Origin: Acidobacteriota bacterium
Lineage (GTDB): Bacteria; Acidobacteriota; Vicinamibacteria; Vicinamibacterales; CAVVIG01
DNA: 64,000 nucleotides
NCBI GenBank assembly: GCA_003222395.1
Contig: QHWB01000046.1
Location: 1 to 64,000, forward strand
Direction of reading: 5' to 3'
In this document: positions 1 through 64,000 of the stretch, piece by piece
How positions within the stretch are numbered: the stretch's first letter is position 1
Layout: each line of letters starts with the position of its first letter
The notes under the pieces: generated by a model
What the model was told of the DNA's origin: nothing
The model's input: the letters and a program-made list of their open reading frames with translations, nothing else
Database searches by the model: none
Translations under genes and position numbers: made by a program

Positions 1-128
1 GAGATCGCGGCGGCCAGGCTCTCGCGCGCTTCGTCCTTGGTACGCCCCTGGCCGTTCGCTCCAGGAATCTCAGGACAGTACGCGATGTACCAATCGCCGT
101 CGCGCTCGAAGATCGCGGTGAACTCGTT
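1..128 (-). pseudogene. HicB-family antitoxin fragment, runs off left edge
   Basis: Read leftwards on the minus strand, this stretch encodes a peptide with the segments NEFTAIFERDGDWYIAYCPE and IPGANGQGRTKDEA. These match the N-terminal half of HicB-type antitoxins (the small one-domain partner of the HicA mRNA interferase). The frame is open to the window edge, so the C-terminus is not visible. Upstream of the conserved Asn-Glu-Phe the frame has no ATG, GTG or TTG before an in-frame TAG (147-149), so the start codon appears lost. I therefore call it a remnant. No HicA partner is visible on the upstream side; one could lie beyond the left edge. Confidence 0.6.
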
Positions 129-635
129 GTGCGCGCTCCAAGCCTTCTACGATACCGTCGTGGGCCAGTCGCTGTCTAACGACTCGCCAACCGTCCGACT
201 GGCGAGAACATCTGGCGGCAGCGTCGTATACCTGGTTCGTGTCACCGATTCCAGACGATCACGACGTCGATTTTTCGGCTCTCCTCGGTCCCGTCAAGGC
301 GCTCCGCCCGCACAGCGGACTGACGGCCGTTGACCGGCCTCGATCGAGCCGCTTGGGCTCTTATGTGATGGTCGGCATGGTGTGACCGTCACACGTCAGC
401 GACGCTCCGATAACCGCGCTCCACGGGAGCGGATGGCGCAGGTCAGGCCCGCGAAGCGCCGACCCGCGCGGGGTCCCCGGCGCGCGTTTTCCAGCGCGCT
501 GGGGTGCCAACGGAGGGAAGGCTTGAGGTGCGCCATCCGGTCCCGCAGAATGAATGTTGGAGCGTCGGCTCTGACCAAGTCAGGTGCGCTTCGGACCTGG
601 TCGCGCGATGAAGCGGTGTGTGAAGTCCGAGGGCA
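129..635. other. No recognisable gene; one perfect palindrome
   Basis: About 500 bases between the antitoxin fragment and the recombinase fragment. Open frames here are short, arginine-rich and look like chance frames in GC-rich DNA. The only structure I can point to is a perfect 15-base inverted repeat at 380-394 (listed separately). The stretch is flanked on both sides by mobile-element and toxin-antitoxin debris, so it is probably decayed accessory DNA. Confidence 0.5.
380..394. promoter_or_regulatory. Perfect 7-1-7 palindrome GTGTGACcGTCACAC
   Basis: Two 7-base arms separated by one base. The half-site TGTGA/TCACA is the CRP/FNR-type half-site, but the spacing between half-sites is 3 bases instead of the usual 6, so it is not a standard CRP site. 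No intact gene starts just downstream. It may be an operator left over from a lost gene or a chance palindrome. Confidence 0.25.
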
Positions 636-785
636 CGCCTGGCACAAGCCTGCTACCTTCTCGCGATACAAGTCCGAAACGCTGCGATGAAGGAGGGGTG
701 GAGCGCCAGTAATTACTCCTTGATGGCGATCGCGGACACGCCGTTCTTGATCGCGCTTGATCGCGTCGACGAGCTTGCGCCTGTT
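636..785 (-). pseudogene. Serine site-specific recombinase, C-terminal fragment
   Basis: The minus strand carries LNRRKLVDAIK, then after a frame change KNGVSAIAIKE, and then PPLLHRSVSDLYREKVAGL. This order is typical of the region after the zinc ribbon in large serine recombinases of resolvase/invertase type. The frame break coincides with a roughly 10-base tandem duplication (gcgatcaa repeated near 753-770), which looks like a slippage mutation. No catalytic resolvase domain is present nearby. It is mobile-element debris, adjacent to a helicase fragment on the opposite strand. Confidence 0.55.
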
Positions 786-964
786 CAACGTCAAACCGGT
801 CATCAAGGAGTGCGACCTCCTCGTGCTCGACGATGCGCACGGCGCCGAGCAACACGTCGCCCGAGATATGGACCGTCGCGGTGGCAAAGTCGATAACGCT
901 GTTCAACTCGCTGATCAGCGCCGCGATCGCAAACGAGGCGTTGGAATTCTCGAGCCCGCTGTAA
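781..964 (+). pseudogene. DEAD/DEAH-box helicase fragment with frameshift
   Basis: In one forward frame this reads FNVKPVIKECDLLVLDDAHGAEQHVA, a good match to the Walker B (DEAH-like, here DDAH) region of a family of phage or mobile-element helicases. After a frame change near 862 it continues IWTVAVAKSITLFNSLISAA and ends at a TAA (962-964). In such helicases the two segments are contiguous, so a frameshift is likely. Neither the Walker A region nor the C-terminal helicase half is present. Function is lost. Confidence 0.45.
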
Positions 965-1095
965 CATCGTTTACATTTTCGTGAGGGCTCAGCAGCTTTC
1001 GTCACCGCCACTGAATCGCGTCACCGCATCGAGGCGCGAAATAGTCCACGACCGCCGCCGCGGCGCATGGTGCACTTCTTGCCCATCGCACCGAA

Positions 1096-2202
1096 ATGCA
1101 CATCACACGACGAACGCTGATGGTATCGCTGGCAATCGCGGGCCTGGCGTGGACGTTTGGAACGGTCGCTTCGGCCTTCACCAGTTTCACGGTGCCCGTC
1201 GGCGCCAACCCAGGTGCATCAGCCATCATTCCCCAGACGAATGAGCTGATTGTGGTCAACGGGGAGGCGGACGCAAGCGTCATCGACAGCGTGACCAACG
1301 CCGTATCAACCGTTCCTGCAGGCTTGAACCCGGCTTTCGTGGTGGTCAATCCGGTGACCGGCTACGCATATATCTCCAACTCGAACAGCAACACCGTGAC
1401 GGTGTTCTACGGTTACGGAGAGGGAAAGAAACGAAAGGTCGTCTCGGTAGGCGCGGGACCGTTGCGAATGGCGATCAATCCGAATACGAATCGCACTTAT
1501 GTCGCGAACTGCTGCAACGACACCGTGACCGTCATCGACGGCGATACCATCAGCACGGTGAATATCCCCGTCGGCAACCGCCCGATTGGCATCGCTGTCA
1601 ATCCGGTGACGAACCGCGTCTATGTCGCGAACGATTGGAGCAACGACGTCACGGTGATTAACGGATTCACGAATCAGGCGATCGCGACGATACCTGTCGG
1701 CGAAGCACCGTATTCAGTGGCGGTGAACCCGTTGACGAACAAAGTGTACGTCGCGGTCCAGGGATCGGGCTTCTATTATGCGCCCGGCAACGTGACCGTG
1801 ATCGACGGAGCCACGCATGAAACGGTCAAGATTCCTACCGGCCTTCAGCCGGTGTCCCTTGCCATCAACACGGCGACGAACAAGATTTACGTGGCTGGAG
1901 GGCAGTCGAACGGCGACGTCACGGTCATCGACGGAGCCACGGGCGAGACCGCTCACGTGGCGATTCCGTACGGGCAATGGGGCTTCGCGGCGCTCGGCTC
2001 CGTCGCGATCAACGAGGTGACGAACAAAATCTACCTGACCGACTCCATGTCCACCAATCTCGTCGTGATTGATGGGAACACGAACGAAGTATCGCTGCGA
2101 CTGGTTCCTCTGTATTCAAGCTTCGTGACGGTCAACCCTGTGAATAACCGCGTCTATGTCTCGAACAGCAACGACGCCACGGTGACGGTCATCCAGGAAT
2201 AG
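1096..2202 (+). CDS. Secreted YVTN-repeat beta-propeller protein
   Basis: A 368-residue protein with an N-terminal signal peptide (RRTLMVSLAIAGLAWTFG, cleavage probably near residue 27). The rest consists of about seven repeats of roughly 42-45 residues, each carrying variants of AVNPVTNRVYVAN followed by VTVIDG. These are YVTN-family propeller repeats, found in secreted and surface proteins of acidobacteria and archaea. They form a beta-propeller used for binding; no enzymatic activity is indicated. The gene stands alone. Its last 14 bases overlap the end of a convergent ABC-permease pseudogene. The ATG at 1096 directly precedes the signal peptide, so the start is likely right. Confidence 0.85.
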   Translation: MHITRRTLMVSLAIAGLAWTFGTVASAFTSFTVPVGANPGASAIIPQTNELIVVNGEADASVIDSVTNAVSTVPAGLNPAFVVVNPVTGYAYISNSNSNTVTVFYGYGEGKKRKVVSVGAGPLRMAINPNTNRTYVANCCNDTVTVIDGDTISTVNIPVGNRPIGIAVNPVTNRVYVANDWSNDVTVINGFTNQAIATIPVGEAPYSVAVNPLTNKVYVAVQGSGFYYAPGNVTVIDGATHETVKIPTGLQPVSLAINTATNKIYVAGGQSNGDVTVIDGATGETAHVAIPYGQWGFAALGSVAINEVTNKIYLTDSMSTNLVVIDGNTNEVSLRLVPLYSSFVTVNPVNNRVYVSNSNDATVTVIQE

Positions 2203-2552
2203 TTTCTGCACGCCCGTCCTTCTCCGTCCTTAAAATCACCGCCGGATCGGCGGCGGCCGCCCGCCGCGCCCGGCGCGTAGCTCGCAAGCAGCACGATGAC
2301 ATGGATGGCGGCGAGCGCCGTCGCGAACGTCACCGGGTCGGACGACGGGATTCCGAACAGCAGGCTCTGAATCGCGCGCGTCGCCGCAATGGCCGCGGCC
2401 AGGCCGGCAGCGCATCCGAGGCCCGCGATCAGGGGCGCCGCGCCGCAACACTTCGGACACGACACGACGCCGGTCGGCGCCGAGGCGATGCGGATGCCGA
2501 TCTCTCGCGCGTCTGCTCGGCCACGCCGTACGCCGAAGAAACTCGAAAAACC
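2189..2552 (-). pseudogene. ADOP/MacB-type ABC permease, C-terminal fragment with two frameshifts
   Basis: The pieces YGVAEQTRE, REIGIRIAS, SLLFGIPSSDPVTF, VLLASYAP and AADPAVILRTE are the C-terminal FtsX/MacB permease signature in correct order. They lie in different frames. Two extra bases near 2512 break TRE/REIGIRI, and one extra base near 2275 breaks SYAP/RRARRAAA. The middle segment SAPTGVVSCPKCCGAAPL also departs from the family. An in-frame stop lies just upstream of the first piece, so no N-terminal half exists here. It is a dead gene end, convergent with and overlapping the YVTN gene. Confidence 0.75.
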
Positions 2553-2683
2553 CACCTCTAAACCAGCCGCAAAGAGTTCACGAAGCGTCGCAAGAATACG
2601 CAAGCATCCAGACAGTCAATGTGTGAGATAGCACCTCTGGACCATGGTATCGGGTGCGATCCCTGTCCTTGCATCAGAACCGC

Positions 2684-2785
2684 TCACGCGGTGGCGACGA
2701 GCCAGTTGCGAAACTCGTCCCAGATGGCCCGCCACTTTCTATCGCCAATCCCCCTGCGCTCGTGGATCGACTTGGACTTACCGAG
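2684..2785 (-). pseudogene. Short C-terminal gene remnant, unknown family
   Basis: A 33-codon frame ending in a stop at 2684 reads KSKSIHERRGIGDRKWRAIW then DEFRNWLVATA. Its composition (Trp-rich, amphipathic, ending at a stop) is unlike the arginine-rich chance frames around it and looks like the true end of a protein. I cannot name the family. It lies just downstream of the SDR remnant on the same strand, and an in-frame stop lies close upstream, so the rest of the gene is gone. Confidence 0.3.
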
Positions 2786-2975
2786 CGACCGTTCTCACGA
2801 TCCCGAACTTGATGAGACTCTCCGCGGTGGCGACTATCGCGTCCTCCCGTGACCGCGGCCTCCATCGCAGTACGCGCTCAGCTTTCGCGTTCGTCGCGCG
2901 ACGAATGTTGTCGAGCAGCGGCCGTATCGTGGCATCGAACAACGCGACCGCTGTTGAGGCGATCGGGCGCAGGTC
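2778..2975 (-). pseudogene. SDR-family NAD-dependent epimerase/reductase, C-terminal remnant
   Basis: Directly after the DUF2848 stop, in the same frame, 65 codons read LRPIASTAVALFDATIRPLL, then NAKAERVLRWRPRSREDAIV and ATAESLIKFGIV before a TAA. This is the usual C-terminus of extended short-chain dehydrogenases/epimerases (the NxKAxRxLGWxPRxxxEAI motif followed by a final helix). The Rossmann domain and catalytic Tyr-Lys are absent. The remnant has no start of its own, so it is a gene tail fused behind another gene by a deletion. Confidence 0.65.
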
Positions 2976-3653
2976 TCAGTCGACCATCGGCAGGGTGTGG
3001 CTGCTGTACTCGTGTTGCAGGGTGCGGTGTCTGACGGGATCGATCATTTCGATTTCGAATCTGTCGCCCCAACTGATCGCGCCCTGCACCGGCAGCGTCC
3101 CGCAAAACATCACGGTCCCTGGCGCGAGCGTTCCTTGCGAATCGGGGAATTTCGCGACGAGGTCCGTCGGCATCAGTATGTTGTTCACCGATCCTTCCTG
3201 GTAGACCGTCTTCTGACGGCCTCGCGTCACATGAGACCGAAGTATGAGCCGATCCCAGTGCGGCTCGACGTCGGCCAGTTTCCACAATGGCCGACCGATC
3301 GGCTTGGGGCAGATCTGTTTCGACACCGTCACCCCGTACGGTTCCACCTTGCGGTCAGTGTGATCGGATCCGATGCCGACATACATGCCGTCTGCGGCTG
3401 AAAGCAAAACGAACTCGACCTCTCCGGTCGATTCGTCGCCAACGACTTCGACGTCCGACGCGCTCGTCAGCAGGGAGGTCGCGAGACGGTAGAAACAGGG
3501 GATCGTCCGAGGCGGTCGCACGCCGATCGCGGCAAGTTCGGCGAGGTGATGCTCCACCGCTTCCCGACTGCGCCCGGTCCAACCGGCGATCACGAGTTGT
3601 CGGACGTCGAAGCGCCGAGCGGCGCCGTCCACGTCGAAAGTCATCGTGCGCAT
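2976..3653 (-). CDS. DUF2848 family protein
   Basis: A 225-residue cytoplasmic protein without signal peptide or membrane segments. The segments CFYRLATSLLTSA, GEVEFVLL, GIGSDHTDR, VSKQICPKPIGRPLW, HWDRLILRS and the late MFCGTLP.QG match the DUF2848 family along its full length. Some members sit beside amidase or carboxylic-acid catabolism genes; the fold recalls fumarylacetoacetate hydrolases, but no reaction has been shown that I know of. The start is chosen because GGGGAA lies about five bases upstream of the ATG at 3653. It is divergent from the maleate isomerase-like gene across 60 bases, so the two may share control and a pathway for a small dicarboxylic or ring-cleavage acid (inference). 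Confidence 0.8.
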   Translation of the reverse strand: MRTMTFDVDGAARRFDVRQLVIAGWTGRSREAVEHHLAELAAIGVRPPRTIPCFYRLATSLLTSASDVEVVGDESTGEVEFVLLSAADGMYVGIGSDHTDRKVEPYGVTVSKQICPKPIGRPLWKLADVEPHWDRLILRSHVTRGRQKTVYQEGSVNNILMPTDLVAKFPDSQGTLAPGTVMFCGTLPVQGAISWGDRFEIEMIDPVRHRTLQHEYSSHTLPMVD

Positions 3654-3713
3654 GTCGCGTTCCCCGGCGCGCCAAGCTTGTCACAACGCGGGTGAGCGCG
3701 GATAATCGCCCGC

Positions 3714-4427
3714 ATGGCATCGAACTACTTCAAGGTCGGCCTGATCGTTCCTTCGTCGAACACGGTGATGGAGCCCGACTTCCATCGAGAGCTCGGCGCA
3801 CGCTGTGTCACCAGCACGTCTCGAATCTATCTCGAACAGGTGACGCGCGACGCGGAGCAGGTCATGATCGACGAGGAACTGCCGAAAGCCGTCCGTCTGA
3901 TCAAGACAACCGAGCCCCACGTCATCGTCTTCGGCTGCACGTCGGCGGGATCCCTCGGCGGATTGGAGAGCGACGCGGCGATTGCGCGCCGGATCGAACA
4001 GCTTTCCGGCGTCCACTCGTTGACCGTCGTCGGATCGGTCGTGCAGCAACTGAAGGCGATTCGACCGCGATCAGTGGCCGTGTTCACACCGTACAAGGAA
4101 GACCTCACACTGAGCGTGGCGCAATGCGTCGTCGAGGCGGGCTACGAATTGAGGAAGACCGCGGGTATGGGCATTCTCGCCAATCGCGACATCGGCCGGG
4201 TCAGCCCGGACGAAATCGTCGACTTCGTCGAAACGAGAATCGACGATGCCGACGTCGACTGCATTTTTCTCTCGTGCACCAACTGGCAGGCGATCGATGC
4301 GATTGCCCGGCTCGAGGCCCGCTTCCGGTTGCCGGTGATTTCGAGCAACCATGCGACCATCGAGGCGGTCCGGACGCAGCTGTCGAATTTCCAGAGCGCG
4401 CAAACCGTCAATGCCCGTGCCCGCTGA
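3714..4427 (+). CDS. Maleate isomerase/arylmalonate decarboxylase family protein
   Basis: A 237-residue member of the Asp/Glu racemase superfamily. The two cofactor-independent catalytic cysteines are in place: VFGCTSAGS (near residue 75) and FLSCTNWQAID (near residue 188). The N-terminal GLIVPSSNTVMEPDF is typical of maleate cis-trans isomerases. Such enzymes turn maleate into fumarate, often at the end of nicotinate or hydroxypyridine breakdown; arylmalonate decarboxylase is the close alternative. The gene overlaps the start of an MFS transporter remnant by 17 bases, indicating a former operon. The divergent neighbour is DUF2848. The exact substrate is not resolved. Confidence 0.8.
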   Translation: MASNYFKVGLIVPSSNTVMEPDFHRELGARCVTSTSRIYLEQVTRDAEQVMIDEELPKAVRLIKTTEPHVIVFGCTSAGSLGGLESDAAIARRIEQLSGVHSLTVVGSVVQQLKAIRPRSVAVFTPYKEDLTLSVAQCVVEAGYELRKTAGMGILANRDIGRVSPDEIVDFVETRIDDADVDCIFLSCTNWQAIDAIARLEARFRLPVISSNHATIEAVRTQLSNFQSAQTVNARAR

Positions 4428-4845
4428 AACGGCGACAGGCAGCGGCGCCGCCGGCGGCGTCGAGGCCGTCTACGCCAGAATCGCGAGGCGGATCATGCCC
4501 GTTCTGATCCTGCTGTTCGTGATCGCGTGGCTGGACCGCGCGAACATCGGCTTCGCCAGACTGCAGATGCTGGCGGACCGCGCCTTCAGCGACGCGGTGT
4601 TCGGCTTCGGCGCCGGCATCTTCTACTTCGGGTACCTCCTGTTCGAGATTCCGAGCGACCTCTGGCTGCAGCGGATCGGCGCCCGAAAGACGCTCGCGCG
4701 CATCGCGCTGCTCTGGGGCGTGACGAGCGCCGCGACAATGTTCGTGAAGACCGCGATGCAGTCCTACGTTTTGCGTTTCATGCTGGGCGCTTTCGAGGCC
4801 GGTCTCTATCCGGGCGTGATTCTCTACCACGCGATGAAGCGCATC
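4411..4845 (+). pseudogene. MFS transporter, N-terminal third only
   Basis: From the ATG at 4411 the frame encodes a cytoplasmic lead, then IMPVLILLFVIAWLDRANIG, FGAGIFYFGYLLFEIPSDLW, GARKTLARIALLWG and YVLRFMLGAFEAGLYPGVIL. This is the start of an anion:cation symporter (phthalate/tartrate permease) family MFS protein, covering roughly TM1-TM4. After about residue 145 the similarity stops (HAMKRIETITATG...) and the frame runs on as arginine-rich noise to 5151. A normal member has 12 TM segments and about 430 residues. The overlap with the isomerase gene suggests it once imported that pathway's acid substrate. Confidence 0.8.
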
Positions 4846-4966
4846 GAAACAATCACCGCAACCGGTTGGGTTTATCGATTGACTTGCGTCTGGCGTTGGC
4901 GTACGGTCGGCTCCTCTTCCACATCATCACAAGTCGCGCGGCGACCTCTCATAGGGAGACGACTCC

Positions 4967-5308
4967 ATGCGATCGAGCGCTCGCCGGTTCATCTACGCGC
5001 TGCTGGTCGTGCTCACGCCGGCAGCGTCAACGGCGCAGACCACGAGCACGCTGCTCGGCGTCGTTCGCGACGCGAGCGGCGGCGTGCTGCCGGGTGCGTC
5101 GATCACCGTGAAGCACCTTGCCACGAACGCCGTACGGACCGTCGTCACTGAGGGCGACGGCAACTTCCTGATTCCCTTCCTCGCCGTCGGCGAGTACGAA
5201 GTCACGGGTGAATTGAGCGGGTTTCAAACCGCCGTCAGACGCATTTCGCTGGCCCTGGATCGGAGGGTTCGCGTGGATCTAGTCCTGCAAGGCACTCCTC
5301 AACGCTGA
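4967..5308 (+). pseudogene. TonB-dependent receptor, N-terminal domain only
   Basis: A 113-residue frame with a signal peptide (RRFIYALLVVLTPAASTAQ) followed by a carboxypeptidase-regulatory-like domain: GVVRDASGGVLPGASITVKH, TVVTEGDGNFLIPFLAVGEY, GFQTAVRRISL. Oar-like TonB receptors of acidobacteria begin in exactly this way and then carry plug and barrel domains (about 1000 residues in all). Here a stop follows at once, with no plug or barrel. An AGGGAG ribosome site precedes the ATG. It could still make a small secreted domain, but its boundaries look like a truncated receptor. The next gene encodes a heme/propeller protein. Confidence 0.7.
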
Positions 5309-5387
5309 ACGGCAATCGCCGCCGAGGCGCATCCTTCAGGTGAGCGTCACAGCCTGGCGCGTTGGATTGATGGAATTGGGGGAGCAC

Positions 5388-7481
5388 ATGAACTTGCGTA
5401 TGAATCCGAGAGTACGTTGGTTGGCGGTGGGGAGCGTGCTGATGGCCTCGTTACCCTGGGTCAACGCGCAGCAGAGGAGCGCCGCCACGGTCGCGATCGA
5501 CCCCGATGACATCGGTGGCGTCGTCACGAGCTCGAAAGGTCCCGAGGCCGGCGTGTGGGTGATCGCCGAAACTTCTGAACTGCCGACGAAGTTCGCGAGG
5601 ATAGTGGTCACCGACGATCAGGGACGCTACGTCCTGCCGGATCTCCCACGAGCGAACTACCAGGTCTTCGTCCGTGGGTATGGGCTCGTCGACTCGGCAC
5701 GGGTCGGTGCGAAGCCGGGACAGCATCTCGATCTCAAAGCTGTCGTTGCGCCGGAGGGGCGCGCCGCCGCCGAAGTCTATCCGGCAAATTATTGGCTGAG
5801 CCTCATGGAGATTCCGAAAGGCGATCTGTCCGACAAGGACGTGCTTCTGGAAACCAAGGCGTGCTACTCATGCCATCAAGTCGGGGACCGCGTGACCCGC
5901 GAAATTTCCAAGAATCTTGGCTCGTACGCATCCAGCCTTGACGCCTGGGATCACCATGTGACTGTGGGACCCAACGGGCCGGGCATGAGCGCCAACTTCA
6001 AGCGCATGGGGGCGCAGCGCAAGGCGTACGCCGATTGGACCGACCGTATCGCCGCCGGCGCCTATCCCAACGCCCCGCCGCGTCCGGCGGGTCTCGAGCG
6101 CAACCTCGTGATCTCGATGTGGGACTGGGCCCTTCCGACCAGTCGACGGACCGATGTGGCCGCCACCGACGAGCGCACGCCCGCGATGAACGCGAACGGG
6201 AGGGTCTACGGATCGATCCAAAGTTCAGACATCATTGCGGTGCTCGATCCGCGCGAGAACGCAGCGACTCAGATCAAGGTTCCATCGAGCGCACCCCCGA
6301 TCGACACGAACACGCCGGCGTCGCCGTTCTGGGGCGACGAGAAGATTTGGCAACGGTCAGCCGACCCCCGGAGCGTGACGATGGACAGCCACGGGCGCGT
6401 GTGGGTGACGGCACGGATTCGACCCCCACAACAACAGCCCGCGTTCTGCAAAGACGGGGCGATGAACAAATTCGCCAAGTACTTCCCGCTTCCCGGTCCG
6501 AGTGCCAGGCAGATCGAGGTGTACGACCCGAAGACGGGGCAGTTCACGACGATCGACTCCTGTTTTGCTGCGGACCATAACCACTTCGACGACAAGGGCT
6601 CGATCGTCTTCGGCCAGAACAACGCGATCGGCTGGATCGACACGGTTGTGTTCGACAAAACTCACGACGCGCGAGCGTCGCAGGGATGGTGTCCGGCCGT
6701 GCTCGACACCAACGGCGACGGCACGATCACGGAGTGGACCGAGCCCAATCAACCGATCGATCCCAAGAAGGATCACCGGATCGAGTTCGGATGCTACGGG
6801 GATGCCATCAACCCGATCGATGGGAGCCTGTGGTGCTCGGGCATCGGCGTCAGAGACACGAAGCTCGTGCGGATCGCGCTCGGGGCCAACCCGCCGCAAA
6901 CGTGTAAGGCGGAGGTCTACGTGCCGCCTCCTGACAAAATGCCGTTACCCGGTTCGGGAGGCGTGGCCATCGACAGCAACGGCCTCGTCTGGCAGAACTG
7001 GCGCGGCGCTCATCAGATGCTGAGTTTCGATCGCCGCAAGTGCAAGGTGCTGAATGGACCGAGCGCCACCGGGCAGCACTGCCCTGAAGGATGGACTGTC
7101 TATACGAAACCCGGGCCCACGTTCCAGGGAGGCCCCGATTATTCCAGCACGGACATGCTGTACATGACCGAGATCGATCGGGACAACACGCTCGGCCTCG
7201 GAAAGGACGTGGTGCTGTCCGGCGACGTCAACGCAGACTCGTTCTTCGTTGTGATGCCGCAAGGCGGTCAGATGACGACGTTGACATTGCGCGTTCCCTA
7301 TCCGCTGGGATTCGCCGCTCGCGCGGCATCGGGACGGATTGATGATTCGAATGCGGGCTGGAAAGGCCGCGGGTTCTGGTCGAGCTATTCGATGTACACG
7401 CCCTGGCACCAGGAAGGCGGCAAGGGTACCAGGCCAAAAGTTGTGAAGTTTCAGGTCCGACCGACTCCCCTCGCGAAATAG
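5388..7481 (+). CDS. Secreted heme c protein: regulatory-like domain plus propeller
   Basis: About 697 residues. A signal peptide (RVRWLAVGSVLMASLPWVNA) leads into a carboxypeptidase-regulatory-like beta domain (GGVVTSSKGPEAGVWVIAET to the middle of the second hundred residues). A single heme c motif CYSCH follows near residue 159. The long remainder has repeated segments such as SVTMDSHGRVWVTARI, GSIVFGQNNAIGWID, IDGSLWCSGIG and GVAIDSNGLVWQNWRG, a virginiamycin-B-lyase/NHL-like propeller. It probably sits in the periplasm or outer surface as a redox or binding protein; the substrate is unknown. GGGGGAG (5378-5384) precedes the ATG at 5388. It follows a truncated TonB receptor and may have been its partner. 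Confidence 0.75.
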   Translation: MNLRMNPRVRWLAVGSVLMASLPWVNAQQRSAATVAIDPDDIGGVVTSSKGPEAGVWVIAETSELPTKFARIVVTDDQGRYVLPDLPRANYQVFVRGYGLVDSARVGAKPGQHLDLKAVVAPEGRAAAEVYPANYWLSLMEIPKGDLSDKDVLLETKACYSCHQVGDRVTREISKNLGSYASSLDAWDHHVTVGPNGPGMSANFKRMGAQRKAYADWTDRIAAGAYPNAPPRPAGLERNLVISMWDWALPTSRRTDVAATDERTPAMNANGRVYGSIQSSDIIAVLDPRENAATQIKVPSSAPPIDTNTPASPFWGDEKIWQRSADPRSVTMDSHGRVWVTARIRPPQQQPAFCKDGAMNKFAKYFPLPGPSARQIEVYDPKTGQFTTIDSCFAADHNHFDDKGSIVFGQNNAIGWIDTVVFDKTHDARASQGWCPAVLDTNGDGTITEWTEPNQPIDPKKDHRIEFGCYGDAINPIDGSLWCSGIGVRDTKLVRIALGANPPQTCKAEVYVPPPDKMPLPGSGGVAIDSNGLVWQNWRGAHQMLSFDRRKCKVLNGPSATGQHCPEGWTVYTKPGPTFQGGPDYSSTDMLYMTEIDRDNTLGLGKDVVLSGDVNADSFFVVMPQGGQMTTLTLRVPYPLGFAARAASGRIDDSNAGWKGRGFWSSYSMYTPWHQEGGKGTRPKVVKFQVRPTPLAK

Positions 7482-7537
7482 GCGGCTTTGCGTGGAGGTG
7501 CGCCCTTTGGAGTTGATTGCTGCAGCGACGTGCGTGA

Positions 7538-8500
7538 TCAGCGCGTGACCGTGACGGTGACCTGCTCGTCGCTCACCAACGCCCCATCGTCGGCGCGTGC
7601 GCACAGGACGTAGGTTCCCGGCTCGTCGAAAATCGCGGTAGCGGTCCATTTTCCGTCAGCCGGCAAATCGGGCGGCGTCCACAACGGCGCCCACGGCGAG
7701 TTCGCGCCCGTCCGCGTGTCTTCCCACGGCTCGATCTGCGGCGGATCGAACTTCACCATGCCGTTCCCGCGATACACGAACCATGACAGATGCAGGCCGA
7801 CGACCTTTCCGACCGTCGCGCGCGAGGGAGGAATCATCGCCGGATTGCGAGTGCCGAACAACGCCGCGAATTCCTCCGAGCCGCGCGTGCGCGTGTTCGA
7901 TCCGACGACGCCGCCCTGCCCACGGCGCTTCGGCACCCCATCGTCGGTGACCCAGGCAACGAGCGACAGCGGCTGACCGACTTTCACGGTGCGCTGCCGG
8001 TCGCCATCGAGCTTGATCGTCGGCGGCCGGTTCGCGCGAACCTCGGGACTGCTCGTTCCCGCTCCGAGCGCCCCCGTTTCCGACGCCTTCACGATGTCGT
8101 CGACCTTGGAATCGAGCCGTAGCGTCGCGTACGCCTTGTCGGTCTTGCCTCGCGTCGTGAGCGTCCAGATCAATTCCTTGTCGCCCCAGTCCTTCGGCAC
8201 GCGGACCTTGAAGACGAAGCGGTTGCGTCGCGGCAGGAAGTGCGTCGGCTGACCGTAATCCGGTCCGTTCGGCTCGATATTGTTGTCCGGACCGACCGGA
8301 ACGTCGAGCTCCTCCTGCCAGTTCCGGTTCATGTAGCCGAACAGGAAGCTGAACGACCCGTCCGAATTTTCTTCCCACCCTTCGTACCCTGGCGACACGG
8401 TTTGACCGCTGGAATAGGTCAGCGATTGCGCGGTCGTCCTCTCATGCGAGACGAAAACAATCAGGCCGATCGCCACCGCAACGAGAGGCAGTTTTCGCAA
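7538..8500 (-). CDS. Secreted protein of unknown function
   Basis: A 320-residue protein with a signal peptide (RKLPLVAVAIGLIVFVSHER, cleavage after TTAQ). The mature part has GWEENSDGSFSFLFGYMNRN, HFLPRRNRFVFKVRVPKDWG and a C-terminal Ig-like stretch ending DEPGTYVLCARADDGALVSD. I recognise the pattern from acidobacterial genomes but not a function. The start is a TTG placed one base after the TAA of the cytochrome-copper gene (TAAcTTG), so it is translationally coupled to it. It is the last gene of a four-gene minus-strand set beginning with a TonB receptor. A role beside the upstream redox enzyme is inference. Confidence 0.75.
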   Translation of the reverse strand: MRKLPLVAVAIGLIVFVSHERTTAQSLTYSSGQTVSPGYEGWEENSDGSFSFLFGYMNRNWQEELDVPVGPDNNIEPNGPDYGQPTHFLPRRNRFVFKVRVPKDWGDKELIWTLTTRGKTDKAYATLRLDSKVDDIVKASETGALGAGTSSPEVRANRPPTIKLDGDRQRTVKVGQPLSLVAWVTDDGVPKRRGQGGVVGSNTRTRGSEEFAALFGTRNPAMIPPSRATVGKVVGLHLSWFVYRGNGMVKFDPPQIEPWEDTRTGANSPWAPLWTPPDLPADGKWTATAIFDEPGTYVLCARADDGALVSDEQVTVTVTR

Positions 8501-8501
8501 G

Positions 8502-9989
8502 TTAGTTCTGTCGCCCTGGCGGACGCGTCGTACTTGTCGCCGCCGGCGATTTCGGAATCACCAGGCACAGCGGACAACCGATCTGGACGTCGTTCCTCGT
8601 CAGCTTCAGCTTTTCGCGGCGTCTGGCCATTTCTTCCTGGAACTGCTCGTCGGTCATCGACACGCCCATCCCGAGGTCGATGAACATGTTCGCGATCGAT
8701 CGATTGCCTGATCCCTGCCAGTTCCGAGGATCGGGAATGTTCCTGTTCGACGGCGAGTTGTCCATGAAGCCGATGATGTGCAGGATGGTGCCCTTCGGCA
8801 GCAGCGGCGCGTAATCGTCTTCGTACGCGTAGCCGCGCACCCAGTTGTGATCGTAGCCGGCGCAGCTGAGTGTTTGGATGGTGTAGCCCCAGATCGCTTC
8901 CAGACACATCCGCATCCCGGGAGCGTGTAGGTGCGGCTCGAAGGTCGTGATCTTCGTGTTCTCCTGCAGCACCGTGTACGCATGCAGCTGCTGGTTGGCT
9001 TCCATCGAGCGGATGTCGATATCGACGCCGTTGCCGAGTCCGCGTGTCAGCGATCGCTTGTAGTCAGGCTTGTACCCCTTCGGCGCCAGCTTGAAGCCGA
9101 TCTCGAGATGCGCCTTCGTGTCGCGGCCGTTCGAGTGTATGTGGACGGAATTTGAAACGACCCACGATTTGGCTCTGAGCAATCGCCCGCCCTTCGGATC
9201 GAAGAAATCGGCGTTGCGTCCCACTTCGTGCACCGGCCACGAGGTGCTGTTGCTCTGATCGATCCCAATCTCCGGGCTCGTGTCGACTTGCCCGTCCGGG
9301 CCCTGCTCCCGCGTGCTCCAGATCATGTGATGGAACACATACCGTCCACCAACGGTGGCTCGACCCGTGCCATCCTTCGGCACGTCATTGACTTCTCGAA
9401 TCTGCAGCGCGAGGACGTACCGGTCCTCGTCGAGTCCGACTGGCACGCTTTCGATCTCGCCCCACCAATCCGGCGCGCCCGCTTTGACGACGATCTCCTT
9501 CGTCTTGACGATGAGATCGGGTGCGCCGATGTTCCAGGTGTCGAGGTCGAGAAATTTCTTCGCCGGCGGCATGTCCGCGGGGTCGCCCTGCGGCGCGCCG
9601 CTGTCCGCCCAATTCGCAATCTTCGCGATTTCGAGATCGCTCAGCGACGGATCGTCCTTGTAGTGCTGGATGCCGATGTTCTTCTCGATGTACCACGGCG
9701 GCATGACGCCGGCATGCGGCCCGATGCCGGTGCGCTGTTTGATCGCGCGGGCCCACGGGCGCACATCCCCGTACGTGACGAGCGACATCGGCGCGACTCC
9801 ATCCGGCCGGTGGCAGCCCTGACAGCTGCGCTGCAGGATCGGGGCTATGTCCTTCGTGAAGGTGACATCGCCCGGCCCCGCCGCGGCGGCGGCCGTCAGT
9901 GCGGCTCGCGATCCAACCGCGGCAACTATCGCGACGAGTGCTCCCGCGACGACGACTCCGATCCGCCGGCTGTTCCTTTGAGCTCGCAT
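8502..9989 (-). CDS. Cytochrome c fused to PHM-like copper monooxygenase domain
   Basis: A 495-residue exported protein. The N-terminal membrane anchor or signal (about residues 10-37) is followed by a heme c domain with CQGCH at 56-60 and a possible Met ligand in GVMPPW. The rest looks like the two beta domains of peptidylglycine alpha-hydroxylating monooxygenase (PHM). It keeps a His-His pair (FHHMIW, 220-221), a further His (VHIHSNG, 283/285), a HxH (EPHLHAPGM, 353/355) and a Met about 80 residues later (SIANMFID, 435). In PHM these positions bind CuH and CuM. Oxidation of an unknown substrate with heme c as electron donor is inference. It is preceded by a small membrane protein and a TonB receptor on the same strand. 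Confidence 0.75.
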   Translation of the reverse strand: MRAQRNSRRIGVVVAGALVAIVAAVGSRAALTAAAAAGPGDVTFTKDIAPILQRSCQGCHRPDGVAPMSLVTYGDVRPWARAIKQRTGIGPHAGVMPPWYIEKNIGIQHYKDDPSLSDLEIAKIANWADSGAPQGDPADMPPAKKFLDLDTWNIGAPDLIVKTKEIVVKAGAPDWWGEIESVPVGLDEDRYVLALQIREVNDVPKDGTGRATVGGRYVFHHMIWSTREQGPDGQVDTSPEIGIDQSNSTSWPVHEVGRNADFFDPKGGRLLRAKSWVVSNSVHIHSNGRDTKAHLEIGFKLAPKGYKPDYKRSLTRGLGNGVDIDIRSMEANQQLHAYTVLQENTKITTFEPHLHAPGMRMCLEAIWGYTIQTLSCAGYDHNWVRGYAYEDDYAPLLPKGTILHIIGFMDNSPSNRNIPDPRNWQGSGNRSIANMFIDLGMGVSMTDEQFQEEMARRREKLKLTRNDVQIGCPLCLVIPKSPAATSTTRPPGRQN

Positions 9990-9995
9990 AAAGAA

Positions 9996-10307
9996 TCAAT
10001 CCTTGCGGGTGCCCAGCGTTGACGGCGTACTGTTCACGACGTTCCGATCGATCGAGTAGGCGACGACGCCGAATGCCGCCGCCGCGCCGATCACTATCAT
10101 CATTTTCTTGCGTTTCGACATGCCGCTCGCCTCGAGTCCCTGCGCCTGCTGCTGCGCCTGCGCGGCGCGCGCGGCCTTCGGCGACGGCGACGTCCGTGCG
10201 AGATCTTGCGCCGCGCGCATCGCCGATTCGACGAGCGTTCCCTGAGCCCACGTCGGCGCCGGCCCGGCCAGCATCGCGACTGCGACGAACAGGACGAACC
10301 GCTTCAT
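9996..10307 (-). CDS. Small exported protein with one membrane segment
   Basis: 103 residues starting at MKRFVLFVAVAMLAGPAP, with a signal peptide ending near TWAQ. The middle is Ala/Gln-rich and probably helical (ARAAQAQQQAQGLEASG). A basic patch SKRKK precedes a hydrophobic span MMIVIGAAAAFGVVAYSI and a short polar tail. A longer frame upstream would overlap the TonB receptor, so I take the start at the signal peptide. It lies between the receptor (11 bases away) and the cytochrome-copper gene (6 bases away), so it belongs to that operon. I do not recognise the family; similar small proteins accompany TonB receptors in acidobacteria. Confidence 0.6.
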   Translation of the reverse strand: MKRFVLFVAVAMLAGPAPTWAQGTLVESAMRAAQDLARTSPSPKAARAAQAQQQAQGLEASGMSKRKKMMIVIGAAAAFGVVAYSIDRNVVNSTPSTLGTRKD

Positions 10308-10318
10308 TCGATCACCTC

Positions 10319-13300
10319 TCAGAAGTCGATGCTGGCGGTCACGCGCGCCAGGCGCGGATCGAGAAACTGCGTCGGTTTGAGCCACGTGTTCGCAGTCAAG
10401 TTATACGCCGTGTTGACGCCCTGGACCGAGTTCGAATTCAACGCATTGTAGAGGTCGACTGCCGTCCGCAACCGCGCCCAACCGAGCTGCCACGTCTTGT
10501 TCACCGCGAGATCGAGCTGGTTGAAGCGAGGACCGTACACCGCATTCGGCGTAAAGAGCATCACGGTCGTCGCGGCGTTGAGCGCGGTCCGCGCCGGGTT
10601 GACGAACGTGACCTGCGAAGACGAGACGGTCAGCAGTCCGTTGTCGACGGCGCCGGCAGTATTGCGGTAAATGAAGCTGGCGCTCAGACCCGCCTTGAAC
10701 GGAAAGCTCCCGCGGAAGCGCGTATCAAGCGTGTCGCCCCACGACGTCACGATCCGACAGAACGGATTGATCGCCGTGACGCTGGCGCCGCCGTTGAGCG
10801 GCGAGTTGTTGATGTCGTTCGGCTGATTCGGGACGTTGACGGTGAAGCAGTGATCGTCGACCTGCCGGCCGAAATCGACGCCGCCGCCAAGCTGGATGCC
10901 GTGCGGCAACCGGCCGTTGGCGGCGAACGTCAGTCCGTCCCAGTACCGCTTTTCCTTTCCGAACTCGTTGGCATTCGTCACGCGCAGCGTGCCCTGACCG
11001 AAGAACTGCGGCTTGACGTCGTAGTAGCCGCACTGTTTCTGGCCGCCGTTCGGTATCCGCGGATCGTTCGGCACCGTGATGCAGAACTCGTCGTAGGCGT
11101 CGGGACCGAGCAGCGCGCCGTTGTACAGCGTCTCGGTGACGATGAAGTTGCCATCCCAGTTGTGATTGTAGGCGGCGCTCACCGACAGGCCGTGAAGCAA
11201 CTCGTGATCCACCTCGAGGTTGATGTCCCAGAGGAAATCGCGGTTGTGTTTGATGACGGAGTCGTCGAACTGCGTCGCCTGCGGGAGGAACTTGCCGAAA
11301 TTGACATTCGAGATCGACCCGCATTCGCCGTTCAGCGCGAAATTCGACAGGTCGCAGTCCGGGACGAAATCATTGTTCCGATCAGTCCAACTGCGGAATG
11401 CTGACGAGATCGACGAGCTGAACGGATGGAAACGGCGCGTCATATCGCTGCGACTCAGCTGGTTGTAGCGCCCCGCCGAGGCTTTGACCGCGGTTCTGCC
11501 GTTTCCGTGTACATCCCACGAGATGCCGACGCGCGGATTGATGTCTTTCCAGTCCGGGACGCCGCTCAGTGCGTCCACGTGACGCGCCGGCGTGAAAGGT
11601 CCGGCCGGCAGATCCGCAGCCGGAAAGCCCATGTTGATGTAGTCGAATCGCAGACCCAGATTGAGCGTGACGCGTCGGATCGTCCACGCGTCCTGCGCGA
11701 ACAGGCCCAACTCGACCGTCTGGCGCTCCTGCTGGAAGTAGGGTTGGGCGTAGTACTGAATACGCGACGGCCTTCCGCCGGAGAAGTCGTAACTCAGCGC
11801 GTCGCAGGCCGGCGTTGTGCAGTCCGGGCCGGGCGTGTTGTTCCGGCTCCGCGATTCGTCGTTGAACGCCTGCTCGTCGGTGACGCCGAGTTTGAAATTG
11901 TGCGTGCCGGTCACGTACGAAGCGGTGAAGCGTTCGGCACTCCGGCCGGTGCGTGCGATAGGTGCCGTCAGAAGCGACGTCGCGCCGTAGCGGAAGTTCG
12001 CCGGAATCGTGGGCGTGCCGGTCAACTCGAGAATCGATCGATCGTCGCGCCGCACGCCTGGCTCGGCGAAGTTCACCCAGTTTGCGACCTGCCACGACGC
12101 GCCGGCTTCGAGCAACAGCCGGCTGGTCACCGGCTTCGTCCACGTGCCCTGGACGACGCCTGACGGCCACCAGTCCCAGCCGCGCTCCGACTCGATCGCG
12201 TTCGCACCGGTGAACGGCCCCGTCGTGCAACGGCAGGACTTCTGAATGTCGAAGTAGAAGTTCACCCGCTGGCTTGCCGTTGCCTGGTAGGTGGTCCGCA
12301 GCGAGTGGTTTCGGTACCAGTCATAGCTGGCGGCAGGCCGGCTCGCGTCGGGAACAAATGTGATCGTCGGCACGCTCGGAATTCCCGACTGACCCTGCGC
12401 GGCGTTGAAGTACGCGCCCGGCTCGTTGACCGTCGAGCCCCAGCGTCCAATCGCAGCGAAGAACCACACCTTGTCCTTCTTGAACGGACCGCCGAGTTGT
12501 GCGCCCGCGCGATAGATGTGCTGGACCTGCGCGCTCGAATTGATGCCGTACGCCCGCAGCGCGTCGTCGATGTTCGAACCCTGCATGCCGCTCGTCGAAA
12601 TGAACCCGTCGATGGTGCCGCGGAACACGTTGCTGCCGCTCTTGGGAATCGCGTTCAGCGAGGTGCTGCCCGATCCGGACTCGGCGCCCATGCCGGTCGT
12701 CTCGAGCTGCATCTCCTGAATGTTGCCTTGATCGGTGATGTATCCGACGCCGGAGGCGGCGCCGATGAAGTACTGATTCCGGAAGCCGTCGTAGGAGGCG
12801 CGCGTTCCTGTCTTTCCGTGGAAGAACGTGTACGCGCCCTGCGCCGACCACGTGTCGCGCGTCCCGCCGACGTCCGCCTGCGTTGTGGCAAAGCCGGGCG
12901 TCACGTACGCGAGCGTTTGCAATCCGATGTTGCCGGCGGGCAGTGCCTCGAGCTCGGTCGACTTCACCAACTGCTGCTGTCGCGAGCTCTGCACGTCGAC
13001 GACCGGTGACGCCGCGGTCACGGTGACGCTTTCTTCGACCGAGCCGACGCTCATCGTGGCGTTGATTGACGCGGTGAACCCGCTTTGCAACTCGACGCCG
13101 TGGCGGACAACATTCGAGAATCCGGGCAGGGAGAACGTCACGGTATACGTGCCCGGACGGAGATCGACGATGCTGTAGCGCCCCTCGCCGTCCGTGGTGA
13201 CCAGGCGCGTCTTCTCGATCAACGCGGGGCTCGCGGCTTCGACCGTGACGCCCGGCAACACGGCGTTCGACGAGTCGCGCACCACACCCGAAATCCCCGC

Positions 13301-13378
13301 CGCCTGTTGCGCCCACGTGGTGGACGCGCAGAGCACCGCCGCGATGGCAAGACGGATCACTTTCCAGCGAGAACGCAT
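10319..13378 (-). CDS. TonB-dependent receptor, Oar-like
   Basis: 1019 residues from the ATG at 13378, chosen because it opens the signal peptide (RWKVIRLAIAAVLCASTTWA). After it come a carboxypeptidase-regulatory-like domain (GISGVVRDSSNAVLPGVTVE, GRYSIVDLRPGTYTVTF), a plug domain (SVTVTAASPVVDVQSS, QEMQLETTGMGAESGSGSTS) and a long beta-barrel with alternating aromatic strands, ending RVTASIDF with a C-terminal Phe. The protein should sit in the outer membrane and import or bind a large ligand with energy from TonB-ExbBD, not encoded here. It heads an operon with a small exported protein, a heme-copper fusion and a secreted protein. The CRTAC1 gene is divergent 58 bases away. Confidence 0.9.
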   Translation of the reverse strand: MRSRWKVIRLAIAAVLCASTTWAQQAAGISGVVRDSSNAVLPGVTVEAASPALIEKTRLVTTDGEGRYSIVDLRPGTYTVTFSLPGFSNVVRHGVELQSGFTASINATMSVGSVEESVTVTAASPVVDVQSSRQQQLVKSTELEALPAGNIGLQTLAYVTPGFATTQADVGGTRDTWSAQGAYTFFHGKTGTRASYDGFRNQYFIGAASGVGYITDQGNIQEMQLETTGMGAESGSGSTSLNAIPKSGSNVFRGTIDGFISTSGMQGSNIDDALRAYGINSSAQVQHIYRAGAQLGGPFKKDKVWFFAAIGRWGSTVNEPGAYFNAAQGQSGIPSVPTITFVPDASRPAASYDWYRNHSLRTTYQATASQRVNFYFDIQKSCRCTTGPFTGANAIESERGWDWWPSGVVQGTWTKPVTSRLLLEAGASWQVANWVNFAEPGVRRDDRSILELTGTPTIPANFRYGATSLLTAPIARTGRSAERFTASYVTGTHNFKLGVTDEQAFNDESRSRNNTPGPDCTTPACDALSYDFSGGRPSRIQYYAQPYFQQERQTVELGLFAQDAWTIRRVTLNLGLRFDYINMGFPAADLPAGPFTPARHVDALSGVPDWKDINPRVGISWDVHGNGRTAVKASAGRYNQLSRSDMTRRFHPFSSSISSAFRSWTDRNNDFVPDCDLSNFALNGECGSISNVNFGKFLPQATQFDDSVIKHNRDFLWDINLEVDHELLHGLSVSAAYNHNWDGNFIVTETLYNGALLGPDAYDEFCITVPNDPRIPNGGQKQCGYYDVKPQFFGQGTLRVTNANEFGKEKRYWDGLTFAANGRLPHGIQLGGGVDFGRQVDDHCFTVNVPNQPNDINNSPLNGGASVTAINPFCRIVTSWGDTLDTRFRGSFPFKAGLSASFIYRNTAGAVDNGLLTVSSSQVTFVNPARTALNAATTVMLFTPNAVYGPRFNQLDLAVNKTWQLGWARLRTAVDLYNALNSNSVQGVNTAYNLTANTWLKPTQFLDPRLARVTASIDF

Positions 13379-13436
13379 CGAGCCCCCTCTGCTGATTGCG
13401 CGTAGTATGGGACCGCAGACCGCCTTGTCAATGTAA

Positions 13437-15086
13437 ATGATCCGCTTCGACCTCAAGAACACCGCCGCTTTCGGCGCAATCGTCCTCGCGATTCAACCTC
13501 CGCCGTCGATGACATTCGAAGACATCGCCGAGCGTGCCGGCATCCCGTTCGTTCATCGCAACGGCGCGGCGGGCGACAAGTTCTATCCGGAACTCTTTGG
13601 GGGCGGCGTCGCCGTGCTGGATGCGGATGGGGACGGCTGGCCCGATCTGCTCTTCGTCAACGGCACGGATTGGCGCACGCCTCGACGATCGCGATGCGCG
13701 TTGTATCGCAACAACCACGACAACACGTTCATCGACATCGCAACCGGCAGCGGCCTCGACGCGGTCGAGGGGTACGCGCTCGGCGCGTCGGTCGCCGACT
13801 ACGACAACGACGGCCGCGAGGACGTGTTCGTGACGACTGTCGAAGGCGGACGGTTGTTTCACAACGAAGGTCGCGGCCGGTTCCTCGATGTCACCGATCG
13901 CGCGGGCATTCGCAATCGGGACTTCGCGGTCAGCGCGGCGTGGGTCGATTACGACCGCGACGGCCTGGCCGATTTATTCGTCGGCCATTACGTGAAGTGG
14001 TCGCCTGACGTTGAAGTCACGTGTGCGCAGGAAGGAGTGAAGGGCTACTGCGGGCCGGACGCGTACAAGCCGGTCGCGCCGAAGCTGTATCGCAATCGTG
14101 GCGCGGGCCGGTTCGAGGATGTGACCGCCGCGGCCGGCTTGAACGAGACGGCGAAGGCGATGGACGTCGTCGTCCTCGACTACAACATGGACGGGTGGCC
14201 GGATCTCTTCGTCGGCAGCGACCGCGTTCCCGCGCGGCTGTACCGCAATGATGGACACGGTCGCTTTGTCGATGAGGGATTGCGGTCCGGCGTCGCGCTG
14301 AGCGAGCAGGGGACCGCTCGCGCCAACATGGGAGCCGATGCGGCCGACTACGATCGCTCGGGCCGCCCGCATCTGCTCGTCGGCAACTTCCTGAACGAGA
14401 TGCTGGGTCTCTATCACAACACCGATGGCCAGCAGTTCGTCGACGTCGCGCCGCGATCGCCGGTGGGCCGCGCGAGCCTGCTGTCGGTCACGTGGGGCGT
14501 GTTCTTTCTCGATTACGACCTGGATGGACTCCTCGACATCTTCGCGGCCAACGGCGGCACCGATGAGTCGCAGGGGATGGATGCGCGAGCGCGCCTCAGT
14601 CAGGCGCCGCTCCTGATGCGAAACCGTGGAAACGGCGCGTTCGAAAACGTCACCCCGTCGCTTGGCGCCGCATTCAACCGGCCCATGATGGCGCGCGGAG
14701 CCGCCTATGCCGATTTCGACGGTGACGGCGACCTGGACATCGCCGTCGCGACACTTGCGGGACCCGCGCATCTTTTTCGGAACGACGGTGGAAACCGAAA
14801 CAACTGGCTGAGCGTCCGTGCCGTCGGTGGGCGCTCGAACAAGAGTGCGCTTGGAGCGATCGTTCGCGTGACCAGCGCGTCGGGCACGCAGTGGCAGATG
14901 GTGCACAGCGGCTCGAGCTACGCGTCGCAGAGCGATCTCACGCTCACGTTTGGATTGGGCCGCGATACGCGCGCCTCGAAGGTCGAAATCACATGGCCGT
15001 CCGGGGCCGCGCAGACATTCCCCGACGTAGCTGGCAATCAACCGGTGGTGATCGACGAATCGACCGGACTTCGCCGAGCGCGATGA
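13437..15086 (+). CDS. CRTAC1 family protein (FG-GAP/VCBS repeats, ASPIC-UnbV)
   Basis: 549 residues. After a weak N-terminal hydrophobic stretch the protein has FEDIAERAGIPFVHRNGAAG and then repeated FG-GAP/VCBS blades with calcium-binding DxDxDGxxD loops (DADGDGWPDLLFVNG, DYDNDGREDVFV, DYNMDGWPDLFVG, DYDLDGLLDIFA, DFDGDGDLDIAVA). The C-terminal ASPIC/UnbV domain (NNWLSVRAVGGRSNKSALGA, ASKVEITWPSGAAQTF) is intact. Such integrin-like propeller proteins are exported and probably mediate binding or adhesion. It is divergent from the TonB receptor and convergent with the DsbA-like gene. A related protein is encoded at 18013-19890. Confidence 0.85.
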   Translation: MIRFDLKNTAAFGAIVLAIQPPPSMTFEDIAERAGIPFVHRNGAAGDKFYPELFGGGVAVLDADGDGWPDLLFVNGTDWRTPRRSRCALYRNNHDNTFIDIATGSGLDAVEGYALGASVADYDNDGREDVFVTTVEGGRLFHNEGRGRFLDVTDRAGIRNRDFAVSAAWVDYDRDGLADLFVGHYVKWSPDVEVTCAQEGVKGYCGPDAYKPVAPKLYRNRGAGRFEDVTAAAGLNETAKAMDVVVLDYNMDGWPDLFVGSDRVPARLYRNDGHGRFVDEGLRSGVALSEQGTARANMGADAADYDRSGRPHLLVGNFLNEMLGLYHNTDGQQFVDVAPRSPVGRASLLSVTWGVFFLDYDLDGLLDIFAANGGTDESQGMDARARLSQAPLLMRNRGNGAFENVTPSLGAAFNRPMMARGAAYADFDGDGDLDIAVATLAGPAHLFRNDGGNRNNWLSVRAVGGRSNKSALGAIVRVTSASGTQWQMVHSGSSYASQSDLTLTFGLGRDTRASKVEITWPSGAAQTFPDVAGNQPVVIDESTGLRRAR

Positions 15087-15107
15087 CGCGAGCGACGCCG
15101 CTCGCGC

Positions 15108-16445
15108 TTACGGCTTCCGCGTCTGTCGCGAGAGTTCTTCCTCGACGACGCGTTTGAGGAAATCGAACGGCGGAAGAAACGGCGGCGGGTCGGGTGCCAA
15201 CCGGCCGTTGACGAGGAAGCTCGGTACGCTCTTGATCCCGTAGCGGGCGGCCTCGTCGATCGCGTCCTTGATCACGGACTGATACTGTCGTCGTTCGACG
15301 CAGGCGTCGAATGCCGCGCGATCCAGACCGGCGTCCGCTGCCGCTTGTTTCAGCCGCACCGCATCAACGGCGCCAGGCGGAAGTACGACGGCGTTGTGAT
15401 ACTGCCAGAAGCGGCCTCGGGCGTTCGCGCACTGTGCCGCTTCGGCGGCGGCGATCGAACCCGGACCGACGAGCGGCAGATTCTTGAACACCAGGCGGAC
15501 GCGACCGTCGAACGTCTCGGTCAGCTTGCTGAATGCCTGCGCGAACCGGGCGTACGATGCGCTGACCAGATCGCCGAACGCAACGAGGACGACGGGCGCG
15601 CTGTCCGATCCCAGCGTGGCATCCTGCGGCGTTCGATCGACTTGAACGCGCGGTGGCGCGAGGAACACTTCGGCGCGCGCAGACACCTTCATCAGCTCTT
15701 CGACATAGTTCATCTTCGCAACTTCGGGCTCCGAGATCCGTTCGAGCCACGCGCGGAGCGCCGGCTTCATCTGCTCCAGGGTCGCCCCGCGCGTGAGGTC
15801 GCCGAGGCTCTGGTAGAGCGACACTACCGCGGACTCCGGCATCGTGATGGTCCGTTTCGGGATCTCCTCTTTGAGCAGCGCCTCGGTCGTCAACCCGCGT
15901 GACGCCGCTTCGCGTGCGAGCAACTCGTCGGCGACCATGACGTCGACGATGCGGCGGCGGTTGTCGTACAGCTGCCGTATCAATCCCAGATAACCCGCCG
16001 GATCGCGACGCTGCCATTCGCGATCGACGTCGGCGACCGTGATAACGCGGTCGGCGACTCTGGCGGCTGCATCGGTGCTCGCGCCTGAAATCGACGGCGC
16101 CGGAACGTCGGACGACGATTGACTGCGTGAATCGTTCGCGTCTCCGAGGACGAGCTGAAACGATCCGGTCTCCTGGGGCGAGGGTCCATAGCTGACGGTC
16201 AGAACGTACGTGCCGGCGGGCATCGACTTGATCGGCGCCACCGCGACGATCCGGTTGCCACCGACCGCATCGATCGTCAGCGGCACGAGATTCAACGTCA
16301 CGAACGGCACGAAGCCGAAGTTCTCGCCCGTGATGGTCAGGCTCCCGCCGGCGGCGTCGGGAACAGCGCCGGTCACGACCACCTGTTTCGGTTGCTGCGC
16401 GAAGAGCAGACTGACGATGAGCGCGAGTAAGACCGCCAGGTTCAT
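15108..16445 (-). CDS. IPT/TIG domain plus DsbA-like domain lacking the CxxC
   Basis: 445 residues starting at MNLAVLLALIVSLLFAQ; the ATG overlaps the upstream TPR stop (ATGA). Order of parts: signal peptide; IPT/TIG beta domain (GGSLTITGENFGFVPFVTLN to about residue 100); a helical SurA-like segment (VADRVITVADVDREWQRRDP to about 230); then a thioredoxin-fold DsbA-like domain (SDSAPVVLVAFGDLV, AAEAAQCANARGRFWQYHNA). The cis-Pro loop is intact (GIKSVPSFLVNG). Where DsbA has CPYC this protein has SASY, so it cannot be a thiol oxidase. It is probably a periplasmic folding or assembly factor for the CRTAC1/TPR operon (inference). Confidence 0.8.
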   Translation of the reverse strand: MNLAVLLALIVSLLFAQQPKQVVVTGAVPDAAGGSLTITGENFGFVPFVTLNLVPLTIDAVGGNRIVAVAPIKSMPAGTYVLTVSYGPSPQETGSFQLVLGDANDSRSQSSSDVPAPSISGASTDAAARVADRVITVADVDREWQRRDPAGYLGLIRQLYDNRRRIVDVMVADELLAREAASRGLTTEALLKEEIPKRTITMPESAVVSLYQSLGDLTRGATLEQMKPALRAWLERISEPEVAKMNYVEELMKVSARAEVFLAPPRVQVDRTPQDATLGSDSAPVVLVAFGDLVSASYARFAQAFSKLTETFDGRVRLVFKNLPLVGPGSIAAAEAAQCANARGRFWQYHNAVVLPPGAVDAVRLKQAAADAGLDRAAFDACVERRQYQSVIKDAIDEAARYGIKSVPSFLVNGRLAPDPPPFLPPFDFLKRVVEEELSRQTRKP

Positions 16446-18013
16446 GGCAGCTCGTCCGTTGTCCACGGCGTACGACAAGGTTCGCGATGTTCGTATTTCG
16501 CGAGATTGTGCGCCAGGCGCGGCACGACGGCCTTCAACGCACTTTGTTCGGCGCCTCTCAACAGATCGCGCTGCACCGACGCCGCTTCGTCGAAGCGTCC
16601 TGACTCCGCCAGTGCCATCGCGAACGTTTCACCGAGATCGAGCGTTCGCTGGTCCTTTTTGAGGAGCATCTGCACGAGCGCGATCGCCCGGGCGCCATCG
16701 CGAACCGTGTCGTCGGGCGCGGAAGCGAGCAGGCGCGCGAGGCCGTGCGCGAACAACGATTCATCCGGATGCGTCTGCATCGCGTCCGCCAGCGAATTGC
16801 GCGCGTCGCGGTACCGGTGGAGCTGAACGAATGCGATTGCGCGATTGAACCGCGCTTCCGTGTTGTCCGGCGCTTCGACCAGCACCTGGTCGTAGTGCAG
16901 AACCGCGTCAGCCGCCCGGCTGACATGACGCAGGCTGTTGGCGAGCCGGAGTCGCGCGTCGGTGTAGTTGGCTTTCGTCTTCAGCGCGGCCGACAAATGC
17001 TCGATGGCTTCCGCGTGACGGCCCTGCGTCTGGAGCAGCACGCCAAGACTGTATTGCGCCAGGTGGTATCCGGGCGAGGTGCGCACGACGTGTTCGAACT
17101 GATCCTCCGCGCCGCGAACGTCGCCCTTCATGTACAACGCCGTTCCGAGCCGGTGACGAAGCGCCGCGTGGTCGGGCGCAAGCTCGAGTCCTTTGCGAAA
17201 CAACGCCTCTGCCTCTGGCCAGTCTTTGTTGTCCAGCGCCTGGATGCCGCGCGACTCGTAGGTCTGGGGACTCTCGAGCAACGTCTCGAGCTCGACGATC
17301 AACGGATCGGCCGGCAGCACCTGGCGGTCTTCGCGCAATCGCAGATGAACCTCCGCCTGCTTCGTATCGCCGATGGCTCGGTACGCCATGGCGAGCGGAT
17401 AATGGACCGCTGCGGCCTGCGGGTCCTGCCGCAACACGGCTTCGAGGTTCTCGATCGCGCGCGTGTACTGTTGTTCGGCAAGCGCGACCCGCCCGAGGCC
17501 GAACAACGCCGACCGCGAGCTTGGCTGAAGCGACAGAGCTCTTTCGAACCGGGGGCTGGCTTGTGCCGGATGCCCTTCATCGAGGTGCAGGTTGCCGAGC
17601 CACACCAGGGTCGCGACGTCCGCGGGTTTCAACTGGAGCGCTCGCTCGAAGGCTGCGACCGCATTCGACAGATCGCCGTTCTTCCGATGCAAGTGACCGA
17701 GATAGTAGGGCCAGCGGAAGTCGGCCGGCGCCAGCGTTTGCGCGTTGAGGAAGCACGGCTTCGCCGCATCACGCTGATCGGCAGCCATGAGCAGCTTACC
17801 GAACTCGCCGTACGCGTCTGCGAGCTCGACGACGGTAGTACTTCTCGTTGCGATCTTCTGCGTGAGCGCTTTGTAACTGTCGCGGATCTGCGTCTGCGCA
17901 GACGGCACCATCCTGGACAAGTCTGGCAGCGACACGGCCTGCAGCCCCGCCCGTTGTTGGTGCGGAGCGCATCCGGCGGCGACAACGGCGGCCAGCGCGG
18001 CGATTGTCCGCAT
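16442..18013 (-). CDS. Tetratricopeptide-repeat lipoprotein
   Basis: 523 residues. The N-terminus MRTIAALAAVVAAGCAPHQQ is a lipoprotein signal with the lipobox Cys near residue 15. About ten TPR units follow (for example FRWPYYLGHLHRKNGDLSNA, ALFGLGRVALAEQQYTRAIE, LAQYSLGVLLQTQGRHAEAI). TPR arrays are protein-binding scaffolds. The start codon overlaps the stop of the upstream CRTAC1 gene by one base (TGATG), and its stop overlaps the next start (ATGA). The three products are therefore coupled. A GTG at 18016 is an alternative start. The pairing of TPR and CRTAC1 proteins recurs in acidobacteria and planctomycetes; the joint function is unknown. Confidence 0.8.
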   Translation of the reverse strand: MRTIAALAAVVAAGCAPHQQRAGLQAVSLPDLSRMVPSAQTQIRDSYKALTQKIATRSTTVVELADAYGEFGKLLMAADQRDAAKPCFLNAQTLAPADFRWPYYLGHLHRKNGDLSNAVAAFERALQLKPADVATLVWLGNLHLDEGHPAQASPRFERALSLQPSSRSALFGLGRVALAEQQYTRAIENLEAVLRQDPQAAAVHYPLAMAYRAIGDTKQAEVHLRLREDRQVLPADPLIVELETLLESPQTYESRGIQALDNKDWPEAEALFRKGLELAPDHAALRHRLGTALYMKGDVRGAEDQFEHVVRTSPGYHLAQYSLGVLLQTQGRHAEAIEHLSAALKTKANYTDARLRLANSLRHVSRAADAVLHYDQVLVEAPDNTEARFNRAIAFVQLHRYRDARNSLADAMQTHPDESLFAHGLARLLASAPDDTVRDGARAIALVQMLLKKDQRTLDLGETFAMALAESGRFDEAASVQRDLLRGAEQSALKAVVPRLAHNLAKYEHREPCRTPWTTDELP

Positions 18014-19890
18014 CACGGTCGCTTTTGGCCTCCACCCTTCGTCAACGTGATGTACTGATCGATTGCGACGTTATCCCATTCCTCGGTCCGGCCGTCCGGC
18101 CATCGCACTCGCAGCGTCGGTTTCTCCGTCGATCGGCCAAGGCCAGCCAGCACGCGCGGATCGTTCGCTGAGGCGTAGCTTCCGTCGGCTCGCGCGCGAC
18201 GCCGTAACGTTGGACCGGTACGCCGCACGATAGCGACGGTGGCGCCGAGCATATCCCGGCGCTCGCCGACGAGGCGCAATCCAAGCCAGTGACTGCGGTT
18301 GCCGACGTCGTTGACGAGGAGTCTGACTGGCCCGCTGTTGTTCGCGACGACCACGTCTGTGTCTCCGTCGTTATCGATGTCGCCGAACGCCGCTCCGCGG
18401 CCGACTTCGGACAGCGCGAACGCTTTGCCCGCCTTGCCGGTGACATCCTCGAAGCGGCCGTCGCCGAGGTTCCGAAACAGCTGCTTCCGTTGATCGTAGG
18501 GAAACTTGCCGTTCGCCCGTCCTTCCAGGGCCACCTTCCCGTTCACCGTGAGGATGTCGAGCAGGCCGTCGTTGTCAAAATCGAACCAGGCAGCGCCAAA
18601 GCCCGTGTACGGAAGGCTGGCGGGACCGATCCCCGATCGGGCGCTGACGTCTTCGAACCGACCGGCGCCATCATTCACGAGCAGATCGTGTCCTTCACCC
18701 GTCAGGTTCGTGAAGAACAGATCTTCGTCTCCATCGTTGTCGAAATCGGCGGCATCGACGCCCATGCTCGCTTCAGGTTTGCCCAGCTCGTTTACCGCCG
18801 CACCCGACAGCAGCGCGGTTTCCTTGAACGTGCCGTTGCGCTGATTGATCCACAACAGATTCTCGACGCCGTCGTTGGCGACGTAAATGTCGATCCAGCC
18901 GTCGCCGTTGAAGTCGGCGGTCGATACGCCGAGCGTTGGGCCGAAGGTTCCGCCGGCGAGCGCTGCGGCGCTCACGTCGACGAACTTGCCGTGCCCGACA
19001 TTTCTGTACAGCCGATCCGGTTGTCCGCCGTACGTGCGAGGCGGACAGTAGTCGCGCACGCCTGCCACATTCGGGCATTGCGTGCCGTTCTCGAGCGTGT
19101 AATTGACGTTGTAGCCGACGTACAAATCCAACCAGCCGTCGCGATCGTAATCGAGGAACGCCGCTGCGACCGCGACGCCGGGCTTGTCTTCGATCCCGCT
19201 CTGCCTCGAAATGTCCGTGAACGTTCCATTGCAGTTGTTGTGGAACAACTGATTCGTCCCGAAATTCGTCAGCAGCAAGTCGACGCAGCCGTCGTTGTCG
19301 ATGTCGCCCGTCGCGGCGCCGAGGCCGTACTGCCGCGCATCGATGCCGCTCTGCGCGGTGACATCGGTGAAGTGCAGCACGCGGCTGCCATCGTCGCGCA
19401 CCTGCAGGTCATTGCGAAACAGACGTCCTCTCAACGGAAGCGACCGCGCCGGCGGTGGCAGCAGCGCGTCGGTGAGTGACTTCCCGGCTCCGAGCATCTG
19501 TCCCTGGACGACATACACATCGAGATCGCCGTCGTTGTCGTAGTCGAGCAGCGCGACGCCGGGTGGGAGGATCTCCGGATAGAAAAACTCTCCCGACGCG
19601 CCGTTGAAGTGAACGAAGTCGAGACCCGTCTCGAGCGCCCGATCGACGAACCAATCACCCCGTTTCGGCATTGAGCCGGCCGCTGGATCGCGCGTGGACG
19701 GTTCATCTGCGTCCTCTCGGCGCGGCTGAGTATCGTTCGGCCGCGCAAGTGTGGGGGGCGCCGCTGCGCGATCGACGTCGTTCGACGCTGCAGGCTTGCT
19801 TCGCTGGCTGTTGCAACCCGCGAACAGCACGACGGCCAGCAGCGCGATGGCGGACCGTACGGTCACGCCATTGTTATACCGGACCCGCAC
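18013..19890 (-). CDS. CRTAC1 family lipoprotein (FG-GAP repeats, ASPIC-UnbV)
   Basis: 625 residues. A short lead and hydrophobic stretch end in the lipobox LFAGC, so the protein is probably a lipoprotein. The body has an initial TGLDFVHFNGASGEFFYPEI motif and repeated FG-GAP blades with DYDNDGDLDVYVVQ, DIDNDGCVDLLLT, DFNGDGWIDIYVAN, DFDNDGDEDLFFTN and DFDNDGLLDILTVN. The C-terminal ASPIC/UnbV domain is present (SHWLGLRLVGERRDMLGATV, KPTLRVRWPDGRTEEWDNV). The GTG start at 19890 has AGGAA about five bases upstream; a second GTG at 19866 would give a shorter signal. It is the first gene of the CRTAC1-TPR-DsbA-like operon. Confidence 0.85.
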   Translation of the reverse strand: MRVRYNNGVTVRSAIALLAVVLFAGCNSQRSKPAASNDVDRAAAPPTLARPNDTQPRREDADEPSTRDPAAGSMPKRGDWFVDRALETGLDFVHFNGASGEFFYPEILPPGVALLDYDNDGDLDVYVVQGQMLGAGKSLTDALLPPPARSLPLRGRLFRNDLQVRDDGSRVLHFTDVTAQSGIDARQYGLGAATGDIDNDGCVDLLLTNFGTNQLFHNNCNGTFTDISRQSGIEDKPGVAVAAAFLDYDRDGWLDLYVGYNVNYTLENGTQCPNVAGVRDYCPPRTYGGQPDRLYRNVGHGKFVDVSAAALAGGTFGPTLGVSTADFNGDGWIDIYVANDGVENLLWINQRNGTFKETALLSGAAVNELGKPEASMGVDAADFDNDGDEDLFFTNLTGEGHDLLVNDGAGRFEDVSARSGIGPASLPYTGFGAAWFDFDNDGLLDILTVNGKVALEGRANGKFPYDQRKQLFRNLGDGRFEDVTGKAGKAFALSEVGRGAAFGDIDNDGDTDVVVANNSGPVRLLVNDVGNRSHWLGLRLVGERRDMLGATVAIVRRTGPTLRRRARADGSYASANDPRVLAGLGRSTEKPTLRVRWPDGRTEEWDNVAIDQYITLTKGGGQKRP

Positions 19891-20016
19891 GATTCCTGAA
19901 TGAACGCCGCTACCTAAAGAACGTCACCGGCGACACGATCGAGTGGTATGACACCGCGTGGAAGGCGTTTCAGCGCACGCCGAACGCGTCAGCGCCGCCA
20001 ATACGAAAGCGTCGCT

Positions 20017-20763
20017 TCACACATTCGTGGTGGCGAATGGGCCAGCGTGGCGTGAAGCCCATCGACGCCTCCAGATCCCGCCCGCTAGCGTGAGACCAAA
20101 CCCGATGAGCGCAATCGTGCTTGGTTCCGGCGTTGGCGCTACGGGAGTGTCGGCGAAGCGGGTCAGCAATCCAGTGCCGTCGCTCGTGGGAACGCGGTGG
20201 ATCAGGTCCAGGAAAATTCGTGCGGTATCGGGACTGAACCCGGCGGCGAATGGGGTGATCCCTTCCGCCACGGCAGTAACGACGACGTCGAGGAGCAGGT
20301 TGCCGGCGGCTGGATCGTAGAGGAACGGTGTCGACAGCGGCACGACGAAGTCGAACGGGCTGCTGCCAGGGGACATGACGGTGACGGTGCCCGAGAATAC
20401 CGGTTTGAGATCGGGCGTACTGCTCGCGAGAAACTTCGTCCCCCGCGATGCCGGCGATGCGGCAGTCGTCCCAAGGCTGAGTGTGAACGTATCCGACCAG
20501 GTCGGCGGCGGATTGAACCGCGGCGGTCCAAGGGTCTGGAATGCGATCTCGCCGATGCTGATCGGCCTCCTAAACGGCGTCGCCGCGTAAATCTGCTCGT
20601 ACTGGCCGAGATACACGCCGAATTGTCCGGTGCCGGCGCCAAACGGGAACGCGTTCGCGGTTGAGCTCGACCCGATGGTAATCGAGTCCGCAAACGCGCT
20701 GATGCTGCCCAGCACGACCAAGAATGCTGCGATTGGACCTGTAAGTGAAAACGGCCTCCGCAT
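20017..20763 (-). CDS. PEP-CTERM sorting domain protein
   Basis: 248 residues with a signal peptide (LTGPIAAFLVVLGSISAFA) and a C-terminal sorting tag: PTPEPSTIALIGFGLTLAGG followed by RRR. This is the PEP-CTERM signal that an exosortase (EpsH/XrtA) cuts before transfer to the surface, usually linked to exopolysaccharide. The mature part is a beta-rich domain (TWSDTFTLSLGTTAASPASR, FDFVVPLSTPFLYDPAAGNL) common in PEP-CTERM proteins with no assigned function. GGGGCGGGGA precedes the ATG. No exosortase gene is in the window, so processing must rely on genes elsewhere. Confidence 0.85.
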   Translation of the reverse strand: MRRPFSLTGPIAAFLVVLGSISAFADSITIGSSSTANAFPFGAGTGQFGVYLGQYEQIYAATPFRRPISIGEIAFQTLGPPRFNPPPTWSDTFTLSLGTTAASPASRGTKFLASSTPDLKPVFSGTVTVMSPGSSPFDFVVPLSTPFLYDPAAGNLLLDVVVTAVAEGITPFAAGFSPDTARIFLDLIHRVPTSDGTGLLTRFADTPVAPTPEPSTIALIGFGLTLAGGIWRRRWASRHAGPFATTNV

Positions 20764-21181
20764 TGTCCCCGCCCCTTTCCATTCTTCGCGGCCGAAGTTC
20801 TCCGCAAGCCCCTGGGAACGAGATCGCGTGACACGTGGAGCAATATCGTCGCCGGGTCGACCTACGGCTAAAGCGCTATGTCACCCACTTTCGGTATTGG
20901 CAGAGGATCCGCACGGCGAGCGGCGTAACGCTCCACCACGTCGCGCAGCGATCCATTCCAAGTCGCTTCGTACGAACGGGGTCGCCTGGCGGAATGCGAG
21001 CGAAGAAGGGGGCTTCTAGGAATCCGAGTGGACCAGTTGTCTTTACAACTCCAGCAGGCTTCGTTGACTGCGCGATACTCTTCGAGCGCCGACTGGCCAA
21101 TGAGGGACCCGGATGTACTCGAGGGCCTGTGACCCCGGATGTCCGTCAGGTGCTCATTGGGCATAATCCTTTGCGAGACGC
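20764..21181. other. No recognisable intact gene
   Basis: Some 420 bases between the PEP-CTERM gene and the TOPRIM fragment. Minus-strand frames here (for instance one around 20868-21164 with WNGSLRDVVERYAARRADPL) have a less arginine-rich composition than chance frames, so decayed coding DNA is possible. I could not tie it to a family with any confidence. Base composition is slightly less GC-rich than the flanking genes. Confidence 0.4.
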
Positions 21182-21360
21182 TTAATCTCTTGACGTCAAC
21201 TGACCTGGTTGCGTGGCGTCCTGCAGCGTCACGACCGCCACTACGATTCGGTCTGCGAGCATGTCGGTGATCGCGCTGGTACGCTGTCGACCCGCTTCAT
21301 CGCCATCGAGCAGCAGCATCACTCGGTCGTGGTGCGTGAGCTTGGCGACTGGATGCGAGT
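21182..21360 (-). pseudogene. TOPRIM (primase-like) domain fragment
   Basis: The minus strand reads SHPVAKLTHHDRVMLLLDGD, EAGRQRTSAITDMLADRIVV and AVVTLQDATQPGQLTSRD before a TAA at 21182-21184. The sequence LLLDGDEAGR is the DxD part of a TOPRIM domain, as in CHC2 zinc-finger primase-like proteins carried by plasmids and integrative elements. The upstream zinc finger and the first TOPRIM glutamate region are missing. The fragment abuts the end of the YedE gene. It is another piece of mobile-element debris. Confidence 0.6.
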
Positions 21361-21371
21361 CGAGCCATCTC

Positions 21372-21388
21372 GAACGACCGCGTCGTTC
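21372..21388. terminator. Short inverted repeat at the yedE stop
   Basis: GAACGAC-CGC-GTCGTTC is a perfect 7-base stem with a 3-base loop, ending within the TGA stop of the YedE-like gene. It has no obvious T-run after it on the minus strand, so it would be a weak or Rho-assisted terminator at best. Part of one arm (GTCGTTCAGTGCGG) is preserved beside the duplicated yedE fragment at 39.76 kb. Confidence 0.35.
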
Positions 21389-21803
21389 AGTGCGGAAGTT
21401 TTGGCCGCAGTCTGCCGTACGTCCACGTGCCTCCGAGCGCGCTCAGAAACGCGACGAGCATCACAGGTGTGCCCGCGCCGACCAGCGCGACGAGCGGACC
21501 CGGGCATGCCCCGGTCAACGCCCAGCCGAGGCCGAACACCGTGCCACCCGCGAGATAGCGCGCGCCGGTGCCGAGCACCTTTGGTGTGAAGCCGAGTGGC
21601 TCGCCATCCGGACCCCGAACCCCGAGCCGTTTGATCGTCAGGAGCGAAATTGCGGCGGTGAGCACCGCCGTGCCGATGATGCCGTACATGTGGAACGCAT
21701 CGAATCGGAACATCTCCTGGATGCGGAACCACGAGACCACTTCCGCCTCCACGAGGATGACGCCGAACGCGCTGCCGATCAGAAAGTACGGGAGGAGCGT
21801 CAT
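21387..21803 (-). CDS. YeeE/YedE-family sulfur transport protein, second half
   Basis: 138 residues with four hydrophobic spans. LLPYFLIGSAFGVILVEAEV, FDAFHMYGIIGTAVL and GGTVFGLGWALTGACPGPLV followed by MLVAFLSALGGTWTYGRL match the C-terminal half-protein of the YeeE/YedE (DUF6691) thiosulfate-uptake family, including the conserved Cys in GACPGP. GAGGTG stands before the ATG, two bases after the stop of the partner half. Thiosulfate or sulfide import through the inner membrane is the established role of the family. The neighbouring SoxB-like gene fits this but is broken. A copy of the last 38 codons lies at 39763-39879. Confidence 0.85.
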   Translation of the reverse strand: MTLLPYFLIGSAFGVILVEAEVVSWFRIQEMFRFDAFHMYGIIGTAVLTAAISLLTIKRLGVRGPDGEPLGFTPKVLGTGARYLAGGTVFGLGWALTGACPGPLVALVGAGTPVMLVAFLSALGGTWTYGRLRPKLPH

Positions 21804-21805
21804 GA

Positions 21806-22366
21806 TCACCTCAAGACGATCGGAAGAATCAGGTACGTTCCCGCCAGACCGCCCGCGAAGAAGCCACATACCGCCAGAAGCGACGCCGGTTGCAGATCGG
21901 CCAGGCCGGAAATGGCGTGGCCCGAGGTGCAGCCGCCCGCGTAGGCTGTCCCGAACCCGACGAGAAACCCGCCGATGACGATCGAGACGAACCCTTTGAG
22001 CGTGAAGAGCGAGGCCCATGCGAACACCTCGTGCGGCGTCAACCCGGTCAGATCGTGCAGCCCGAGCTGATGCAGCGCGGCGGTCGTATGCGGTGACAGC
22101 GTCAAGGCGAGCGGCGGCGCGACCTCCGATGCGACCACTGCTCCGGCGAAGATCCCGAGGAGAAAGGCGAGGTTCCATCCGCCGAGGCGTTTCCAATCGT
22201 GGCTGAAAAACTCGATGCCGCATGGAGCCAGCGCGGCGCACAGATGCCTGAAGTTGCTGGCGACGCCGAACGGCTTGTTACCTAACAGGAGGAGCGCCGG
22301 CACGACGAGGCCGATGAGCGGCCCGGCGATGTACCACGGAAGAGGGTGCGTGAACAGATGTGACAT
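21806..22366 (-). CDS. YeeE/YedE-family sulfur transport protein, first half
   Basis: About 186 residues from MSHLFTHPLPWYIAGPLIG; a GGAAGG box lies four bases upstream of this ATG, which also avoids overlap with the divergent gene at 22398. Hydrophobic spans include LIGLVVPALLLLGNKPFGV, LAFLLGIFAGAVVASEV and SIVIGGFLVGFGTAYAGGCT followed by SGHAISGLADLQPASL. The GGCTSGHAISG motif holds the conserved Cys of YeeE/YedE thiosulfate transporters. It forms a bipartite channel with the next gene. It is divergent from the SoxB-like gene with only about 30 bases between starts. Confidence 0.85.
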   Translation of the reverse strand: MSHLFTHPLPWYIAGPLIGLVVPALLLLGNKPFGVASNFRHLCAALAPCGIEFFSHDWKRLGGWNLAFLLGIFAGAVVASEVAPPLALTLSPHTTAALHQLGLHDLTGLTPHEVFAWASLFTLKGFVSIVIGGFLVGFGTAYAGGCTSGHAISGLADLQPASLLAVCGFFAGGLAGTYLILPIVLR

Positions 22367-22397
22367 CGTGCCTTCCATCGAAGAGTAGGATAGCGCC

Positions 22398-23340
22398 ATG
22401 TCGAGTCGCCGGGATTTTCTGAAGCATGCCGGCTCGATGGGAATCGGATTCGGGCTGGGTCCGGCCCTCGCGTCATGCCTTCAGGGACGCGCGGAGGCCG
22501 CCGACATTGCCGGCAGCCAGGCGGTGAAGGCGGGGAGAGCGGAACACCTCACCATTCTGCATACCTCCGACATTCACGGGCAGATCGAGATCCACGACGA
22601 GTTCTTCTACGAGCGCGGAAGGCCGGCGTTCAGGCGCCGCGGCGGCTTCGCGACCTTGCGCACGATGATCAACGCGCTCAGACGGCAGAATCCCGCGCAC
22701 ACGCTCGTCGTCGACGGCGGCGACTGCTTTCAGGGCAGCGCAGTCGCGGCTCTGTCGAAAGGCCAACCAACCGATCGCGCACGGTGTGGATTACATCCTC
22801 GGCGCGGACACGCACGAGCGCATCCGCGAGCCGCTGCAGGGGAAGTACTGCAAAGTCACAGAGCCGGGCGCGTTCGCGTCCTTCATCGGCAAGCTCGATC
22901 TCCTCGTCGAGAACGGCGCAATCAAGGAGGAGACGTACGCGTTGCTAGACGTAGACCCCGAGCGGTATCCAGAAGATGAGGAGATGAAGACGCTCGTCGC
23001 GGTTGCGCGCGAGCCATACCGTCAAGCGATTGGCAAGGTGATCGGCCAGACGCGAACGCCTCTGCTGCGCTACTACGTGATCGAGACGCCGATGGACAAC
23101 TTGATCACCGACGCCTTGATGTGGAAGTTCAACAAAGACTTCGTGGTCTCCAACGGTTTCCGATTCTGTCCACCGCTCGTGCCGTCCGCGGGCGGCGAGG
23201 CGGACATCACGATCGAGTATCTGTGGAGCATGCTGCCCGTGGAGTCAGCGATCAAGACCGGCGTCGTGTCCGGGCAGCAGATCGTCGACTGGCTCGAAAG
23301 CGAATTGGACAACGTGTTTGCGAAGGAGGCAGCCAGACCT
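22398..23340 (+). pseudogene. SoxB/5'-nucleotidase-like protein with internal deletion and lost C-terminus
   Basis: The N-terminal part has a Tat signal (SRRDFLKHAGSMGIGFGLG), LTILHTSDIHGQIE and TLVVDGGDCFQGSAVAALSK, the first two metal motifs of calcineurin-like 5'-nucleotidases/SoxB. Near 22765 the frame breaks. Another frame takes up as NQPIAHGVDYILGADTHERI and runs on with the 5'-nucleotidase C-terminal domain (LLRYYVIETPMDNLITDALM, SAGGEADITIEYLWSMLP). The section between, with the GNHE and other His motifs, is absent. The junction gcCAACCAACCg contains a short repeat. Similarity ends again near 23330. Beside YeeE/YedE it was probably a thiosulfate-oxidation enzyme. Now inactive. Confidence 0.8.
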
Positions 23341-23414
23341 ACAGGTTCAGGTGACCTCGCGTTTCATCGACCCCGTCAACCTTCGATCAGATCACTCGAT
23401 TTCCGAGACGTTCA

Positions 23415-24014
23415 ATGTTTTTCACCGTGGCGATTGTGGGCGTGGTCCTCGCGTATACGTGGGTCATCGATCCGGTTGCGCCTGCCTGGGTCGCCGGCGT
23501 CGCAGCGATGCTGGTCGTCGGGCTCGCAATCTGGCGCGCGCTCAAGACCGGCGAGTGGGGACTGAAACCAGCCGCGTTCCTTCCCGCGCTTGGGTGGTCG
23601 GCCGCAATCACCGGTGCGGGCGCGCTCGCGATGTATCTGGCAGCCTCACGTCTCGGGACCTGGAAGGAGCGGCGTGACCTGTGGACCACATTCGCGCTGC
23701 TGATTCCGTGGGCCCTGGGGCAGCAGTTCGCACTTCAAACGGTGCTGTTGCGGGAATCGCAGGCCACGCTATCGAGGTCGGCCGGAATCTGGCTCGCGGC
23801 AGCGCTTTTCGCGTCGTTGCACCTGTTGAATCCGTTCCTGACGGCGGCGACCCTCATAGGCGCGCTCGGCTGGTGCCGGGTCTACGACCGCTATCCGAAT
23901 CTGCTTCCGCTCGCGCTGTCGCATGCGATCTTGACGCTCGTCATCCTCTGTGCGTTCGATGATGCGATAACAGGCGGGCTACGCGTCGGCTACGCCTACA
24001 TCGCCCGGCATTGA
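23415..24014 (+). CDS. CPBP-family intramembrane protease-like protein
   Basis: 199 residues with about six membrane spans (FFTVAIVGVVLAYTWVIDPV, AGVAAMLVVGLAIW, LGWSAAITGAGALAMYLA, IWLAAALFASLHLL). The segments LLIPWALGQQFALQTVLLRE, FASLHLLNPFLTAATLIGAL and LPLALSHAILTLVIL correspond to CPBP (Abi/Rce1) motifs 1-3. Motif 1 normally has EExxxR; here it reads QQFALQ, so the catalytic Glu pair is missing, while the later His residues are present. It may be a non-proteolytic relative. The ATG at 23415 directly follows the soxB-like remnant. Function unknown. Confidence 0.65.
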   Translation: MFFTVAIVGVVLAYTWVIDPVAPAWVAGVAAMLVVGLAIWRALKTGEWGLKPAAFLPALGWSAAITGAGALAMYLAASRLGTWKERRDLWTTFALLIPWALGQQFALQTVLLRESQATLSRSAGIWLAAALFASLHLLNPFLTAATLIGALGWCRVYDRYPNLLPLALSHAILTLVILCAFDDAITGGLRVGYAYIARH

Positions 24015-24029
24015 AGATTCCCGCTCACC

Positions 24030-24058
24030 TTGACCCAGCAGTCAGCGAGGCATAATAT
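24030..24058 (+). promoter_or_regulatory. Probable sigma-70-type promoter of the SUF operon
   Basis: TTGACC (24030-24035) and TAATAT (24053-24058) are 17 bases apart and lie in front of the rrf2 remnant and the suf genes. The -10 element overlaps the left end of the IscR-like operator, which would make binding repressive. The assignment rests on sequence match and position only. Confidence 0.5.
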
Positions 24059-24079
24059 CGGACTAAATAGGTCGGATTT
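24055..24079 (+). promoter_or_regulatory. IscR/Rrf2-type operator upstream of SUF operon
   Basis: The stretch ATATCGGACTAAATAGGTCG followed by GATTT fits the type 1 IscR site layout, a palindrome built on GACT-A-AAT-xGGTC with flanking A/T. In known systems an Fe-S Rrf2 protein binds here and represses iscR/suf when clusters are plentiful. It sits over the -10 box and only about five bases before the ATG of the rrf2 remnant. It is therefore a well-placed autoregulatory site whose cognate local regulator is broken. Confidence 0.6.
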
Positions 24080-24083
24080 GTCG

Positions 24084-24352
24084 ATGCTGAGACTTTCAAA
24101 GAAAGCCGACTGGCGGCTATCACCTCGCGCGGCCGCCCGCTGCGATTTCCGTGGCGGAGATCGTCGAGGCGATCGATGGACCGCTTGCCATCACCGCGTG
24201 CGGTCCTGCCGATGAGCGATGCGGCCAGTTCTCGAAGTGCAACGTCCGCGACGCTCAGCCTTTCAGAAATGGCGCGCGGCGACGAAAGTGCGCCGCCGCT
24301 GAGAGTGCGCCTCGGAGAGTCAGGCAAGATGGATTCGGTCGAAGGACGATGA
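24084..24352 (+). pseudogene. Rrf2 (IscR/SufR-like) regulator, two internal deletions
   Basis: Three pieces of one Rrf2 protein survive in order but in different frames. The start MLRLSKKAD (24084) is followed by GGYHLARPPAAISVAEIVEA then IDGPLAITACGPADERC and GQFSKCNVRD, and then the tail ATLSLSEMARGDESAPPLRV ending at TGA 24350-24352. Most of the winged helix-turn-helix is missing between pieces one and two, and the linker helix between two and three. The three Cys that hold the 2Fe-2S cluster (C-x6-C-x5-C) are kept. About 269 bases remain of an expected 450. It lies 4 bases before sufA, under its own operator. Confidence 0.75.
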
Positions 24353-24356
24353 GTCG

Positions 24357-24683
24357 ATGATTCAGATCACGGAGAACGCGGCGAACCAGATCCAGAAGAT
24401 GCTGATCAAGCGCGCCCTTGGCGAGACCGGCCTCCGGATCGGCGTGAAGGCGGGCGGCTGCTCGGGGTTCGAGTACATCTTCCGCTGGGAGCAATCTCCC
24501 AAGGACACGGACGTTGTCTGTGAGGGCCCTGAGGGCGCGAAGGTGTTCGTCGATCCCAAGAGCCTCCGGCTGCTCGAAGGCACTGTCCTCGACTACGACA
24601 CGAGCCTGCTCAGTAAGGGGTTCATCTTCAACAACCCGAACGCGAAGAGCACCTGCGGCTGCGGTGTGTCGTTCAGCGTATAG
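24357..24683 (+). CDS. sufA: A-type iron-sulfur carrier (HesB/IscA/SufA family)
   Basis: 108 residues, full length for the family. The cluster-binding cysteines are in GGCSGFEY (near residue 34) and the C-terminal TCGCG pair. These proteins take an Fe-S cluster from the SufBC2D scaffold and hand it to target enzymes. SufA-type is favoured over ErpA or IscA because it is the first intact gene of the suf operon. The ATG at 24357 lies just after the rrf2 remnant stop, and sufB starts 16 bases downstream. The symbol reflects context, since A-type carriers are hard to separate by sequence alone. Confidence 0.85.
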
Positions 24684-24699
24684 GCAGCGGGAGAGCATT

Positions 24700-26145
24700 G
24701 TGAGCACCTCGACGCAAACAATTGAAGAACTCGCGAATCGCGAATACAGGTACGGCTTCGTCACCGACGTCGAGCAGGACTCGGCGCCTCGCGGACTCGA
24801 TGAGGACATCGTCCGCCTCATCTCGGCCAAGAAGGGTGAGCCCGAGTGGCTGCTCGAGTGGCGGCTCAAGGCCTATCGCATGTGGTTGACGATGAAGGAG
24901 CCGACCTGGGCGAACGTCAAGTACGGGCCGATCGACTACCAGGACATCATTTATTACGCCGCACCGAAGAAGAAGCCGGCGCTCCAGAGCCTCGACGAGA
25001 TCGATCCCGAGATCCGCCGGACGTTCGAGAAGCTCGGCATCCCGCTCCACGAGCAGAAGCTGCTCTCGGGCGTCGCCGTAGACGCCGTCTTCGACAGCGT
25101 CTCAGTGGCGACCACGTTCAAGGAGAAGCTCGCCGAGCTCGGCATCATCTTCTGTTCCTTCTCGGAAGCCGTCCAGAGCCATCCGCAGCTCGTGCGCAAG
25201 TACCTCGGCTCGGTCGTGCCTTACTCCGACAATTTCTTCGCGACGCTCAACTCGGCGGTCTTCAGTGACGGCTCGTTCGCCTACATCCCCAAGGGCGTGC
25301 GGTGTCCGATGGAGCTGTCGACCTACTTCCGGATCAACGCGAAGGACACCGGCCAGTTCGAGCGAACACTCATCGTCGCCGAGGAAGGCGCGTTCGTGAG
25401 CTATCTCGAAGGTTGCACGGCGCCGATGCGCGACGAGAACCAGTTGCACGCGGCCGTGGTCGAGCTGATTGCGCTCGATAACGCGACGGTCAAGTACTCG
25501 ACCGTACAGAACTGGTATCCCGGCGACAAAGAAGGAAAGGGCGGGATTTACAACTTCGTCACGAAGCGGGGCAAGTGCCTCGGCGTGAACTCGAAGATCA
25601 CGTGGACGCAGGTCGAGACCGGCTCCGCGATCACCTGGAAGTATCCGGGGTGCATCCTGCAGGGCGACAACTCGGTGGGCGAGTTCTACTCGGTAGCGAC
25701 GACGAACAACTACCAGCAGGCGGACACCGGTACGAAGATGATCCACTTGGGCAAGAACACGAAGAGCACCATCGTCTCGAAGGGCATCTCGGCCGGGCAT
25801 GGGCAGAACACATATCGCGGGCTCGTCAAGATCGCCAAGCAGGCACGCGGCGCGCGGAATTACTCGCAGTGCGACTCGCTGCTCATTGGTGATCGGTGCG
25901 GGGCGCACACGTTTCCGTATCTCGAGATCAAGAACACTACGGCCAAGGTCGAGCACGAGGCGTCGACGTCGAAAATCGGCGAGGATCAGATCTTCTACTG
26001 TCGTCAGCGCGGCCTCTCCAGCGAGGACGCGGTCAATCTGATCGTCAGCGGCTTCTGCCGGGAAGTCTTCCGCCAGTTGCCGATGGAGTTCGCGGTCGAA
26101 GCGCAGAAGCTGCTGAGCGTCACGCTCGAGGGAAGCGTAGGGTAA
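24700..26145 (+). CDS. sufB: Fe-S cluster assembly scaffold SufB
   Basis: 481 residues from a GTG at 24700, which has GGGAGAG just upstream and yields the normal N-terminus ([19 protein letters not shown]). Family hallmarks include [73 protein letters not shown] and the C-terminal [20 protein letters not shown]. The core beta-helix with conserved Cys (EGCTAP) receives persulfide sulfur and iron. SufB forms SufBC2D with the next two gene products in the cytoplasm. Length and motifs are intact. Confidence 0.95.
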
Positions 26146-26153
26146 CTCTCACA

Positions 26154-26927
<774 letters not shown>

Positions 26928-26933
26928 CGATCG

Positions 26934-28277
26934 ATGACCCAGGTTGCTAATGCGCCGGATCGATATCTGGAGGAGCTCGAGCGCGCCGATGCGGCGTGGG
27001 GGCGCGGAGCGCCGGCGTGGTTGAAGCGCACGCGTAAGGATGCGAGCGGCCGTTTCCAGTCGCTCGGATTCCCGACGACCGATGACGAGGAGTGGCGTTT
27101 TACGAGCGTCGCGCCGATCGCGGAGGCCACGTTTGCGTTGGCGACAGATGGGCGTGCAGCGCTCCGATCGGCAGACCTCGCGCCATTCCGGTTGACCGAT
27201 CTCGCAAGCGCCGAGCTCGTGTTCGTGAATGGTCGCTATGCGGCCGACTTGTCGAGCGTTCGACCGTTGCCTCGCGGTGTCCGGATTGAAAGCCTCGCGT
27301 CCAGGCTGGCGACCAACGCGAGTGAGGTCGAACCGTTCCTGACGCGCGTCGCCCCGTTCGAGCGGCAGCCGTTCACAGCGCTGAACACGGCGTTGTTCGG
27401 CGACGGCGCGTTCGTCCACGTCGCGGCGAAGGTGGCTCTCGACGCGCCGATCCACGTGCTGTTCGTATCGACCGCCGACGGCCGTCCGACGATGACGCAT
27501 CCCCGTGTGCTCGTGGTTGCGGGTGAAAGCAGCCAGGCCTCAATCGTCGAGAGCTACGTCGGCCCGAGGGGCGACCGCTATTTCACCAACGCCGTCACCG
27601 AGGTCGTCGTCAGCGAGAATGCGTCGGTGGATCACTACAAGCTTCAGCGCGAGAGCCTGGACGCGTACCACATCGGGACGATGCACCTGATAGGGAGCCG
27701 GAACGCGAGGTTCCAATCGCATTCGGTGAGCTTCGGCGGGTCGCTGGTGCGCAACGACGTCATCGCGGTCCTCGACGGCGAAGGGATCGACTGCACGCTG
27801 AACGGGCTGTATCTCGGCGACGGGCAGCGGCTCGTCGACAACCACACCGTCATCGATCACGCGAAGCCGCACTGCGGCAGTCGCGAGGTCTACAAGGGGA
27901 TCCTCGCGGATCACGCCCGCGCGGTCTTCAACGGCAAGATTATCGTGCGCCCCGATGCCCAGAAGACCGACGCGAAGCAGACGAACAAGGCGCTGCTCTT
28001 GTCGGAGGATGCACAGATCAACACCAAGCCGCAGCTGGAGATCTTCGCTAACGACGTCAAGTGCACGCATGGCGCGGCCGTCGGCCAGATGGACGACGAG
28101 GCGATCTTTTATCTACGGGCGCGCGGCCTGAGCCACGACGAGGCCCGGAACCTGTTGGTTCACGCATTCGCGGGCGACGTGCTGAACAGAATGCCGCTCG
28201 AGGCGCTGCGGGAGCACGTGGAGGCGGTGCTGCTTCGGCAATTACCACACGCGACATCGCTGAGGACTCGGCCATGA
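26934..28277 (+). CDS. sufD: Fe-S assembly protein SufD
   Basis: 447 residues with the SufB/SufD beta-helix core: FTALNTALFGDGAFVHVAAK, SFGGSLVRNDVIAVLDGEG, LYLGDGQRLVDNHTVIDHAK and the C-terminal DAQINTKPQLEIFANDVKCT then HGAAVGQMDDEAIFYLRARG. The conserved His of the VKCTHGA motif is present. SufD is needed for iron entry into the SufBC2D complex. Its stop overlaps the sufS start (ATGA), so the two are translationally coupled. Confidence 0.93.
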   Translation: MTQVANAPDRYLEELERADAAWGRGAPAWLKRTRKDASGRFQSLGFPTTDDEEWRFTSVAPIAEATFALATDGRAALRSADLAPFRLTDLASAELVFVNGRYAADLSSVRPLPRGVRIESLASRLATNASEVEPFLTRVAPFERQPFTALNTALFGDGAFVHVAAKVALDAPIHVLFVSTADGRPTMTHPRVLVVAGESSQASIVESYVGPRGDRYFTNAVTEVVVSENASVDHYKLQRESLDAYHIGTMHLIGSRNARFQSHSVSFGGSLVRNDVIAVLDGEGIDCTLNGLYLGDGQRLVDNHTVIDHAKPHCGSREVYKGILADHARAVFNGKIIVRPDAQKTDAKQTNKALLLSEDAQINTKPQLEIFANDVKCTHGAAVGQMDDEAIFYLRARGLSHDEARNLLVHAFAGDVLNRMPLEALREHVEAVLLRQLPHATSLRTRP

Positions 28278-29530
28278 CAAGCGGAACGGCGATTTCGGCG
28301 CAGCGCACCACGCCCCTCGACGTGGCCGCGGTCCGTCAGGACTTCCCCATCCTCCGGCAGCGGGTCCACGGCAAGCCGCTCGTGTATCTGGACAATGCCG
28401 CCACGACTCAGAAGCCGCAAGCGGTCATCGATCGCCTGGTGCGGTACTACACCGAGGACAACGGGAACGTCCATCGCGGCGTGCACTGGCTCAGCGAGCG
28501 TGCGACTGACGCGTATGAGGCAGCGCGCGACATCGTTCGGCGGTTCCTCAATGCGGCTGAGTCGCGGGAGATCGTGTTCGTGCGGGGCACCACGGAGGCA
28601 ATCAATCTCGTGGCCCAGACCTACGGGCGCACGCACGTCGGCGCCGGCGACGAAATCGTCATCTCGACGCTGGAGCACCACTCGAATATCGTGCCGTGGC
28701 AACTTCTCTGTGAGGAAAAGGGCGCGCGGCTGCGCGTCATCCCCATCAGCGACAGTGGCGAGCTGGATCTTGACGCGTACCAGAAGCTGCTCGGCGACCG
28801 AACGCGACTCGTATCGGTGGTGCACGTGTCGAATGCGCTCGGAACGATCAACCCGGTCGACGAGATCATCCGTCTTGCGCATCGCCGAGGCATCCCGGTG
28901 CTCGTCGACGGCGCGCAAGCGGTCGCGCACATGAAGGTGGACGTGCAGGCGCTTGGGTGTGATTTCTACGCGCTCTCCGGCCACAAGATGCTCGGTCCCA
29001 CCGGCATCGGAGTGCTCTACGCCACTTCGTCGCTGCTCGAAGCGATGCCACCGTACCAGAGCGGCGGCGACATGATTCGCTCGGTGACGTTCGAGCAGAC
29101 ACTCTTCAACACGCTGCCGTACAAATTCGAGGCAGGTACGCCGGACATCTCGGGAGCCATCGTCCTGGGAACCGCGATCGGCTATTTGACGCAGGTCGGT
29201 CTCGACCGGATTGCCGCGCACGAGCACGAATTGCTCGAGTATGGCACCGACGCTCTCTCGCGGATTCCCGGCGTTCGCTTGATGGGCACGGCCAAACAGA
29301 AAGCCGGCATTCTCTCGTTCGTGGTCGACGGCGTACACCCGCACGATATCGGGACGATTCTCGATCGCGAGGGCGTGGCCATTCGCACGGGGCATCACTG
29401 CTGCCAGCCGCTGATGCATCGGCTTGCGGTTCCCGCGACCGCGCGCGCCTCGCTGGCGCTCTACAACACGCGCGACGAGATCGACGCGCTTGCTGCCGCA
29501 TTGGGCAACGTGCGCGAGGTATTCGCATGA
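28274..29530 (+). CDS. sufS: Cysteine desulfurase SufS
   Basis: 418 residues, class V aminotransferase fold. The PLP lysine is in YALSGHKMLGPTGIGVLY. The active-site Cys lies in RTGHHCCQPLM near the C-terminus. GVHWLSERATDAYEAAR and STLEHHSNIVPWQLL are typical of group II (SufS/CsdA) desulfurases. The enzyme takes sulfur from L-cysteine as a persulfide and passes it to SufU. The ATG at 28274 overlaps the sufD stop, and its own stop overlaps the sufU start. Confidence 0.95.
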   Translation: MTSGTAISAQRTTPLDVAAVRQDFPILRQRVHGKPLVYLDNAATTQKPQAVIDRLVRYYTEDNGNVHRGVHWLSERATDAYEAARDIVRRFLNAAESREIVFVRGTTEAINLVAQTYGRTHVGAGDEIVISTLEHHSNIVPWQLLCEEKGARLRVIPISDSGELDLDAYQKLLGDRTRLVSVVHVSNALGTINPVDEIIRLAHRRGIPVLVDGAQAVAHMKVDVQALGCDFYALSGHKMLGPTGIGVLYATSSLLEAMPPYQSGGDMIRSVTFEQTLFNTLPYKFEAGTPDISGAIVLGTAIGYLTQVGLDRIAAHEHELLEYGTDALSRIPGVRLMGTAKQKAGILSFVVDGVHPHDIGTILDREGVAIRTGHHCCQPLMHRLAVPATARASLALYNTRDEIDALAAALGNVREVFA

Positions 29531-29973
29531 TGTCCGATCTCCAGGAGCTCTACCAGGAAGTGATCCTGGATCACAACCGGCGGCCCCGGAATTTTCGCGC
29601 GCTCGACGATGCCCGCAAGGCTGAAGGCTACAACCCCCTCTGCGGCGATCGCCTGACGGTGTATCTGCGCGTCGACGACGGCGTCATCAAGGAGGCGACG
29701 TTTCAGGGATCCGGCTGTGCCATCTCGAAGGCGTCGGCGTCGCTCATGACCGAAAGCGTGAAGGGGAAGACGGTGGCCGAGGCGGAGGCACTGTTCGAGC
29801 GCTTCCATCGCACGGTCACCGCATCGCCTGACGCGCCCGTCGAGGATCTCGGCAAGCTCTCGGTGCTGGCCGGTGTCCGCCAGTTTCCGGTGCGGGTCAA
29901 GTGCGCGACGCTGGCGTGGTACGCGCTCCGTGCCGCTGCCGAAGCCCGCGGAGACGTCGTGTCGACTGAGTAG
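29527..29973 (+). CDS. sufU: Sulfur-transfer protein SufU
   Basis: 148 residues of the IscU/SufU fold. Three conserved cysteines are in NPLCGDRL, GSGCAISKAS and RVKCATLAW, and the SufU-specific insertion between the second and third is present (KGKTVAEAEALFERFHRT). In SufU these residues hold zinc and accept the SufS persulfide; it is a sulfur shuttle more than a scaffold. The start overlaps the sufS stop (ATGATG). SufU, not SufE, indicates the Firmicutes/Actinobacteria/Acidobacteria type of SUF pathway. Confidence 0.93.
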   Translation: MMSDLQELYQEVILDHNRRPRNFRALDDARKAEGYNPLCGDRLTVYLRVDDGVIKEATFQGSGCAISKASASLMTESVKGKTVAEAEALFERFHRTVTASPDAPVEDLGKLSVLAGVRQFPVRVKCATLAWYALRAAAEARGDVVSTE

Positions 29974-29980
29974 CCCGATC

Positions 29981-30382
29981 ATGAAGGCGCTGCCCCTCGT
30001 CCAGCATCCGTCTGCCGTCCCGCCGGCGCCCGCGAGCGCGGCGATGACCGACGGCATGACGAGCGATCCCGCACGAACGGCCGCACTCAAGCCGCGTATC
30101 ATCGAGACGCTGTCGACCGTGTTCGACCCCGAGATTCCGGTCAACATCTACGAGCTAGGCCTGATTTACGACATCATCGTCGACGCGTCGAGCGCGGTCG
30201 GCATTCGCATGACGCTGACGGCGCCCGCCTGTCCGGCCGCCCAGACGCTGCCCGTCGAAGTCAGGAACAGGATTGCGCAGATTCCCGATGTGACCGACGT
30301 GAAGGTCGATATCGTCTGGGATCCGCCCTGGGATCGCGACCGGATGTCGGACGCGGCCAAGCTGCAGCTGGGAATGTTCTGA
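29981..30382 (+). CDS. sufT: MIP18/DUF59 family protein SufT
   Basis: 133 residues. A variable N-terminus is followed by a DUF59 domain: IIETLSTVFDPEIPVNIYEL then GLIYDIIVD, the central MTLTAPACPAAQTLPVEV with its conserved Cys, and VDIVWDPPWDRDRMSDAAK. SufT proteins assist maturation of Fe-S enzymes, notably lipoate synthase and aconitase in Staphylococcus. It is the last gene of the suf operon. Its TGA is directly followed by the stop (on the other strand) of acetyl-CoA synthetase, so two operons end stop to stop with no gap. Confidence 0.88.
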   Translation: MKALPLVQHPSAVPPAPASAAMTDGMTSDPARTAALKPRIIETLSTVFDPEIPVNIYELGLIYDIIVDASSAVGIRMTLTAPACPAAQTLPVEVRNRIAQIPDVTDVKVDIVWDPPWDRDRMSDAAKLQLGMF

Positions 30383-32488
30383 CTATTCGACCGCTCCGAA
30401 CTGTTTGACGTCTTCCGGACCTTCCTTGAGAGCGACCGGCTCCTTACCCTGCACCTGCAGCCGGATTTCCTCGACGATCTCCGGGTTGGCCAGGGTCGTG
30501 ACATCGCCTGTGTCCATCGCGTTCGAGATCGCGGCGAGGACGCGACGCATGATCTTGCCCGAGCGGGTTTTCGGCAGGTCCGGCACGACGTACACGGCCT
30601 TCGGGCGCGCGATCTTGCCGATGATCGCCTCGATCGTGCCAATGACCTGTTCACTCACACGTTGTCCGTCGGAGACGCCCGGCTTCAGTGAGACGTACAC
30701 CGCCGGCACGCGTCCCTTGATCTCGTCGACGACCGGGACAACCGCCGCTTCCGCGACGTCAGGCACCGTCAAACACGCTGATTCGAGCTCTTTCGTGCCG
30801 AGCCTGTGGCCGGCCACGTTGATCACATCGTCGACACGACCGAGGATACGGAAGTAACCGTCCGAGGGAAGCACCGCGCCGTCGGCCGCAAAGTACGGCC
30901 AGTCGCGCCAATCCTGACTGTTCGCGTTCCTGCAGTACTTCGAGTAGTACTGCTTCACGAAGCGATCGTCATCCCCCCAGATCGTCTGCATGATGCCGGG
31001 CCACGGGTTCCGGATGCAGATGTTGCCCGCCTTGCCGGAACCGGCCGGAATCTCGCGGCTCATTTCGTCGTAGATGATCGGATAAATGCCGAGCGCGCCT
31101 GGGCCGGCGCTGCCTGGCTTCATCGGATGAAGCGCGGGAATGGTGGTGCAGAGAAACCCGCCGTTTTCCGTCTGCCACCACGTATCGACGATGACCGCCT
31201 CGCTTTTGCCGACGACTTCGTGATACCACCGCCACGCTTCCGGTTCGATCGGCTCGCCGACCGTGGTCATGTGCTTGAACTGGTAGTTGTATTTTTTCGG
31301 CTCGTTCGGACCGGCCTTCCTGAGCATGCGAATGGCCGTCGGTGACGTGTGAAAGATGTTGACGTCGAGGCGCTCGGCGATCCGCCAGGGACGTCCCGCA
31401 TCAGGGCAGGTCGGAACCCCCTCGTACAGAACGCTCGTCGCGCCCAGCGACAGCGGCCCATACACGATGTACGAATGTCCGGTGATCCAGCCGATGTCCG
31501 CCATGCACCAATAGACGTCCTCCGGATGAATGTCCTGATAATACCTGGACGTTCCCGTGACGTACGCCATATAGCCACCGGTGCGGTGCTGACATCCCTT
31601 CGGTTTGCCCGTCGTGCCGCTCGTGTACATCAAGAACAACGGCGCCTCGGCATCCATCGGCAGCGGATCGACTTTGGCGCGCGCGAACTGTCTCACCAAC
31701 TCGTCGATGAAGTAGTCGCGGCCGGCGACCATCGCCGTCGATGACAGGTACTGCCCATGGTGTCGGCGCCACACGAGGACTCTCTCGACCTTCGTGCCTT
31801 CTTTTTCGGCGACGTCCAGCGCGATATCGGCGCTCGCTTTGTGATCGATCGGCTTTCCGTTGCGATAGTAGCCGTCCGCGTAGATCATCACGCGACTGCC
31901 GGAGTCGGCCGCGCGCCTCCCGGCGGCTTCGCCGCTGAATCCGCCGAACACGACCGAGTGGATGATGCCCAGTCGCGCGCACGCCAACATCGTGATCGGC
32001 AGCTCCGGAATCATCGGCATGTGAATCGTGACGCGATCGCCGGCCGAGAGCCCGCAGAAATCCCGCAGGATCGCCGCGACTTCGTTCACGCGGGTGAACA
32101 GTTCCTGGTACGTGACGGCGTAGATCGGCTCGTCCTCGGGTTCGGGAACGAAGATCAGCGCGGCCTTGTTTCTGTGTTTCGCCAGATGGCGGTCGACGCA
32201 GTTGTAGCAGGCGTTCAGCTTGCCACCGGCGAACCATTTCCAGAACGGCGGCCGGCTGGTGTCCAGCGTCGTGTGCCAGTAGCGGTCCCAGTGCAGCATG
32301 TCCGCGTATTCCCTGAAGCACTCGGGAAAATTCTTCTCCGAGAACCGTTCCAATACCGTGGGGTCTGCCAGATTCGCCTGTCCGACGAACCTGGCCGGTG
32401 GACGGACGTACTCCTCCTCGCGCCAGTGGACCGCAATCTGCGCTTCGCTCGCCTCACGTCCGTGCTCAATCGCCATGGTTCCAGACAT
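30383..32488 (-). CDS. acsA: Acetyl-CoA synthetase (AMP-forming)
   Basis: About 701 residues from the ATG at 32488 (GGAAAGG lies directly before it; ATG 32476 is the alternative). The adenylate-forming motifs are intact: MYTSGTTGKPKGCQHRTGGY (P-loop), DTWWQTENGG (the Trp shapes the acetate pocket), GYFRILGRVDDVINVAGHRL and the C-terminal acylation lysine region KTRSGKIMRR. The enzyme turns acetate, ATP and CoA into acetyl-CoA. The Lys in RSGKIMRR is the residue controlled by reversible acetylation in well-studied homologues. Propionyl-CoA synthetase is a less likely alternative. It is convergent with the suf operon. Confidence 0.92.
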   Translation of the reverse strand: MSGTMAIEHGREASEAQIAVHWREEEYVRPPARFVGQANLADPTVLERFSEKNFPECFREYADMLHWDRYWHTTLDTSRPPFWKWFAGGKLNACYNCVDRHLAKHRNKAALIFVPEPEDEPIYAVTYQELFTRVNEVAAILRDFCGLSAGDRVTIHMPMIPELPITMLACARLGIIHSVVFGGFSGEAAGRRAADSGSRVMIYADGYYRNGKPIDHKASADIALDVAEKEGTKVERVLVWRRHHGQYLSSTAMVAGRDYFIDELVRQFARAKVDPLPMDAEAPLFLMYTSGTTGKPKGCQHRTGGYMAYVTGTSRYYQDIHPEDVYWCMADIGWITGHSYIVYGPLSLGATSVLYEGVPTCPDAGRPWRIAERLDVNIFHTSPTAIRMLRKAGPNEPKKYNYQFKHMTTVGEPIEPEAWRWYHEVVGKSEAVIVDTWWQTENGGFLCTTIPALHPMKPGSAGPGALGIYPIIYDEMSREIPAGSGKAGNICIRNPWPGIMQTIWGDDDRFVKQYYSKYCRNANSQDWRDWPYFAADGAVLPSDGYFRILGRVDDVINVAGHRLGTKELESACLTVPDVAEAAVVPVVDEIKGRVPAVYVSLKPGVSDGQRVSEQVIGTIEAIIGKIARPKAVYVVPDLPKTRSGKIMRRVLAAISNAMDTGDVTTLANPEIVEEIRLQVQGKEPVALKEGPEDVKQFGAVE

Positions 32489-32657
32489 CCTTTCCGTTGC
32501 ATGCTGCCGTCGGCGACATGGCATGTAGCTTACGACAGACCGGGCGGGCCTTGAGCGAGGCTCCGCCAGTAACGTGCGCGAAGCTCGTCGAGCCGACGTG
32601 AGACGTGAACTGCGCTGTGCGGCCCTCTGGCGAGTTGGCCGCACAGCGCGCGCAGGC

Positions 32658-34580
32658 TCAGCGATTCACGAAAAGCGCCGGTCCTTTGATTTGACGAATG
32701 GCCACTCCCTGACCGGGCCGAAGCTTCGGGGCCTGCGGATTGGTGACACAATTCTTCGCCGGGTCGACGTCAGGCATGCACGTGTCGGATGCAGTTCCCC
32801 AAAATGCGCCGTCGGCCGGCGAGACTTGCACGTGGAGAAAGTCGAACATGCTGCCGCCATCCTGAGCGTCGCAGCGACCCGGGCCGCAGTCCCCGCGGTG
32901 CACTGGATCGTTCTTGTCATTCGAGAGTGTCCACGTGAAGGTCGGATTGGCATCGAGCGCGTTTACCGACATGACCACGTAAATGTTCCATGGCCGCGTC
33001 GGGTCGCTGAAGTCCTGCGACTCGCTGCCGGGGAATAGAACGACGATGCGACCGGGATCGCCCGCGGCGATCGTAGGAAAGTTGACCTCGTGCACTCCGG
33101 GCGGCGCCATCATGATCGGCGTCGACCAGGTCGTGCCGTGATCCTTGGAGACGGAAAGAAACGCCAGGCGGAACGTTCCGTCCTGCCACACGGCGTAGAC
33201 GTTGTCCGCGGTGTCGACCGCGAGCGTGACCTCGTGATCGGCCATCGGCGTGTTGTTGGTGATCTTGACGCGCGTCCAGTGGTTGCCTGCATCGCTGCTT
33301 ATCGCCACCCACGGCAGGCCGCAGTGTCCCTTGGGCAGAAAGATGCGGCCGGCGCTGTCGGCGGCGAGGTGCCCCGTCAGACCGCCGCACACGCTGCCGG
33401 CATTCGGGTCGCTGCCGGTGAAGGCCGGCGTCGTGGTCACGAACGTCAGGCCGCCATCGGCGCTCCGGCTGCAGTTCGAGTCGGCCACCTGGTTGTAGCA
33501 GAAGTACAGCATGCTCGGATACGCGGTCGGGAAGCCAGGCGGCGGCGGCGCCGTGACGATCGTCTGGTGATCGTTGACCGGCGAGTTGCAGGCGAAGAGC
33601 GGGACCGACGTCCAGTGTGCTCCCTCATCGTCGGAGAAGATTGCGTTGGCGCCGCACGCTAGATCCAGATCGACCGAGAAGGCGCGTCCGGTCCTGCTGG
33701 CTGGATTCAGGCCGACCGGGTCGACATATACATACGGGTCCAGCGAGAACGGCGGGAATGTCGCGGTCTCCTCATCGTCGGGAAGGCTCGAGGTCAAGGA
33801 CGGCGAGACGGCCTGCCACGTCACACCTTTATCGGTCGAGCGCATGACCAGCGTGCGCGCGAGGCGCGCAGGAAAAGTCGCGGTCGGAAAGTCGAACGTA
33901 GAAGCGGCGAAGAAGGCTCTGTTGTTCCGGTTCACGCCGATTGTCGGCTCTGCTGCGCCCCGGCCGACATAGTTGAAGCTCGTCTCGAGCTGCGCGACCA
34001 GCGGGGACGATTTCGCGGGCGTGCTGCTGGGAACACCGACGAAGTTCGCCGTGAAGGGCACGCCATTGTACGAGTTGGAGAGTTGGCGGGATGGGGGACT
34101 ACCGATGGCGGCGAACCCGGAGTAGGTCCCGCCCGGAACGACGACGAACGGCTGCACGACGACGGTGTAGGTCCCGGCAGGCGGATTGTTCAGCACGAGC
34201 TCCTCGATGCCGCCCGACGTCCCCGAGCTCGCGATTGTATTGCCGTTCGGGTCACGCACGAACAGATCGATGTCGTCGGTCGGGGGGGCCGCGTCAGTGG
34301 CATTCGCCGCCGCGACTCGGACCGTGACGACGAAGTCATTCTTCGGCGGCACGATTGTGAGCGCGAATCGATCGCAAGTGGGGTCGATGCCGTTGACGCT
34401 GAAGCAGCTCAACGGATTCGGCGCAAGCCACGTCCGTCCGGCCCAGGTGATCGTCGGCGAATCCGCAGAGATAGCGGCGCCGGAAGGGCTCGCCGCAGCC
34501 AGCAAAGGAGGCGCGATCGGTTTCGTCACGATCAGCGTCATGGCTGTGACAGTAGCAATCATGATTCGCTTCACGTCCAT
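32658..34580 (-). CDS. Secreted sialidase-fold (BNR repeat) protein
   Basis: 640 residues from the ATG at 34580, preceded by AAAGGAG. A signal peptide (MIATVTAMTLIVTKPIAPP) is followed by a small beta domain with pre-peptidase features (DDIDLFVRDPNGNTIASSGT, GGIEELVLNNPPAGTYTVVV). The main part is a six-blade-like propeller with Asp-box-type motifs (RSTDKGVTWQAVSPSL, SDDEGAHWTSVPLF, RSADGGLTF, SSDAGNHWTRV, SKDHGTTWSTP). Cys-rich loops near the C-terminus may form disulfides. The fold is that of exo-sialidases, but catalytic Arg/Tyr/Glu cannot be assigned, so it may only bind glycans. It stands alone. Confidence 0.75.
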   Translation of the reverse strand: MDVKRIMIATVTAMTLIVTKPIAPPLLAAASPSGAAISADSPTITWAGRTWLAPNPLSCFSVNGIDPTCDRFALTIVPPKNDFVVTVRVAAANATDAAPPTDDIDLFVRDPNGNTIASSGTSGGIEELVLNNPPAGTYTVVVQPFVVVPGGTYSGFAAIGSPPSRQLSNSYNGVPFTANFVGVPSSTPAKSSPLVAQLETSFNYVGRGAAEPTIGVNRNNRAFFAASTFDFPTATFPARLARTLVMRSTDKGVTWQAVSPSLTSSLPDDEETATFPPFSLDPYVYVDPVGLNPASRTGRAFSVDLDLACGANAIFSDDEGAHWTSVPLFACNSPVNDHQTIVTAPPPPGFPTAYPSMLYFCYNQVADSNCSRSADGGLTFVTTTPAFTGSDPNAGSVCGGLTGHLAADSAGRIFLPKGHCGLPWVAISSDAGNHWTRVKITNNTPMADHEVTLAVDTADNVYAVWQDGTFRLAFLSVSKDHGTTWSTPIMMAPPGVHEVNFPTIAAGDPGRIVVLFPGSESQDFSDPTRPWNIYVVMSVNALDANPTFTWTLSNDKNDPVHRGDCGPGRCDAQDGGSMFDFLHVQVSPADGAFWGTASDTCMPDVDPAKNCVTNPQAPKLRPGQGVAIRQIKGPALFVNR

Positions 34581-34718
34581 ACACTCCTTTCGCGCGGTGC
34601 GCGCAACGTGGCACGAGCAGAGCAATAGTGTCGCCATCGTCGCTCAGTGGCTCAGCCGCAGATGGCGCCGTTCTCAGCAAGCAGTTTTTGTGGAAGGTGA
34701 CCGCCGTGACCGGCGTTC

Positions 34719-36746
34719 TTACCGTCGCTCTCTTTTGAAGGATTCCAACCTTCGGCGGATGTCGGCCGCCAAGTCGTCCCGACCGGTCGTGGACGCCAGA
34801 TCCAGCGCCGCCTGCGCGGTGCTGATGGCGCGATCGAGCCGATTGGCCGAGAAGTACGCGACCGCGAGCGTATCCAGGACGAGCGCGTCCTGCTGTTTCG
34901 TCATCTGCGCAGCGTGCTCGGCGAGCCGCACGGCTTCATCGGGCGCGCGCACGTCGTGACGCTCCGAGGTGGCCAGGATCCAGGCCAGATCAACGAGTGC
35001 CGCCGGCAGGTCGGCGTTCAGCTGGAGGGCGCGGCGATAGTGCGCGATCGCTTCGTCAATCCGATCCCGCTGCGCCAGCAGGCTGGCGCGAGTGGCCAGA
35101 GCCGATGCCAGATTGTCTCGCGCTTCCACGTTCGCCGTGTTCAACCGGACCGCCTCGGTGTACGACGCGATCGCCTCGTCTGTTCTTCCTTGAAGCACCT
35201 GGACGGCGCCACGGTTGTTGTACGCCTCTGAAAAATCCGGCTTAAGCCGGATCGCGCGATTGAAGTGCTCCGCCGCATCATCGAGGCGCTTCTCCTTCAA
35301 TAGCGTCGTGCCGAGATCGTATTGCGCGTGCGCCGAGCTCGGCTCGAGTCGAACCGCGTCTTCGAGCTGAACGATCGCATCCGCCGTGCGACCGGCGGCG
35401 AGGTAACAGAACGCCAAATCGGCGTGGAGCCTGGCGGCATTTGGGTTGATCTCGAGCGCCTTCTCGTCGCCGGCGATGTCTTCCTGCAACATCTTCGGCG
35501 CATAATCCACGTCGAGCGCCGCGCGGTCGCTGCTGGTGCGCGCCGCGAGCTGCAGCCACAAATCGCCCATCTCCGATGCGGTTGTCTGCCCGAACGTAAC
35601 GCGCTTCGGCGGCCGGTTCGGGTTCCGGATGTTGTCGGCCGTATTGTCGTAGGTGTACTGCATCGTCAGCGTGGTGCCGCGCGGCAGCGAAATCGGCCGA
35701 CGGAATCGATAGACGTCCTGCCATCTGAAATCCCAGTCCCTGATGTAAATCAGTGGCGTCGTCGTTCCGTCGGGCAATCTCGCAAATCCTTTCATCTCCC
35801 TCGCCAGGTTATGCGCGTGCGGCTGAACGCTCAACACCTCGACGTCCACTGGCAGCACGTACGAGTCGGTCACGCTGTAATCCCGTGTCCCTGCGGGAAT
35901 GTCGATGCTCTGCCGGCCAAGCCGTACCATGTACGGCACACGCAACGGCGGCTCGTCGGTGAAGAACAATCCTACGCGCACCTGAACGCGCTCCGGCTTG
36001 CCGGTTGGCATCATGTGAACCTCGACGACGAGATCGCTGCCGGCTTCCAGCCGCCACGCCGTGTCGTCGAGCATGTGCGGCGCCTGACCCGGCGTCCAGC
36101 CGAGAAAGTGGCCGTCGGGGAACAGGGCACCGCGACCGCCGCCGCCCTCGAAGCCAGGCCCGGGATCGTCATCGTCGAGCCGACGAGACGATCGTGTGCG
36201 ATCGATCTTGACGTTCGCGTGATGGACAGCCCTGGGAACGCCAGGATGGAATTCGAGACCCTTGACGTATCGACCCGTCGGCATCTCGATCGGGATGACG
36301 AAGGTGCGGAACACATCAGGGCCGTCACTTCCGAGCAGGTACGGCTCCGGCATCGAGACGATAAGATCCGGTTTCCCGAGCTGCCAGTCGCCGGCCCACC
36401 GCGGCGCCGGCGGAAGGTCGTTCGCATCGCCCTCGGGCGTGCCGAGCTCGACCCATTGCTGAATGAGCTCGACCTGTCGATCGCTCAATCGCCGCTCGCC
36501 GGCAAACTCTCCATAGCCCGGTTCGGGTTTCCAGGGCGGCATCGATCGGCTCTTGGTCATCGCCGCGATCAAATGCGCGCGCCGGCGCACATCGTCATAC
36601 GTCAGCAAACTGAAGGGCGCGGCCTGACCCGGCCGATGACACGACGCGCAGTGCTCGAAAACAATCGGCGCGATATCGCGGGCGAACGTCACCGTCGCCG
36701 CGTTCAGCGCGACGCCTGCGAACGCGAGGCCGACGACGCTCAGCAT
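34719..36746 (-). CDS. Cytochrome c - PHM-like copper domain - TPR fusion
   Basis: 675 residues. A signal peptide is followed by a heme c domain (CASCH, 33-37; MPPW as possible Met ligand). Then comes a region matching both halves of peptidylglycine monooxygenase: HH at 175-176 (AVHHANV), His 244 (VEVHMMPTG), HxH at 310/312 (QPHAHNL) and Met 393 in QTTASEMGDLW. This resembles PHM, where CuM Met lies in a TSSDEMCNLY context. From about residue 420 there are five to six TPR units (ALEINPNAARLHADLAFCYL, AHAQYDLGTTLLKEKRLDDA). Its start is 7 bases after the TonB receptor stop. The gene at 8502 is a paralogue without TPR. A periplasmic copper oxygenase is inference. Confidence 0.78.
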   Translation of the reverse strand: MLSVVGLAFAGVALNAATVTFARDIAPIVFEHCASCHRPGQAAPFSLLTYDDVRRRAHLIAAMTKSRSMPPWKPEPGYGEFAGERRLSDRQVELIQQWVELGTPEGDANDLPPAPRWAGDWQLGKPDLIVSMPEPYLLGSDGPDVFRTFVIPIEMPTGRYVKGLEFHPGVPRAVHHANVKIDRTRSSRRLDDDDPGPGFEGGGGRGALFPDGHFLGWTPGQAPHMLDDTAWRLEAGSDLVVEVHMMPTGKPERVQVRVGLFFTDEPPLRVPYMVRLGRQSIDIPAGTRDYSVTDSYVLPVDVEVLSVQPHAHNLAREMKGFARLPDGTTTPLIYIRDWDFRWQDVYRFRRPISLPRGTTLTMQYTYDNTADNIRNPNRPPKRVTFGQTTASEMGDLWLQLAARTSSDRAALDVDYAPKMLQEDIAGDEKALEINPNAARLHADLAFCYLAAGRTADAIVQLEDAVRLEPSSAHAQYDLGTTLLKEKRLDDAAEHFNRAIRLKPDFSEAYNNRGAVQVLQGRTDEAIASYTEAVRLNTANVEARDNLASALATRASLLAQRDRIDEAIAHYRRALQLNADLPAALVDLAWILATSERHDVRAPDEAVRLAEHAAQMTKQQDALVLDTLAVAYFSANRLDRAISTAQAALDLASTTGRDDLAADIRRRLESFKRERR

Positions 36747-36753
36747 GGACGAT

Positions 36754-39594
36754 CTAGAACTTCAAGTTCGTCGAAATCCGCAGCAGCCGCGGCTGGAGAA
36801 TCTCCAATGGCGCGCCAAGACTTGCGCCGAAGTTCTGGTTTTCGCTCAGCACGACGTTCGAATTGAGCACGTTGAATACATCCAGGCTCGCATCGAACCG
36901 CACCCTGCCGACGCCGAAGATCCGTCGCAGGCTCACGTCGACCTGATTCCAGCGCTTCAAGTACTTGGTTCCGGGGGGGACGAGGTTGACGGTGACCGAC
37001 TGGGTTCGCTGTCCACCAGGAAACACGTTCGCGGGGACGGCCCAGTTCACCGCCAGCGGCGCCCCCGCATAGCTTTGGAAGTTGGCGCCCACCTGCAGGC
37101 CCAACGGGATGGGGTACGCTCCCACGAGCTTGAAATCGCTCCGAAACGGAATGTTCAACTGGCTCTGATCGCAGTAGCGAAACGTGTTCGGATCCCAGGA
37201 GGTCGCTGTGGTGCCGACGAGAGGCTGAGGTGCCAGACCCTCGCACGCAACGGTAATCGTCCGCTCGGACGACAAACCGCCGAAGACGCTGCCGCCCCTG
37301 GGCAGCTGCGCCGAGAAGCTCACTTCGAGACCGTCGAAGGTCTGACGGCTCTTGTCTCGATCCGTGCTGGTCGTGTCGATCAGATCCACCAACCCCTGTT
37401 TCGCCCGGTTCAGGTTGTAGATCGTAACGGGCTCACCATCGAGCGGGCTCGCGGTCTGAAACGCGGTGTAGTCGGAGAGGCTCACGAGCGTGTTGATCTG
37501 CTTCTCCAGGTTGTAGAACACCCGCCGATACCAGGCGGCGGTGACGGATACTCCAGAAAACAGCTCGCGATCCACGCCAACGCTGTACTCGATGTTGTAC
37601 TGCCGCTTGATGTTCGGATCGGGATGCCTGGGCGGCGCGGCGCCGAAATTGACGTTGTTGCTCGGCCCGATTTCGCTCTCCTGGGCGATGTCGTCGCGGT
37701 TCGAATCGCTCCAGTTGCGAGTGTCGCTCTGCAGCGACGCGGGGTTGTAGCGAAGCGTGAAATTGGTCGTGTCGTTCTTGTTGTAGCGGTTCACGCCGAG
37801 CCGGAGCGCGGTCTTGGCATCACCGGTCAGGTCGTACACGGCGCCGAGCCGCGGCGCGACGTTGAACCATTCCGGCAGGTTCGACATCTCGGGAAACTGG
37901 CGGAAGCCGACGAAGCGGCCCGGTTCGATCGACTTGGGCTCGATCGACACGCTGAAGTACTCGAACCGGATCCCGGGGTTCAACGTCAGACGCCGGAGCT
38001 TCCAGGAATCCTGCACATAGAACCCGAGGTCCGCATTCAAGTGCTCGCGCGAATGGGTCGGGGTGTTGTACACAATCACCGAGTCGGGTACGCCTGAGCG
38101 ATAGCGCTGGATCAGGTCCGCATTGGAATCGAAGTCGCGCCAGTACGGACCGTACCGCCACTGGACGCCTGTCTTGAGCGAGTGAGAGCCGGTCACGTAC
38201 GACGCGGACGACGTGAGCATGTACAGGTACGGGTAGTCATGCTGCTCGGGCACGGCCGCCGTCGTCCTCGTGTTCAGCACGATGTCCTGTCGTGAAGCCG
38301 ATGAGAACCAGTCGGCAGAGCCGCGTGGCTTGCGCACGTCAGGCTGGTAAATGAAGTTGATGGCGTTCACGGTTCCGCCCCATCCCGCCTCGAGCAGAAG
38401 CTTGTTCGTTACCGTCGACGTCCATTTCACCGCCGTCGTGTAATAGAGCACGTCGGTGCGGCGACGGGCCGCGGTCAGCACGTCCGTGCCCGACGCATAA
38501 TCGTGCGGCACGTTCTTGATCGGGCGATCGATGTACGCCGTGAGCTTGTTGCGGGGTGTGAGCTGTGATGTCAGGCGTACGGTGAATTGATACAGGCGCT
38601 GATCGTAGAGTCCGGGGCGGCCGTCGGGATAAAAGCTGTTGGCGATGACGTTCGCATTGCCGATATCCCGATAGGATCCAAAGAACCATAGCCTGTCTCG
38701 TTTGATCGGCCCGCCGGCCGACACGTTGACATCGTACACGTAGTCGACGGCATCGCCCTGCCGGAGCCCTTTATCCTGCAGCTCCTGCGTGAGGTTGTGG
38801 CCCTGAAACGAGCTGCCCGTAAATCCCACGAAGCTCGAGCCGCTGAAGGCATTGCCGCCTTCCCGAGGAATCAGGTTGATGTGCACGCCACCTGCCGAGA
38901 CTTCAGCGCCCGGCGAGCTGGTTTGCACCGTGACTTCCTGCGTCATCGCATCGTTGTGATTCGGCTGCGTCTCGCCCCCGAGGTACATCGAGTTCATCTT
39001 CATGCCGTCGACGTCGATGGTGTTGTCGGTGGCCGGCAGGCCGTGCAGCAACAGCCGCTGCTGCGTCGCGGTTCGCGCGCCGCCGACCGCCTGCGTGTTG
39101 GGTTTGACGCCCACCGCGAGCGCGCCGAGCTGCGCGTAGGTCCTGCCGGTTGGAATCGCATCCATCAGATCGCGCTTTAGGATGGCCGTGTGCTGCGTGC
39201 TCTGGACGTCGACGATGGGCGCGTCGCCGCTGACCGTGATCGATTCTTCGAGTGCCCCGACCTTCAATTCGGCATTGACGGTCGCGGTGAAGTTGGACGG
39301 CAGGTCGATGCCGTCGCGCACCAGCGTCGCAAAGCCGGAAAGGGCGAACGTCACTTTGTAGAGGCCGGGCCGCAAATCGACGATCGTGTATCGCCCCTGC
39401 TCGTCGCTGACGGCGACGCGGACGCGCTCGATGAGCGCGGTGCTGGCCGCCTGCACGGTCACGCCGGGCAGAATGCCGCCGCCAGAATCCTTGACGATGC
39501 CCGAGATGGCACTTTGTGCTGAGACTGTGAAAGGGATCGCCGCGAACGCGATCACGGCGGAGACGATGATCGTCCCGGATGTCTGTCGACCCAC
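36754..39594 (-). CDS. TonB-dependent receptor, Oar-like
   Basis: 946 residues starting at a GTG (39594) with AAGGAGG five bases upstream. Signal peptide (GTIIVSAVIAFAAIPFTVSA), carboxypeptidase-regulatory-like domain (AISGIVKDSGGGILPGVTVQ, GRYTIVDLRPGLYKVTFALS), plug (ESITVSGDAPIVDVQSTQHT, DNTIDVDGMKMNSMYLGG) and a beta-barrel ending RISTNLKF with a terminal Phe. It should be an outer-membrane importer driven by TonB. The same strand continues into the cytochrome-copper-TPR gene 7 bases later, so the two are a transcription unit. It is related to the receptor at 10319 in domain plan but differs in the plug and barrel. Confidence 0.9.
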   Translation of the reverse strand: MGRQTSGTIIVSAVIAFAAIPFTVSAQSAISGIVKDSGGGILPGVTVQAASTALIERVRVAVSDEQGRYTIVDLRPGLYKVTFALSGFATLVRDGIDLPSNFTATVNAELKVGALEESITVSGDAPIVDVQSTQHTAILKRDLMDAIPTGRTYAQLGALAVGVKPNTQAVGGARTATQQRLLLHGLPATDNTIDVDGMKMNSMYLGGETQPNHNDAMTQEVTVQTSSPGAEVSAGGVHINLIPREGGNAFSGSSFVGFTGSSFQGHNLTQELQDKGLRQGDAVDYVYDVNVSAGGPIKRDRLWFFGSYRDIGNANVIANSFYPDGRPGLYDQRLYQFTVRLTSQLTPRNKLTAYIDRPIKNVPHDYASGTDVLTAARRRTDVLYYTTAVKWTSTVTNKLLLEAGWGGTVNAINFIYQPDVRKPRGSADWFSSASRQDIVLNTRTTAAVPEQHDYPYLYMLTSSASYVTGSHSLKTGVQWRYGPYWRDFDSNADLIQRYRSGVPDSVIVYNTPTHSREHLNADLGFYVQDSWKLRRLTLNPGIRFEYFSVSIEPKSIEPGRFVGFRQFPEMSNLPEWFNVAPRLGAVYDLTGDAKTALRLGVNRYNKNDTTNFTLRYNPASLQSDTRNWSDSNRDDIAQESEIGPSNNVNFGAAPPRHPDPNIKRQYNIEYSVGVDRELFSGVSVTAAWYRRVFYNLEKQINTLVSLSDYTAFQTASPLDGEPVTIYNLNRAKQGLVDLIDTTSTDRDKSRQTFDGLEVSFSAQLPRGGSVFGGLSSERTITVACEGLAPQPLVGTTATSWDPNTFRYCDQSQLNIPFRSDFKLVGAYPIPLGLQVGANFQSYAGAPLAVNWAVPANVFPGGQRTQSVTVNLVPPGTKYLKRWNQVDVSLRRIFGVGRVRFDASLDVFNVLNSNVVLSENQNFGASLGAPLEILQPRLLRISTNLKF

Positions 39595-39762
39595 GGTTGC
39601 CTCCTTCGCCGGAATTTCCGCCTTGGGCCGGTCGAGTTCGGCAGCATGCTACATCCTGCACGTGGCGCTTCGGACGAAATTCTTTCGCTTCGGTCATCGC
39701 CGATGTTCGATGTCAGTCCATCGGGAAGGGGCGCGACTCGCTTCCCTCGTCGCGAGCGTCGT

Positions 39763-39879
39763 TCAGTGCGGAAGTTGTGGCCACAGTCGCCCGTACGTCC
39801 ACGTACCGCCGAGCGCCCTCGGAAACGCGACGAGCATCACAGGTATCCCCGCGCCGATCAGCGCGACGAGCGGACCCGG
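39763..39879 (-). pseudogene. Duplicated 3' end of the YeeE/YedE gene
   Basis: The last 38 codons (PGPLVALIGAGIPVMLVAFP, RALGGTWTYGRLWPQLPH, stop) are nearly the same as the end of the intact gene at 21387-21803, at both protein and DNA level (for example cgacgagcatcacaggt and gcgcgacgagcggacccggg are shared). The few differences are scattered, so the copy is not very recent. Similarity stops just upstream of PGPL, and no other part of the gene is nearby. It lies between the TonB receptor start and the IMPDH-like gene. Confidence 0.75.
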
Positions 39880-39991
39880 GGCAATGATGTGATGTATCAG
39901 CGGAGCGATCGAGGCAACTCCCATCCTTCGCGTCCGAGCGCATTCAGCTCGCGGACAGGAAGCAGCTGAGCGGCACGCCGGTTCAGCCCTG

Positions 39992-41515
39992 GTGTGGCCG
40001 TTGCACACGCGTCCATTCGTGCCGCGGGATACGACGGATCTGTTGCGCTTCGTGCAAGGGTGCACGTTCGACGATTTCCTGCTGACGCCTCAGCTTGGCA
40101 TCGTGCCCAGCCGCGATCCGGCGGTCATCGATCTCACCAGTCAATTCACCAGCCAGATTGCGCTCAGGCGCCCAATCGTGTCGGCCAACATGGACACGAT
40201 TACCAGAGCCGCCATGGCCGTGGCTCTCGCAGAAGAGGGCGGGATCGGCGTGATCGACCGCGGGTTCCGCGCCGGCGATATCTCGCCGCAGATCGTCGAG
40301 GTGACGGCCGTCAAACGGACGCAGCACGGCATCATCGCGGATCCGCACACGATCGACGCGGGCCAGCGCATATCCGACGCCCTGCAGCTGATGGACCGAA
40401 CCGGCGTCGGAACGCTCGTCGTGACCGCCGGCGATAAACGACTCGCCGGCCTGCTGACCCGGCGGGATGTTCGATTCGTCAGCGGCGATGCGCTCGTCGC
40501 GGACCGCATGACGCCGCGCGATCTACTCGTGGTTCACGCCGGCCCGATCTCTTCCGCTGACGCCGAGCGCCTCATGGCGGAACGAAAAATAAAGAAAGTC
40601 CCGCTCGTGAACGCGGACGGAACGGTGCTGGGTCTCATTACGGCCAAAGACCTCATCAAGCACCGAACGCACCCGTTCGCGACACGCGACGACCAGGGTC
40701 GGCTCCGAGTAGCGGCGGCAGTCGGTGCGACCGGCGACTATCTCGAGCGCGCCGTGGAGTTGCAGCGGGCCGGTGCGGACGCGATCGTCATCGACATCGC
40801 GCATGGCCATTCGCTCGTCATGGAGCGAGCCATCGAGCAGCTGCGAAAGCGGGTCGGCTCGGTTCCGCTCGTGGCCGGCAACATTGCCACCGCCGAGGGG
40901 GCGACGTTCCTGTTGGAACGCGGCGTCGACGCGATCAAGGTGGGTATCGGTCCGGGTGGCGGCTGCACCACGCGGCTCGCGACGAATTTTGGGGTTCCGC
41001 AGGTCGAAGCGCTCGTGCGGTGCCAACAGGCTATCAGCGATCGCGTGCCGCTGATCGCCGACGGCGGTGTAAAGCGCGATGGCGCGTTCGCGCAGGCACT
41101 GCTGTTCGGCAGCGACTCCGTGATGCTGGGCAGCGCCTTTGCCGGCACTGAGGAAACTCCCGGAGAGATCGTGCTGAAACCGGTCGTCATGCCCGAGTCG
41201 CAGAAAGTCGCGCGCGTCCCGTTCAAGGTGTTTCGCGGGATGGCCTCCGTCGGCGCCGTTCGCGATCGGCTCGATCTGGAGGACGTCGACCCGCGGGAGT
41301 TGGAGACGCTTGGATCGGAGGGTCTCGAGGTCAGCGTGCCGGCACGCGGGTCGGTGCGCACAATCATCCACGACATGCTGAAGCATCTGTGTTCGGCGAT
41401 CAGTTATGGAGGCGCGGATACGCTGCAGCAGTTTCGCAAGCGGTTCTGGTCGGAGCCGCAGCGATACCTGATTCGACTCTCGCACGCCTCGCGGATGGAA
41501 TCATTCGAGCGCTGA
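39992..41515 (+). CDS. IMP dehydrogenase/GMP reductase family protein with CBS pair
   Basis: 507 residues. The TIM-barrel begins CTFDDFLLTPQLGIVPSRDP and has PIVSANMDTITRAAMA; a CBS pair is inserted (TIDAGQRISDALQLMDRTGV to LGLITAKDLIKHR). The catalytic Cys loop is KVGIGPGGGCTTRLATNFG, where IMPDH usually has GPGSICTTR. RGMASVGAVRDRLDLED occupies the flap region, where bacterial IMPDH has an Arg-Tyr dyad; here Arg is followed by Leu. This could mean a GMP reductase-type enzyme or an atypical IMPDH. The start is a GTG at 39992; a second GTG at 40019 is possible. The product acts in guanine nucleotide metabolism in the cytoplasm. Confidence 0.75.
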   Translation: MWPLHTRPFVPRDTTDLLRFVQGCTFDDFLLTPQLGIVPSRDPAVIDLTSQFTSQIALRRPIVSANMDTITRAAMAVALAEEGGIGVIDRGFRAGDISPQIVEVTAVKRTQHGIIADPHTIDAGQRISDALQLMDRTGVGTLVVTAGDKRLAGLLTRRDVRFVSGDALVADRMTPRDLLVVHAGPISSADAERLMAERKIKKVPLVNADGTVLGLITAKDLIKHRTHPFATRDDQGRLRVAAAVGATGDYLERAVELQRAGADAIVIDIAHGHSLVMERAIEQLRKRVGSVPLVAGNIATAEGATFLLERGVDAIKVGIGPGGGCTTRLATNFGVPQVEALVRCQQAISDRVPLIADGGVKRDGAFAQALLFGSDSVMLGSAFAGTEETPGEIVLKPVVMPESQKVARVPFKVFRGMASVGAVRDRLDLEDVDPRELETLGSEGLEVSVPARGSVRTIIHDMLKHLCSAISYGGADTLQQFRKRFWSEPQRYLIRLSHASRMESFER

Positions 41516-41556
41516 GGCGTGAATCACGACGATCTCGCGACAAACGGGAGGAGAGA

Positions 41557-41772
41557 ATGACGATGCCCGACGAGCATGACGATGATCTGGATTCGGAAGT
41601 GGTCGAAGGCGCGGAAATCGAGACGGAGAAGTTCGAACAGGCGGAAGACGAGGAGGAAGTCGCGCCGATGACGCGCGTGACGAATCCGTCGCGCTCTGTG
41701 GAAGAAGGCAGAATGCCTGCGGGCGCGAAGGAGGAGGAAGAGCCCGAAGACGAATCGAGCGACACGATCTAG
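41557..41772 (+). CDS. Small acidic protein, unknown
   Basis: 71 residues, strongly acidic (many Asp/Glu runs such as DEHDDDLDSEVVEGAEIETE and EEEEPEDESSD), with no hydrophobic core and probably disordered. The ATG at 41557 has a strong GGGAGGAG site six bases upstream, which supports real translation. It begins 41 bases after the IMPDH-family gene and may be cotranscribed. No domain is recognised. Confidence 0.55.
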   Translation: MTMPDEHDDDLDSEVVEGAEIETEKFEQAEDEEEVAPMTRVTNPSRSVEEGRMPAGAKEEEEPEDESSDTI

Positions 41773-41778
41773 CGTGAT

Positions 41779-42057
41779 CTATTTGATCTTCGACTTTGCC
41801 TTCCGCCGCTCCGCCCAGTACCGTTTCATGCGTTCCGAGACCGCCCGGCGCGCCGCAGCGGACATCGTTCTGGCGCGTTCCGTTGCCTTGTTCACCGACC
41901 GGCGCAGGGCGCGGCGGCGCTTGGGAAGAGCGAGCTCCGGGAACGTCCGCTCGATGGCGATGATTTCGGCCCGGAGCTCTTTCAAGATCACTTCTGCGCC
42001 TGCGCGAGCCAGCTCACGCAGTCTGTCTGAACTCAGTCGGTTTGCCGCTCTGGGCAT
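41779..42057 (-). CDS. Small basic protein with conserved C-terminal RxMKxYWAxRRKAK motif
   Basis: 92 residues, rich in Arg/Lys/Ala. An N-terminal helix (RLRELARAGAEVILKELRAE then IIAIERTFPEL) leads to a basic linker and the tail MSAAARRAVSERMKRYWAER then RKAKSKIK. I know this tail from many short acidobacterial proteins; its pattern suggests nucleic-acid binding, in a histone- or H-NS-tail manner, but no function is established. AAAAGGAG lies just before the ATG. It is convergent with the acidic small protein, only 6 bases apart; opposite charges make an interaction conceivable but this is speculation. Confidence 0.65.
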   Translation of the reverse strand: MPRAANRLSSDRLRELARAGAEVILKELRAEIIAIERTFPELALPKRRRALRRSVNKATERARTMSAAARRAVSERMKRYWAERRKAKSKIK

Positions 42058-42245
42058 CCGATCTCCTTTTGGCCGGGAAGGTTTCTATCGGCGCTTCTCA
42101 CAGGGTTTCTACCACATTGTAGGACGATGCAAAGATCTGGCGGGCTCATCCAGCGACGGCGCAACCTGGCCCGTACTTCGTCGGGTTCACGCACCGACCG
42201 ATATCTGGCGTCCAGGCGAACCGTCAACAGCGACGCGGAGGGCAC

Positions 42246-43295
42246 ATGAACGAATTCAATCGACGAGACTTTCTGACCCGCGCGATGGCGGCTCTCGGTC
42301 TGTCCGCGGCCGCCCGCCGGGACGGTTTCGCGGCGTTCATGCAGGACGCGGCTGGCGCCAGCGCGCAGCGCATCGACATCCACCACCACTTCGCGCCGCC
42401 GGCGTGGGTCGCGGAGGTGAAGGGGCGGCCGCTGCTGCAGACGGCCAACACGACCTGGACGCCGGAAAAGTCGATCGAGGATCTCGACCGCGCCGGCAGC
42501 GCGGCGGCGGTGATCTCGATCACCAATCCGGGTCTGTGGTTCGGCGACAGTCAAACCACGAACCGAATTGCGCGCGCGTGCAACGAGTACGGCGCGAACC
42601 TGGTGCAGCGGTATCCGACGCGGTTCGGTCTGTTTGCGGCCATGCCGCTGCCCGACATCGACGCGACCCTGAAGGAAATCGCGTACGCGTACGACGCGCT
42701 GAAGGTCGACGGCATCGGTCTGTTCACCAGCTACGGTGACAAGTGGTTGGGGAATCCCGCGTTTCGCCCGGTAATGGAGGAGCTCAGTCGGCGCAAGGCC
42801 ATCGTCCACGTCCATCCGACCGCGGCGAACTGCTGCCGGAATCTGGACTACGGGACCGCGCCCGGGAGCATCGAGTACGGCACCGATACGACGCGCGCCA
42901 TCATCGGCGTGACGTTCAACGGCGACACCACACGCTATCCCGACATCAGGTTCATCTGGTCGCACGGCGGCGGGGCGGCGCCGTTCCTCGCCGGCCGAAT
43001 CGATGGCGGCTCCCGCAACGCGGCGGACCGGATGCCGGCGGGCTTCATCGCCGAAGCGAAGAAGTTCTTTTACGACACGGCAGGCGCCGCCAACCGCGGC
43101 GCCATCGCGTCGCTGCTGGAGCTGGTGGGTACGTCGCAGATTCTCTTCGGAACCGATTTCCCGCCCGGGGGAACAAACCTCGCGGTGGCCAAGGCGGTCG
43201 CGGATCTCGGCTACTTCAAGGCCGCCGACCTTCGCGCGATCGAGCGCGACAACGCGGTCAGGCTGCTGCCGCGCCTCAAGGCATCGGCGGCTTAG
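42246..43295 (+). CDS. Tat-exported amidohydrolase (ACMSD-like family)
   Basis: 349 residues with a twin-arginine start (NRRDFLTRAMAALGL) and a metal-dependent hydrolase barrel. The first metal motif is RIDIHHHF (HxH). Further elements are IVHVHPTA, FIWSHGGGAAPFLAGRID and LFGTDFPPGGTNLAVAKA (catalytic Asp). The layout is that of the amidohydrolase-2/ACMSD family, which includes decarboxylases and lactonases. The substrate is unknown. GGAGGG precedes the ATG. The last 20 bases overlap the convergent heme-protein gene. Confidence 0.82.
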   Translation: MNEFNRRDFLTRAMAALGLSAAARRDGFAAFMQDAAGASAQRIDIHHHFAPPAWVAEVKGRPLLQTANTTWTPEKSIEDLDRAGSAAAVISITNPGLWFGDSQTTNRIARACNEYGANLVQRYPTRFGLFAAMPLPDIDATLKEIAYAYDALKVDGIGLFTSYGDKWLGNPAFRPVMEELSRRKAIVHVHPTAANCCRNLDYGTAPGSIEYGTDTTRAIIGVTFNGDTTRYPDIRFIWSHGGGAAPFLAGRIDGGSRNAADRMPAGFIAEAKKFFYDTAGAANRGAIASLLELVGTSQILFGTDFPPGGTNLAVAKAVADLGYFKAADLRAIERDNAVRLLPRLKASAA

Positions 43296-44574
43296 CGCGC
43301 GACGGAGGTGCGAACTCGCTCGGCCAGTCGATCATCGTCTGGCGCACGATCTCCACGATGGCGCGGCGGTCCGATTCCGCGAGGCGCCCGTACCTTGGAG
43401 CCGAGTCGCTGCCCGAGAGGATCTCCCATATGCGTCGGTACACGGCTTGACGCACCTCGATCGGCAGCGCGCGGAATGCGGCCGAGTAGATCATGTAGCT
43501 GCAGGGATACCGGAGCAGCCGATGCTGCAGGTCGAGCTGCCGCAGCGATCGCCCGCGACCGTCGAAGGGGCCTTGCGTCGCGAACGTCTGCGCAAACCCT
43601 GACGTGCCTTCGATCGCGGCGGTGAGGGGCTGCGCGTCGACGAAGAGCAGATAGTCGACCAGCTCTCTGACGCCGTCCTGCAAGGGACTGCTGCCGAGAT
43701 CGAGCCGATGCTCGTACGCCGCGATGCGCGCTTCCCAGCCGATTCGCGTGATCAGGTTCGTCATGTGGCTCTGATGTTCGAAGACCATGAGCGCCGCGAT
43801 GTCGCTCAGCGCCGACACGTACCCGTGAGCGTCGAACGTCCCGATTGACGTCCGATTCAACGTGCGATCCGAAACGATCGTCTCGGGCGTCTCGCCTCTG
43901 GCGACGATCGCGTTTCCGAGATGACGCATCGAGCCGTGTGTCCCCGTCACGTACCAGCCGCCCCAGCGTTTCGAGAACGGCGTCCGATCGTCGGCGTCGT
44001 AGCTGCCGAACTGTGAAAGCGGCAGGCCGTCCGGCGCGATGAAGACGCTGCGCAACAGCATGCCGGGCACGTGCAGCGTGTTGTAGGCCATATGACAGCG
44101 CAGGCACGACGATGGCCGGTCGAATCGAACGCGCGCCTGCGGCTTCTGATCGATCGTGTAGAGGATCACGCCCTGCCGCGGATCGTGAACGGCGAGCTCG
44201 ACGAGCGGCGCGCCGCGAATGTAGCCGACGGTTACGGCGTCGTTGAAGAAGATCGCCCGCGGATTCTCCGGACCGGTGTGGAGTCCCTGCACGCCGGTCT
44301 TCGACATGACGAGCATCTGCGACTCGATCGGCACGTTCAGCGCCTCCAGCACGGATCGCAGGTAGCCCGTGCCCTCGTCGAACGCGATCCGCACGGCCCC
44401 TTCGTCGATCCGGCGATTCAGCTCGACGATCGGATCGGTCGTGGGTCGCGAGGCGTACTCGATGGCGGGATGCGTCAGCGCTTCGGCGAGCGGCCGCTCG
44501 GTGAGCTGTCCCGGCGCTGCCGCGCCGAGCGACGCGACGATCGCAACCGTGGCCGAGACGAGGCGACCTTCCAT
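43276..44574 (-). CDS. Secreted single-heme c protein, unknown family (paralogue A)
   Basis: 432 residues from the ATG at 44574 (signal peptide RLVSATVAIVASLGAAAPG). A longer upstream frame exists but would put the signal peptide inside. Key segments are HPAIEYASRPTTDPIVELNR, ALNVPIESQMLVMSKTGVQ, NPRAIFFNDAVTVGYIRGAP and the heme motif CLRCHMAYNTLHVPGM, where the Met may be the sixth ligand. Later parts include RWGGWYVTGTHGSMRHLGN and YPCSYMIYSAAFRALP. The gene at 51579 has the same layout. I know the pattern only as unnamed cytochrome-like proteins. Confidence 0.72.
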   Translation of the reverse strand: MEGRLVSATVAIVASLGAAAPGQLTERPLAEALTHPAIEYASRPTTDPIVELNRRIDEGAVRIAFDEGTGYLRSVLEALNVPIESQMLVMSKTGVQGLHTGPENPRAIFFNDAVTVGYIRGAPLVELAVHDPRQGVILYTIDQKPQARVRFDRPSSCLRCHMAYNTLHVPGMLLRSVFIAPDGLPLSQFGSYDADDRTPFSKRWGGWYVTGTHGSMRHLGNAIVARGETPETIVSDRTLNRTSIGTFDAHGYVSALSDIAALMVFEHQSHMTNLITRIGWEARIAAYEHRLDLGSSPLQDGVRELVDYLLFVDAQPLTAAIEGTSGFAQTFATQGPFDGRGRSLRQLDLQHRLLRYPCSYMIYSAAFRALPIEVRQAVYRRIWEILSGSDSAPRYGRLAESDRRAIVEIVRQTMIDWPSEFAPPSRAKPPMP

Positions 44575-44599
44575 GCCCGTATGGTAAGTCAAAGGTGGA

Positions 44600-44764
44600 A
44601 TGATGTACTTCCACACCGATGGCGAGACGCCGGAGACCGTGCCGTGGACCGGGCTCGAAGCCGCCACGCGCGCCTACGCGAGAATCGTCGACGGCGTGAA
44701 CGGCCTCGATCTCAAGGATCTCCAGCGCCCGCCGGAAGTCGAACCCAGGACCCTCCAGCGGTAG
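44600..44764 (+). pseudogene. Gene-end remnant, possibly M28-family peptidase
   Basis: A 54-codon frame MMYFHTDGETPETVPWTGLE followed by AATRAYARIVDGVNGLDLKD and a stop at 44762-44764. The HTDxET/VP.TGLEAxTRAYAKI pattern resembles the end of M28 zinc peptidases, where the His would be the last metal ligand region. The rest of such a gene is not present, since the preceding DNA is the start of the divergent heme protein. A small real gene cannot be excluded. It ends 10 bases before the reductase gene. Confidence 0.4.
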
Positions 44765-44774
44765 CTGATAGCTG

Positions 44775-45761
44775 ATGAAGTCGTTCAAGGCGTTCCGGGT
44801 TTTCGACGAGGGTGGGACACCAACGGGCCGGATTGTCGATCTGTCCCTGGACGACTTGAGCGCGGGCGCCGTCGTCATCAAGACGGCGTACTCGAGCGTG
44901 AATTACAAGGACGCGCTCGCGGCGACCGGCGCGGGAAAGATCATGCGCCGGTTTCCGCTCGTCGGCGGCATCGACGTATCAGGAACGGTCGATTCGAGCG
45001 CGGATCCTCGATTCAAGGCGGGCGATGCGGTGCTCGTGACCGGGTACGACCTCGGCGTCGCGCACGACGGCGGCTATGCGGCGTACGTGCGCGTGCCGGC
45101 GGAATGGGTTGTGCCCGTGCCCGCAGGCCTGTCGCTGTTCGACGCGATGGCGATCGGAACCGCGGGCTTCACCGCCGCATTGTCCGTCGTCGAGATGGAG
45201 CGCAACGGCCTCAGGCCGGAAAACGGACCGGTCATCGTCACGGGCGCGACTGGTGGCGTCGGCAGCATCGCGGTGCAGTGTCTCGCGTCGCGCGGCTATG
45301 AAGTCACGGCGGTGACCGGAAAGGAACAGGAGCACGACTACCTTCGGTCGCTCGGCGCGACCGACATCCTCGCGCGCGGATCGCTGCAGATGGGCACGCG
45401 CCCGCTCGAGAAGGCCACGTGGGCCGGCGCCGTCGATCCCGTTGGCGGCGCGACGCTCGCGTGGCTCACGCGGACGATGATGCAGAACGGGTGCATCGCC
45501 AGCTCCGGACTGACGGGCGGCACCGATCTGCAGACGACGGTGTTGCCGTTCATTCTGCGCGGCGTGAAATTGCTCGGCATCGATTCCGTGACGTGCCCGA
45601 TGCCGACGCGGCTCGATGTGTGGCGACGCCTTGCGACCGACCTGAAGCCGTCGAAGCTGAGCGCGACAGCCGAGGAGATATCGATCGGCGATCTGCCCCG
45701 CGCGTTCCAGACGCTCCTGAAAGGGGCGGCTCGCGGCCGATTCGTCGTTCGCCCCGCGTGA
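44775..45761 (+). CDS. acuI: YhdH/YhfP-type NADPH reductase (acryloyl-CoA reductase-like)
   Basis: 328 residues of the zinc-free medium-chain dehydrogenase family. SSVNYKDALAATGAGKIMRR, PLVGGIDVSGTV and GYDLGVAHDGGYAAYVRVPA then EWVVPVP are YhdH hallmarks. The nucleotide site is VIVTGATGGVGSIAVQCLAS, and the C-terminal FILRGVKLLGIDSVTCPMP is also typical. The E. coli and Rhodobacter homologues reduce acryloyl-CoA with NADPH and protect against this reactive intermediate. The gene seems monocistronic. Confidence 0.85.
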   Translation: MKSFKAFRVFDEGGTPTGRIVDLSLDDLSAGAVVIKTAYSSVNYKDALAATGAGKIMRRFPLVGGIDVSGTVDSSADPRFKAGDAVLVTGYDLGVAHDGGYAAYVRVPAEWVVPVPAGLSLFDAMAIGTAGFTAALSVVEMERNGLRPENGPVIVTGATGGVGSIAVQCLASRGYEVTAVTGKEQEHDYLRSLGATDILARGSLQMGTRPLEKATWAGAVDPVGGATLAWLTRTMMQNGCIASSGLTGGTDLQTTVLPFILRGVKLLGIDSVTCPMPTRLDVWRRLATDLKPSKLSATAEEISIGDLPRAFQTLLKGAARGRFVVRPA

Positions 45762-46184
45762 CACCGATGAGGTGAACGCCCTTCCGCTCGCCGGGGTGCA
45801 GCGCCCCCGACGAGCCTCAGCGGACTGCCGCGCGGGGAGAAACATCCGTTGCGCCGATATTACGCAACCGGATAATCCGAAACCGGAGATCGCCTTTGCA
45901 CATTTCGAGAACTGACGGGTTGTGCGCGCCTCGCGCCATCATCGATGAGGCCGGCTCTTCGGTCAGCGACCTGCAGCGGCCCGCGGAGCCCCGCCAGCCG
46001 TCGAGACCACCGCGTGTCGGCAGCCTCCGCGACGCGGCCATAGCACTTCCGGCTTGGTCGGTTAGCCAATTCGGACCGTCGTTCGCAGCGCGACCGGCCT
46101 GCCTCGGCGCTTTCACGCTTTTTCGAACTCAGCGGTCAGGTATCGATCGCCGTAGGCGCTGCGCCGCCGTAGAGTAGAGCCGCC
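45762..46184. other. Intergenic stretch without recognisable gene
   Basis: About 420 bases between the reductase and the gas-vesicle-like gene. All frames are short or arginine-rich. An AT-richer patch at 45855-45900 (gatattacgcaaccggataatccgaaaccg) contains two ACCGGA-type repeats (aaccggataa and aaccggagat) 14 bases apart. These could be a binding site for a regulator of the following gene, but nothing more can be said. Confidence 0.4.
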
Positions 46185-46409
46185 ATGAACGCTGACCGTG
46201 GGGCCTCCACGAGGAGCGTCGTCGACGTGCTGGATCACGTCATCGACAAGGGTATCGTCGTCGACGCGTGGGCCCGACTCTCCGTCGCCGGCATCGATCT
46301 TCTGACTGCGAACGCACACATTGTCGTCGCGTCCAGCGCCACCTGTCTCACGTACGGTGGTCCGCTCGACGACGCCGTGCGTCCAGGCTCACGAAAAATC
46401 AGGAGTTGA
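46185..46409 (+). CDS. Gas vesicle structural protein, GvpA/GvpJ family, orphan
   Basis: 74 residues. VVDVLDHVIDKGIVVDAWAR, LSVAGIDLLTANAHIVVASS and ATCLTYGGPL align with the coil-alpha-beta-beta-alpha unit of GvpA/GvpJ/GvpM (family pattern DRVLDKGVVIDAWVRVSLVG then IELLTVEARVVIASVETYL). Positions that are normally Val-Glu and Glu-Thr-Tyr read Ala-Asn and Ala-Thr-Cys, so it is a diverged member. No other gvp gene is in the window. With only one gene no vesicle could form; it may be a remnant, or have another role. It is convergent with a frameshifted secreted gene. Confidence 0.7.
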   Translation: MNADRGASTRSVVDVLDHVIDKGIVVDAWARLSVAGIDLLTANAHIVVASSATCLTYGGPLDDAVRPGSRKIRS

Positions 46410-46419
46410 TGGGACGCGT

Positions 46420-47003
46420 CTACCTGTTCGCGTCACGAATCTGCGTGACGAACAGATCGACGTAGCTCTCGAGCGCGCGCACCACCGCCGCGCCGTGTGC
46501 GGTCGCCGCGCTGCTGCCGATGCCGCCACGATGCATCAGCGACACCTGCACCAGCACCGGCTGATCGCGGTACGAGAGGTTGGCGGTTGCGTGAGTATAG
46601 AGAAAGGCGTCGTACCGCGACACGCACGTGCCGTTGGGCATGGTGGTCGTCATCAGGTTGACATACAGGTACGTGTCTTCGTCAGAGTTCCTGCGAACGG
46701 CGAAACCGGCCGCTGTGAGCCGCTGCGACACCGCGGTTTCGATCGCGTCGTGATTCAACCCGCACGCGACCGCCTGGGCGCTCACATCTTCGACGAGAAC
46801 CCCGAGGTTCTTGAGTCCTCTCAGCTCGGCGCCCGGCCGCGCGTCGAAGGTCTCGCGGGCTTGTGACGCGGGCGATGCGGGAGCGGCGGCTGCAGGACGT
46901 GAGGTGGCCGTGTCGGCGTCCGCGCCCGGTTCGTAGACGCGCCTGGCAACAGTCCTGCGGCAGCCGTCATTGCCAAATACACGACCGCAAAAGCGCGTTT
47001 CAT
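46420..47003 (-). pseudogene. Secreted protein, frameshifted after signal peptide
   Basis: The start MKRAFAVVYLAMTAAAGLLP (ATG at 47003) is a good signal peptide. About 20 codons on (near 46945) the frame must change to continue as RRVYEPGADADTATSRPAAA, RGLKNLGVLVEDVSAQAVAC, AVSQRLTAAGFAVRRNSDED and YRDQPVLVQVSLMHRGGIGS to the stop at 46420. The second part is a domain seen in secreted acidobacterial proteins of unknown role. One base is lost (or two gained) at the junction. It could be a sequencing error rather than a true mutation, since both parts look well preserved. Confidence 0.65.
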
Positions 47004-47090
47004 AGCTTCGATCGACGGTAGCACGCCGACGCGTCGGTAAACCATGACGAAGACGTCTGGCGCGGCGTTCGGCATCGGTTAAGAACTCAC

Positions 47091-48149
47091 TTAAGACGTT
47101 TTGAAATCGCGAACCTCGGCGTCACTCAGCGGCAACGGCAAGGCGCGCCGTTCGGCGGCGGAGCGGATGGCGGCTTCGATGACTGCCGTTACGACAAGCG
47201 CCTGCGCGGGGGGAACCGGATTGGGACCAGCGCCGTCGAGCGCGTCGCGCAACTGCGCGTAGAACTGCAGGTAGTCTCCGGACGGGATCGGCGTCTCCCG
47301 CTCGACGCCGGTGGCGCCATCGATCTGCAGCGCATACTCGCGCTCGGCAGCGCGGCCTTCCGACAATCCCAATGCGGCGTTCAGCCGCGCCTCTTGCGGG
47401 TCGAGTCCGTATTTCACCCAGCTGCCGCCGTCGCCGTGCACGATGAATCGCGGCAATCGCGCCGGCACGAGCAGCGACGCATGAAGGATCGCGTGAACGC
47501 GGCCGTAGTCGAGGAGCACATGCGCCCAGTCATCGGTTTGCGCGCCGGGGCGCTGCGCCGCAAGGCTCGCCTGAACGCGATCGGGCAGACCGAACAGCTG
47601 CAGGCTCTGATCGACGAGGTGTGGTCCGAGATCGTGCCAGAGTCCGGTCCCTGTGCCCGGTTGCTCGCGCCATCGGGCGCGGACGTGAGGCCGGTAGCGA
47701 TCGAAGTGCGATTCGAAATGCATGACCTCGCCGAGCGCGCGGCGCGCGACGAGATCTTTCAGCGCGAGAAAGTCGCCGTCCCAACGCCGGTTGTGAAAGA
47801 CGGCGACGACCCGGCCCGTCGTGTGCGCCAGCTTCACGACGTCGCGCGCCTCATCGAGCGTGAGCGCGAACGGCTTGTCGACGACGACGTGCTTGCCGGC
47901 GCGGAGCGCCGCGCTGGCAATCGGCGCATGCGTGTCGTTGGGCGTCGCGACGACGACGAGATCGACCGAGGCGGCCGCGTACGCGTCCTGCGGCGAAGCC
48001 GCCACCGCGACGCCGGGATGGTCCGCCGCGATCTGTTCCCTCCGACTCGAGCCAATCGCGACGAGCTCGAGCCCGCGCGTCGCGCGAATGAGCGGCGCGT
48101 GAAACGTACGTCCCGCGTATCCGTAGCCGACGAGCGCGACCCGAATCAT
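47091..48149 (-). CDS. Gfo/Idh/MocA family oxidoreductase
   Basis: 352 residues. The NAD(P)-binding Rossmann start is VALVGYGYAGRTFHAPLIRA, the family motif is GKHVVVDKPFALTLDEARDV (Lys of the EKP/DKP motif), and the C-terminal domain has TGTGLWHDLGPHLVDQSLQL with the catalytic His/Asp region. Close relatives are YdgJ/YvaA-type enzymes acting on sugars or inositols. The ATG at 48149 is chosen because it opens directly into the Rossmann strand. No sugar-pathway partner is adjacent, so the substrate is open. Confidence 0.88.
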   Translation of the reverse strand: MIRVALVGYGYAGRTFHAPLIRATRGLELVAIGSSRREQIAADHPGVAVAASPQDAYAAASVDLVVVATPNDTHAPIASAALRAGKHVVVDKPFALTLDEARDVVKLAHTTGRVVAVFHNRRWDGDFLALKDLVARRALGEVMHFESHFDRYRPHVRARWREQPGTGTGLWHDLGPHLVDQSLQLFGLPDRVQASLAAQRPGAQTDDWAHVLLDYGRVHAILHASLLVPARLPRFIVHGDGGSWVKYGLDPQEARLNAALGLSEGRAAEREYALQIDGATGVERETPIPSGDYLQFYAQLRDALDGAGPNPVPPAQALVVTAVIEAAIRSAAERRALPLPLSDAEVRDFKTS

Positions 48150-48347
48150 CGTGTGCGATCCCGCGGCAGTATACCGGCGCGCCTTCCCGTCCCATCCCGT
48201 GCCACCGCCTGCGGCCGGCCAATTTGGTGGCCGCCGTCCGATTTGGAATGGCCGCGACGCCCGGCCGAATCGTCCGCGCCGTCGTCGGACGGGCGATTGG
48301 GCTGTCGATCGCCCGGGCAGTGCGATTTGAGACAAGATAACGGCGAT

Positions 48348-49430
48348 ATGAACAACATTCGGCAATTCCGGGTGTCGACGACCGTTGGCGCATTCGCGAT
48401 CACGATTTGCGCGTCCACCGCGGCCGCGCAGACCGTCATCGTCAGGAACGCGCCTCCATCGGCGAAAGTCGAAGTGCAGGTGAACACAGGTGCTGTCGCG
48501 TCGGCTGCGGCGGATACCGACGGCAACGCCGGAGTCGCGGTCGATTTCGGGTCGCGCGCCGACGAGATCGACGTCGGCTTCTTCGTCGACGTGTGCACCG
48601 AAGCCGTTCGCATTCAGCTCATGAGCCCCGGCGTGCAGCCCGCTCCGGCGGCCGCCGGCTGCACCCGCAACGAGGTGTGGGGTGTGTTCGTCATGCGTCG
48701 GGTGACGACGTTCGTCGTCGATCTCGATGGAACGGCCGCGTCGATTCACGTCACGCAGGGTCCACCGCCCGCCGCCTGGGTCGGCCGCGGCCAGTCGGAG
48801 ACCACGCGCCGATTCTTTCAGACCACGCCGCCGCTCGGGTTGGTGCTGTTCGGCGCAGCAGGCATCCCGACGTTCAGTCACACAATCGACTCGGCATGCG
48901 GAAACGCGACGACGTGCAGCCGCGAGACGTTCACGGGCGCCGGCGCCGCCGGAGCGACGTACTGGATCAAGAGTTTCCTCGGCGCCCAGATCACCTTCGC
49001 AAAGCCGGCGCCGGCGTCGGCGTTCGGCAGCGGCGACACGTTTCGCTTCGACAGCACGCTCGATTCACGTCTCATCACCATAGCGGCCACGGCCGGCGTG
49101 CCCGTCGGCGCGATGAGGCTGTACGGTCTCGGCGGAGGGAACTACCATCGCGCCACCTTCGTCACGACCGAGACGATCAACGACGCCACGGTGGTCGTCA
49201 ACAACGTCACGCAGACGATCGCAGGCGGCACCGAGACGTTCGAGCACAGAACCGAAGGGTGGAACTGGATGATCGGCGGCGGCCTCGAAGGATGGATCAC
49301 GAAATCGATCGGCTTCTACGTCGAGGCGCAGAGTGCCCGTTTGAAGGCCAGCGATGTCGGCGCCGCCGAAGGCGGCATCGACGATCATCTCCTCTTGATC
49401 GTCGCCGGCGCGCGCGTCCGCGTCTTCTGA
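48348..49430 (+). CDS. Exported protein, possible outer-membrane beta-barrel
   Basis: 360 residues with a signal peptide (RQFRVSTTVGAFAITICAST then AAAQ). The first half is a beta domain with four Cys in two close pairs (ACGNATTCSRE and earlier single ones). The C-terminal 120 residues alternate like outer-membrane strands (GVPVGAMRLYGLGGGNYHRA, WNWMIGGGLEGWITKSIGFY, DDHLLLIVAGARVRVF) and end in Phe, a barrel signature. I do not recognise the family. The ATG at 48348 is about 200 bases from the divergent oxidoreductase start; this spacer holds imperfect repeats of ATTTGGnnnGGCCGC. Confidence 0.65.
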   Translation: MNNIRQFRVSTTVGAFAITICASTAAAQTVIVRNAPPSAKVEVQVNTGAVASAAADTDGNAGVAVDFGSRADEIDVGFFVDVCTEAVRIQLMSPGVQPAPAAAGCTRNEVWGVFVMRRVTTFVVDLDGTAASIHVTQGPPPAAWVGRGQSETTRRFFQTTPPLGLVLFGAAGIPTFSHTIDSACGNATTCSRETFTGAGAAGATYWIKSFLGAQITFAKPAPASAFGSGDTFRFDSTLDSRLITIAATAGVPVGAMRLYGLGGGNYHRATFVTTETINDATVVVNNVTQTIAGGTETFEHRTEGWNWMIGGGLEGWITKSIGFYVEAQSARLKASDVGAAEGGIDDHLLLIVAGARVRVF

Positions 49431-49449
49431 TCGGACTTGCCGCGGGAGC

Positions 49450-49875
49450 CTATTGCGCGTCCAGCAGCTCGATCTCGAAAAGGAGCGTGCTGTTCGGCGG
49501 GATTGAGCCGGAGCGCGTTGAGCCGTAGGCAAGCGACGGCGGGATGACGAGCCGGCGCAATCCGCCCACCTGCATCCCCGGCAGGCCCTGATCCCAGCCT
49601 TTGATCACCTGCTGGGCGCCGAGCGTGAACGTGAACGGCGATTTACCCACCGTCGAGTCGAACGACACGCCTTTCTGCTCGGGCTTCGACGCATCGTAGA
49701 ACCACCCGGTGTAGTTCACCGTCAGCGTCTGGCCGGCGGCGGCCACCGCGCCGGTGCCGACGCGCAGATCGGTCTGACTGAACGGGGCGTCGTTCGACGG
49801 ACCGGTCGGCGAACTGCTGCATCCAACGGACAACGCGATGAGGCCAGCGAGCACGACGAATCTGAAGGTGGACAT
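49450..49875 (-). CDS. FKBP-type peptidyl-prolyl isomerase lipoprotein
   Basis: About 141 residues. The signal FVVLAGLIALSVGC ends in a lipobox Cys, so the protein is probably anchored to a membrane facing the periplasm. The FKBP domain is complete: GQTLTVNYTGWFYDASKPEQ, GVSFDSTVGKSPFTFTLG, VIKGWDQGLPGMQVGGLRRL and PPSLAYGS...IPPNSTLLFEIELLD. Residues of the isomerase pocket (Tyr, Phe, Asp, Trp, Tyr, Phe) are kept. The likely role is proline isomerisation in periplasmic protein folding. ATGs at 49881 and 49890 are alternative starts. Confidence 0.88.
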   Translation of the reverse strand: MSTFRFVVLAGLIALSVGCSSSPTGPSNDAPFSQTDLRVGTGAVAAAGQTLTVNYTGWFYDASKPEQKGVSFDSTVGKSPFTFTLGAQQVIKGWDQGLPGMQVGGLRRLVIPPSLAYGSTRSGSIPPNSTLLFEIELLDAQ

Positions 49876-49923
49876 CAGCATCCACGACAAGAATACCGCG
49901 ATTGATCGCGGCTGGATTTCCGG

Positions 49924-50664
49924 TCAAAACGAGGCGCGCGTGAACGCCTCGAGCATGGCTTTCTCGGACGGAGGATGCAGGAGGTACTGTTCGGCGAAAT
50001 CGTTGGGCCACGGAAACGTCGTCTTGCGAATCCGTTCTGCGGCGGCGTTCAGATCGTAGAGCGTGTGCTTCAGCTGTACGTCCGGTCCGAGCAGGAGCCA
50101 GTCGGCGCCCGGTTCGCCGAAAGGCATGCCGATGCTCCCGGCATTCACGACGCGGGTGCGTCCGATCGTACGGTCGAACTGCATGTGCGTGTGTCCGCAA
50201 ACGACCACCGCCGCGTCGACTCCGTCGAACACGGGGAGCAGGCGATCCTCCGGCGTCAGGCGCGTGAACGCTTCGTCTTCATTCCGCGGCGTGGCGTGGC
50301 AGAACAACGCGCTGCCCAAACCGTCGATCTCGAGGCGTACGGTCATCGGCCACGCTCGAATCAGCTTTTCGTGGTCGCGAACCTGTTCGGCCGTCCACGC
50401 GATCGCGGGCCGATATTGTTCGGGGACCTTGGCCGATTCGCTGCCCGCCATCCGTTCGAGCACGGCAACCTCGCCGTTGCCGTAGATCCACTCGACCGGA
50501 ACGTCGAGGTTCAGTAGAAGGGTGAGCGTTTCGCGCGCCATCGGTCCCGGCAACAGATCGCCGCCCACGACGACGCGGTCGACGCGCACATCACGGAGGT
50601 CTTCGAGAACGGCCTCGAGCGCCGGAAGATTGCCGTGAATGTCGAAGAGCGCCGCGACCCGCAT
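49924..50664 (-). CDS. Metallophosphoesterase (YfcE/diadenosine tetraphosphatase-like)
   Basis: 246 residues of the calcineurin-like phosphoesterase fold. Metal motifs are [14 protein letters not shown] (Asp, His), [10 protein letters not shown] (GD), IYGNGE (GNxE replacing GNHE), [12 protein letters not shown] and [13 protein letters not shown] (GHTH). The third motif has Gly-Glu where His-Glu is usual, so activity may differ. The start is the ATG at 50664; an ATG at 50685 would add seven residues. The opposite strand starts an ABC permease remnant at 50684, nearly back to back. Cytoplasmic; the substrate is unknown. Confidence 0.82.
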
Positions 50665-50683
50665 ATGTGGAAGGATCCCATAC

Positions 50684-51561
50684 ATGCTGTCAGATCTCGG
50701 CCGCGATAGTCGATACGCCATCCGGACGTGGAGCAGGAATCCGGGTTTTGCGATCGTCGCCATCCTCACGCTCGCGCTCGGGATCGGCGCCGCAACCGCG
50801 GTGTTCAGCATCGTCGAAGCGATTCTCCTGCGACCCCTGCCGTACGCCGGTCCCGATCGGATCGTCGCGATCTGGGACGGCCATATCACGGACAGGAACC
50901 TTGCGAAGATCTCTGGAGCATGGTGGTCGGCGTGGTCGGAAATCAGAAGACGCTGAGCGTGTACCAGGAGATGAACTGGATAGATGCGCCGTTCATCTAC
51001 CGGCCGCTGACCCAGAGCCCTCCGCCGGAAGCGACCGTGGCGATTCGAACGCCGGTGCCCGAGGCAATCGGCGCGACCGTTCAGCGGTTGGTTGCCGCGA
51101 TCGACCCCGACGTACCGTTGGCGAACGTGCAAACGATGCGGCAGCGGATCTCGAGCGATCTGGCGTATCCGCAATTTCGCGCGGCGGTCCTCGGCGCGTT
51201 TTCGGCGTTCTCTCTGCTGCTCGCGTTCGTTGGCCTCTACGCCGTCCTTTGCCAGCTCGTCGCGCAGCGCACGCACGAGTTCGGCGTGCGTCTCGCCCTC
51301 GGCGCCAGCTCGCGCCACATCGCGCGGCTGGTCGGCGTGCAGGGCGGCGTACCGACGGTCATCGGCCTGGCCGTTGGAATGTCGTCGGCGCTCGCATTCG
51401 AGCGGTTCATGTCGAGCCTGTTGTACGGCGTGAAGGCCGTCGATCCGATGACGCTCGGTTCCATCGGCGCGCTGCTGCTGACGCTCGCGTCGGTCGCGAT
51501 GTTCATTCCGGCGCGGCGTGCGACGAGCGTCGATCCGATGACTGCGCTTCGATCGGAATAA
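50684..51561 (+). pseudogene. ADOP-type ABC permease with large internal deletion
   Basis: The N-terminal part ([60 protein letters not shown]) is the start of an acidobacterial duplicated permease of about 800-900 residues. Near 50915 the frame breaks. The other frame gives [20 protein letters not shown] and the C-terminal permease domain (LLLAFVGLYAVLCQLVAQRT, EFGVRLALGASSRHIARLVG) down to the normal end PARRATSVDPMTALRSE. The first FtsX domain and most of the periplasmic domain, around 450 residues, are missing. Both ends are well preserved, so the deletion looks recent or artificial. Confidence 0.82.
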
Positions 51562-51578
51562 GCAGCACGCTCGAAGCG

Positions 51579-52856
51579 TTACGACGGAGGGAAGTCGGGC
51601 TTCGTGTCTCTCAGAATCTCGAGGACGGCGCGCCGGTCGTCGCTGGTCAGGTGCGCGTAAGCAGCGCGCGAATCGCGGCCCGACAGAATCTCGAGCATCC
51701 GCGCGTAGACGGCGCGCTTCGCCGACGACGGCAGTCCGTCGAATGCCGCGGAGTAGACGATGTAGCTGCACGGATACCGCATCAAACGGCTCACCAGGTC
51801 GAGCTGCGCGAACGACCGGCCGCGACGATCCTTCGGAATCCGCGCCTCGAGATGCTCCGCGAAGCCGGGACGCGCGGCGAGCGGTACCGGCAATCGCGCC
51901 TCGCCGACGAAGAGCAGGTAGTCCGCGAGCTCGTCGACGAGATGACGGACGTTCCCGTCCGCCGACGCGCCCGCGCGGCCGCCGCTCGCCGCGACGCGCG
52001 ATTCCCAGTTCAGCCTCGTCAGCAGGTTGATCGCGTGCATCTGATGATCGAAGACGAGCAGCGCGACGACGTCGCTCGACGCGGCAGGGTAGCCGCGCGC
52101 GTCGGGCGGGTTGCTGATCCAGTCGACGAACACCTGGTTCGACGTGTTGCCGCGTCCCGAGAAGGTGATGTTTCCCGAATGCGCCCTCTGCGAGTACGGC
52201 GTCGGCCCCTCGGACGTCACGAGCCAGCCGCCCCAGCGATCCGGGTGAGGCGTCCGATGGTTCACGTCGTGGGTGTCGGAGTGCGGCATCACGTCGCCGG
52301 CATCACCGACCGTGTTGGTGCGGACAATCATCCCCGGCACGTTCTCCGTGCTCGCCGAGACATGGCAGGAGAGACAGCTCGTGCGCCGGGTGAATGCAGG
52401 CGGAGTTGACGCCTGGTCGAGCGTGTAGAACACGACGCCCTGCTGCGGGTCGTGCGCTGCGAGCTCGAGGAAGGGCGCGCCAGGAATGTAACCGACGGCA
52501 ACCGAGTCGTCGAAGAAGAGCGCCCGGGGATTCTCGGGGCTCGTGTAGGCGCGCTGCACGCCGGTTTTCGAGAACACGAGCAGCTGCGATTCGATCGGCA
52601 CGCCGAGCGCGTCGAGGACTGAAAGCAGATAGCCGTTCCGCGGATCGCGCTGGAGCGAGCGTCCGCTCTGCACGAGTGCCTCTTTCAATTTCGTAACCCG
52701 GTCCGTCGCCGGTCGACTCGCGTACTGAATCGCGGGATGTTCGTCCAGCACGCCGCCCCACGAGTCCTGCGCGCGGCCGGGCGTCGACGCGCCGTGCGCC
52801 ATCACGATGCCGAGCGCCGCGCCGCCGACGAGTACCCGATCGCGCCAGCTGATCAT
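51579..52856 (-). CDS. Secreted single-heme c protein, unknown family (paralogue B)
   Basis: 425 residues with a signal peptide (RVLVGGAALGIVMAHGASTP). Segments shared with the gene at 43276 are EHPAIQYASRPATDRVTKLK, GVPIESQLLVFSKTGVQRAY, NPRALFFDDSVAVGYIPGAP, the heme motif CLSCHVSASTENVPGM, RWGGWLVTSEGP, MHAINLLTRLNWESRVAA and YPCSYIVYSAAFDGLPSS. Overall layout and length are the same, so the two are diverged paralogues about 7 kb apart. The conserved VPGM after the heme suggests His-Met ligation. It probably acts in periplasmic electron transfer, with no known partner. Confidence 0.72.
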   Translation of the reverse strand: MISWRDRVLVGGAALGIVMAHGASTPGRAQDSWGGVLDEHPAIQYASRPATDRVTKLKEALVQSGRSLQRDPRNGYLLSVLDALGVPIESQLLVFSKTGVQRAYTSPENPRALFFDDSVAVGYIPGAPFLELAAHDPQQGVVFYTLDQASTPPAFTRRTSCLSCHVSASTENVPGMIVRTNTVGDAGDVMPHSDTHDVNHRTPHPDRWGGWLVTSEGPTPYSQRAHSGNITFSGRGNTSNQVFVDWISNPPDARGYPAASSDVVALLVFDHQMHAINLLTRLNWESRVAASGGRAGASADGNVRHLVDELADYLLFVGEARLPVPLAARPGFAEHLEARIPKDRRGRSFAQLDLVSRLMRYPCSYIVYSAAFDGLPSSAKRAVYARMLEILSGRDSRAAYAHLTSDDRRAVLEILRDTKPDFPPS

Positions 52857-53131
52857 CGATTCATCTTATTACGAGATTGTCGTATGGCGCTCGCGCTGCG
52901 GGCATCGACGGCGTGGAACGGATCGAATTACCGACCAAGCGCTGTCCGCACGAAAGTCGTGCGCGTCGTGGTTGATACAAATCTTATCGAGTCTCCACCT
53001 TTGAGCCATTTACTGGATCGCCGCCGCGTCTTAGTTTCACGCACGACGATTCGCAGAACCAGGTACCGGCGTTCGTCGATCCTGTCGGGGGATGTCCGAC
53101 GGTTCACTGAAGGTCGCGGCGAGAAACACCG

Positions 53132-53851
53132 ATGACGCCGATACGAGCGCAGTTCCGAGCGGTCATTTGCGGCGCAGCTCTGCTCCTGCCCGCGACTGCG
53201 CTCGCAGCCACCGACTCCGCGGCTCTGTTCGCCAAGAAATGCAGCGGCTGCCACACGTACGGAAAGGGCGATCGCGTCGGACCCGATTTGAAGGGCGTCA
53301 CCAATCGCCGCTCGCGCGCGTGGCTCACCTCCTGGATCCGATCGTCGCAGAAGGTCGTCGAAGCCGGCGATCCAATCGCGACGACGCTGTTTGACAAGTA
53401 CAAGCGCGAACGCATGCCGGATCAAAATCTTCCGGCCGAAGACATCGCCGCGCTCGTCGACTATCTCGCTGCCGGAGGTCCGGCCGCCGCGGACGCGTCG
53501 CGCCCGCGGCACGCGTCGACCGCAACGCTGGCCGACATCGCGCTCGGGCGGGAGTTGTTCCTCGGATCGATCGCGGCGAAGAACGGCGGCGCCTCGTGCG
53601 GCTCATGCCATGTCGTTCAGGTGGACGGCGCGTCGACCGGGGCGACGTTCGGCAGCGATCTGACGCACGTCTATTCCCGCTTCCAGGACGCGGCGTTGTC
53701 GCTGGCTCTGCGGCGTCCGTGCTTTCCGCGTGCCTTCGACAAGGATACGGCGGGACCGCTCACCGCGGACGAAGCGTTCGCGGTGAAGGCATTTCTGCGT
53801 CAGGCCGATCGCGCCGCTTCGCCGCAGCGGCCGAAGGGAAGGCCGCGATGA
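53132..53851 (+). CDS. Diheme cytochrome c
   Basis: 239 residues. A signal peptide (RAVICGAALLLPATALA) is followed by two class I cytochrome c domains. The first has CSGCH (37-41) with Met in RERMPDQNL near 95. The second has CGSCH (156-160) and the tail PLTADEAFAVKAFLRQAD. Such small cytochromes carry electrons in the periplasm. It starts the respiratory gene set, and its stop overlaps the start of the membrane protein (ATGA), which is itself followed by the alternative complex III genes. It may be an electron acceptor of that complex. Confidence 0.85.
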   Translation: MTPIRAQFRAVICGAALLLPATALAATDSAALFAKKCSGCHTYGKGDRVGPDLKGVTNRRSRAWLTSWIRSSQKVVEAGDPIATTLFDKYKRERMPDQNLPAEDIAALVDYLAAGGPAAADASRPRHASTATLADIALGRELFLGSIAAKNGGASCGSCHVVQVDGASTGATFGSDLTHVYSRFQDAALSLALRRPCFPRAFDKDTAGPLTADEAFAVKAFLRQADRAASPQRPKGRPR

Positions 53852-54423
53852 TCGGACGTCGACCGACTATTCGCGAAGGCGCCGTCGCTGCCGCCGTCTT
53901 CGCGCTTGCCACGTTGCACCTGCTGCTGCTCTTCGCGCCCGATGCGGTCCTGAGATGGAACCGGCACGCGTCGCGGCTGCTGCTCCTCGAAGCGACGGGC
54001 TTCGCCGCGGGCGTGATCTGTTCGATGGCGGTCATCTCGAAAATGCGCCGCCATCTGTTCGATCGAGCGGGCGACGACGATCGCGCGCTCACGGACACGG
54101 TGTCGCTGACGCTCGTCCTGATTGCGGTCGTCTCTGGCGTTGCGCTCGCGTCTTCCTATCGATGGGCATCGTCGTGGTCGGTCGTCACGCTCACGCCGTA
54201 TGCGGTCTCGCTCGCGCGGTTGGCGCCGCGGGTGGAGCTGATTGCCGCGACGCCGTTCGTCGTGAGACTGCATGTGTTCTGTTCCTTCCCGCTCGTCGCC
54301 CTGCTCGTGTTCACGCGGCTCGGATCGGCGGCACACGCCGCGCTGGACCGGATCTTCGATCGGGTCGGCGCGGCGCTCGGACGTCTCCGCGCCGAGGAGA
54401 TCTGGCGTGAAGAGGAGAACTGA
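53848..54423 (+). CDS. Membrane protein, NarI-like (nitrate reductase gamma-type)
   Basis: 191 residues with five membrane spans (AVAAAVFALATLHLLLLFAP, LLLLEATGFAAGVICSMAVI, TVSLTLVLIAVVSGVALASS, YAVSLARLAPRVELI, RLHVFCSFPLVALLVFTRLG). The last ones, with RVELIAATPFVVRLHVF, resemble the heme b-binding subunit NarI of respiratory nitrate reductases. His residues are few, so heme binding is uncertain. No narGHJ genes are present. It is coupled to the diheme cytochrome (overlapping ATGA) and lies two bases before actA. It may link quinol oxidation to the cytochrome; this is inference. Confidence 0.65.
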   Translation: MIGRRPTIREGAVAAAVFALATLHLLLLFAPDAVLRWNRHASRLLLLEATGFAAGVICSMAVISKMRRHLFDRAGDDDRALTDTVSLTLVLIAVVSGVALASSYRWASSWSVVTLTPYAVSLARLAPRVELIAATPFVVRLHVFCSFPLVALLVFTRLGSAAHAALDRIFDRVGAALGRLRAEEIWREEEN

Positions 54424-54425
54424 CG

Positions 54426-54965
54426 GTGACCAGATGGCGAGCGGCCGTTGCCGCCGGCGCGACCGCGTGCGTGCTGGTCGCCGGCTTCGTCTGCCGCGAG
54501 CTCGCGCGTGTCGGCGTTCACCAGGGATATGCGCCGGCGCAGCCGATCGCGTTCTCCCACAAGCTGCACGCCGGCGACTCGCACGTGCCGTGTCTCTATT
54601 GCCATTTCGGCGCGCGGACGAGCCGCCATGCGGGCATCCCGCCCTCCGCCGTCTGTATGAACTGCCACGGACTGCTTCAGAAGCAGTCCGAAGACATCGA
54701 GAAGCTGAAGGAGCTCGTCGCCGAGCGCAGGCCGATCGCGTGGATCAAGGTCCACAACCTGCCCGACTTCGTCTACTTCAACCACAGTCAGCACCTGTTG
54801 GCCGCCATCGACTGCCAGTCGTGTCACGGCCACGTCGAGCGGATGACGCGGGTCGAACAGCAGTCGCCGCTGACGATGGGATGGTGCATCGACTGTCACC
54901 GGATGCGAGGCGGCGACCCGAACGCGCCGGCAGCGAATCTCGATTGCGGCAAGTGCCATTACTGA
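54426..54965 (+). CDS. actA: Alternative complex III subunit ActA (pentaheme cytochrome c)
   Basis: 179 residues starting at GTG 54426. One N-terminal membrane helix (AAVAAGATACVLVAGFVC) anchors it. Five CxxCH motifs lie at about residues 56, 76, 129, 153 and 173 (CLYCH, CMNCH, CQSCH, CIDCH, CGKCH). Five hemes and the order FSHKLHAG...CLYCH...CMNCH match ActA of Rhodothermus and Flavobacterium alternative complex III. It passes electrons from the quinol-oxidising complex to soluble or fused cytochromes in the periplasm. actB starts one base after its stop. Confidence 0.92.
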   Translation: MTRWRAAVAAGATACVLVAGFVCRELARVGVHQGYAPAQPIAFSHKLHAGDSHVPCLYCHFGARTSRHAGIPPSAVCMNCHGLLQKQSEDIEKLKELVAERRPIAWIKVHNLPDFVYFNHSQHLLAAIDCQSCHGHVERMTRVEQQSPLTMGWCIDCHRMRGGDPNAPAANLDCGKCHY

Positions 54966-54966
54966 C

Positions 54967-57876
54967 GTGACGCACGATCTGAAATTCTGGAATCGGTCCC
55001 CCGAACGGGACGACAGCCGTCGCGATTTCCTCGCGCGGCTCGGCTTCGCGCTCGCCGCGTCGGCGGTCGCGAGCTGTTCGCGCGCCCCGGTGCAGAAGGC
55101 GATTCCGTTCCTCAACAAGCCGGAAGAAGTGACGCCCGGGGTCGCCAGCTGGTATGCGACCACGTGCGCCGGCTGCGCGGCCGCCTGCCCGCTGCTCGTC
55201 AAGACGCGCGACGGACGGCCGATCAAGATCGAGGGCAACGCTGAATCGGTGCGCTTCGGCGGCGGCACGTGCGCGGCAGGTCAGGCGACGGTGCTGTCGC
55301 TGTACGACCCGAATCGCCTCAGGGGTCCGCTGTGGCACGGCGAGCCCGCGTCGTGGAGCGAGATCGACGCGCGCGTGAAGCCGCAGGTCGCCGCCGCGAG
55401 CCGCCGCGGAATCGTCCTTCTGTCGGGCACGATCGTGAGCCCGTCGACGAGAGCGTTGATCGCGGAATGGTCGGCGCGCTTTCCACGCTTCCGCCACGTC
55501 GTGTACGACGCCGTGTCGTTCAGCGCGCTTCGCGAAGCCACGCACGCCTGTTTCGGCGTCGCGGCCGTTCCGCATTACCGCTTCGATCGCGCGAAAACCG
55601 TCGTCGGCATCGAGGCCGACTTCCTCGGCACGTGGCTGTCGCCGGTTGAATTCACCCGGCAGTACGCGGATCGACGCCGGGAAGGGCTGTCGTCCGGCGG
55701 CGTGCAGCATCACCAGTTCGAGTCGGGCGTTTCGCTCACGGGCAGCAATGCCGATCGGCGCGTCGCGATCGCGGCGTCCGAGCAGGGCGCGGTCGCGCTC
55801 GCGCTCCTGCATCGTATCGCCGCCGACGCGCGCGTGGCCGAACCGCTGCCGCGTGTGGAGGTCGCGATCGACGATCGGGCGATCGATCGGGCGGCCGACG
55901 ATCTGTGGCGCGACCGTGGCCGGTCGCTCGTCGTCTGCGGATCCGACGATCCGTCGACGCAGGTTGTCGTGCACGCGATCAACACGCTGCTGGGAAATAT
56001 CGGCGTGACCGTCGATCTCGACGCGCCGTCGCTCCAGAGACAGGGCGACGACGCGGCGGTCGAGGAGCTGATCGAGTCGATGAACCGCGGCGACGTCCAG
56101 GTGCTGATGACGTACGGCGTCAACCCGCTGTACGACTTCCCGGACGCCGAACGGTTCGCGCGAGGCATGGAGTCGGTGGCCCTGTCGATCTCGTTCGCCG
56201 ATCGCGCGGACGAGACCGCGAACGCAAGCCACGCCGTGTGCCCCGATCACCACTTCCTCGAGGCCTGGGGCGACGCTGAACCGATCGCCGGATCGTTCAG
56301 CCTCGCGCAGCCGACGGTCGCGCCGCTGTTCGACACACGCGCGGCGCAGGACAGCCTGCTGGAGTGGCTGGGCAAGCCGCCGGATTTCTATTCGTACGTG
56401 CGCGAGTTCTGGCGGCGCGAGCTCTTCCCGAGACAAGACCGCTCTCGAACGTTCGACGAGTTCTGGGACCGCGCGCTCCACGACGGCGTGTACGACGATT
56501 CGGCGCCGCGCGTCGAACGGCGGTACGCGCTCGCCGAAGGGTGGCGCGCCGCGGCTGGCGCGATTGCCGCCGATCATCAGCGCGCCGTATCCGCGCGCGG
56601 GCCGGATCGGTACGAGCTGCGGCTGCACGAAACCGTCGCCATCCGCGACGGCCGGCACGCGAACAACCCGTGGCTGCAGGAGCTTCCCGATCCCGTGACG
56701 AAGCTCACGTGGGGCAATTCGATTGCGATCGCGCCGTCGGTCGCCCGGTCGATTGGCGTCGCGACCGGCGACGTCGTTCGCGTGGTGGCGGGCGATCGAT
56801 CGTGCGAGCTGCCCGCGTACGTGCAGCCGGGGCAGTCGCCCTCCACTGTCTCGATCGCGCTCGGCTACGGACGCGATGGAGCAGGCAAGGTTGGAAACGG
56901 GATCGGCGCCAACGCGTTTCCGTTCGTCTCCGCTTCGGCGGCGCGGCGCGCGTACTTGCGGACCGGCGTCGCGCTCCAACGCACGGGCCGACATCGGGAG
57001 CTCGCCCTCACGCAGACGCACCACTCGATCGAAGGACGCTCGATCATCAGATCGATCACGCTCGACGAGCTCCTGAACGAACGATCCGAGCCTGCGCCCG
57101 AGCGGCCGTCGCTGTGGCCCGAGCGCGAAGGCGGCGAGCACCGGTGGGGGATGGCCGTGGACCTCAACACGTGCACCGGGTGCTCGGCGTGCGTCACCGC
57201 GTGTCAGGCCGAGAACAACGTGCCGGTCGTCGGCCCCGACGAAGTGACGCGCAGCCGCGAGATGCACTGGATCCGCATCGATCGGTACTACGACGGCGCC
57301 GACGACGACCCCGGCGTGTCGTTCCAGCCGATGATGTGCCAGCACTGTCAGAACGCGCCGTGCGAGACGGTCTGCCCTGTGCTCGCGACGGTTCACAGCT
57401 CCGACGGGATCAACCAGCAGATCTACAACCGCTGCATCGGCACGCGCTATTGCGAGAACAACTGTCCGTACAAGGTGCGCCGCTTCAACTGGTTCCAGTA
57501 CGCCGGCAACGATCGCTTCGACTTCACGATGAACGATCCGCTCGAGCGCATGGTGCTCAACCCGGACGTCGTCGTCCGCTCGCGCGGCGTGATGGAGAAA
57601 TGCAGCCTGTGCGTCCAGCGGATCCAGGCGGAAAAACTGTCGGCGAAACAGGAAGGGCGGACGCTCGAGGACGGCCGCATCAAGACCGCGTGCCAGCAGG
57701 CCTGTCCGGCGAGCGCGATCGTGTTCGGCGATCTCAACGATCCCAACAGCGAAGTGGCCAGGCTGCGGCGCAGCCGCAGGCATTACCACGTGCTCGACGA
57801 GCTCGGCACGCGGCCGAACGTCGGCTATCTGATGCGCGTGAAGAATGCGCCTCGCGGCGAGCCGGAGCCGCTATGA
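54967..57876 (+). CDS. actB: Alternative complex III subunit ActB (molybdopterin-like/Fe-S fusion)
   Basis: 969 residues from GTG 54967. A Tat signal (DSRRDFLARLGFALAASAVA) is followed by a molybdopterin-oxidoreductase-like domain (first Cys cluster TTCAGCAAACP near residue 66) which in this family lacks the cofactor. The C-terminal iron-sulfur domain starts near 735 with CTGCSACVTACQAENNVP, then CQHCQNAPCETVCP, CIGTRYCENNCPYKVRRF and CSLCVQRIQ...CQQACPASA, enough for three 4Fe-4S and one 3Fe-4S cluster. It accepts electrons from quinol oxidised at ActC. The stop overlaps actC (ATGA). Confidence 0.93.
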   Translation: MTHDLKFWNRSPERDDSRRDFLARLGFALAASAVASCSRAPVQKAIPFLNKPEEVTPGVASWYATTCAGCAAACPLLVKTRDGRPIKIEGNAESVRFGGGTCAAGQATVLSLYDPNRLRGPLWHGEPASWSEIDARVKPQVAAASRRGIVLLSGTIVSPSTRALIAEWSARFPRFRHVVYDAVSFSALREATHACFGVAAVPHYRFDRAKTVVGIEADFLGTWLSPVEFTRQYADRRREGLSSGGVQHHQFESGVSLTGSNADRRVAIAASEQGAVALALLHRIAADARVAEPLPRVEVAIDDRAIDRAADDLWRDRGRSLVVCGSDDPSTQVVVHAINTLLGNIGVTVDLDAPSLQRQGDDAAVEELIESMNRGDVQVLMTYGVNPLYDFPDAERFARGMESVALSISFADRADETANASHAVCPDHHFLEAWGDAEPIAGSFSLAQPTVAPLFDTRAAQDSLLEWLGKPPDFYSYVREFWRRELFPRQDRSRTFDEFWDRALHDGVYDDSAPRVERRYALAEGWRAAAGAIAADHQRAVSARGPDRYELRLHETVAIRDGRHANNPWLQELPDPVTKLTWGNSIAIAPSVARSIGVATGDVVRVVAGDRSCELPAYVQPGQSPSTVSIALGYGRDGAGKVGNGIGANAFPFVSASAARRAYLRTGVALQRTGRHRELALTQTHHSIEGRSIIRSITLDELLNERSEPAPERPSLWPEREGGEHRWGMAVDLNTCTGCSACVTACQAENNVPVVGPDEVTRSREMHWIRIDRYYDGADDDPGVSFQPMMCQHCQNAPCETVCPVLATVHSSDGINQQIYNRCIGTRYCENNCPYKVRRFNWFQYAGNDRFDFTMNDPLERMVLNPDVVVRSRGVMEKCSLCVQRIQAEKLSAKQEGRTLEDGRIKTACQQACPASAIVFGDLNDPNSEVARLRRSRRHYHVLDELGTRPNVGYLMRVKNAPRGEPEPL

Positions 57877-59273
57877 GCTCGACAGCCATCCCCTCGCTTC
57901 GTCCGGTGCCCGCGTCGAGGCCATCGGCGCGCCCCGTTGCCGGCGACGCCGGCGACGCGGCGCTGCGCGAGATCACCGACGACGTGATGCGTCCGCTCGT
58001 CACGCGGCCAGGCGCCGGATGGTGGGCCTGCTTCGCCGCATCGACGATCGCGCTGACGATCGGCGTCGCCATGGTCGCGTACGAGATCGCGACCGGCATC
58101 GGCGTGTGGGGCCTCAATCGGACCGTGGGATGGGCCTTCGACATCACCAACTTCGTGTTCTGGATCGGCATCGGCCACGCGGGCACGTTGATTTCGGCGA
58201 TTCTTCTGCTGCTCCGGCAGCGGTGGCGCACGGCAATCAGTCGATCGGCGGAGGCGATGACGATCTTCGCCGTGATGTGCGCCGCGCTCTTTCCATTGAT
58301 CCACATGGGGCGGCCGTGGCTGGCGTTCTGGGTCATGCCATATCCCAATTCGCGCGGACCGCTATGGGTGAACTTTCGATCGCCGCTCCTGTGGGACGTG
58401 TTCGCGATCAACACGTACCTCACGATCTCGCTCGTGTTCTGGTATCTCGGGATGATTCCCGATTTCGCGACGATGCGCGATCGGACGGACGCGCCTGTGA
58501 GACGTTTCGCGTACAGCGTGCTGAGCCTCGGCTGGAACGGATCGGCGCGGACCTGGTCGCGCTACGAGACGGCGACCACGCTGCTCGCCGGGCTCGCCAC
58601 GCCGCTCGTCATCTCGGTTCATTCGATCGTGAGCATGGACTTCGCGACGTCGGTGCTGCCCGGGTGGCACACGACGCTGTTCCCGCCGTACTTCGTCGCC
58701 GGCGCCGTCTTCTCCGGATTCGGCATGGTGATGACGCTGCTCATCATCGTGCGCGCCGTCATGCATCTCGAGCGCTACATCACGGCGGCGCATCTCGAGG
58801 CGATGGGCAAAATCATGCTCCTGACCGGCTCCATCGTCGGCTTTGCGTACGCGACGGAGCTGTTCAACGCGTGGTACAGCCACAACGTCTATGAACGTTA
58901 CGCCTTCCTGAATCGCCTCGCGGGCCCCTATGCGTGGTGCTTCTGGATCATGGTCGGCTGCAACGCGCTCGCGCCGCAGGTGCTGTGGCTGCGGCGCGCG
59001 CGGCGGAGCGTGCCGCTGCTGTTCGTCCTCTCGATTCTCGTCAACGTCGGCATGTGGTTCGAGCGCTTCGTGATCATCGTCACGTCGCTGCATCGCAGTT
59101 ATCTGCCATCGAGCTGGACGATGTATCGGCCGACGATCGTCGAAGTCGGCACGCTGGCGGGCAGCTTCGGGCTGTTCTTCACCTGTTTCCTGCTGTTCAT
59201 CCGCGTGCTTCCGATGATTGCGATGTGGGAAATCAAGGCGGGCGCGGGGCGCGCCGCGGAGCGGCGGGCATGA
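57873..59273 (+). CDS. actC: Alternative complex III subunit ActC (NrfD-type quinol-binding)
   Basis: 466 residues with about ten membrane helices. VTRPGAGWWACFAASTIALT, WAFDITNFVFWIGIGHAGTL, HMGRPWLAFWVMPYPNSRGP and LWVNFRSPLLWDVFAINTYL are the signature of the NrfD/PsrC-like subunit, including the His/Asp residues near the quinol pocket. It oxidises menaquinol or ubiquinol and probably takes part in proton movement. The ATG at 57873 overlaps the actB stop, and its own stop overlaps the actD start. Confidence 0.93.
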   Translation: MSSTAIPSLRPVPASRPSARPVAGDAGDAALREITDDVMRPLVTRPGAGWWACFAASTIALTIGVAMVAYEIATGIGVWGLNRTVGWAFDITNFVFWIGIGHAGTLISAILLLLRQRWRTAISRSAEAMTIFAVMCAALFPLIHMGRPWLAFWVMPYPNSRGPLWVNFRSPLLWDVFAINTYLTISLVFWYLGMIPDFATMRDRTDAPVRRFAYSVLSLGWNGSARTWSRYETATTLLAGLATPLVISVHSIVSMDFATSVLPGWHTTLFPPYFVAGAVFSGFGMVMTLLIIVRAVMHLERYITAAHLEAMGKIMLLTGSIVGFAYATELFNAWYSHNVYERYAFLNRLAGPYAWCFWIMVGCNALAPQVLWLRRARRSVPLLFVLSILVNVGMWFERFVIIVTSLHRSYLPSSWTMYRPTIVEVGTLAGSFGLFFTCFLLFIRVLPMIAMWEIKAGAGRAAERRA

Positions 59274-59803
59274 GCGGCGCCGCGCGTGAGTTCATCGTCG
59301 CGCGATTTGGTGACGAACGGCATGTCGTCGACGCCGTGCGGGCGGTGCGTGAGCGCGGCCTGCGGGTGTTCGACGTCTACGCGCCGTACCCCGTTCACGG
59401 CCTCGACGAGGCGATGGCGCTGCGGCGTTCGCGGTTGCCGTGGGCGACGCTCGCCGGCGGGTGTTCGGGCTTCGTCGCGGCGATCGCGTTCCAGTACTAC
59501 GCGGCCGTCGTCAGCTGGAATCTGAACGTGGGCGGCAAGCCGGACAACTCGATGCTGGCCTTCATTCCGATCGCGTTCGAAATCACCGTGCTCGGCGCCG
59601 GCCTCGCGACCGCCGCCGCATTCCTCGCGCGCTCGGGCCTCCGTCCGGCGATCCGCGCGCGCACGGTCGACCTGTCGGCCACCGACGATGCGTTCGTCGT
59701 GGCGCTGCGCTGCCGCCAGACGGCATTCGACCGCAACCTCGTCGAACGGCTGCTGTTCGAGCACGGTGCGCAGACAGTGGCCTGGAAGGTGCTCGACTTA
59801 TGA
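59270..59803 (+). CDS. actD: Alternative complex III subunit ActD
   Basis: 177 residues. A soluble lead (FIVARFGDERHVVDAVRAVR then VFDVYAPYPVHGLDEAM) is followed by two membrane helices (ATLAGGCSGFVAAIAFQYYA, FIPIAFEITVLGAGLATAAA) and a small cytoplasmic end. DVYAPYPVHGLDEAMGL-type sequence and SWNLNVGGKP are typical of ActD, a structural subunit without cofactors. Overlapping start and stop codons place it in the act operon. Confidence 0.92.
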   Translation: MSGAAREFIVARFGDERHVVDAVRAVRERGLRVFDVYAPYPVHGLDEAMALRRSRLPWATLAGGCSGFVAAIAFQYYAAVVSWNLNVGGKPDNSMLAFIPIAFEITVLGAGLATAAAFLARSGLRPAIRARTVDLSATDDAFVVALRCRQTAFDRNLVERLLFEHGAQTVAWKVLDL

Positions 59804-60363
59804 CGGCTCCACACGTTGTCGTCGCTGTCGTGATTGCCGCCGCGTCGCTCGCGTGCGCGAGCCAGTCGCCGCATCGTGGATACGAGTACATGCCGGACAT
59901 GGCGCGGTCGGTTCCGTACGACACGTTCGCGCCGAACCCGGTCACTCGCAACGGCATCACGCAGCAGATGCCCGTCGCCGGCACGATCCCGCGAGGATTT
60001 CTCCCTCTGCACTACAGCGGCACGGCTGCCGACGCCGAGCGCGCCGGACGCGAGCTGTTCAACCCGAACGCACACACGCCGACGACGATCGGGCAGGGAC
60101 GGCGGTTGTACGAAACGTTCTGCCTCGTGTGCCACGGCGTTTCGGGAGACGGCGACGGTCCGCTGGTCCCGATGATTCCGAATCCGCCGGCCTACAGCTC
60201 CGAGCGCGTCCGATCGATGCCCGCCGGGCACCTGTTTCACGTGATCACGTACGGCTCCGGCCGGATGCCGTCGTACGCCTCGCAGATACCGGCGAACGAT
60301 CGCTGGCTGATCGTGGGCTACGTCGACACGCTTCGGACGCGTCGGCCGGAGGCGCAGCGATGA
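59800..60363 (+). CDS. actE: Alternative complex III subunit ActE (monoheme cytochrome c)
   Basis: 187 residues. The lipoprotein signal VVVAVVIAAASLAC suggests a lipid anchor. The sequence YEYMPDMARSVPYDTFAPNP leads to one cytochrome c domain with CLVCHGVSGDGDGPLVPMIP; the axial Met is probably that of GRMPSYASQIP. The family role is to receive electrons from ActA/ActB and pass them to the terminal oxidase. ATG 59800 overlaps the actD stop, and the stop overlaps the actF start. Confidence 0.92.
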   Translation: MTAPHVVVAVVIAAASLACASQSPHRGYEYMPDMARSVPYDTFAPNPVTRNGITQQMPVAGTIPRGFLPLHYSGTAADAERAGRELFNPNAHTPTTIGQGRRLYETFCLVCHGVSGDGDGPLVPMIPNPPAYSSERVRSMPAGHLFHVITYGSGRMPSYASQIPANDRWLIVGYVDTLRTRRPEAQR

Positions 60364-61550
60364 TCGCGCCGATGCCGCAGACGGCGCAGCCGCCGCGCGC
60401 GATCACCCTGCCGCCGCCGCGGTGGGTGGGCGCGGCCGCGGTGGCGCTCGCGTCGATCGCGATCGCGTCCGGACTCACGTTCGACGCCGCGCGGACATGG
60501 TCCGATCTCCTCGTCGACGGCTTCCTCGTGCTCGCCGCGGCGCTGGGGGGACTCCTCTTCGTCGCGATTCATCACCTCTCGGGCGCGTCGTGGTCCGCCG
60601 GCGTCCGCCGCGTCGCGGAAGCGATGACGGGCGCGCTGCCGGTCGCGGCGCTGATGATGCTCGGTTTGTTCTTCGGGCGGCGATCGCTGTACCCGTGGGC
60701 GGCCGGCGCGTTGTCGGCGGTTCGCGAGAGCGGCCCGGCGAGCTCGTGGTATTTCGCCACGCCGTTCGTGTTCGCGCGGATGGCGCTGTTTCTGATCGTC
60801 TGGACCGTGCTCGCGGCTTCGATCGTCCGCTCGTCGGGACGGCAGGACCTGAGCGCCGATCCGATTCATCGGCGCCGCATGGTTCGCGATTCAGCCCTCT
60901 TCGCCGTCGTCTTCGCGTGGACGTTCTCGCTCGCGGCGGCCGACTGGCTGCTCTCGCTCGATCCGCGATGGACGAGCACCATCTTCGCGGTCTACGTCTT
61001 CGCCGGCGTGTTCGTCGAGGGCGTCGCCGCGATTACGCTCGCCGTCGTCCTTCTCCACGAGCGCGGCTATCTCGCCGACGTCGTCACCCCGCATCACATG
61101 CACGATCTGGGCAAGCTGCTCTTCGCGTTCACGACGTTCTGGGCCTACATCTGGCTCTCGCAGTACCTGCTGATCTGGTACGGGAACCTGCCCGACGAAG
61201 CCGGCTATTACCAGGTGAGGACGTCGCCCGCGTGGATCGGCTTGTTCGCCGTCAATCTGATCGTCAACTGGGCGATTCCGTTCCTCGTCCTGCTGCCGCG
61301 CGAATCGAAGCGGCGTCGGTCGGTTCTGAAGCGCGTGGCGATTGTGCTCCTCTTCGGCCGCTGGCTCGATGTGTATCTGCTGGTGGCGCCGCAGACAGCG
61401 AAAGCGCCGTCGTTCGGCGTGCTGGAAATCGCGCTTGCGGTCGCCTATGGCGGCATCGCGTGGTACGCGGTCTCGACGACGCTGGCGCGGCGGCCGCTCG
61501 TCGCTCGTCACGATCCGTGTCTCGCGGACTGTCTCCGGCACGCGCAATAA
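60360..61550 (+). CDS. actF: Alternative complex III subunit ActF (NrfD-like membrane subunit)
   Basis: 396 residues with about ten membrane helices. LLVDGFLVLAAALGGLLFVA, SSWYFATPFVFARMALFLIV, FSLAAADWLLSLDPRWTSTI, VTPHHMHDLGKLLFAFTTFW then AYIWLSQYLLIWYGNLPDEA are diagnostic for ActF, the second NrfD-like subunit, which lacks a quinol site in known structures and may translocate protons. The ATG at 60360 overlaps the actE stop. It is the last core subunit; a multiheme cytochrome follows 3 bases later. Confidence 0.93.
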   Translation: MIAPMPQTAQPPRAITLPPPRWVGAAAVALASIAIASGLTFDAARTWSDLLVDGFLVLAAALGGLLFVAIHHLSGASWSAGVRRVAEAMTGALPVAALMMLGLFFGRRSLYPWAAGALSAVRESGPASSWYFATPFVFARMALFLIVWTVLAASIVRSSGRQDLSADPIHRRRMVRDSALFAVVFAWTFSLAAADWLLSLDPRWTSTIFAVYVFAGVFVEGVAAITLAVVLLHERGYLADVVTPHHMHDLGKLLFAFTTFWAYIWLSQYLLIWYGNLPDEAGYYQVRTSPAWIGLFAVNLIVNWAIPFLVLLPRESKRRRSVLKRVAIVLLFGRWLDVYLLVAPQTAKAPSFGVLEIALAVAYGGIAWYAVSTTLARRPLVARHDPCLADCLRHAQ

Positions 61551-61553
61551 GCC

Positions 61554-64000
61554 ATGGCCACTGTGCGTACGCATCTGATCGTCTCCTGCGCGACCACGCT
61601 GCTCATGGCGGCGTCCGTGTACCGGCGGCCTGCCGGCGATCTCGAGCTGCCGAACCGCATCCCCGAGGCTGCGCCGTACGTCACCGCCGAGGCCGAATCG
61701 GTGCCGCCGCCGTTCGAGGATTTCTGGCAGCAGCTCGATCATCCGGCGCAGTGCCAGACCTGCCACGCGCGCGTGTTCAACGAGTGGAACGGCTCGATGA
61801 TGGCCAACGCGTGGCGCGATCCGGTGTGGCGCGCCGCGTTTCTGCTGTCGGCGCGCGAGACGTCGACGTCGGGCGATTGCGAAGTGCCGCAGCCGCCCGA
61901 CGGGACGCCGCGCGCGAGCCACAATCCGTTCGCCGATCCGCACGACTGCGCGAGCGCGTTCGATCTCGGCACGAGCCGTCACCGCCTCGCGCGCGCGGGC
62001 TCGCTCGTCGACAGCATGTGCGCCCGCTGCCACATGCCGACCAACTACGTCGACAACGTGCCGCTGCAGAACGTCGGCGTCGACGTGCCCTCGGGCGCCG
62101 AGCACGCGCGCGTCGACCCGAACTTCAATCCGACGTCGAGCGACGGCACGGGTCTGGCGTTTGCGACCGTGGAGGCGCAGCGGCGGAACACCGATTCCGG
62201 CAAGGCCGGCGTCGCCTGCATGGTGTGCCACAGCGCGGTGGCGACGAGAGAGACGCCGTTCCACAACTACGCGCGCTCGGGCGGGCGCGCCTACGTGCCC
62301 GCGTCCGGAATCGAACCGCGCGGCGTCTCGATGCCGCCGTCGCTCAGGGACATCCTCGACGTGCCGGATCAATCCGCCCCGAACCTCGGATACAGCATCG
62401 GCGGCGGATCGTTTCAGCTGTCGCCGCACGCCGTCGGAACGCCGGACCGCGCGGGTCCGCTCACGATCGGCCCGCACGCGGGGATCCCGGATCGATATCT
62501 CAGCGGCGTCTTCAGAACGCCGATGCGGTACGAGCAGATGGACGCGTCGAAGCACTCCGGCTTCCGTCAGGTGTTCTCGACGCGGGCCGAATTCTGCAGC
62601 GCGTGCCACGACGTCACCAACCCGCTGACGATCAAGAACCGCGTCGGCAGATGGGTCGGCGGCTTTCCGATCGAACGCACGTACGCGGAGTGGTCGAGCA
62701 GCCGGTACGCGGATCGGCCCGGCAACCGCAACTTCGATCCGGCGTTCAAGCGCGACTGCCAGACGTGCCACATGCAGCAGGACTACGGGCAGCCTGGCAC
62801 GGCCAACACGTTGTATCGCGACAACGCGCCGCGTCCCCCCATGGTCGATCGCGCGGCCACCGGCGCGCCGGCGCGAACCTACTTCACGCATCACTTCATC
62901 GGCGGCAACGCCTACGTCACGCGCATGATCGGCAGCGATACCGACGAGGCTGGCAACGTCCAGCCTTATCCCGAGCTGTCGGCGTTCAGTTTCTCGTCGT
63001 CGGACGAGAAGAGCGTCTATTCGAACGCGTACTGGGTTCACAGCGAACGCCGCGGCGCCGTGACGCAGCAGGCACGGCTCGCATGGGATCGGTTGCGCAA
63101 CGTTCTCGATCTGTCGGTCTCGGGTCCTTCGCATGCGACGGCCGACAGCCGCGTGCCCGTCCGCGTGTCGGTCACCAACAGCGGCAGCGGACACAACTTC
63201 CCGACAGGATTTCCGGAGGGGCGCGCCGCGTGGCTCGCGGTGCGGGCGACGGATCTGGCGACCGGCCGCCGGCTCGACATCTACGATTCCCTCTGGAAGC
63301 GCACGTCGCGCGGCGTCGGCGGCCTCACGCGCGAAGCAATGGTCGATCCCAATTTCCCGGGTTGCGGCTGGAAGATCCCCGCCGGATCGCCGGATCCCTA
63401 TGCGTACCAGTTCAAGGCGGTCGCCAGTCTCGGCGACGGCTGCCCGACGCTCGATCTCGTCTACGCAGCGCCGCTCAATCTGGTGACCAACGCCCGCGGC
63501 CTGCCGATCGACGCGAAGAACGTCGTCATCGACCGGAACAACCCGCACGGCCTTCCACAGTTCCGCGATCTGAACGGCAACGGCGATGTGTACGACGACG
63601 CGTTCCTGCGCGATACGCGGCTGCGACCGCTGCCGCACGACGGCGCCACCGTGTCGCTCGATCGGTATGCCGTCGTCATTCCGCCCGGCACGGCAGGTCC
63701 TGTCGCTGTTACCGCGGCCGTGTACTACCAGTCGGTCGAAGCGATCGTCGCGCTGAAATTTCTGGGCAACCTGGCGGACACCGACGTCGATTTCGTCCTC
63801 GAGCCGTGTGTCCTCGACGGTCCGTGCGACGGCCGTACGCCGGCGACCGAGCCCGCGGTCGTCGAAGGAGCGCCGCCCGTCCCGGTTGAAGTGCGGAACT
63901 GGACGATTCAGATCGACGGCGGCAGGAGCGACCGCATCGCTCCGCGCGTGATCGGCACGTACCCGGCCGCCGGCGCGACCGGCGTGTTTCAGGACGTGGT
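61554..64000 (+). CDS. Pentaheme-or-more cytochrome c, incomplete at right edge
   Basis: At least 815 residues, open to the window end. An N-terminal hydrophobic anchor (LIVSCATTLLMAASVY) is followed by heme motifs CQTCH (67), CARCH (156), CMVCH (222), CSACH (348) and CQTCH (402). C-terminal to these are beta domains: VRVSVTNSGSGHNFPTGFPE typical of large exported cytochromes, and near the edge an Ig-like start (RIAPRVIGTYPAAGATGVFQ). The ATG at 61554 lies 3 bases after the actF stop, so it is cotranscribed with alternative complex III. The lack of a nitrite/hydroxylamine-type CxxCK motif argues against NrfA. An electron acceptor or surface electron conduit is inference. Confidence 0.82.
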   Translation, partial: MATVRTHLIVSCATTLLMAASVYRRPAGDLELPNRIPEAAPYVTAEAESVPPPFEDFWQQLDHPAQCQTCHARVFNEWNGSMMANAWRDPVWRAAFLLSARETSTSGDCEVPQPPDGTPRASHNPFADPHDCASAFDLGTSRHRLARAGSLVDSMCARCHMPTNYVDNVPLQNVGVDVPSGAEHARVDPNFNPTSSDGTGLAFATVEAQRRNTDSGKAGVACMVCHSAVATRETPFHNYARSGGRAYVPASGIEPRGVSMPPSLRDILDVPDQSAPNLGYSIGGGSFQLSPHAVGTPDRAGPLTIGPHAGIPDRYLSGVFRTPMRYEQMDASKHSGFRQVFSTRAEFCSACHDVTNPLTIKNRVGRWVGGFPIERTYAEWSSSRYADRPGNRNFDPAFKRDCQTCHMQQDYGQPGTANTLYRDNAPRPPMVDRAATGAPARTYFTHHFIGGNAYVTRMIGSDTDEAGNVQPYPELSAFSFSSSDEKSVYSNAYWVHSERRGAVTQQARLAWDRLRNVLDLSVSGPSHATADSRVPVRVSVTNSGSGHNFPTGFPEGRAAWLAVRATDLATGRRLDIYDSLWKRTSRGVGGLTREAMVDPNFPGCGWKIPAGSPDPYAYQFKAVASLGDGCPTLDLVYAAPLNLVTNARGLPIDAKNVVIDRNNPHGLPQFRDLNGNGDVYDDAFLRDTRLRPLPHDGATVSLDRYAVVIPPGTAGPVAVTAAVYYQSVEAIVALKFLGNLADTDVDFVLEPCVLDGPCDGRTPATEPAVVEGAPPVPVEVRNWTIQIDGGRSDRIAPRVIGTYPAAGATGVFQDV

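Follow-up and report, generated by a model that had tools for sequence, protein, structure and literature searches.

Bacterial proteins with a heme c motif, a predicted peptidylglycine/dopamine-type copper monooxygenase core and an Ig-like partner

Introduction

Among the copper enzymes of animals, peptidylglycine monooxygenase (PHM) and dopamine beta-hydroxylase (DBH) are textbook examples, and their fold serves animals in making peptide hormones and noradrenaline. Both hydroxylate C-H bonds with O2, the two electrons entering at CuH from ascorbate, and PHM needs the methionine at its CuM site. PHM is one half of PAM; the second half, PAL, is an NHL-type propeller. In DBH, tyramine beta-monooxygenase and MOXD1 an additional N-terminal domain, DOMON, precedes the same core. 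Electron delivery from a heme protein to a copper oxygenase is known from cellobiose dehydrogenase, which carries heme b and feeds lytic polysaccharide monooxygenase.

Here, we describe a protein family that is encoded twice in the window, i.e. the whole stretch of 64,000 nucleotides of an acidobacterial contig analyzed in this work. Its first member, P0001, resembles PHM in the predicted two-domain fold and in the candidate ligands, three His for CuH and two His plus one Met for CuM, whose order and register agree with those of PHM, while an N-terminal c-type heme motif, a gene for an Ig-like partner, many paralogues, a bacterial host and the absence of peptide-anchoring residues set the family apart. 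Like DBH and its relatives, P0001 contains an extra N-terminal domain, here one with the CxxCH motif of a cytochrome. The likeness to cellobiose dehydrogenase and lytic polysaccharide monooxygenase would lie in a heme domain that delivers electrons to a copper oxygenase; in that system, however, heme and copper belong to two different proteins, and the oxygenase has a mononuclear copper site.

In the accessible part of a 2020 cuproprotein inventory, PHM and DBM are printed in one table column only, which we take to be the column for eukaryotes because it also holds hemocyanin and galactose oxidase (PMC7435645). No description of a bacterial cytochrome c-PHM fusion or of its partner was found among the titles and first lines of abstracts listed, a search that covered subscription journals and preprints thinly and is weak evidence of absence. 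As Pfam files some relatives under Cu2_monoox_C, the superfamily as such is already known. What appears to be undescribed within the literature searched is that the fusion to heme c is a near-rule, that an Ig-like partner exists and that the family has expanded within single genomes.

Results and discussion

Gene arrangement in the window

Family members occur in two runs of genes transcribed from the minus strand (Table 1). The first has the order P0003, P0007, P0001 and P0006, with gaps of 11, 6 and 1 bp when P0007 is counted from its ATG; in the second, P0004 is followed by P0002 and P0009. An internal ATG of P0003 at position 13378 corresponds to the end of the stretch described in a previous sequence-only reading, which had described P0001 as a CxxCH cytochrome domain joined to a region with the copper-ligand order of PHM and had named P0002 as a second example. 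The residue numbers listed for the two proteins are right (CQGCH 56, HH 220, HIH 283, HLH 353 and M435 in P0001; HH 175, H244, HAH 310 and M393 in P0002, whose heme motif, CASCH, starts at residue 33), and the distances of 80 and 81 between HxH and Met follow from them. The same reading placed each copy behind a TonB receptor on the same strand. This is so for both copies in the window as far as order and strand are concerned; the designation as receptor rests on matches of P0003 and P0004 to PF25183 and CarboxypepD_reg (PF13620) above cut-off, with no Plug domain listed for either protein at E<=1 in the Pfam search. Two features had escaped the sequence-only reading, namely the neighbouring gene 7538-8500 and the TPR repeats that make up the C-terminal half of P0002. 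P0001 as well as P0006 start with a hydrophobic, signal-like stretch and, judging from these N-termini, are apparently exported.

Table 1. Positions of genes and predicted cofactor-binding motifs of the two family loci in the window
Feature	Position	Strand	Remarks
Partner gene P0006, 320 aa	7538..8500	-	Two-domain Ig-like protein (predicted); signal-like N-terminus; no Pfam family
Cytochrome c-copper monooxygenase fusion P0001, 495 aa (predicted)	8502..9989	-	N-terminal signal-like sequence
M435 of P0001, predicted CuM ligand	8685..8687	-	PHM M314, by alignment
H353-L-H355 of P0001, predicted CuM ligands	8925..8933	-	PHM H242, H244, by alignment
H283 of P0001, predicted CuH ligand	9141..9143	-	PHM H172, by alignment
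H220 H221 of P0001, predicted CuH ligands	9327..9332	-	PHM H107, H108, by alignment
MPPW, P0001 residues 96-99	9693..9704	-	M96 in 97/97
Heme c motif CQGCH, P0001 residues 56-60	9810..9824	-	C56, C59, H60 in 97/97
Small ORF between receptor and P0001	9996..10307	-	P0007 is read from its internal ATG
Oar-like outer-membrane receptor P0003	10319..13462	-	PF25183 and CarboxypepD_reg
BNR-repeat/PPC protein P0009	32658..34637	-	Downstream of P0002; neighbour by position
Second family member P0002, 675 aa	34719..36746	-	Cytochrome c-copper monooxygenase-TPR (predicted)
Oar-like receptor P0004	36754..39594	-	7 bp upstream of P0002

Predicted fold and kinship with PHM and DBH

The AlphaFold2 model of P0001, built from an alignment of 17 sequences, has a mean pLDDT of 74.8, with several ten-residue blocks inside the two domains at 51 to 70. 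Its first three hits in Foldseek were DBH (4zel, two chains, 1.9e-9) and PHM (1sdw, 2.0e-8). VIA-align returned PHM (6ala) as the best match, with a Z score of 17.0 over 241 residues at 2.8 A, followed by DBH (Z 16.4), the first other family being PNGase F (Z 8.4). The alignment extends over residues 157-446 of the model and 62-327 of the PHM chain, a range that we take to cover both PHM domains. The PHM-like fold put forward from the ligand order alone is thereby borne out at the level of structure prediction, and an unrelated fold is excluded. According to the model, the C-terminal core of P0001 is of the peptidylglycine/dopamine-type copper monooxygenase fold.

At the sequence level, a profile of the C-terminal parts of the paralogues scored 19.9 bits against rat PHM in hmmsearch, compared with a best score of 3.0 bits for 500 shuffled PHM sequences against the same profile. 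The five His ligands align with those of PHM in the main segment (17.5 bits), and the pairing of M435 with M314 stems from a separate, weak segment of -0.2 bits. In a forced-global hhalign alignment all six copper ligands are in register with rat PHM; the register agreed with that of hmmsearch when 50% columns and the core of 17 sequences were used. No such alignment was obtained when first-sequence columns and the 97-sequence core were set against PHM alone. By sequence alignment, then, the predicted CuH and CuM sites occupy the positions they have in PHM. In Pfam, P0001 is matched weakly by Cytochrome_CBB3 alone (15.5 bits, cut-off 27) and goes unrecognised by Cu2_monoox_C (PF03712). P0002 stays below the cut-off of the latter model (19.3 bits, cut-off 23), but three paralogues from the same genome pass the cut-off and eight of 17 match at E<=0.05. 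When the PDB was searched by sequence, PHM was absent among the matches listed for P0001, P0002 and L034 as well as for the profiles A1 and A3; it is the comparison of folds together with the direct test of the profile against PHM that reveals the kinship.

Family members and conservation of heme and copper positions

The genome containing the window (7.74 Mb, 118 contigs) yielded 24 matches to P0001. Three of these are additional fragments of ORFs already matched, and another two (L021, L022) comprise the heme region only. The 19 ORFs left include 17 intact family genes (set A1), six of them with TPR repeats, and two degenerate copies that were left out of this set. These degenerate copies retain CxxCH and MPPW and have lost most (L037:9329-10549, contig C63) or all (L038:9306-10382, contig C34) copper ligands; from their sequences they are probable pseudoenzymes. 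The 17 intact proteins were combined with 80 relatives, the best of at least 569 loci, some of which share a genome; further family genes inside the 80 loci were left out of the counts. Going by the titles of the metagenome-assembled genomes, 52 of the relatives belong to Acidobacteria or subgroups thereof, 13 to Gammaproteobacteria or their orders and nine to Gemmatimonadetes, the rest being labelled as unspecified Proteobacteria (two) or otherwise (four), possibly through binning errors. The closest among these best 80 of at least 569 is L061 from a 'gp6' acidobacterium, with 91% identity. Within the phylum at least 66 of 297 genomes contain a match, a lower bound given that mostly five candidates were scored per genome.

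Invariant columns of the 17 intact paralogues include C56, C59 and H60, M96-P-P-W99, H220, H221, H283, H353, H355 and M435, and all ten heme and copper positions remain invariant when the relatives are added (97/97). The expected conservation of the six copper ligands among homologues is thus found throughout. Of the pair H283/H285, listed together in the sequence-only reading, H283 alone is invariant and residue 285 is His in 86 of the 97 sequences; W99 is replaced by Phe in three. The homologue search employed two patterns, of which one contained MPPW and one the first Cys of the heme motif, so that the invariance of these residues in the 80 relatives is partly there by construction; copper ligands were part of neither pattern. 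Both hallmarks of a c-type cytochrome, the CxxCH motif and a candidate distal ligand, are present in 97/97, M96 being the probable axial ligand of the heme.

A scan of the phylum with the Pfam model Cu2_monoox_C alone gave 21 matches in 13 of 199 genomes. CxxCH is encoded in the same frame in 20 of them and MPPW as well in 19; the sole exception, L168, has an N-terminus that looks frameshifted. Where Pfam detects the copper domain in this phylum, it is therefore nearly always accompanied by a heme c motif. DOMON is not among the Pfam families listed for the two window proteins and set A1 (up to 25 families for P0002 and for A1), and CxxCH is found instead.

A conserved pair of predicted oxygenase and Ig-like partner

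A gene for a P0006-like protein directly follows the oxygenase gene in 75 of the 80 relatives, invariably on the same strand (75/75), with a gap of at most 130 bp in 74 (including overlaps that arise from uncertain starts) and of 210 bp in one. Four of the five relatives without partner are located on contigs that end within 23 bases, and in the fifth, L123:8923, a TonB receptor comes next. In the genome containing the window, all eight full matches to the partner (a 26-residue match at C117 was left out) adjoin a family gene, and none of the eight P0001-type copies is without a partner of its own. The other nine of the 17 intact copies, i.e. the six TPR-type ones and L032-L034, lack one, and the partner is thus not needed by the whole family; TPR-type copy L028:7476 stands directly after the partner of its neighbour. 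Partner and oxygenase are even joined in a single ORF in two genomes and in opposite orders, the partner being N-terminal in L029:8572-10722 from the genome containing the window and C-terminal in L152:6051-8318 from another one. The conserved unit is the pair of oxygenase and Ig-like partner and not that of receptor and oxygenase.

The model of P0006 (pLDDT 87.6) consists of two Ig-like sandwiches. Its matches in the PDB are generic Ig-like ones, the best with Z 9.0 over 100 residues, and no specific family follows from them; nor does Pfam offer a fitting family, with weak matches to PKD in 16 and to DUF6538 in eight of 68 partners. Alignment of these 68 partners revealed 25 invariant columns. 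No His, Cys or Met is invariant or nearly so among the 68 sequences; P0006 was therefore rejected as a copper protein, and nothing obvious marks it as a redox protein either.

Receptor genes and alternative explanations

The genome containing the window has at least about 132 Oar-like receptor loci among the matches listed (merged by hand), a large set for one 7.7-Mb genome. Among the same matches, a receptor lies within 1 kb of six of the 17 intact family genes, with about 0.037 expected per gene and a binomial P of 2e-5 under the assumption of random placement over the genome. Without the two copies in the window, which had been noticed through their receptors, the count is 4/15 (P 0.002), and use of ORF bounds adds L036:6483 with a receptor 603 bp away. 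Four of the six TPR-type copies are among those with a receptor within 1 kb. On contig C15 one receptor is shared by two copies that flank it, one of TPR type and one of P0001 type, the latter with a partner.

Genes at the 80 relative loci were called as longest non-overlapping ORFs, a procedure that passed over a receptor at L085, and receptors were therefore counted by profile. Seven of the 80 have a match within 1 kb upstream, three of these on the same strand; at 72 loci the DNA extends upstream by more than 1 kb. Among 68 upstream genes scanned by Pfam (those of at least 150 aa out of 77 called), PF25183 was found in five and pnp in 12. Among twenty further regions from other genomes, chosen because their matches lie in long frames, four (L141, L144, L151, L153) show a receptor at a distance of less than 1 kb; 18 of the twenty regions contain a copy that exceeds 560 aa, a length-based sign of a TPR tail, although L152 among them is the partner fusion. 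Genes behind the partner do not belong to a dominant family (64 scanned out of 65 of at least 150 aa, that of L075 with 2439 aa having been left out), methylmalonyl-CoA mutase leading with six. As a general rule the receptor coupling supposed by the sequence-only reading is not supported, and as a defining feature it was reduced in rank: the link is real but optional, locally enriched and not defining.

These counts bear on the question whether the Oar-like receptor and the monooxygenase, in some cases along with the Ig-like protein, make up an uptake-and-oxidation machine for nutrients, similar to SusCD systems and with copies specialised for different substrates. The enrichment in the genome containing the window, which includes four of the six TPR-type copies and persists without the window copies, is in line with such a machine, as are the 603-bp neighbour of L036:6483 and the arrangement on C15. 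The small numbers among relatives and further regions are not; moreover, the background rate presumes random placement and the two C15 copies count one receptor between them. All in all, we regard this explanation as rather unlikely. A bacterial counterpart of the amidating PHM in animal PAM might be suggested by PHM being among the best structural matches and by the neighbouring gene P0005 (5340-7481, plus strand), which is convergent with P0006 and encodes a CarboxypepD_reg protein with a heme motif of its own (CYSCH, residue 175) and a weak match to the NHL propeller (E 0.12). A relative of P0005 is, however, found near only one of the 80 loci, and it was dropped as a conserved lyase-like partner; the neighbour that is conserved is Ig-like according to its model. 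Residues R240, N316 and Y318, which we take to bind the C-terminal glycine of the peptide in PHM, are kept at the equivalent positions in none of the 97 sequences, the commonest replacements being Glu or Gln, Ile or Asp and Leu or Trp, respectively. P0001 is thus probably no peptide amidator, and we rejected the amidating function as extremely improbable. With these residues replaced in all 97 sequences, the substrate must differ from that of PHM and may vary between paralogues.

The loss of the anchoring residues would also suit a protein that is not an oxygenase at all but binds copper and heme and has the PHM fold in order to transfer electrons, store copper or sense O2 or NO. TPR tails in six copies would fit a scaffold or sensor, and degenerate copies do exist. 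Yet both copper sites, including the Met at CuM, are complete in 97 of 97 sequences, which is more than mere binding requires, and 17 diverged copies would be better explained by a diversity of substrates. A purely redox or sensory role therefore seems improbable to us.

Proposed function

We consider it likely that the genes of P0001 and P0006 are a functional pair and encode an exported two-copper hydroxylase that is fed by its own heme c and has an Ig-like companion subunit. The two-domain beta-sandwich of P0001 would bind CuH via three His and CuM via two His and one Met and would hydroxylate a C-H bond of a substrate other than peptidylglycine with O2. Electrons would be taken up singly from periplasmic carriers by the N-terminal c-type heme and passed on to CuH, the fused heme thus standing in for ascorbate, the donor in animals. 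With its two Ig-like domains P0006 may serve as a stable companion that holds substrate or complex. Paralogues with diverged pockets could act on different substrates, and the outer-membrane receptor beside some copies may import substrate or product.

More tentatively, and with somewhat less confidence than would be needed to call it probable, the family could represent an undescribed class of bacterial oxygenase machines: ascorbate-free, heme-c-powered relatives of PHM and DBH that have multiplied into many substrate-specific copies per genome, with an Ig-like subunit obligatory in one branch and a partial wiring to outer-membrane receptors in Acidobacteriota. The animal enzymes for neurotransmitters and hormones would then belong, as a single branch, to a clan that is larger and bacterial. 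A full PHM/DBH ligand set, along with a built-in candidate electron donor, occurs in many copies in a soil bacterium and also in its relatives, which span several phyla. Bacteria may thus power oxygenases of this type via their own electron carriers and could provide models for the way electrons cross between two distant coppers. Uncultured soil bacteria might also carry out O2-dependent chemistry by way of this family, and P0006 stands for an uncharacterised protein family with a testable role.

Other genes in the surroundings

P0007 was dropped as a member of the unit because no relative occurs among neighbouring genes of at least 150 aa at the 80 loci, a threshold that short homologues could escape. 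A search of a plasmid collection gave no match to P0001 or P0006. At gammaproteobacterial loci, e.g. L100, L109 and L136, the oxygenase/partner pair adjoins pnp, and a methylmalonyl-CoA mutase/MeaB fusion gene is found near some of the pairs; this fixed context suggests vertical inheritance in the gammaproteobacterial loci. Two FG-GAP/ASPIC-UnbV (CRTAC1-like) proteins are encoded near the first cluster in the window (13437-15086 on the plus and 18013-19890 on the minus strand), and clustering of neighbouring genes placed similar proteins near four of the 80 relative loci.
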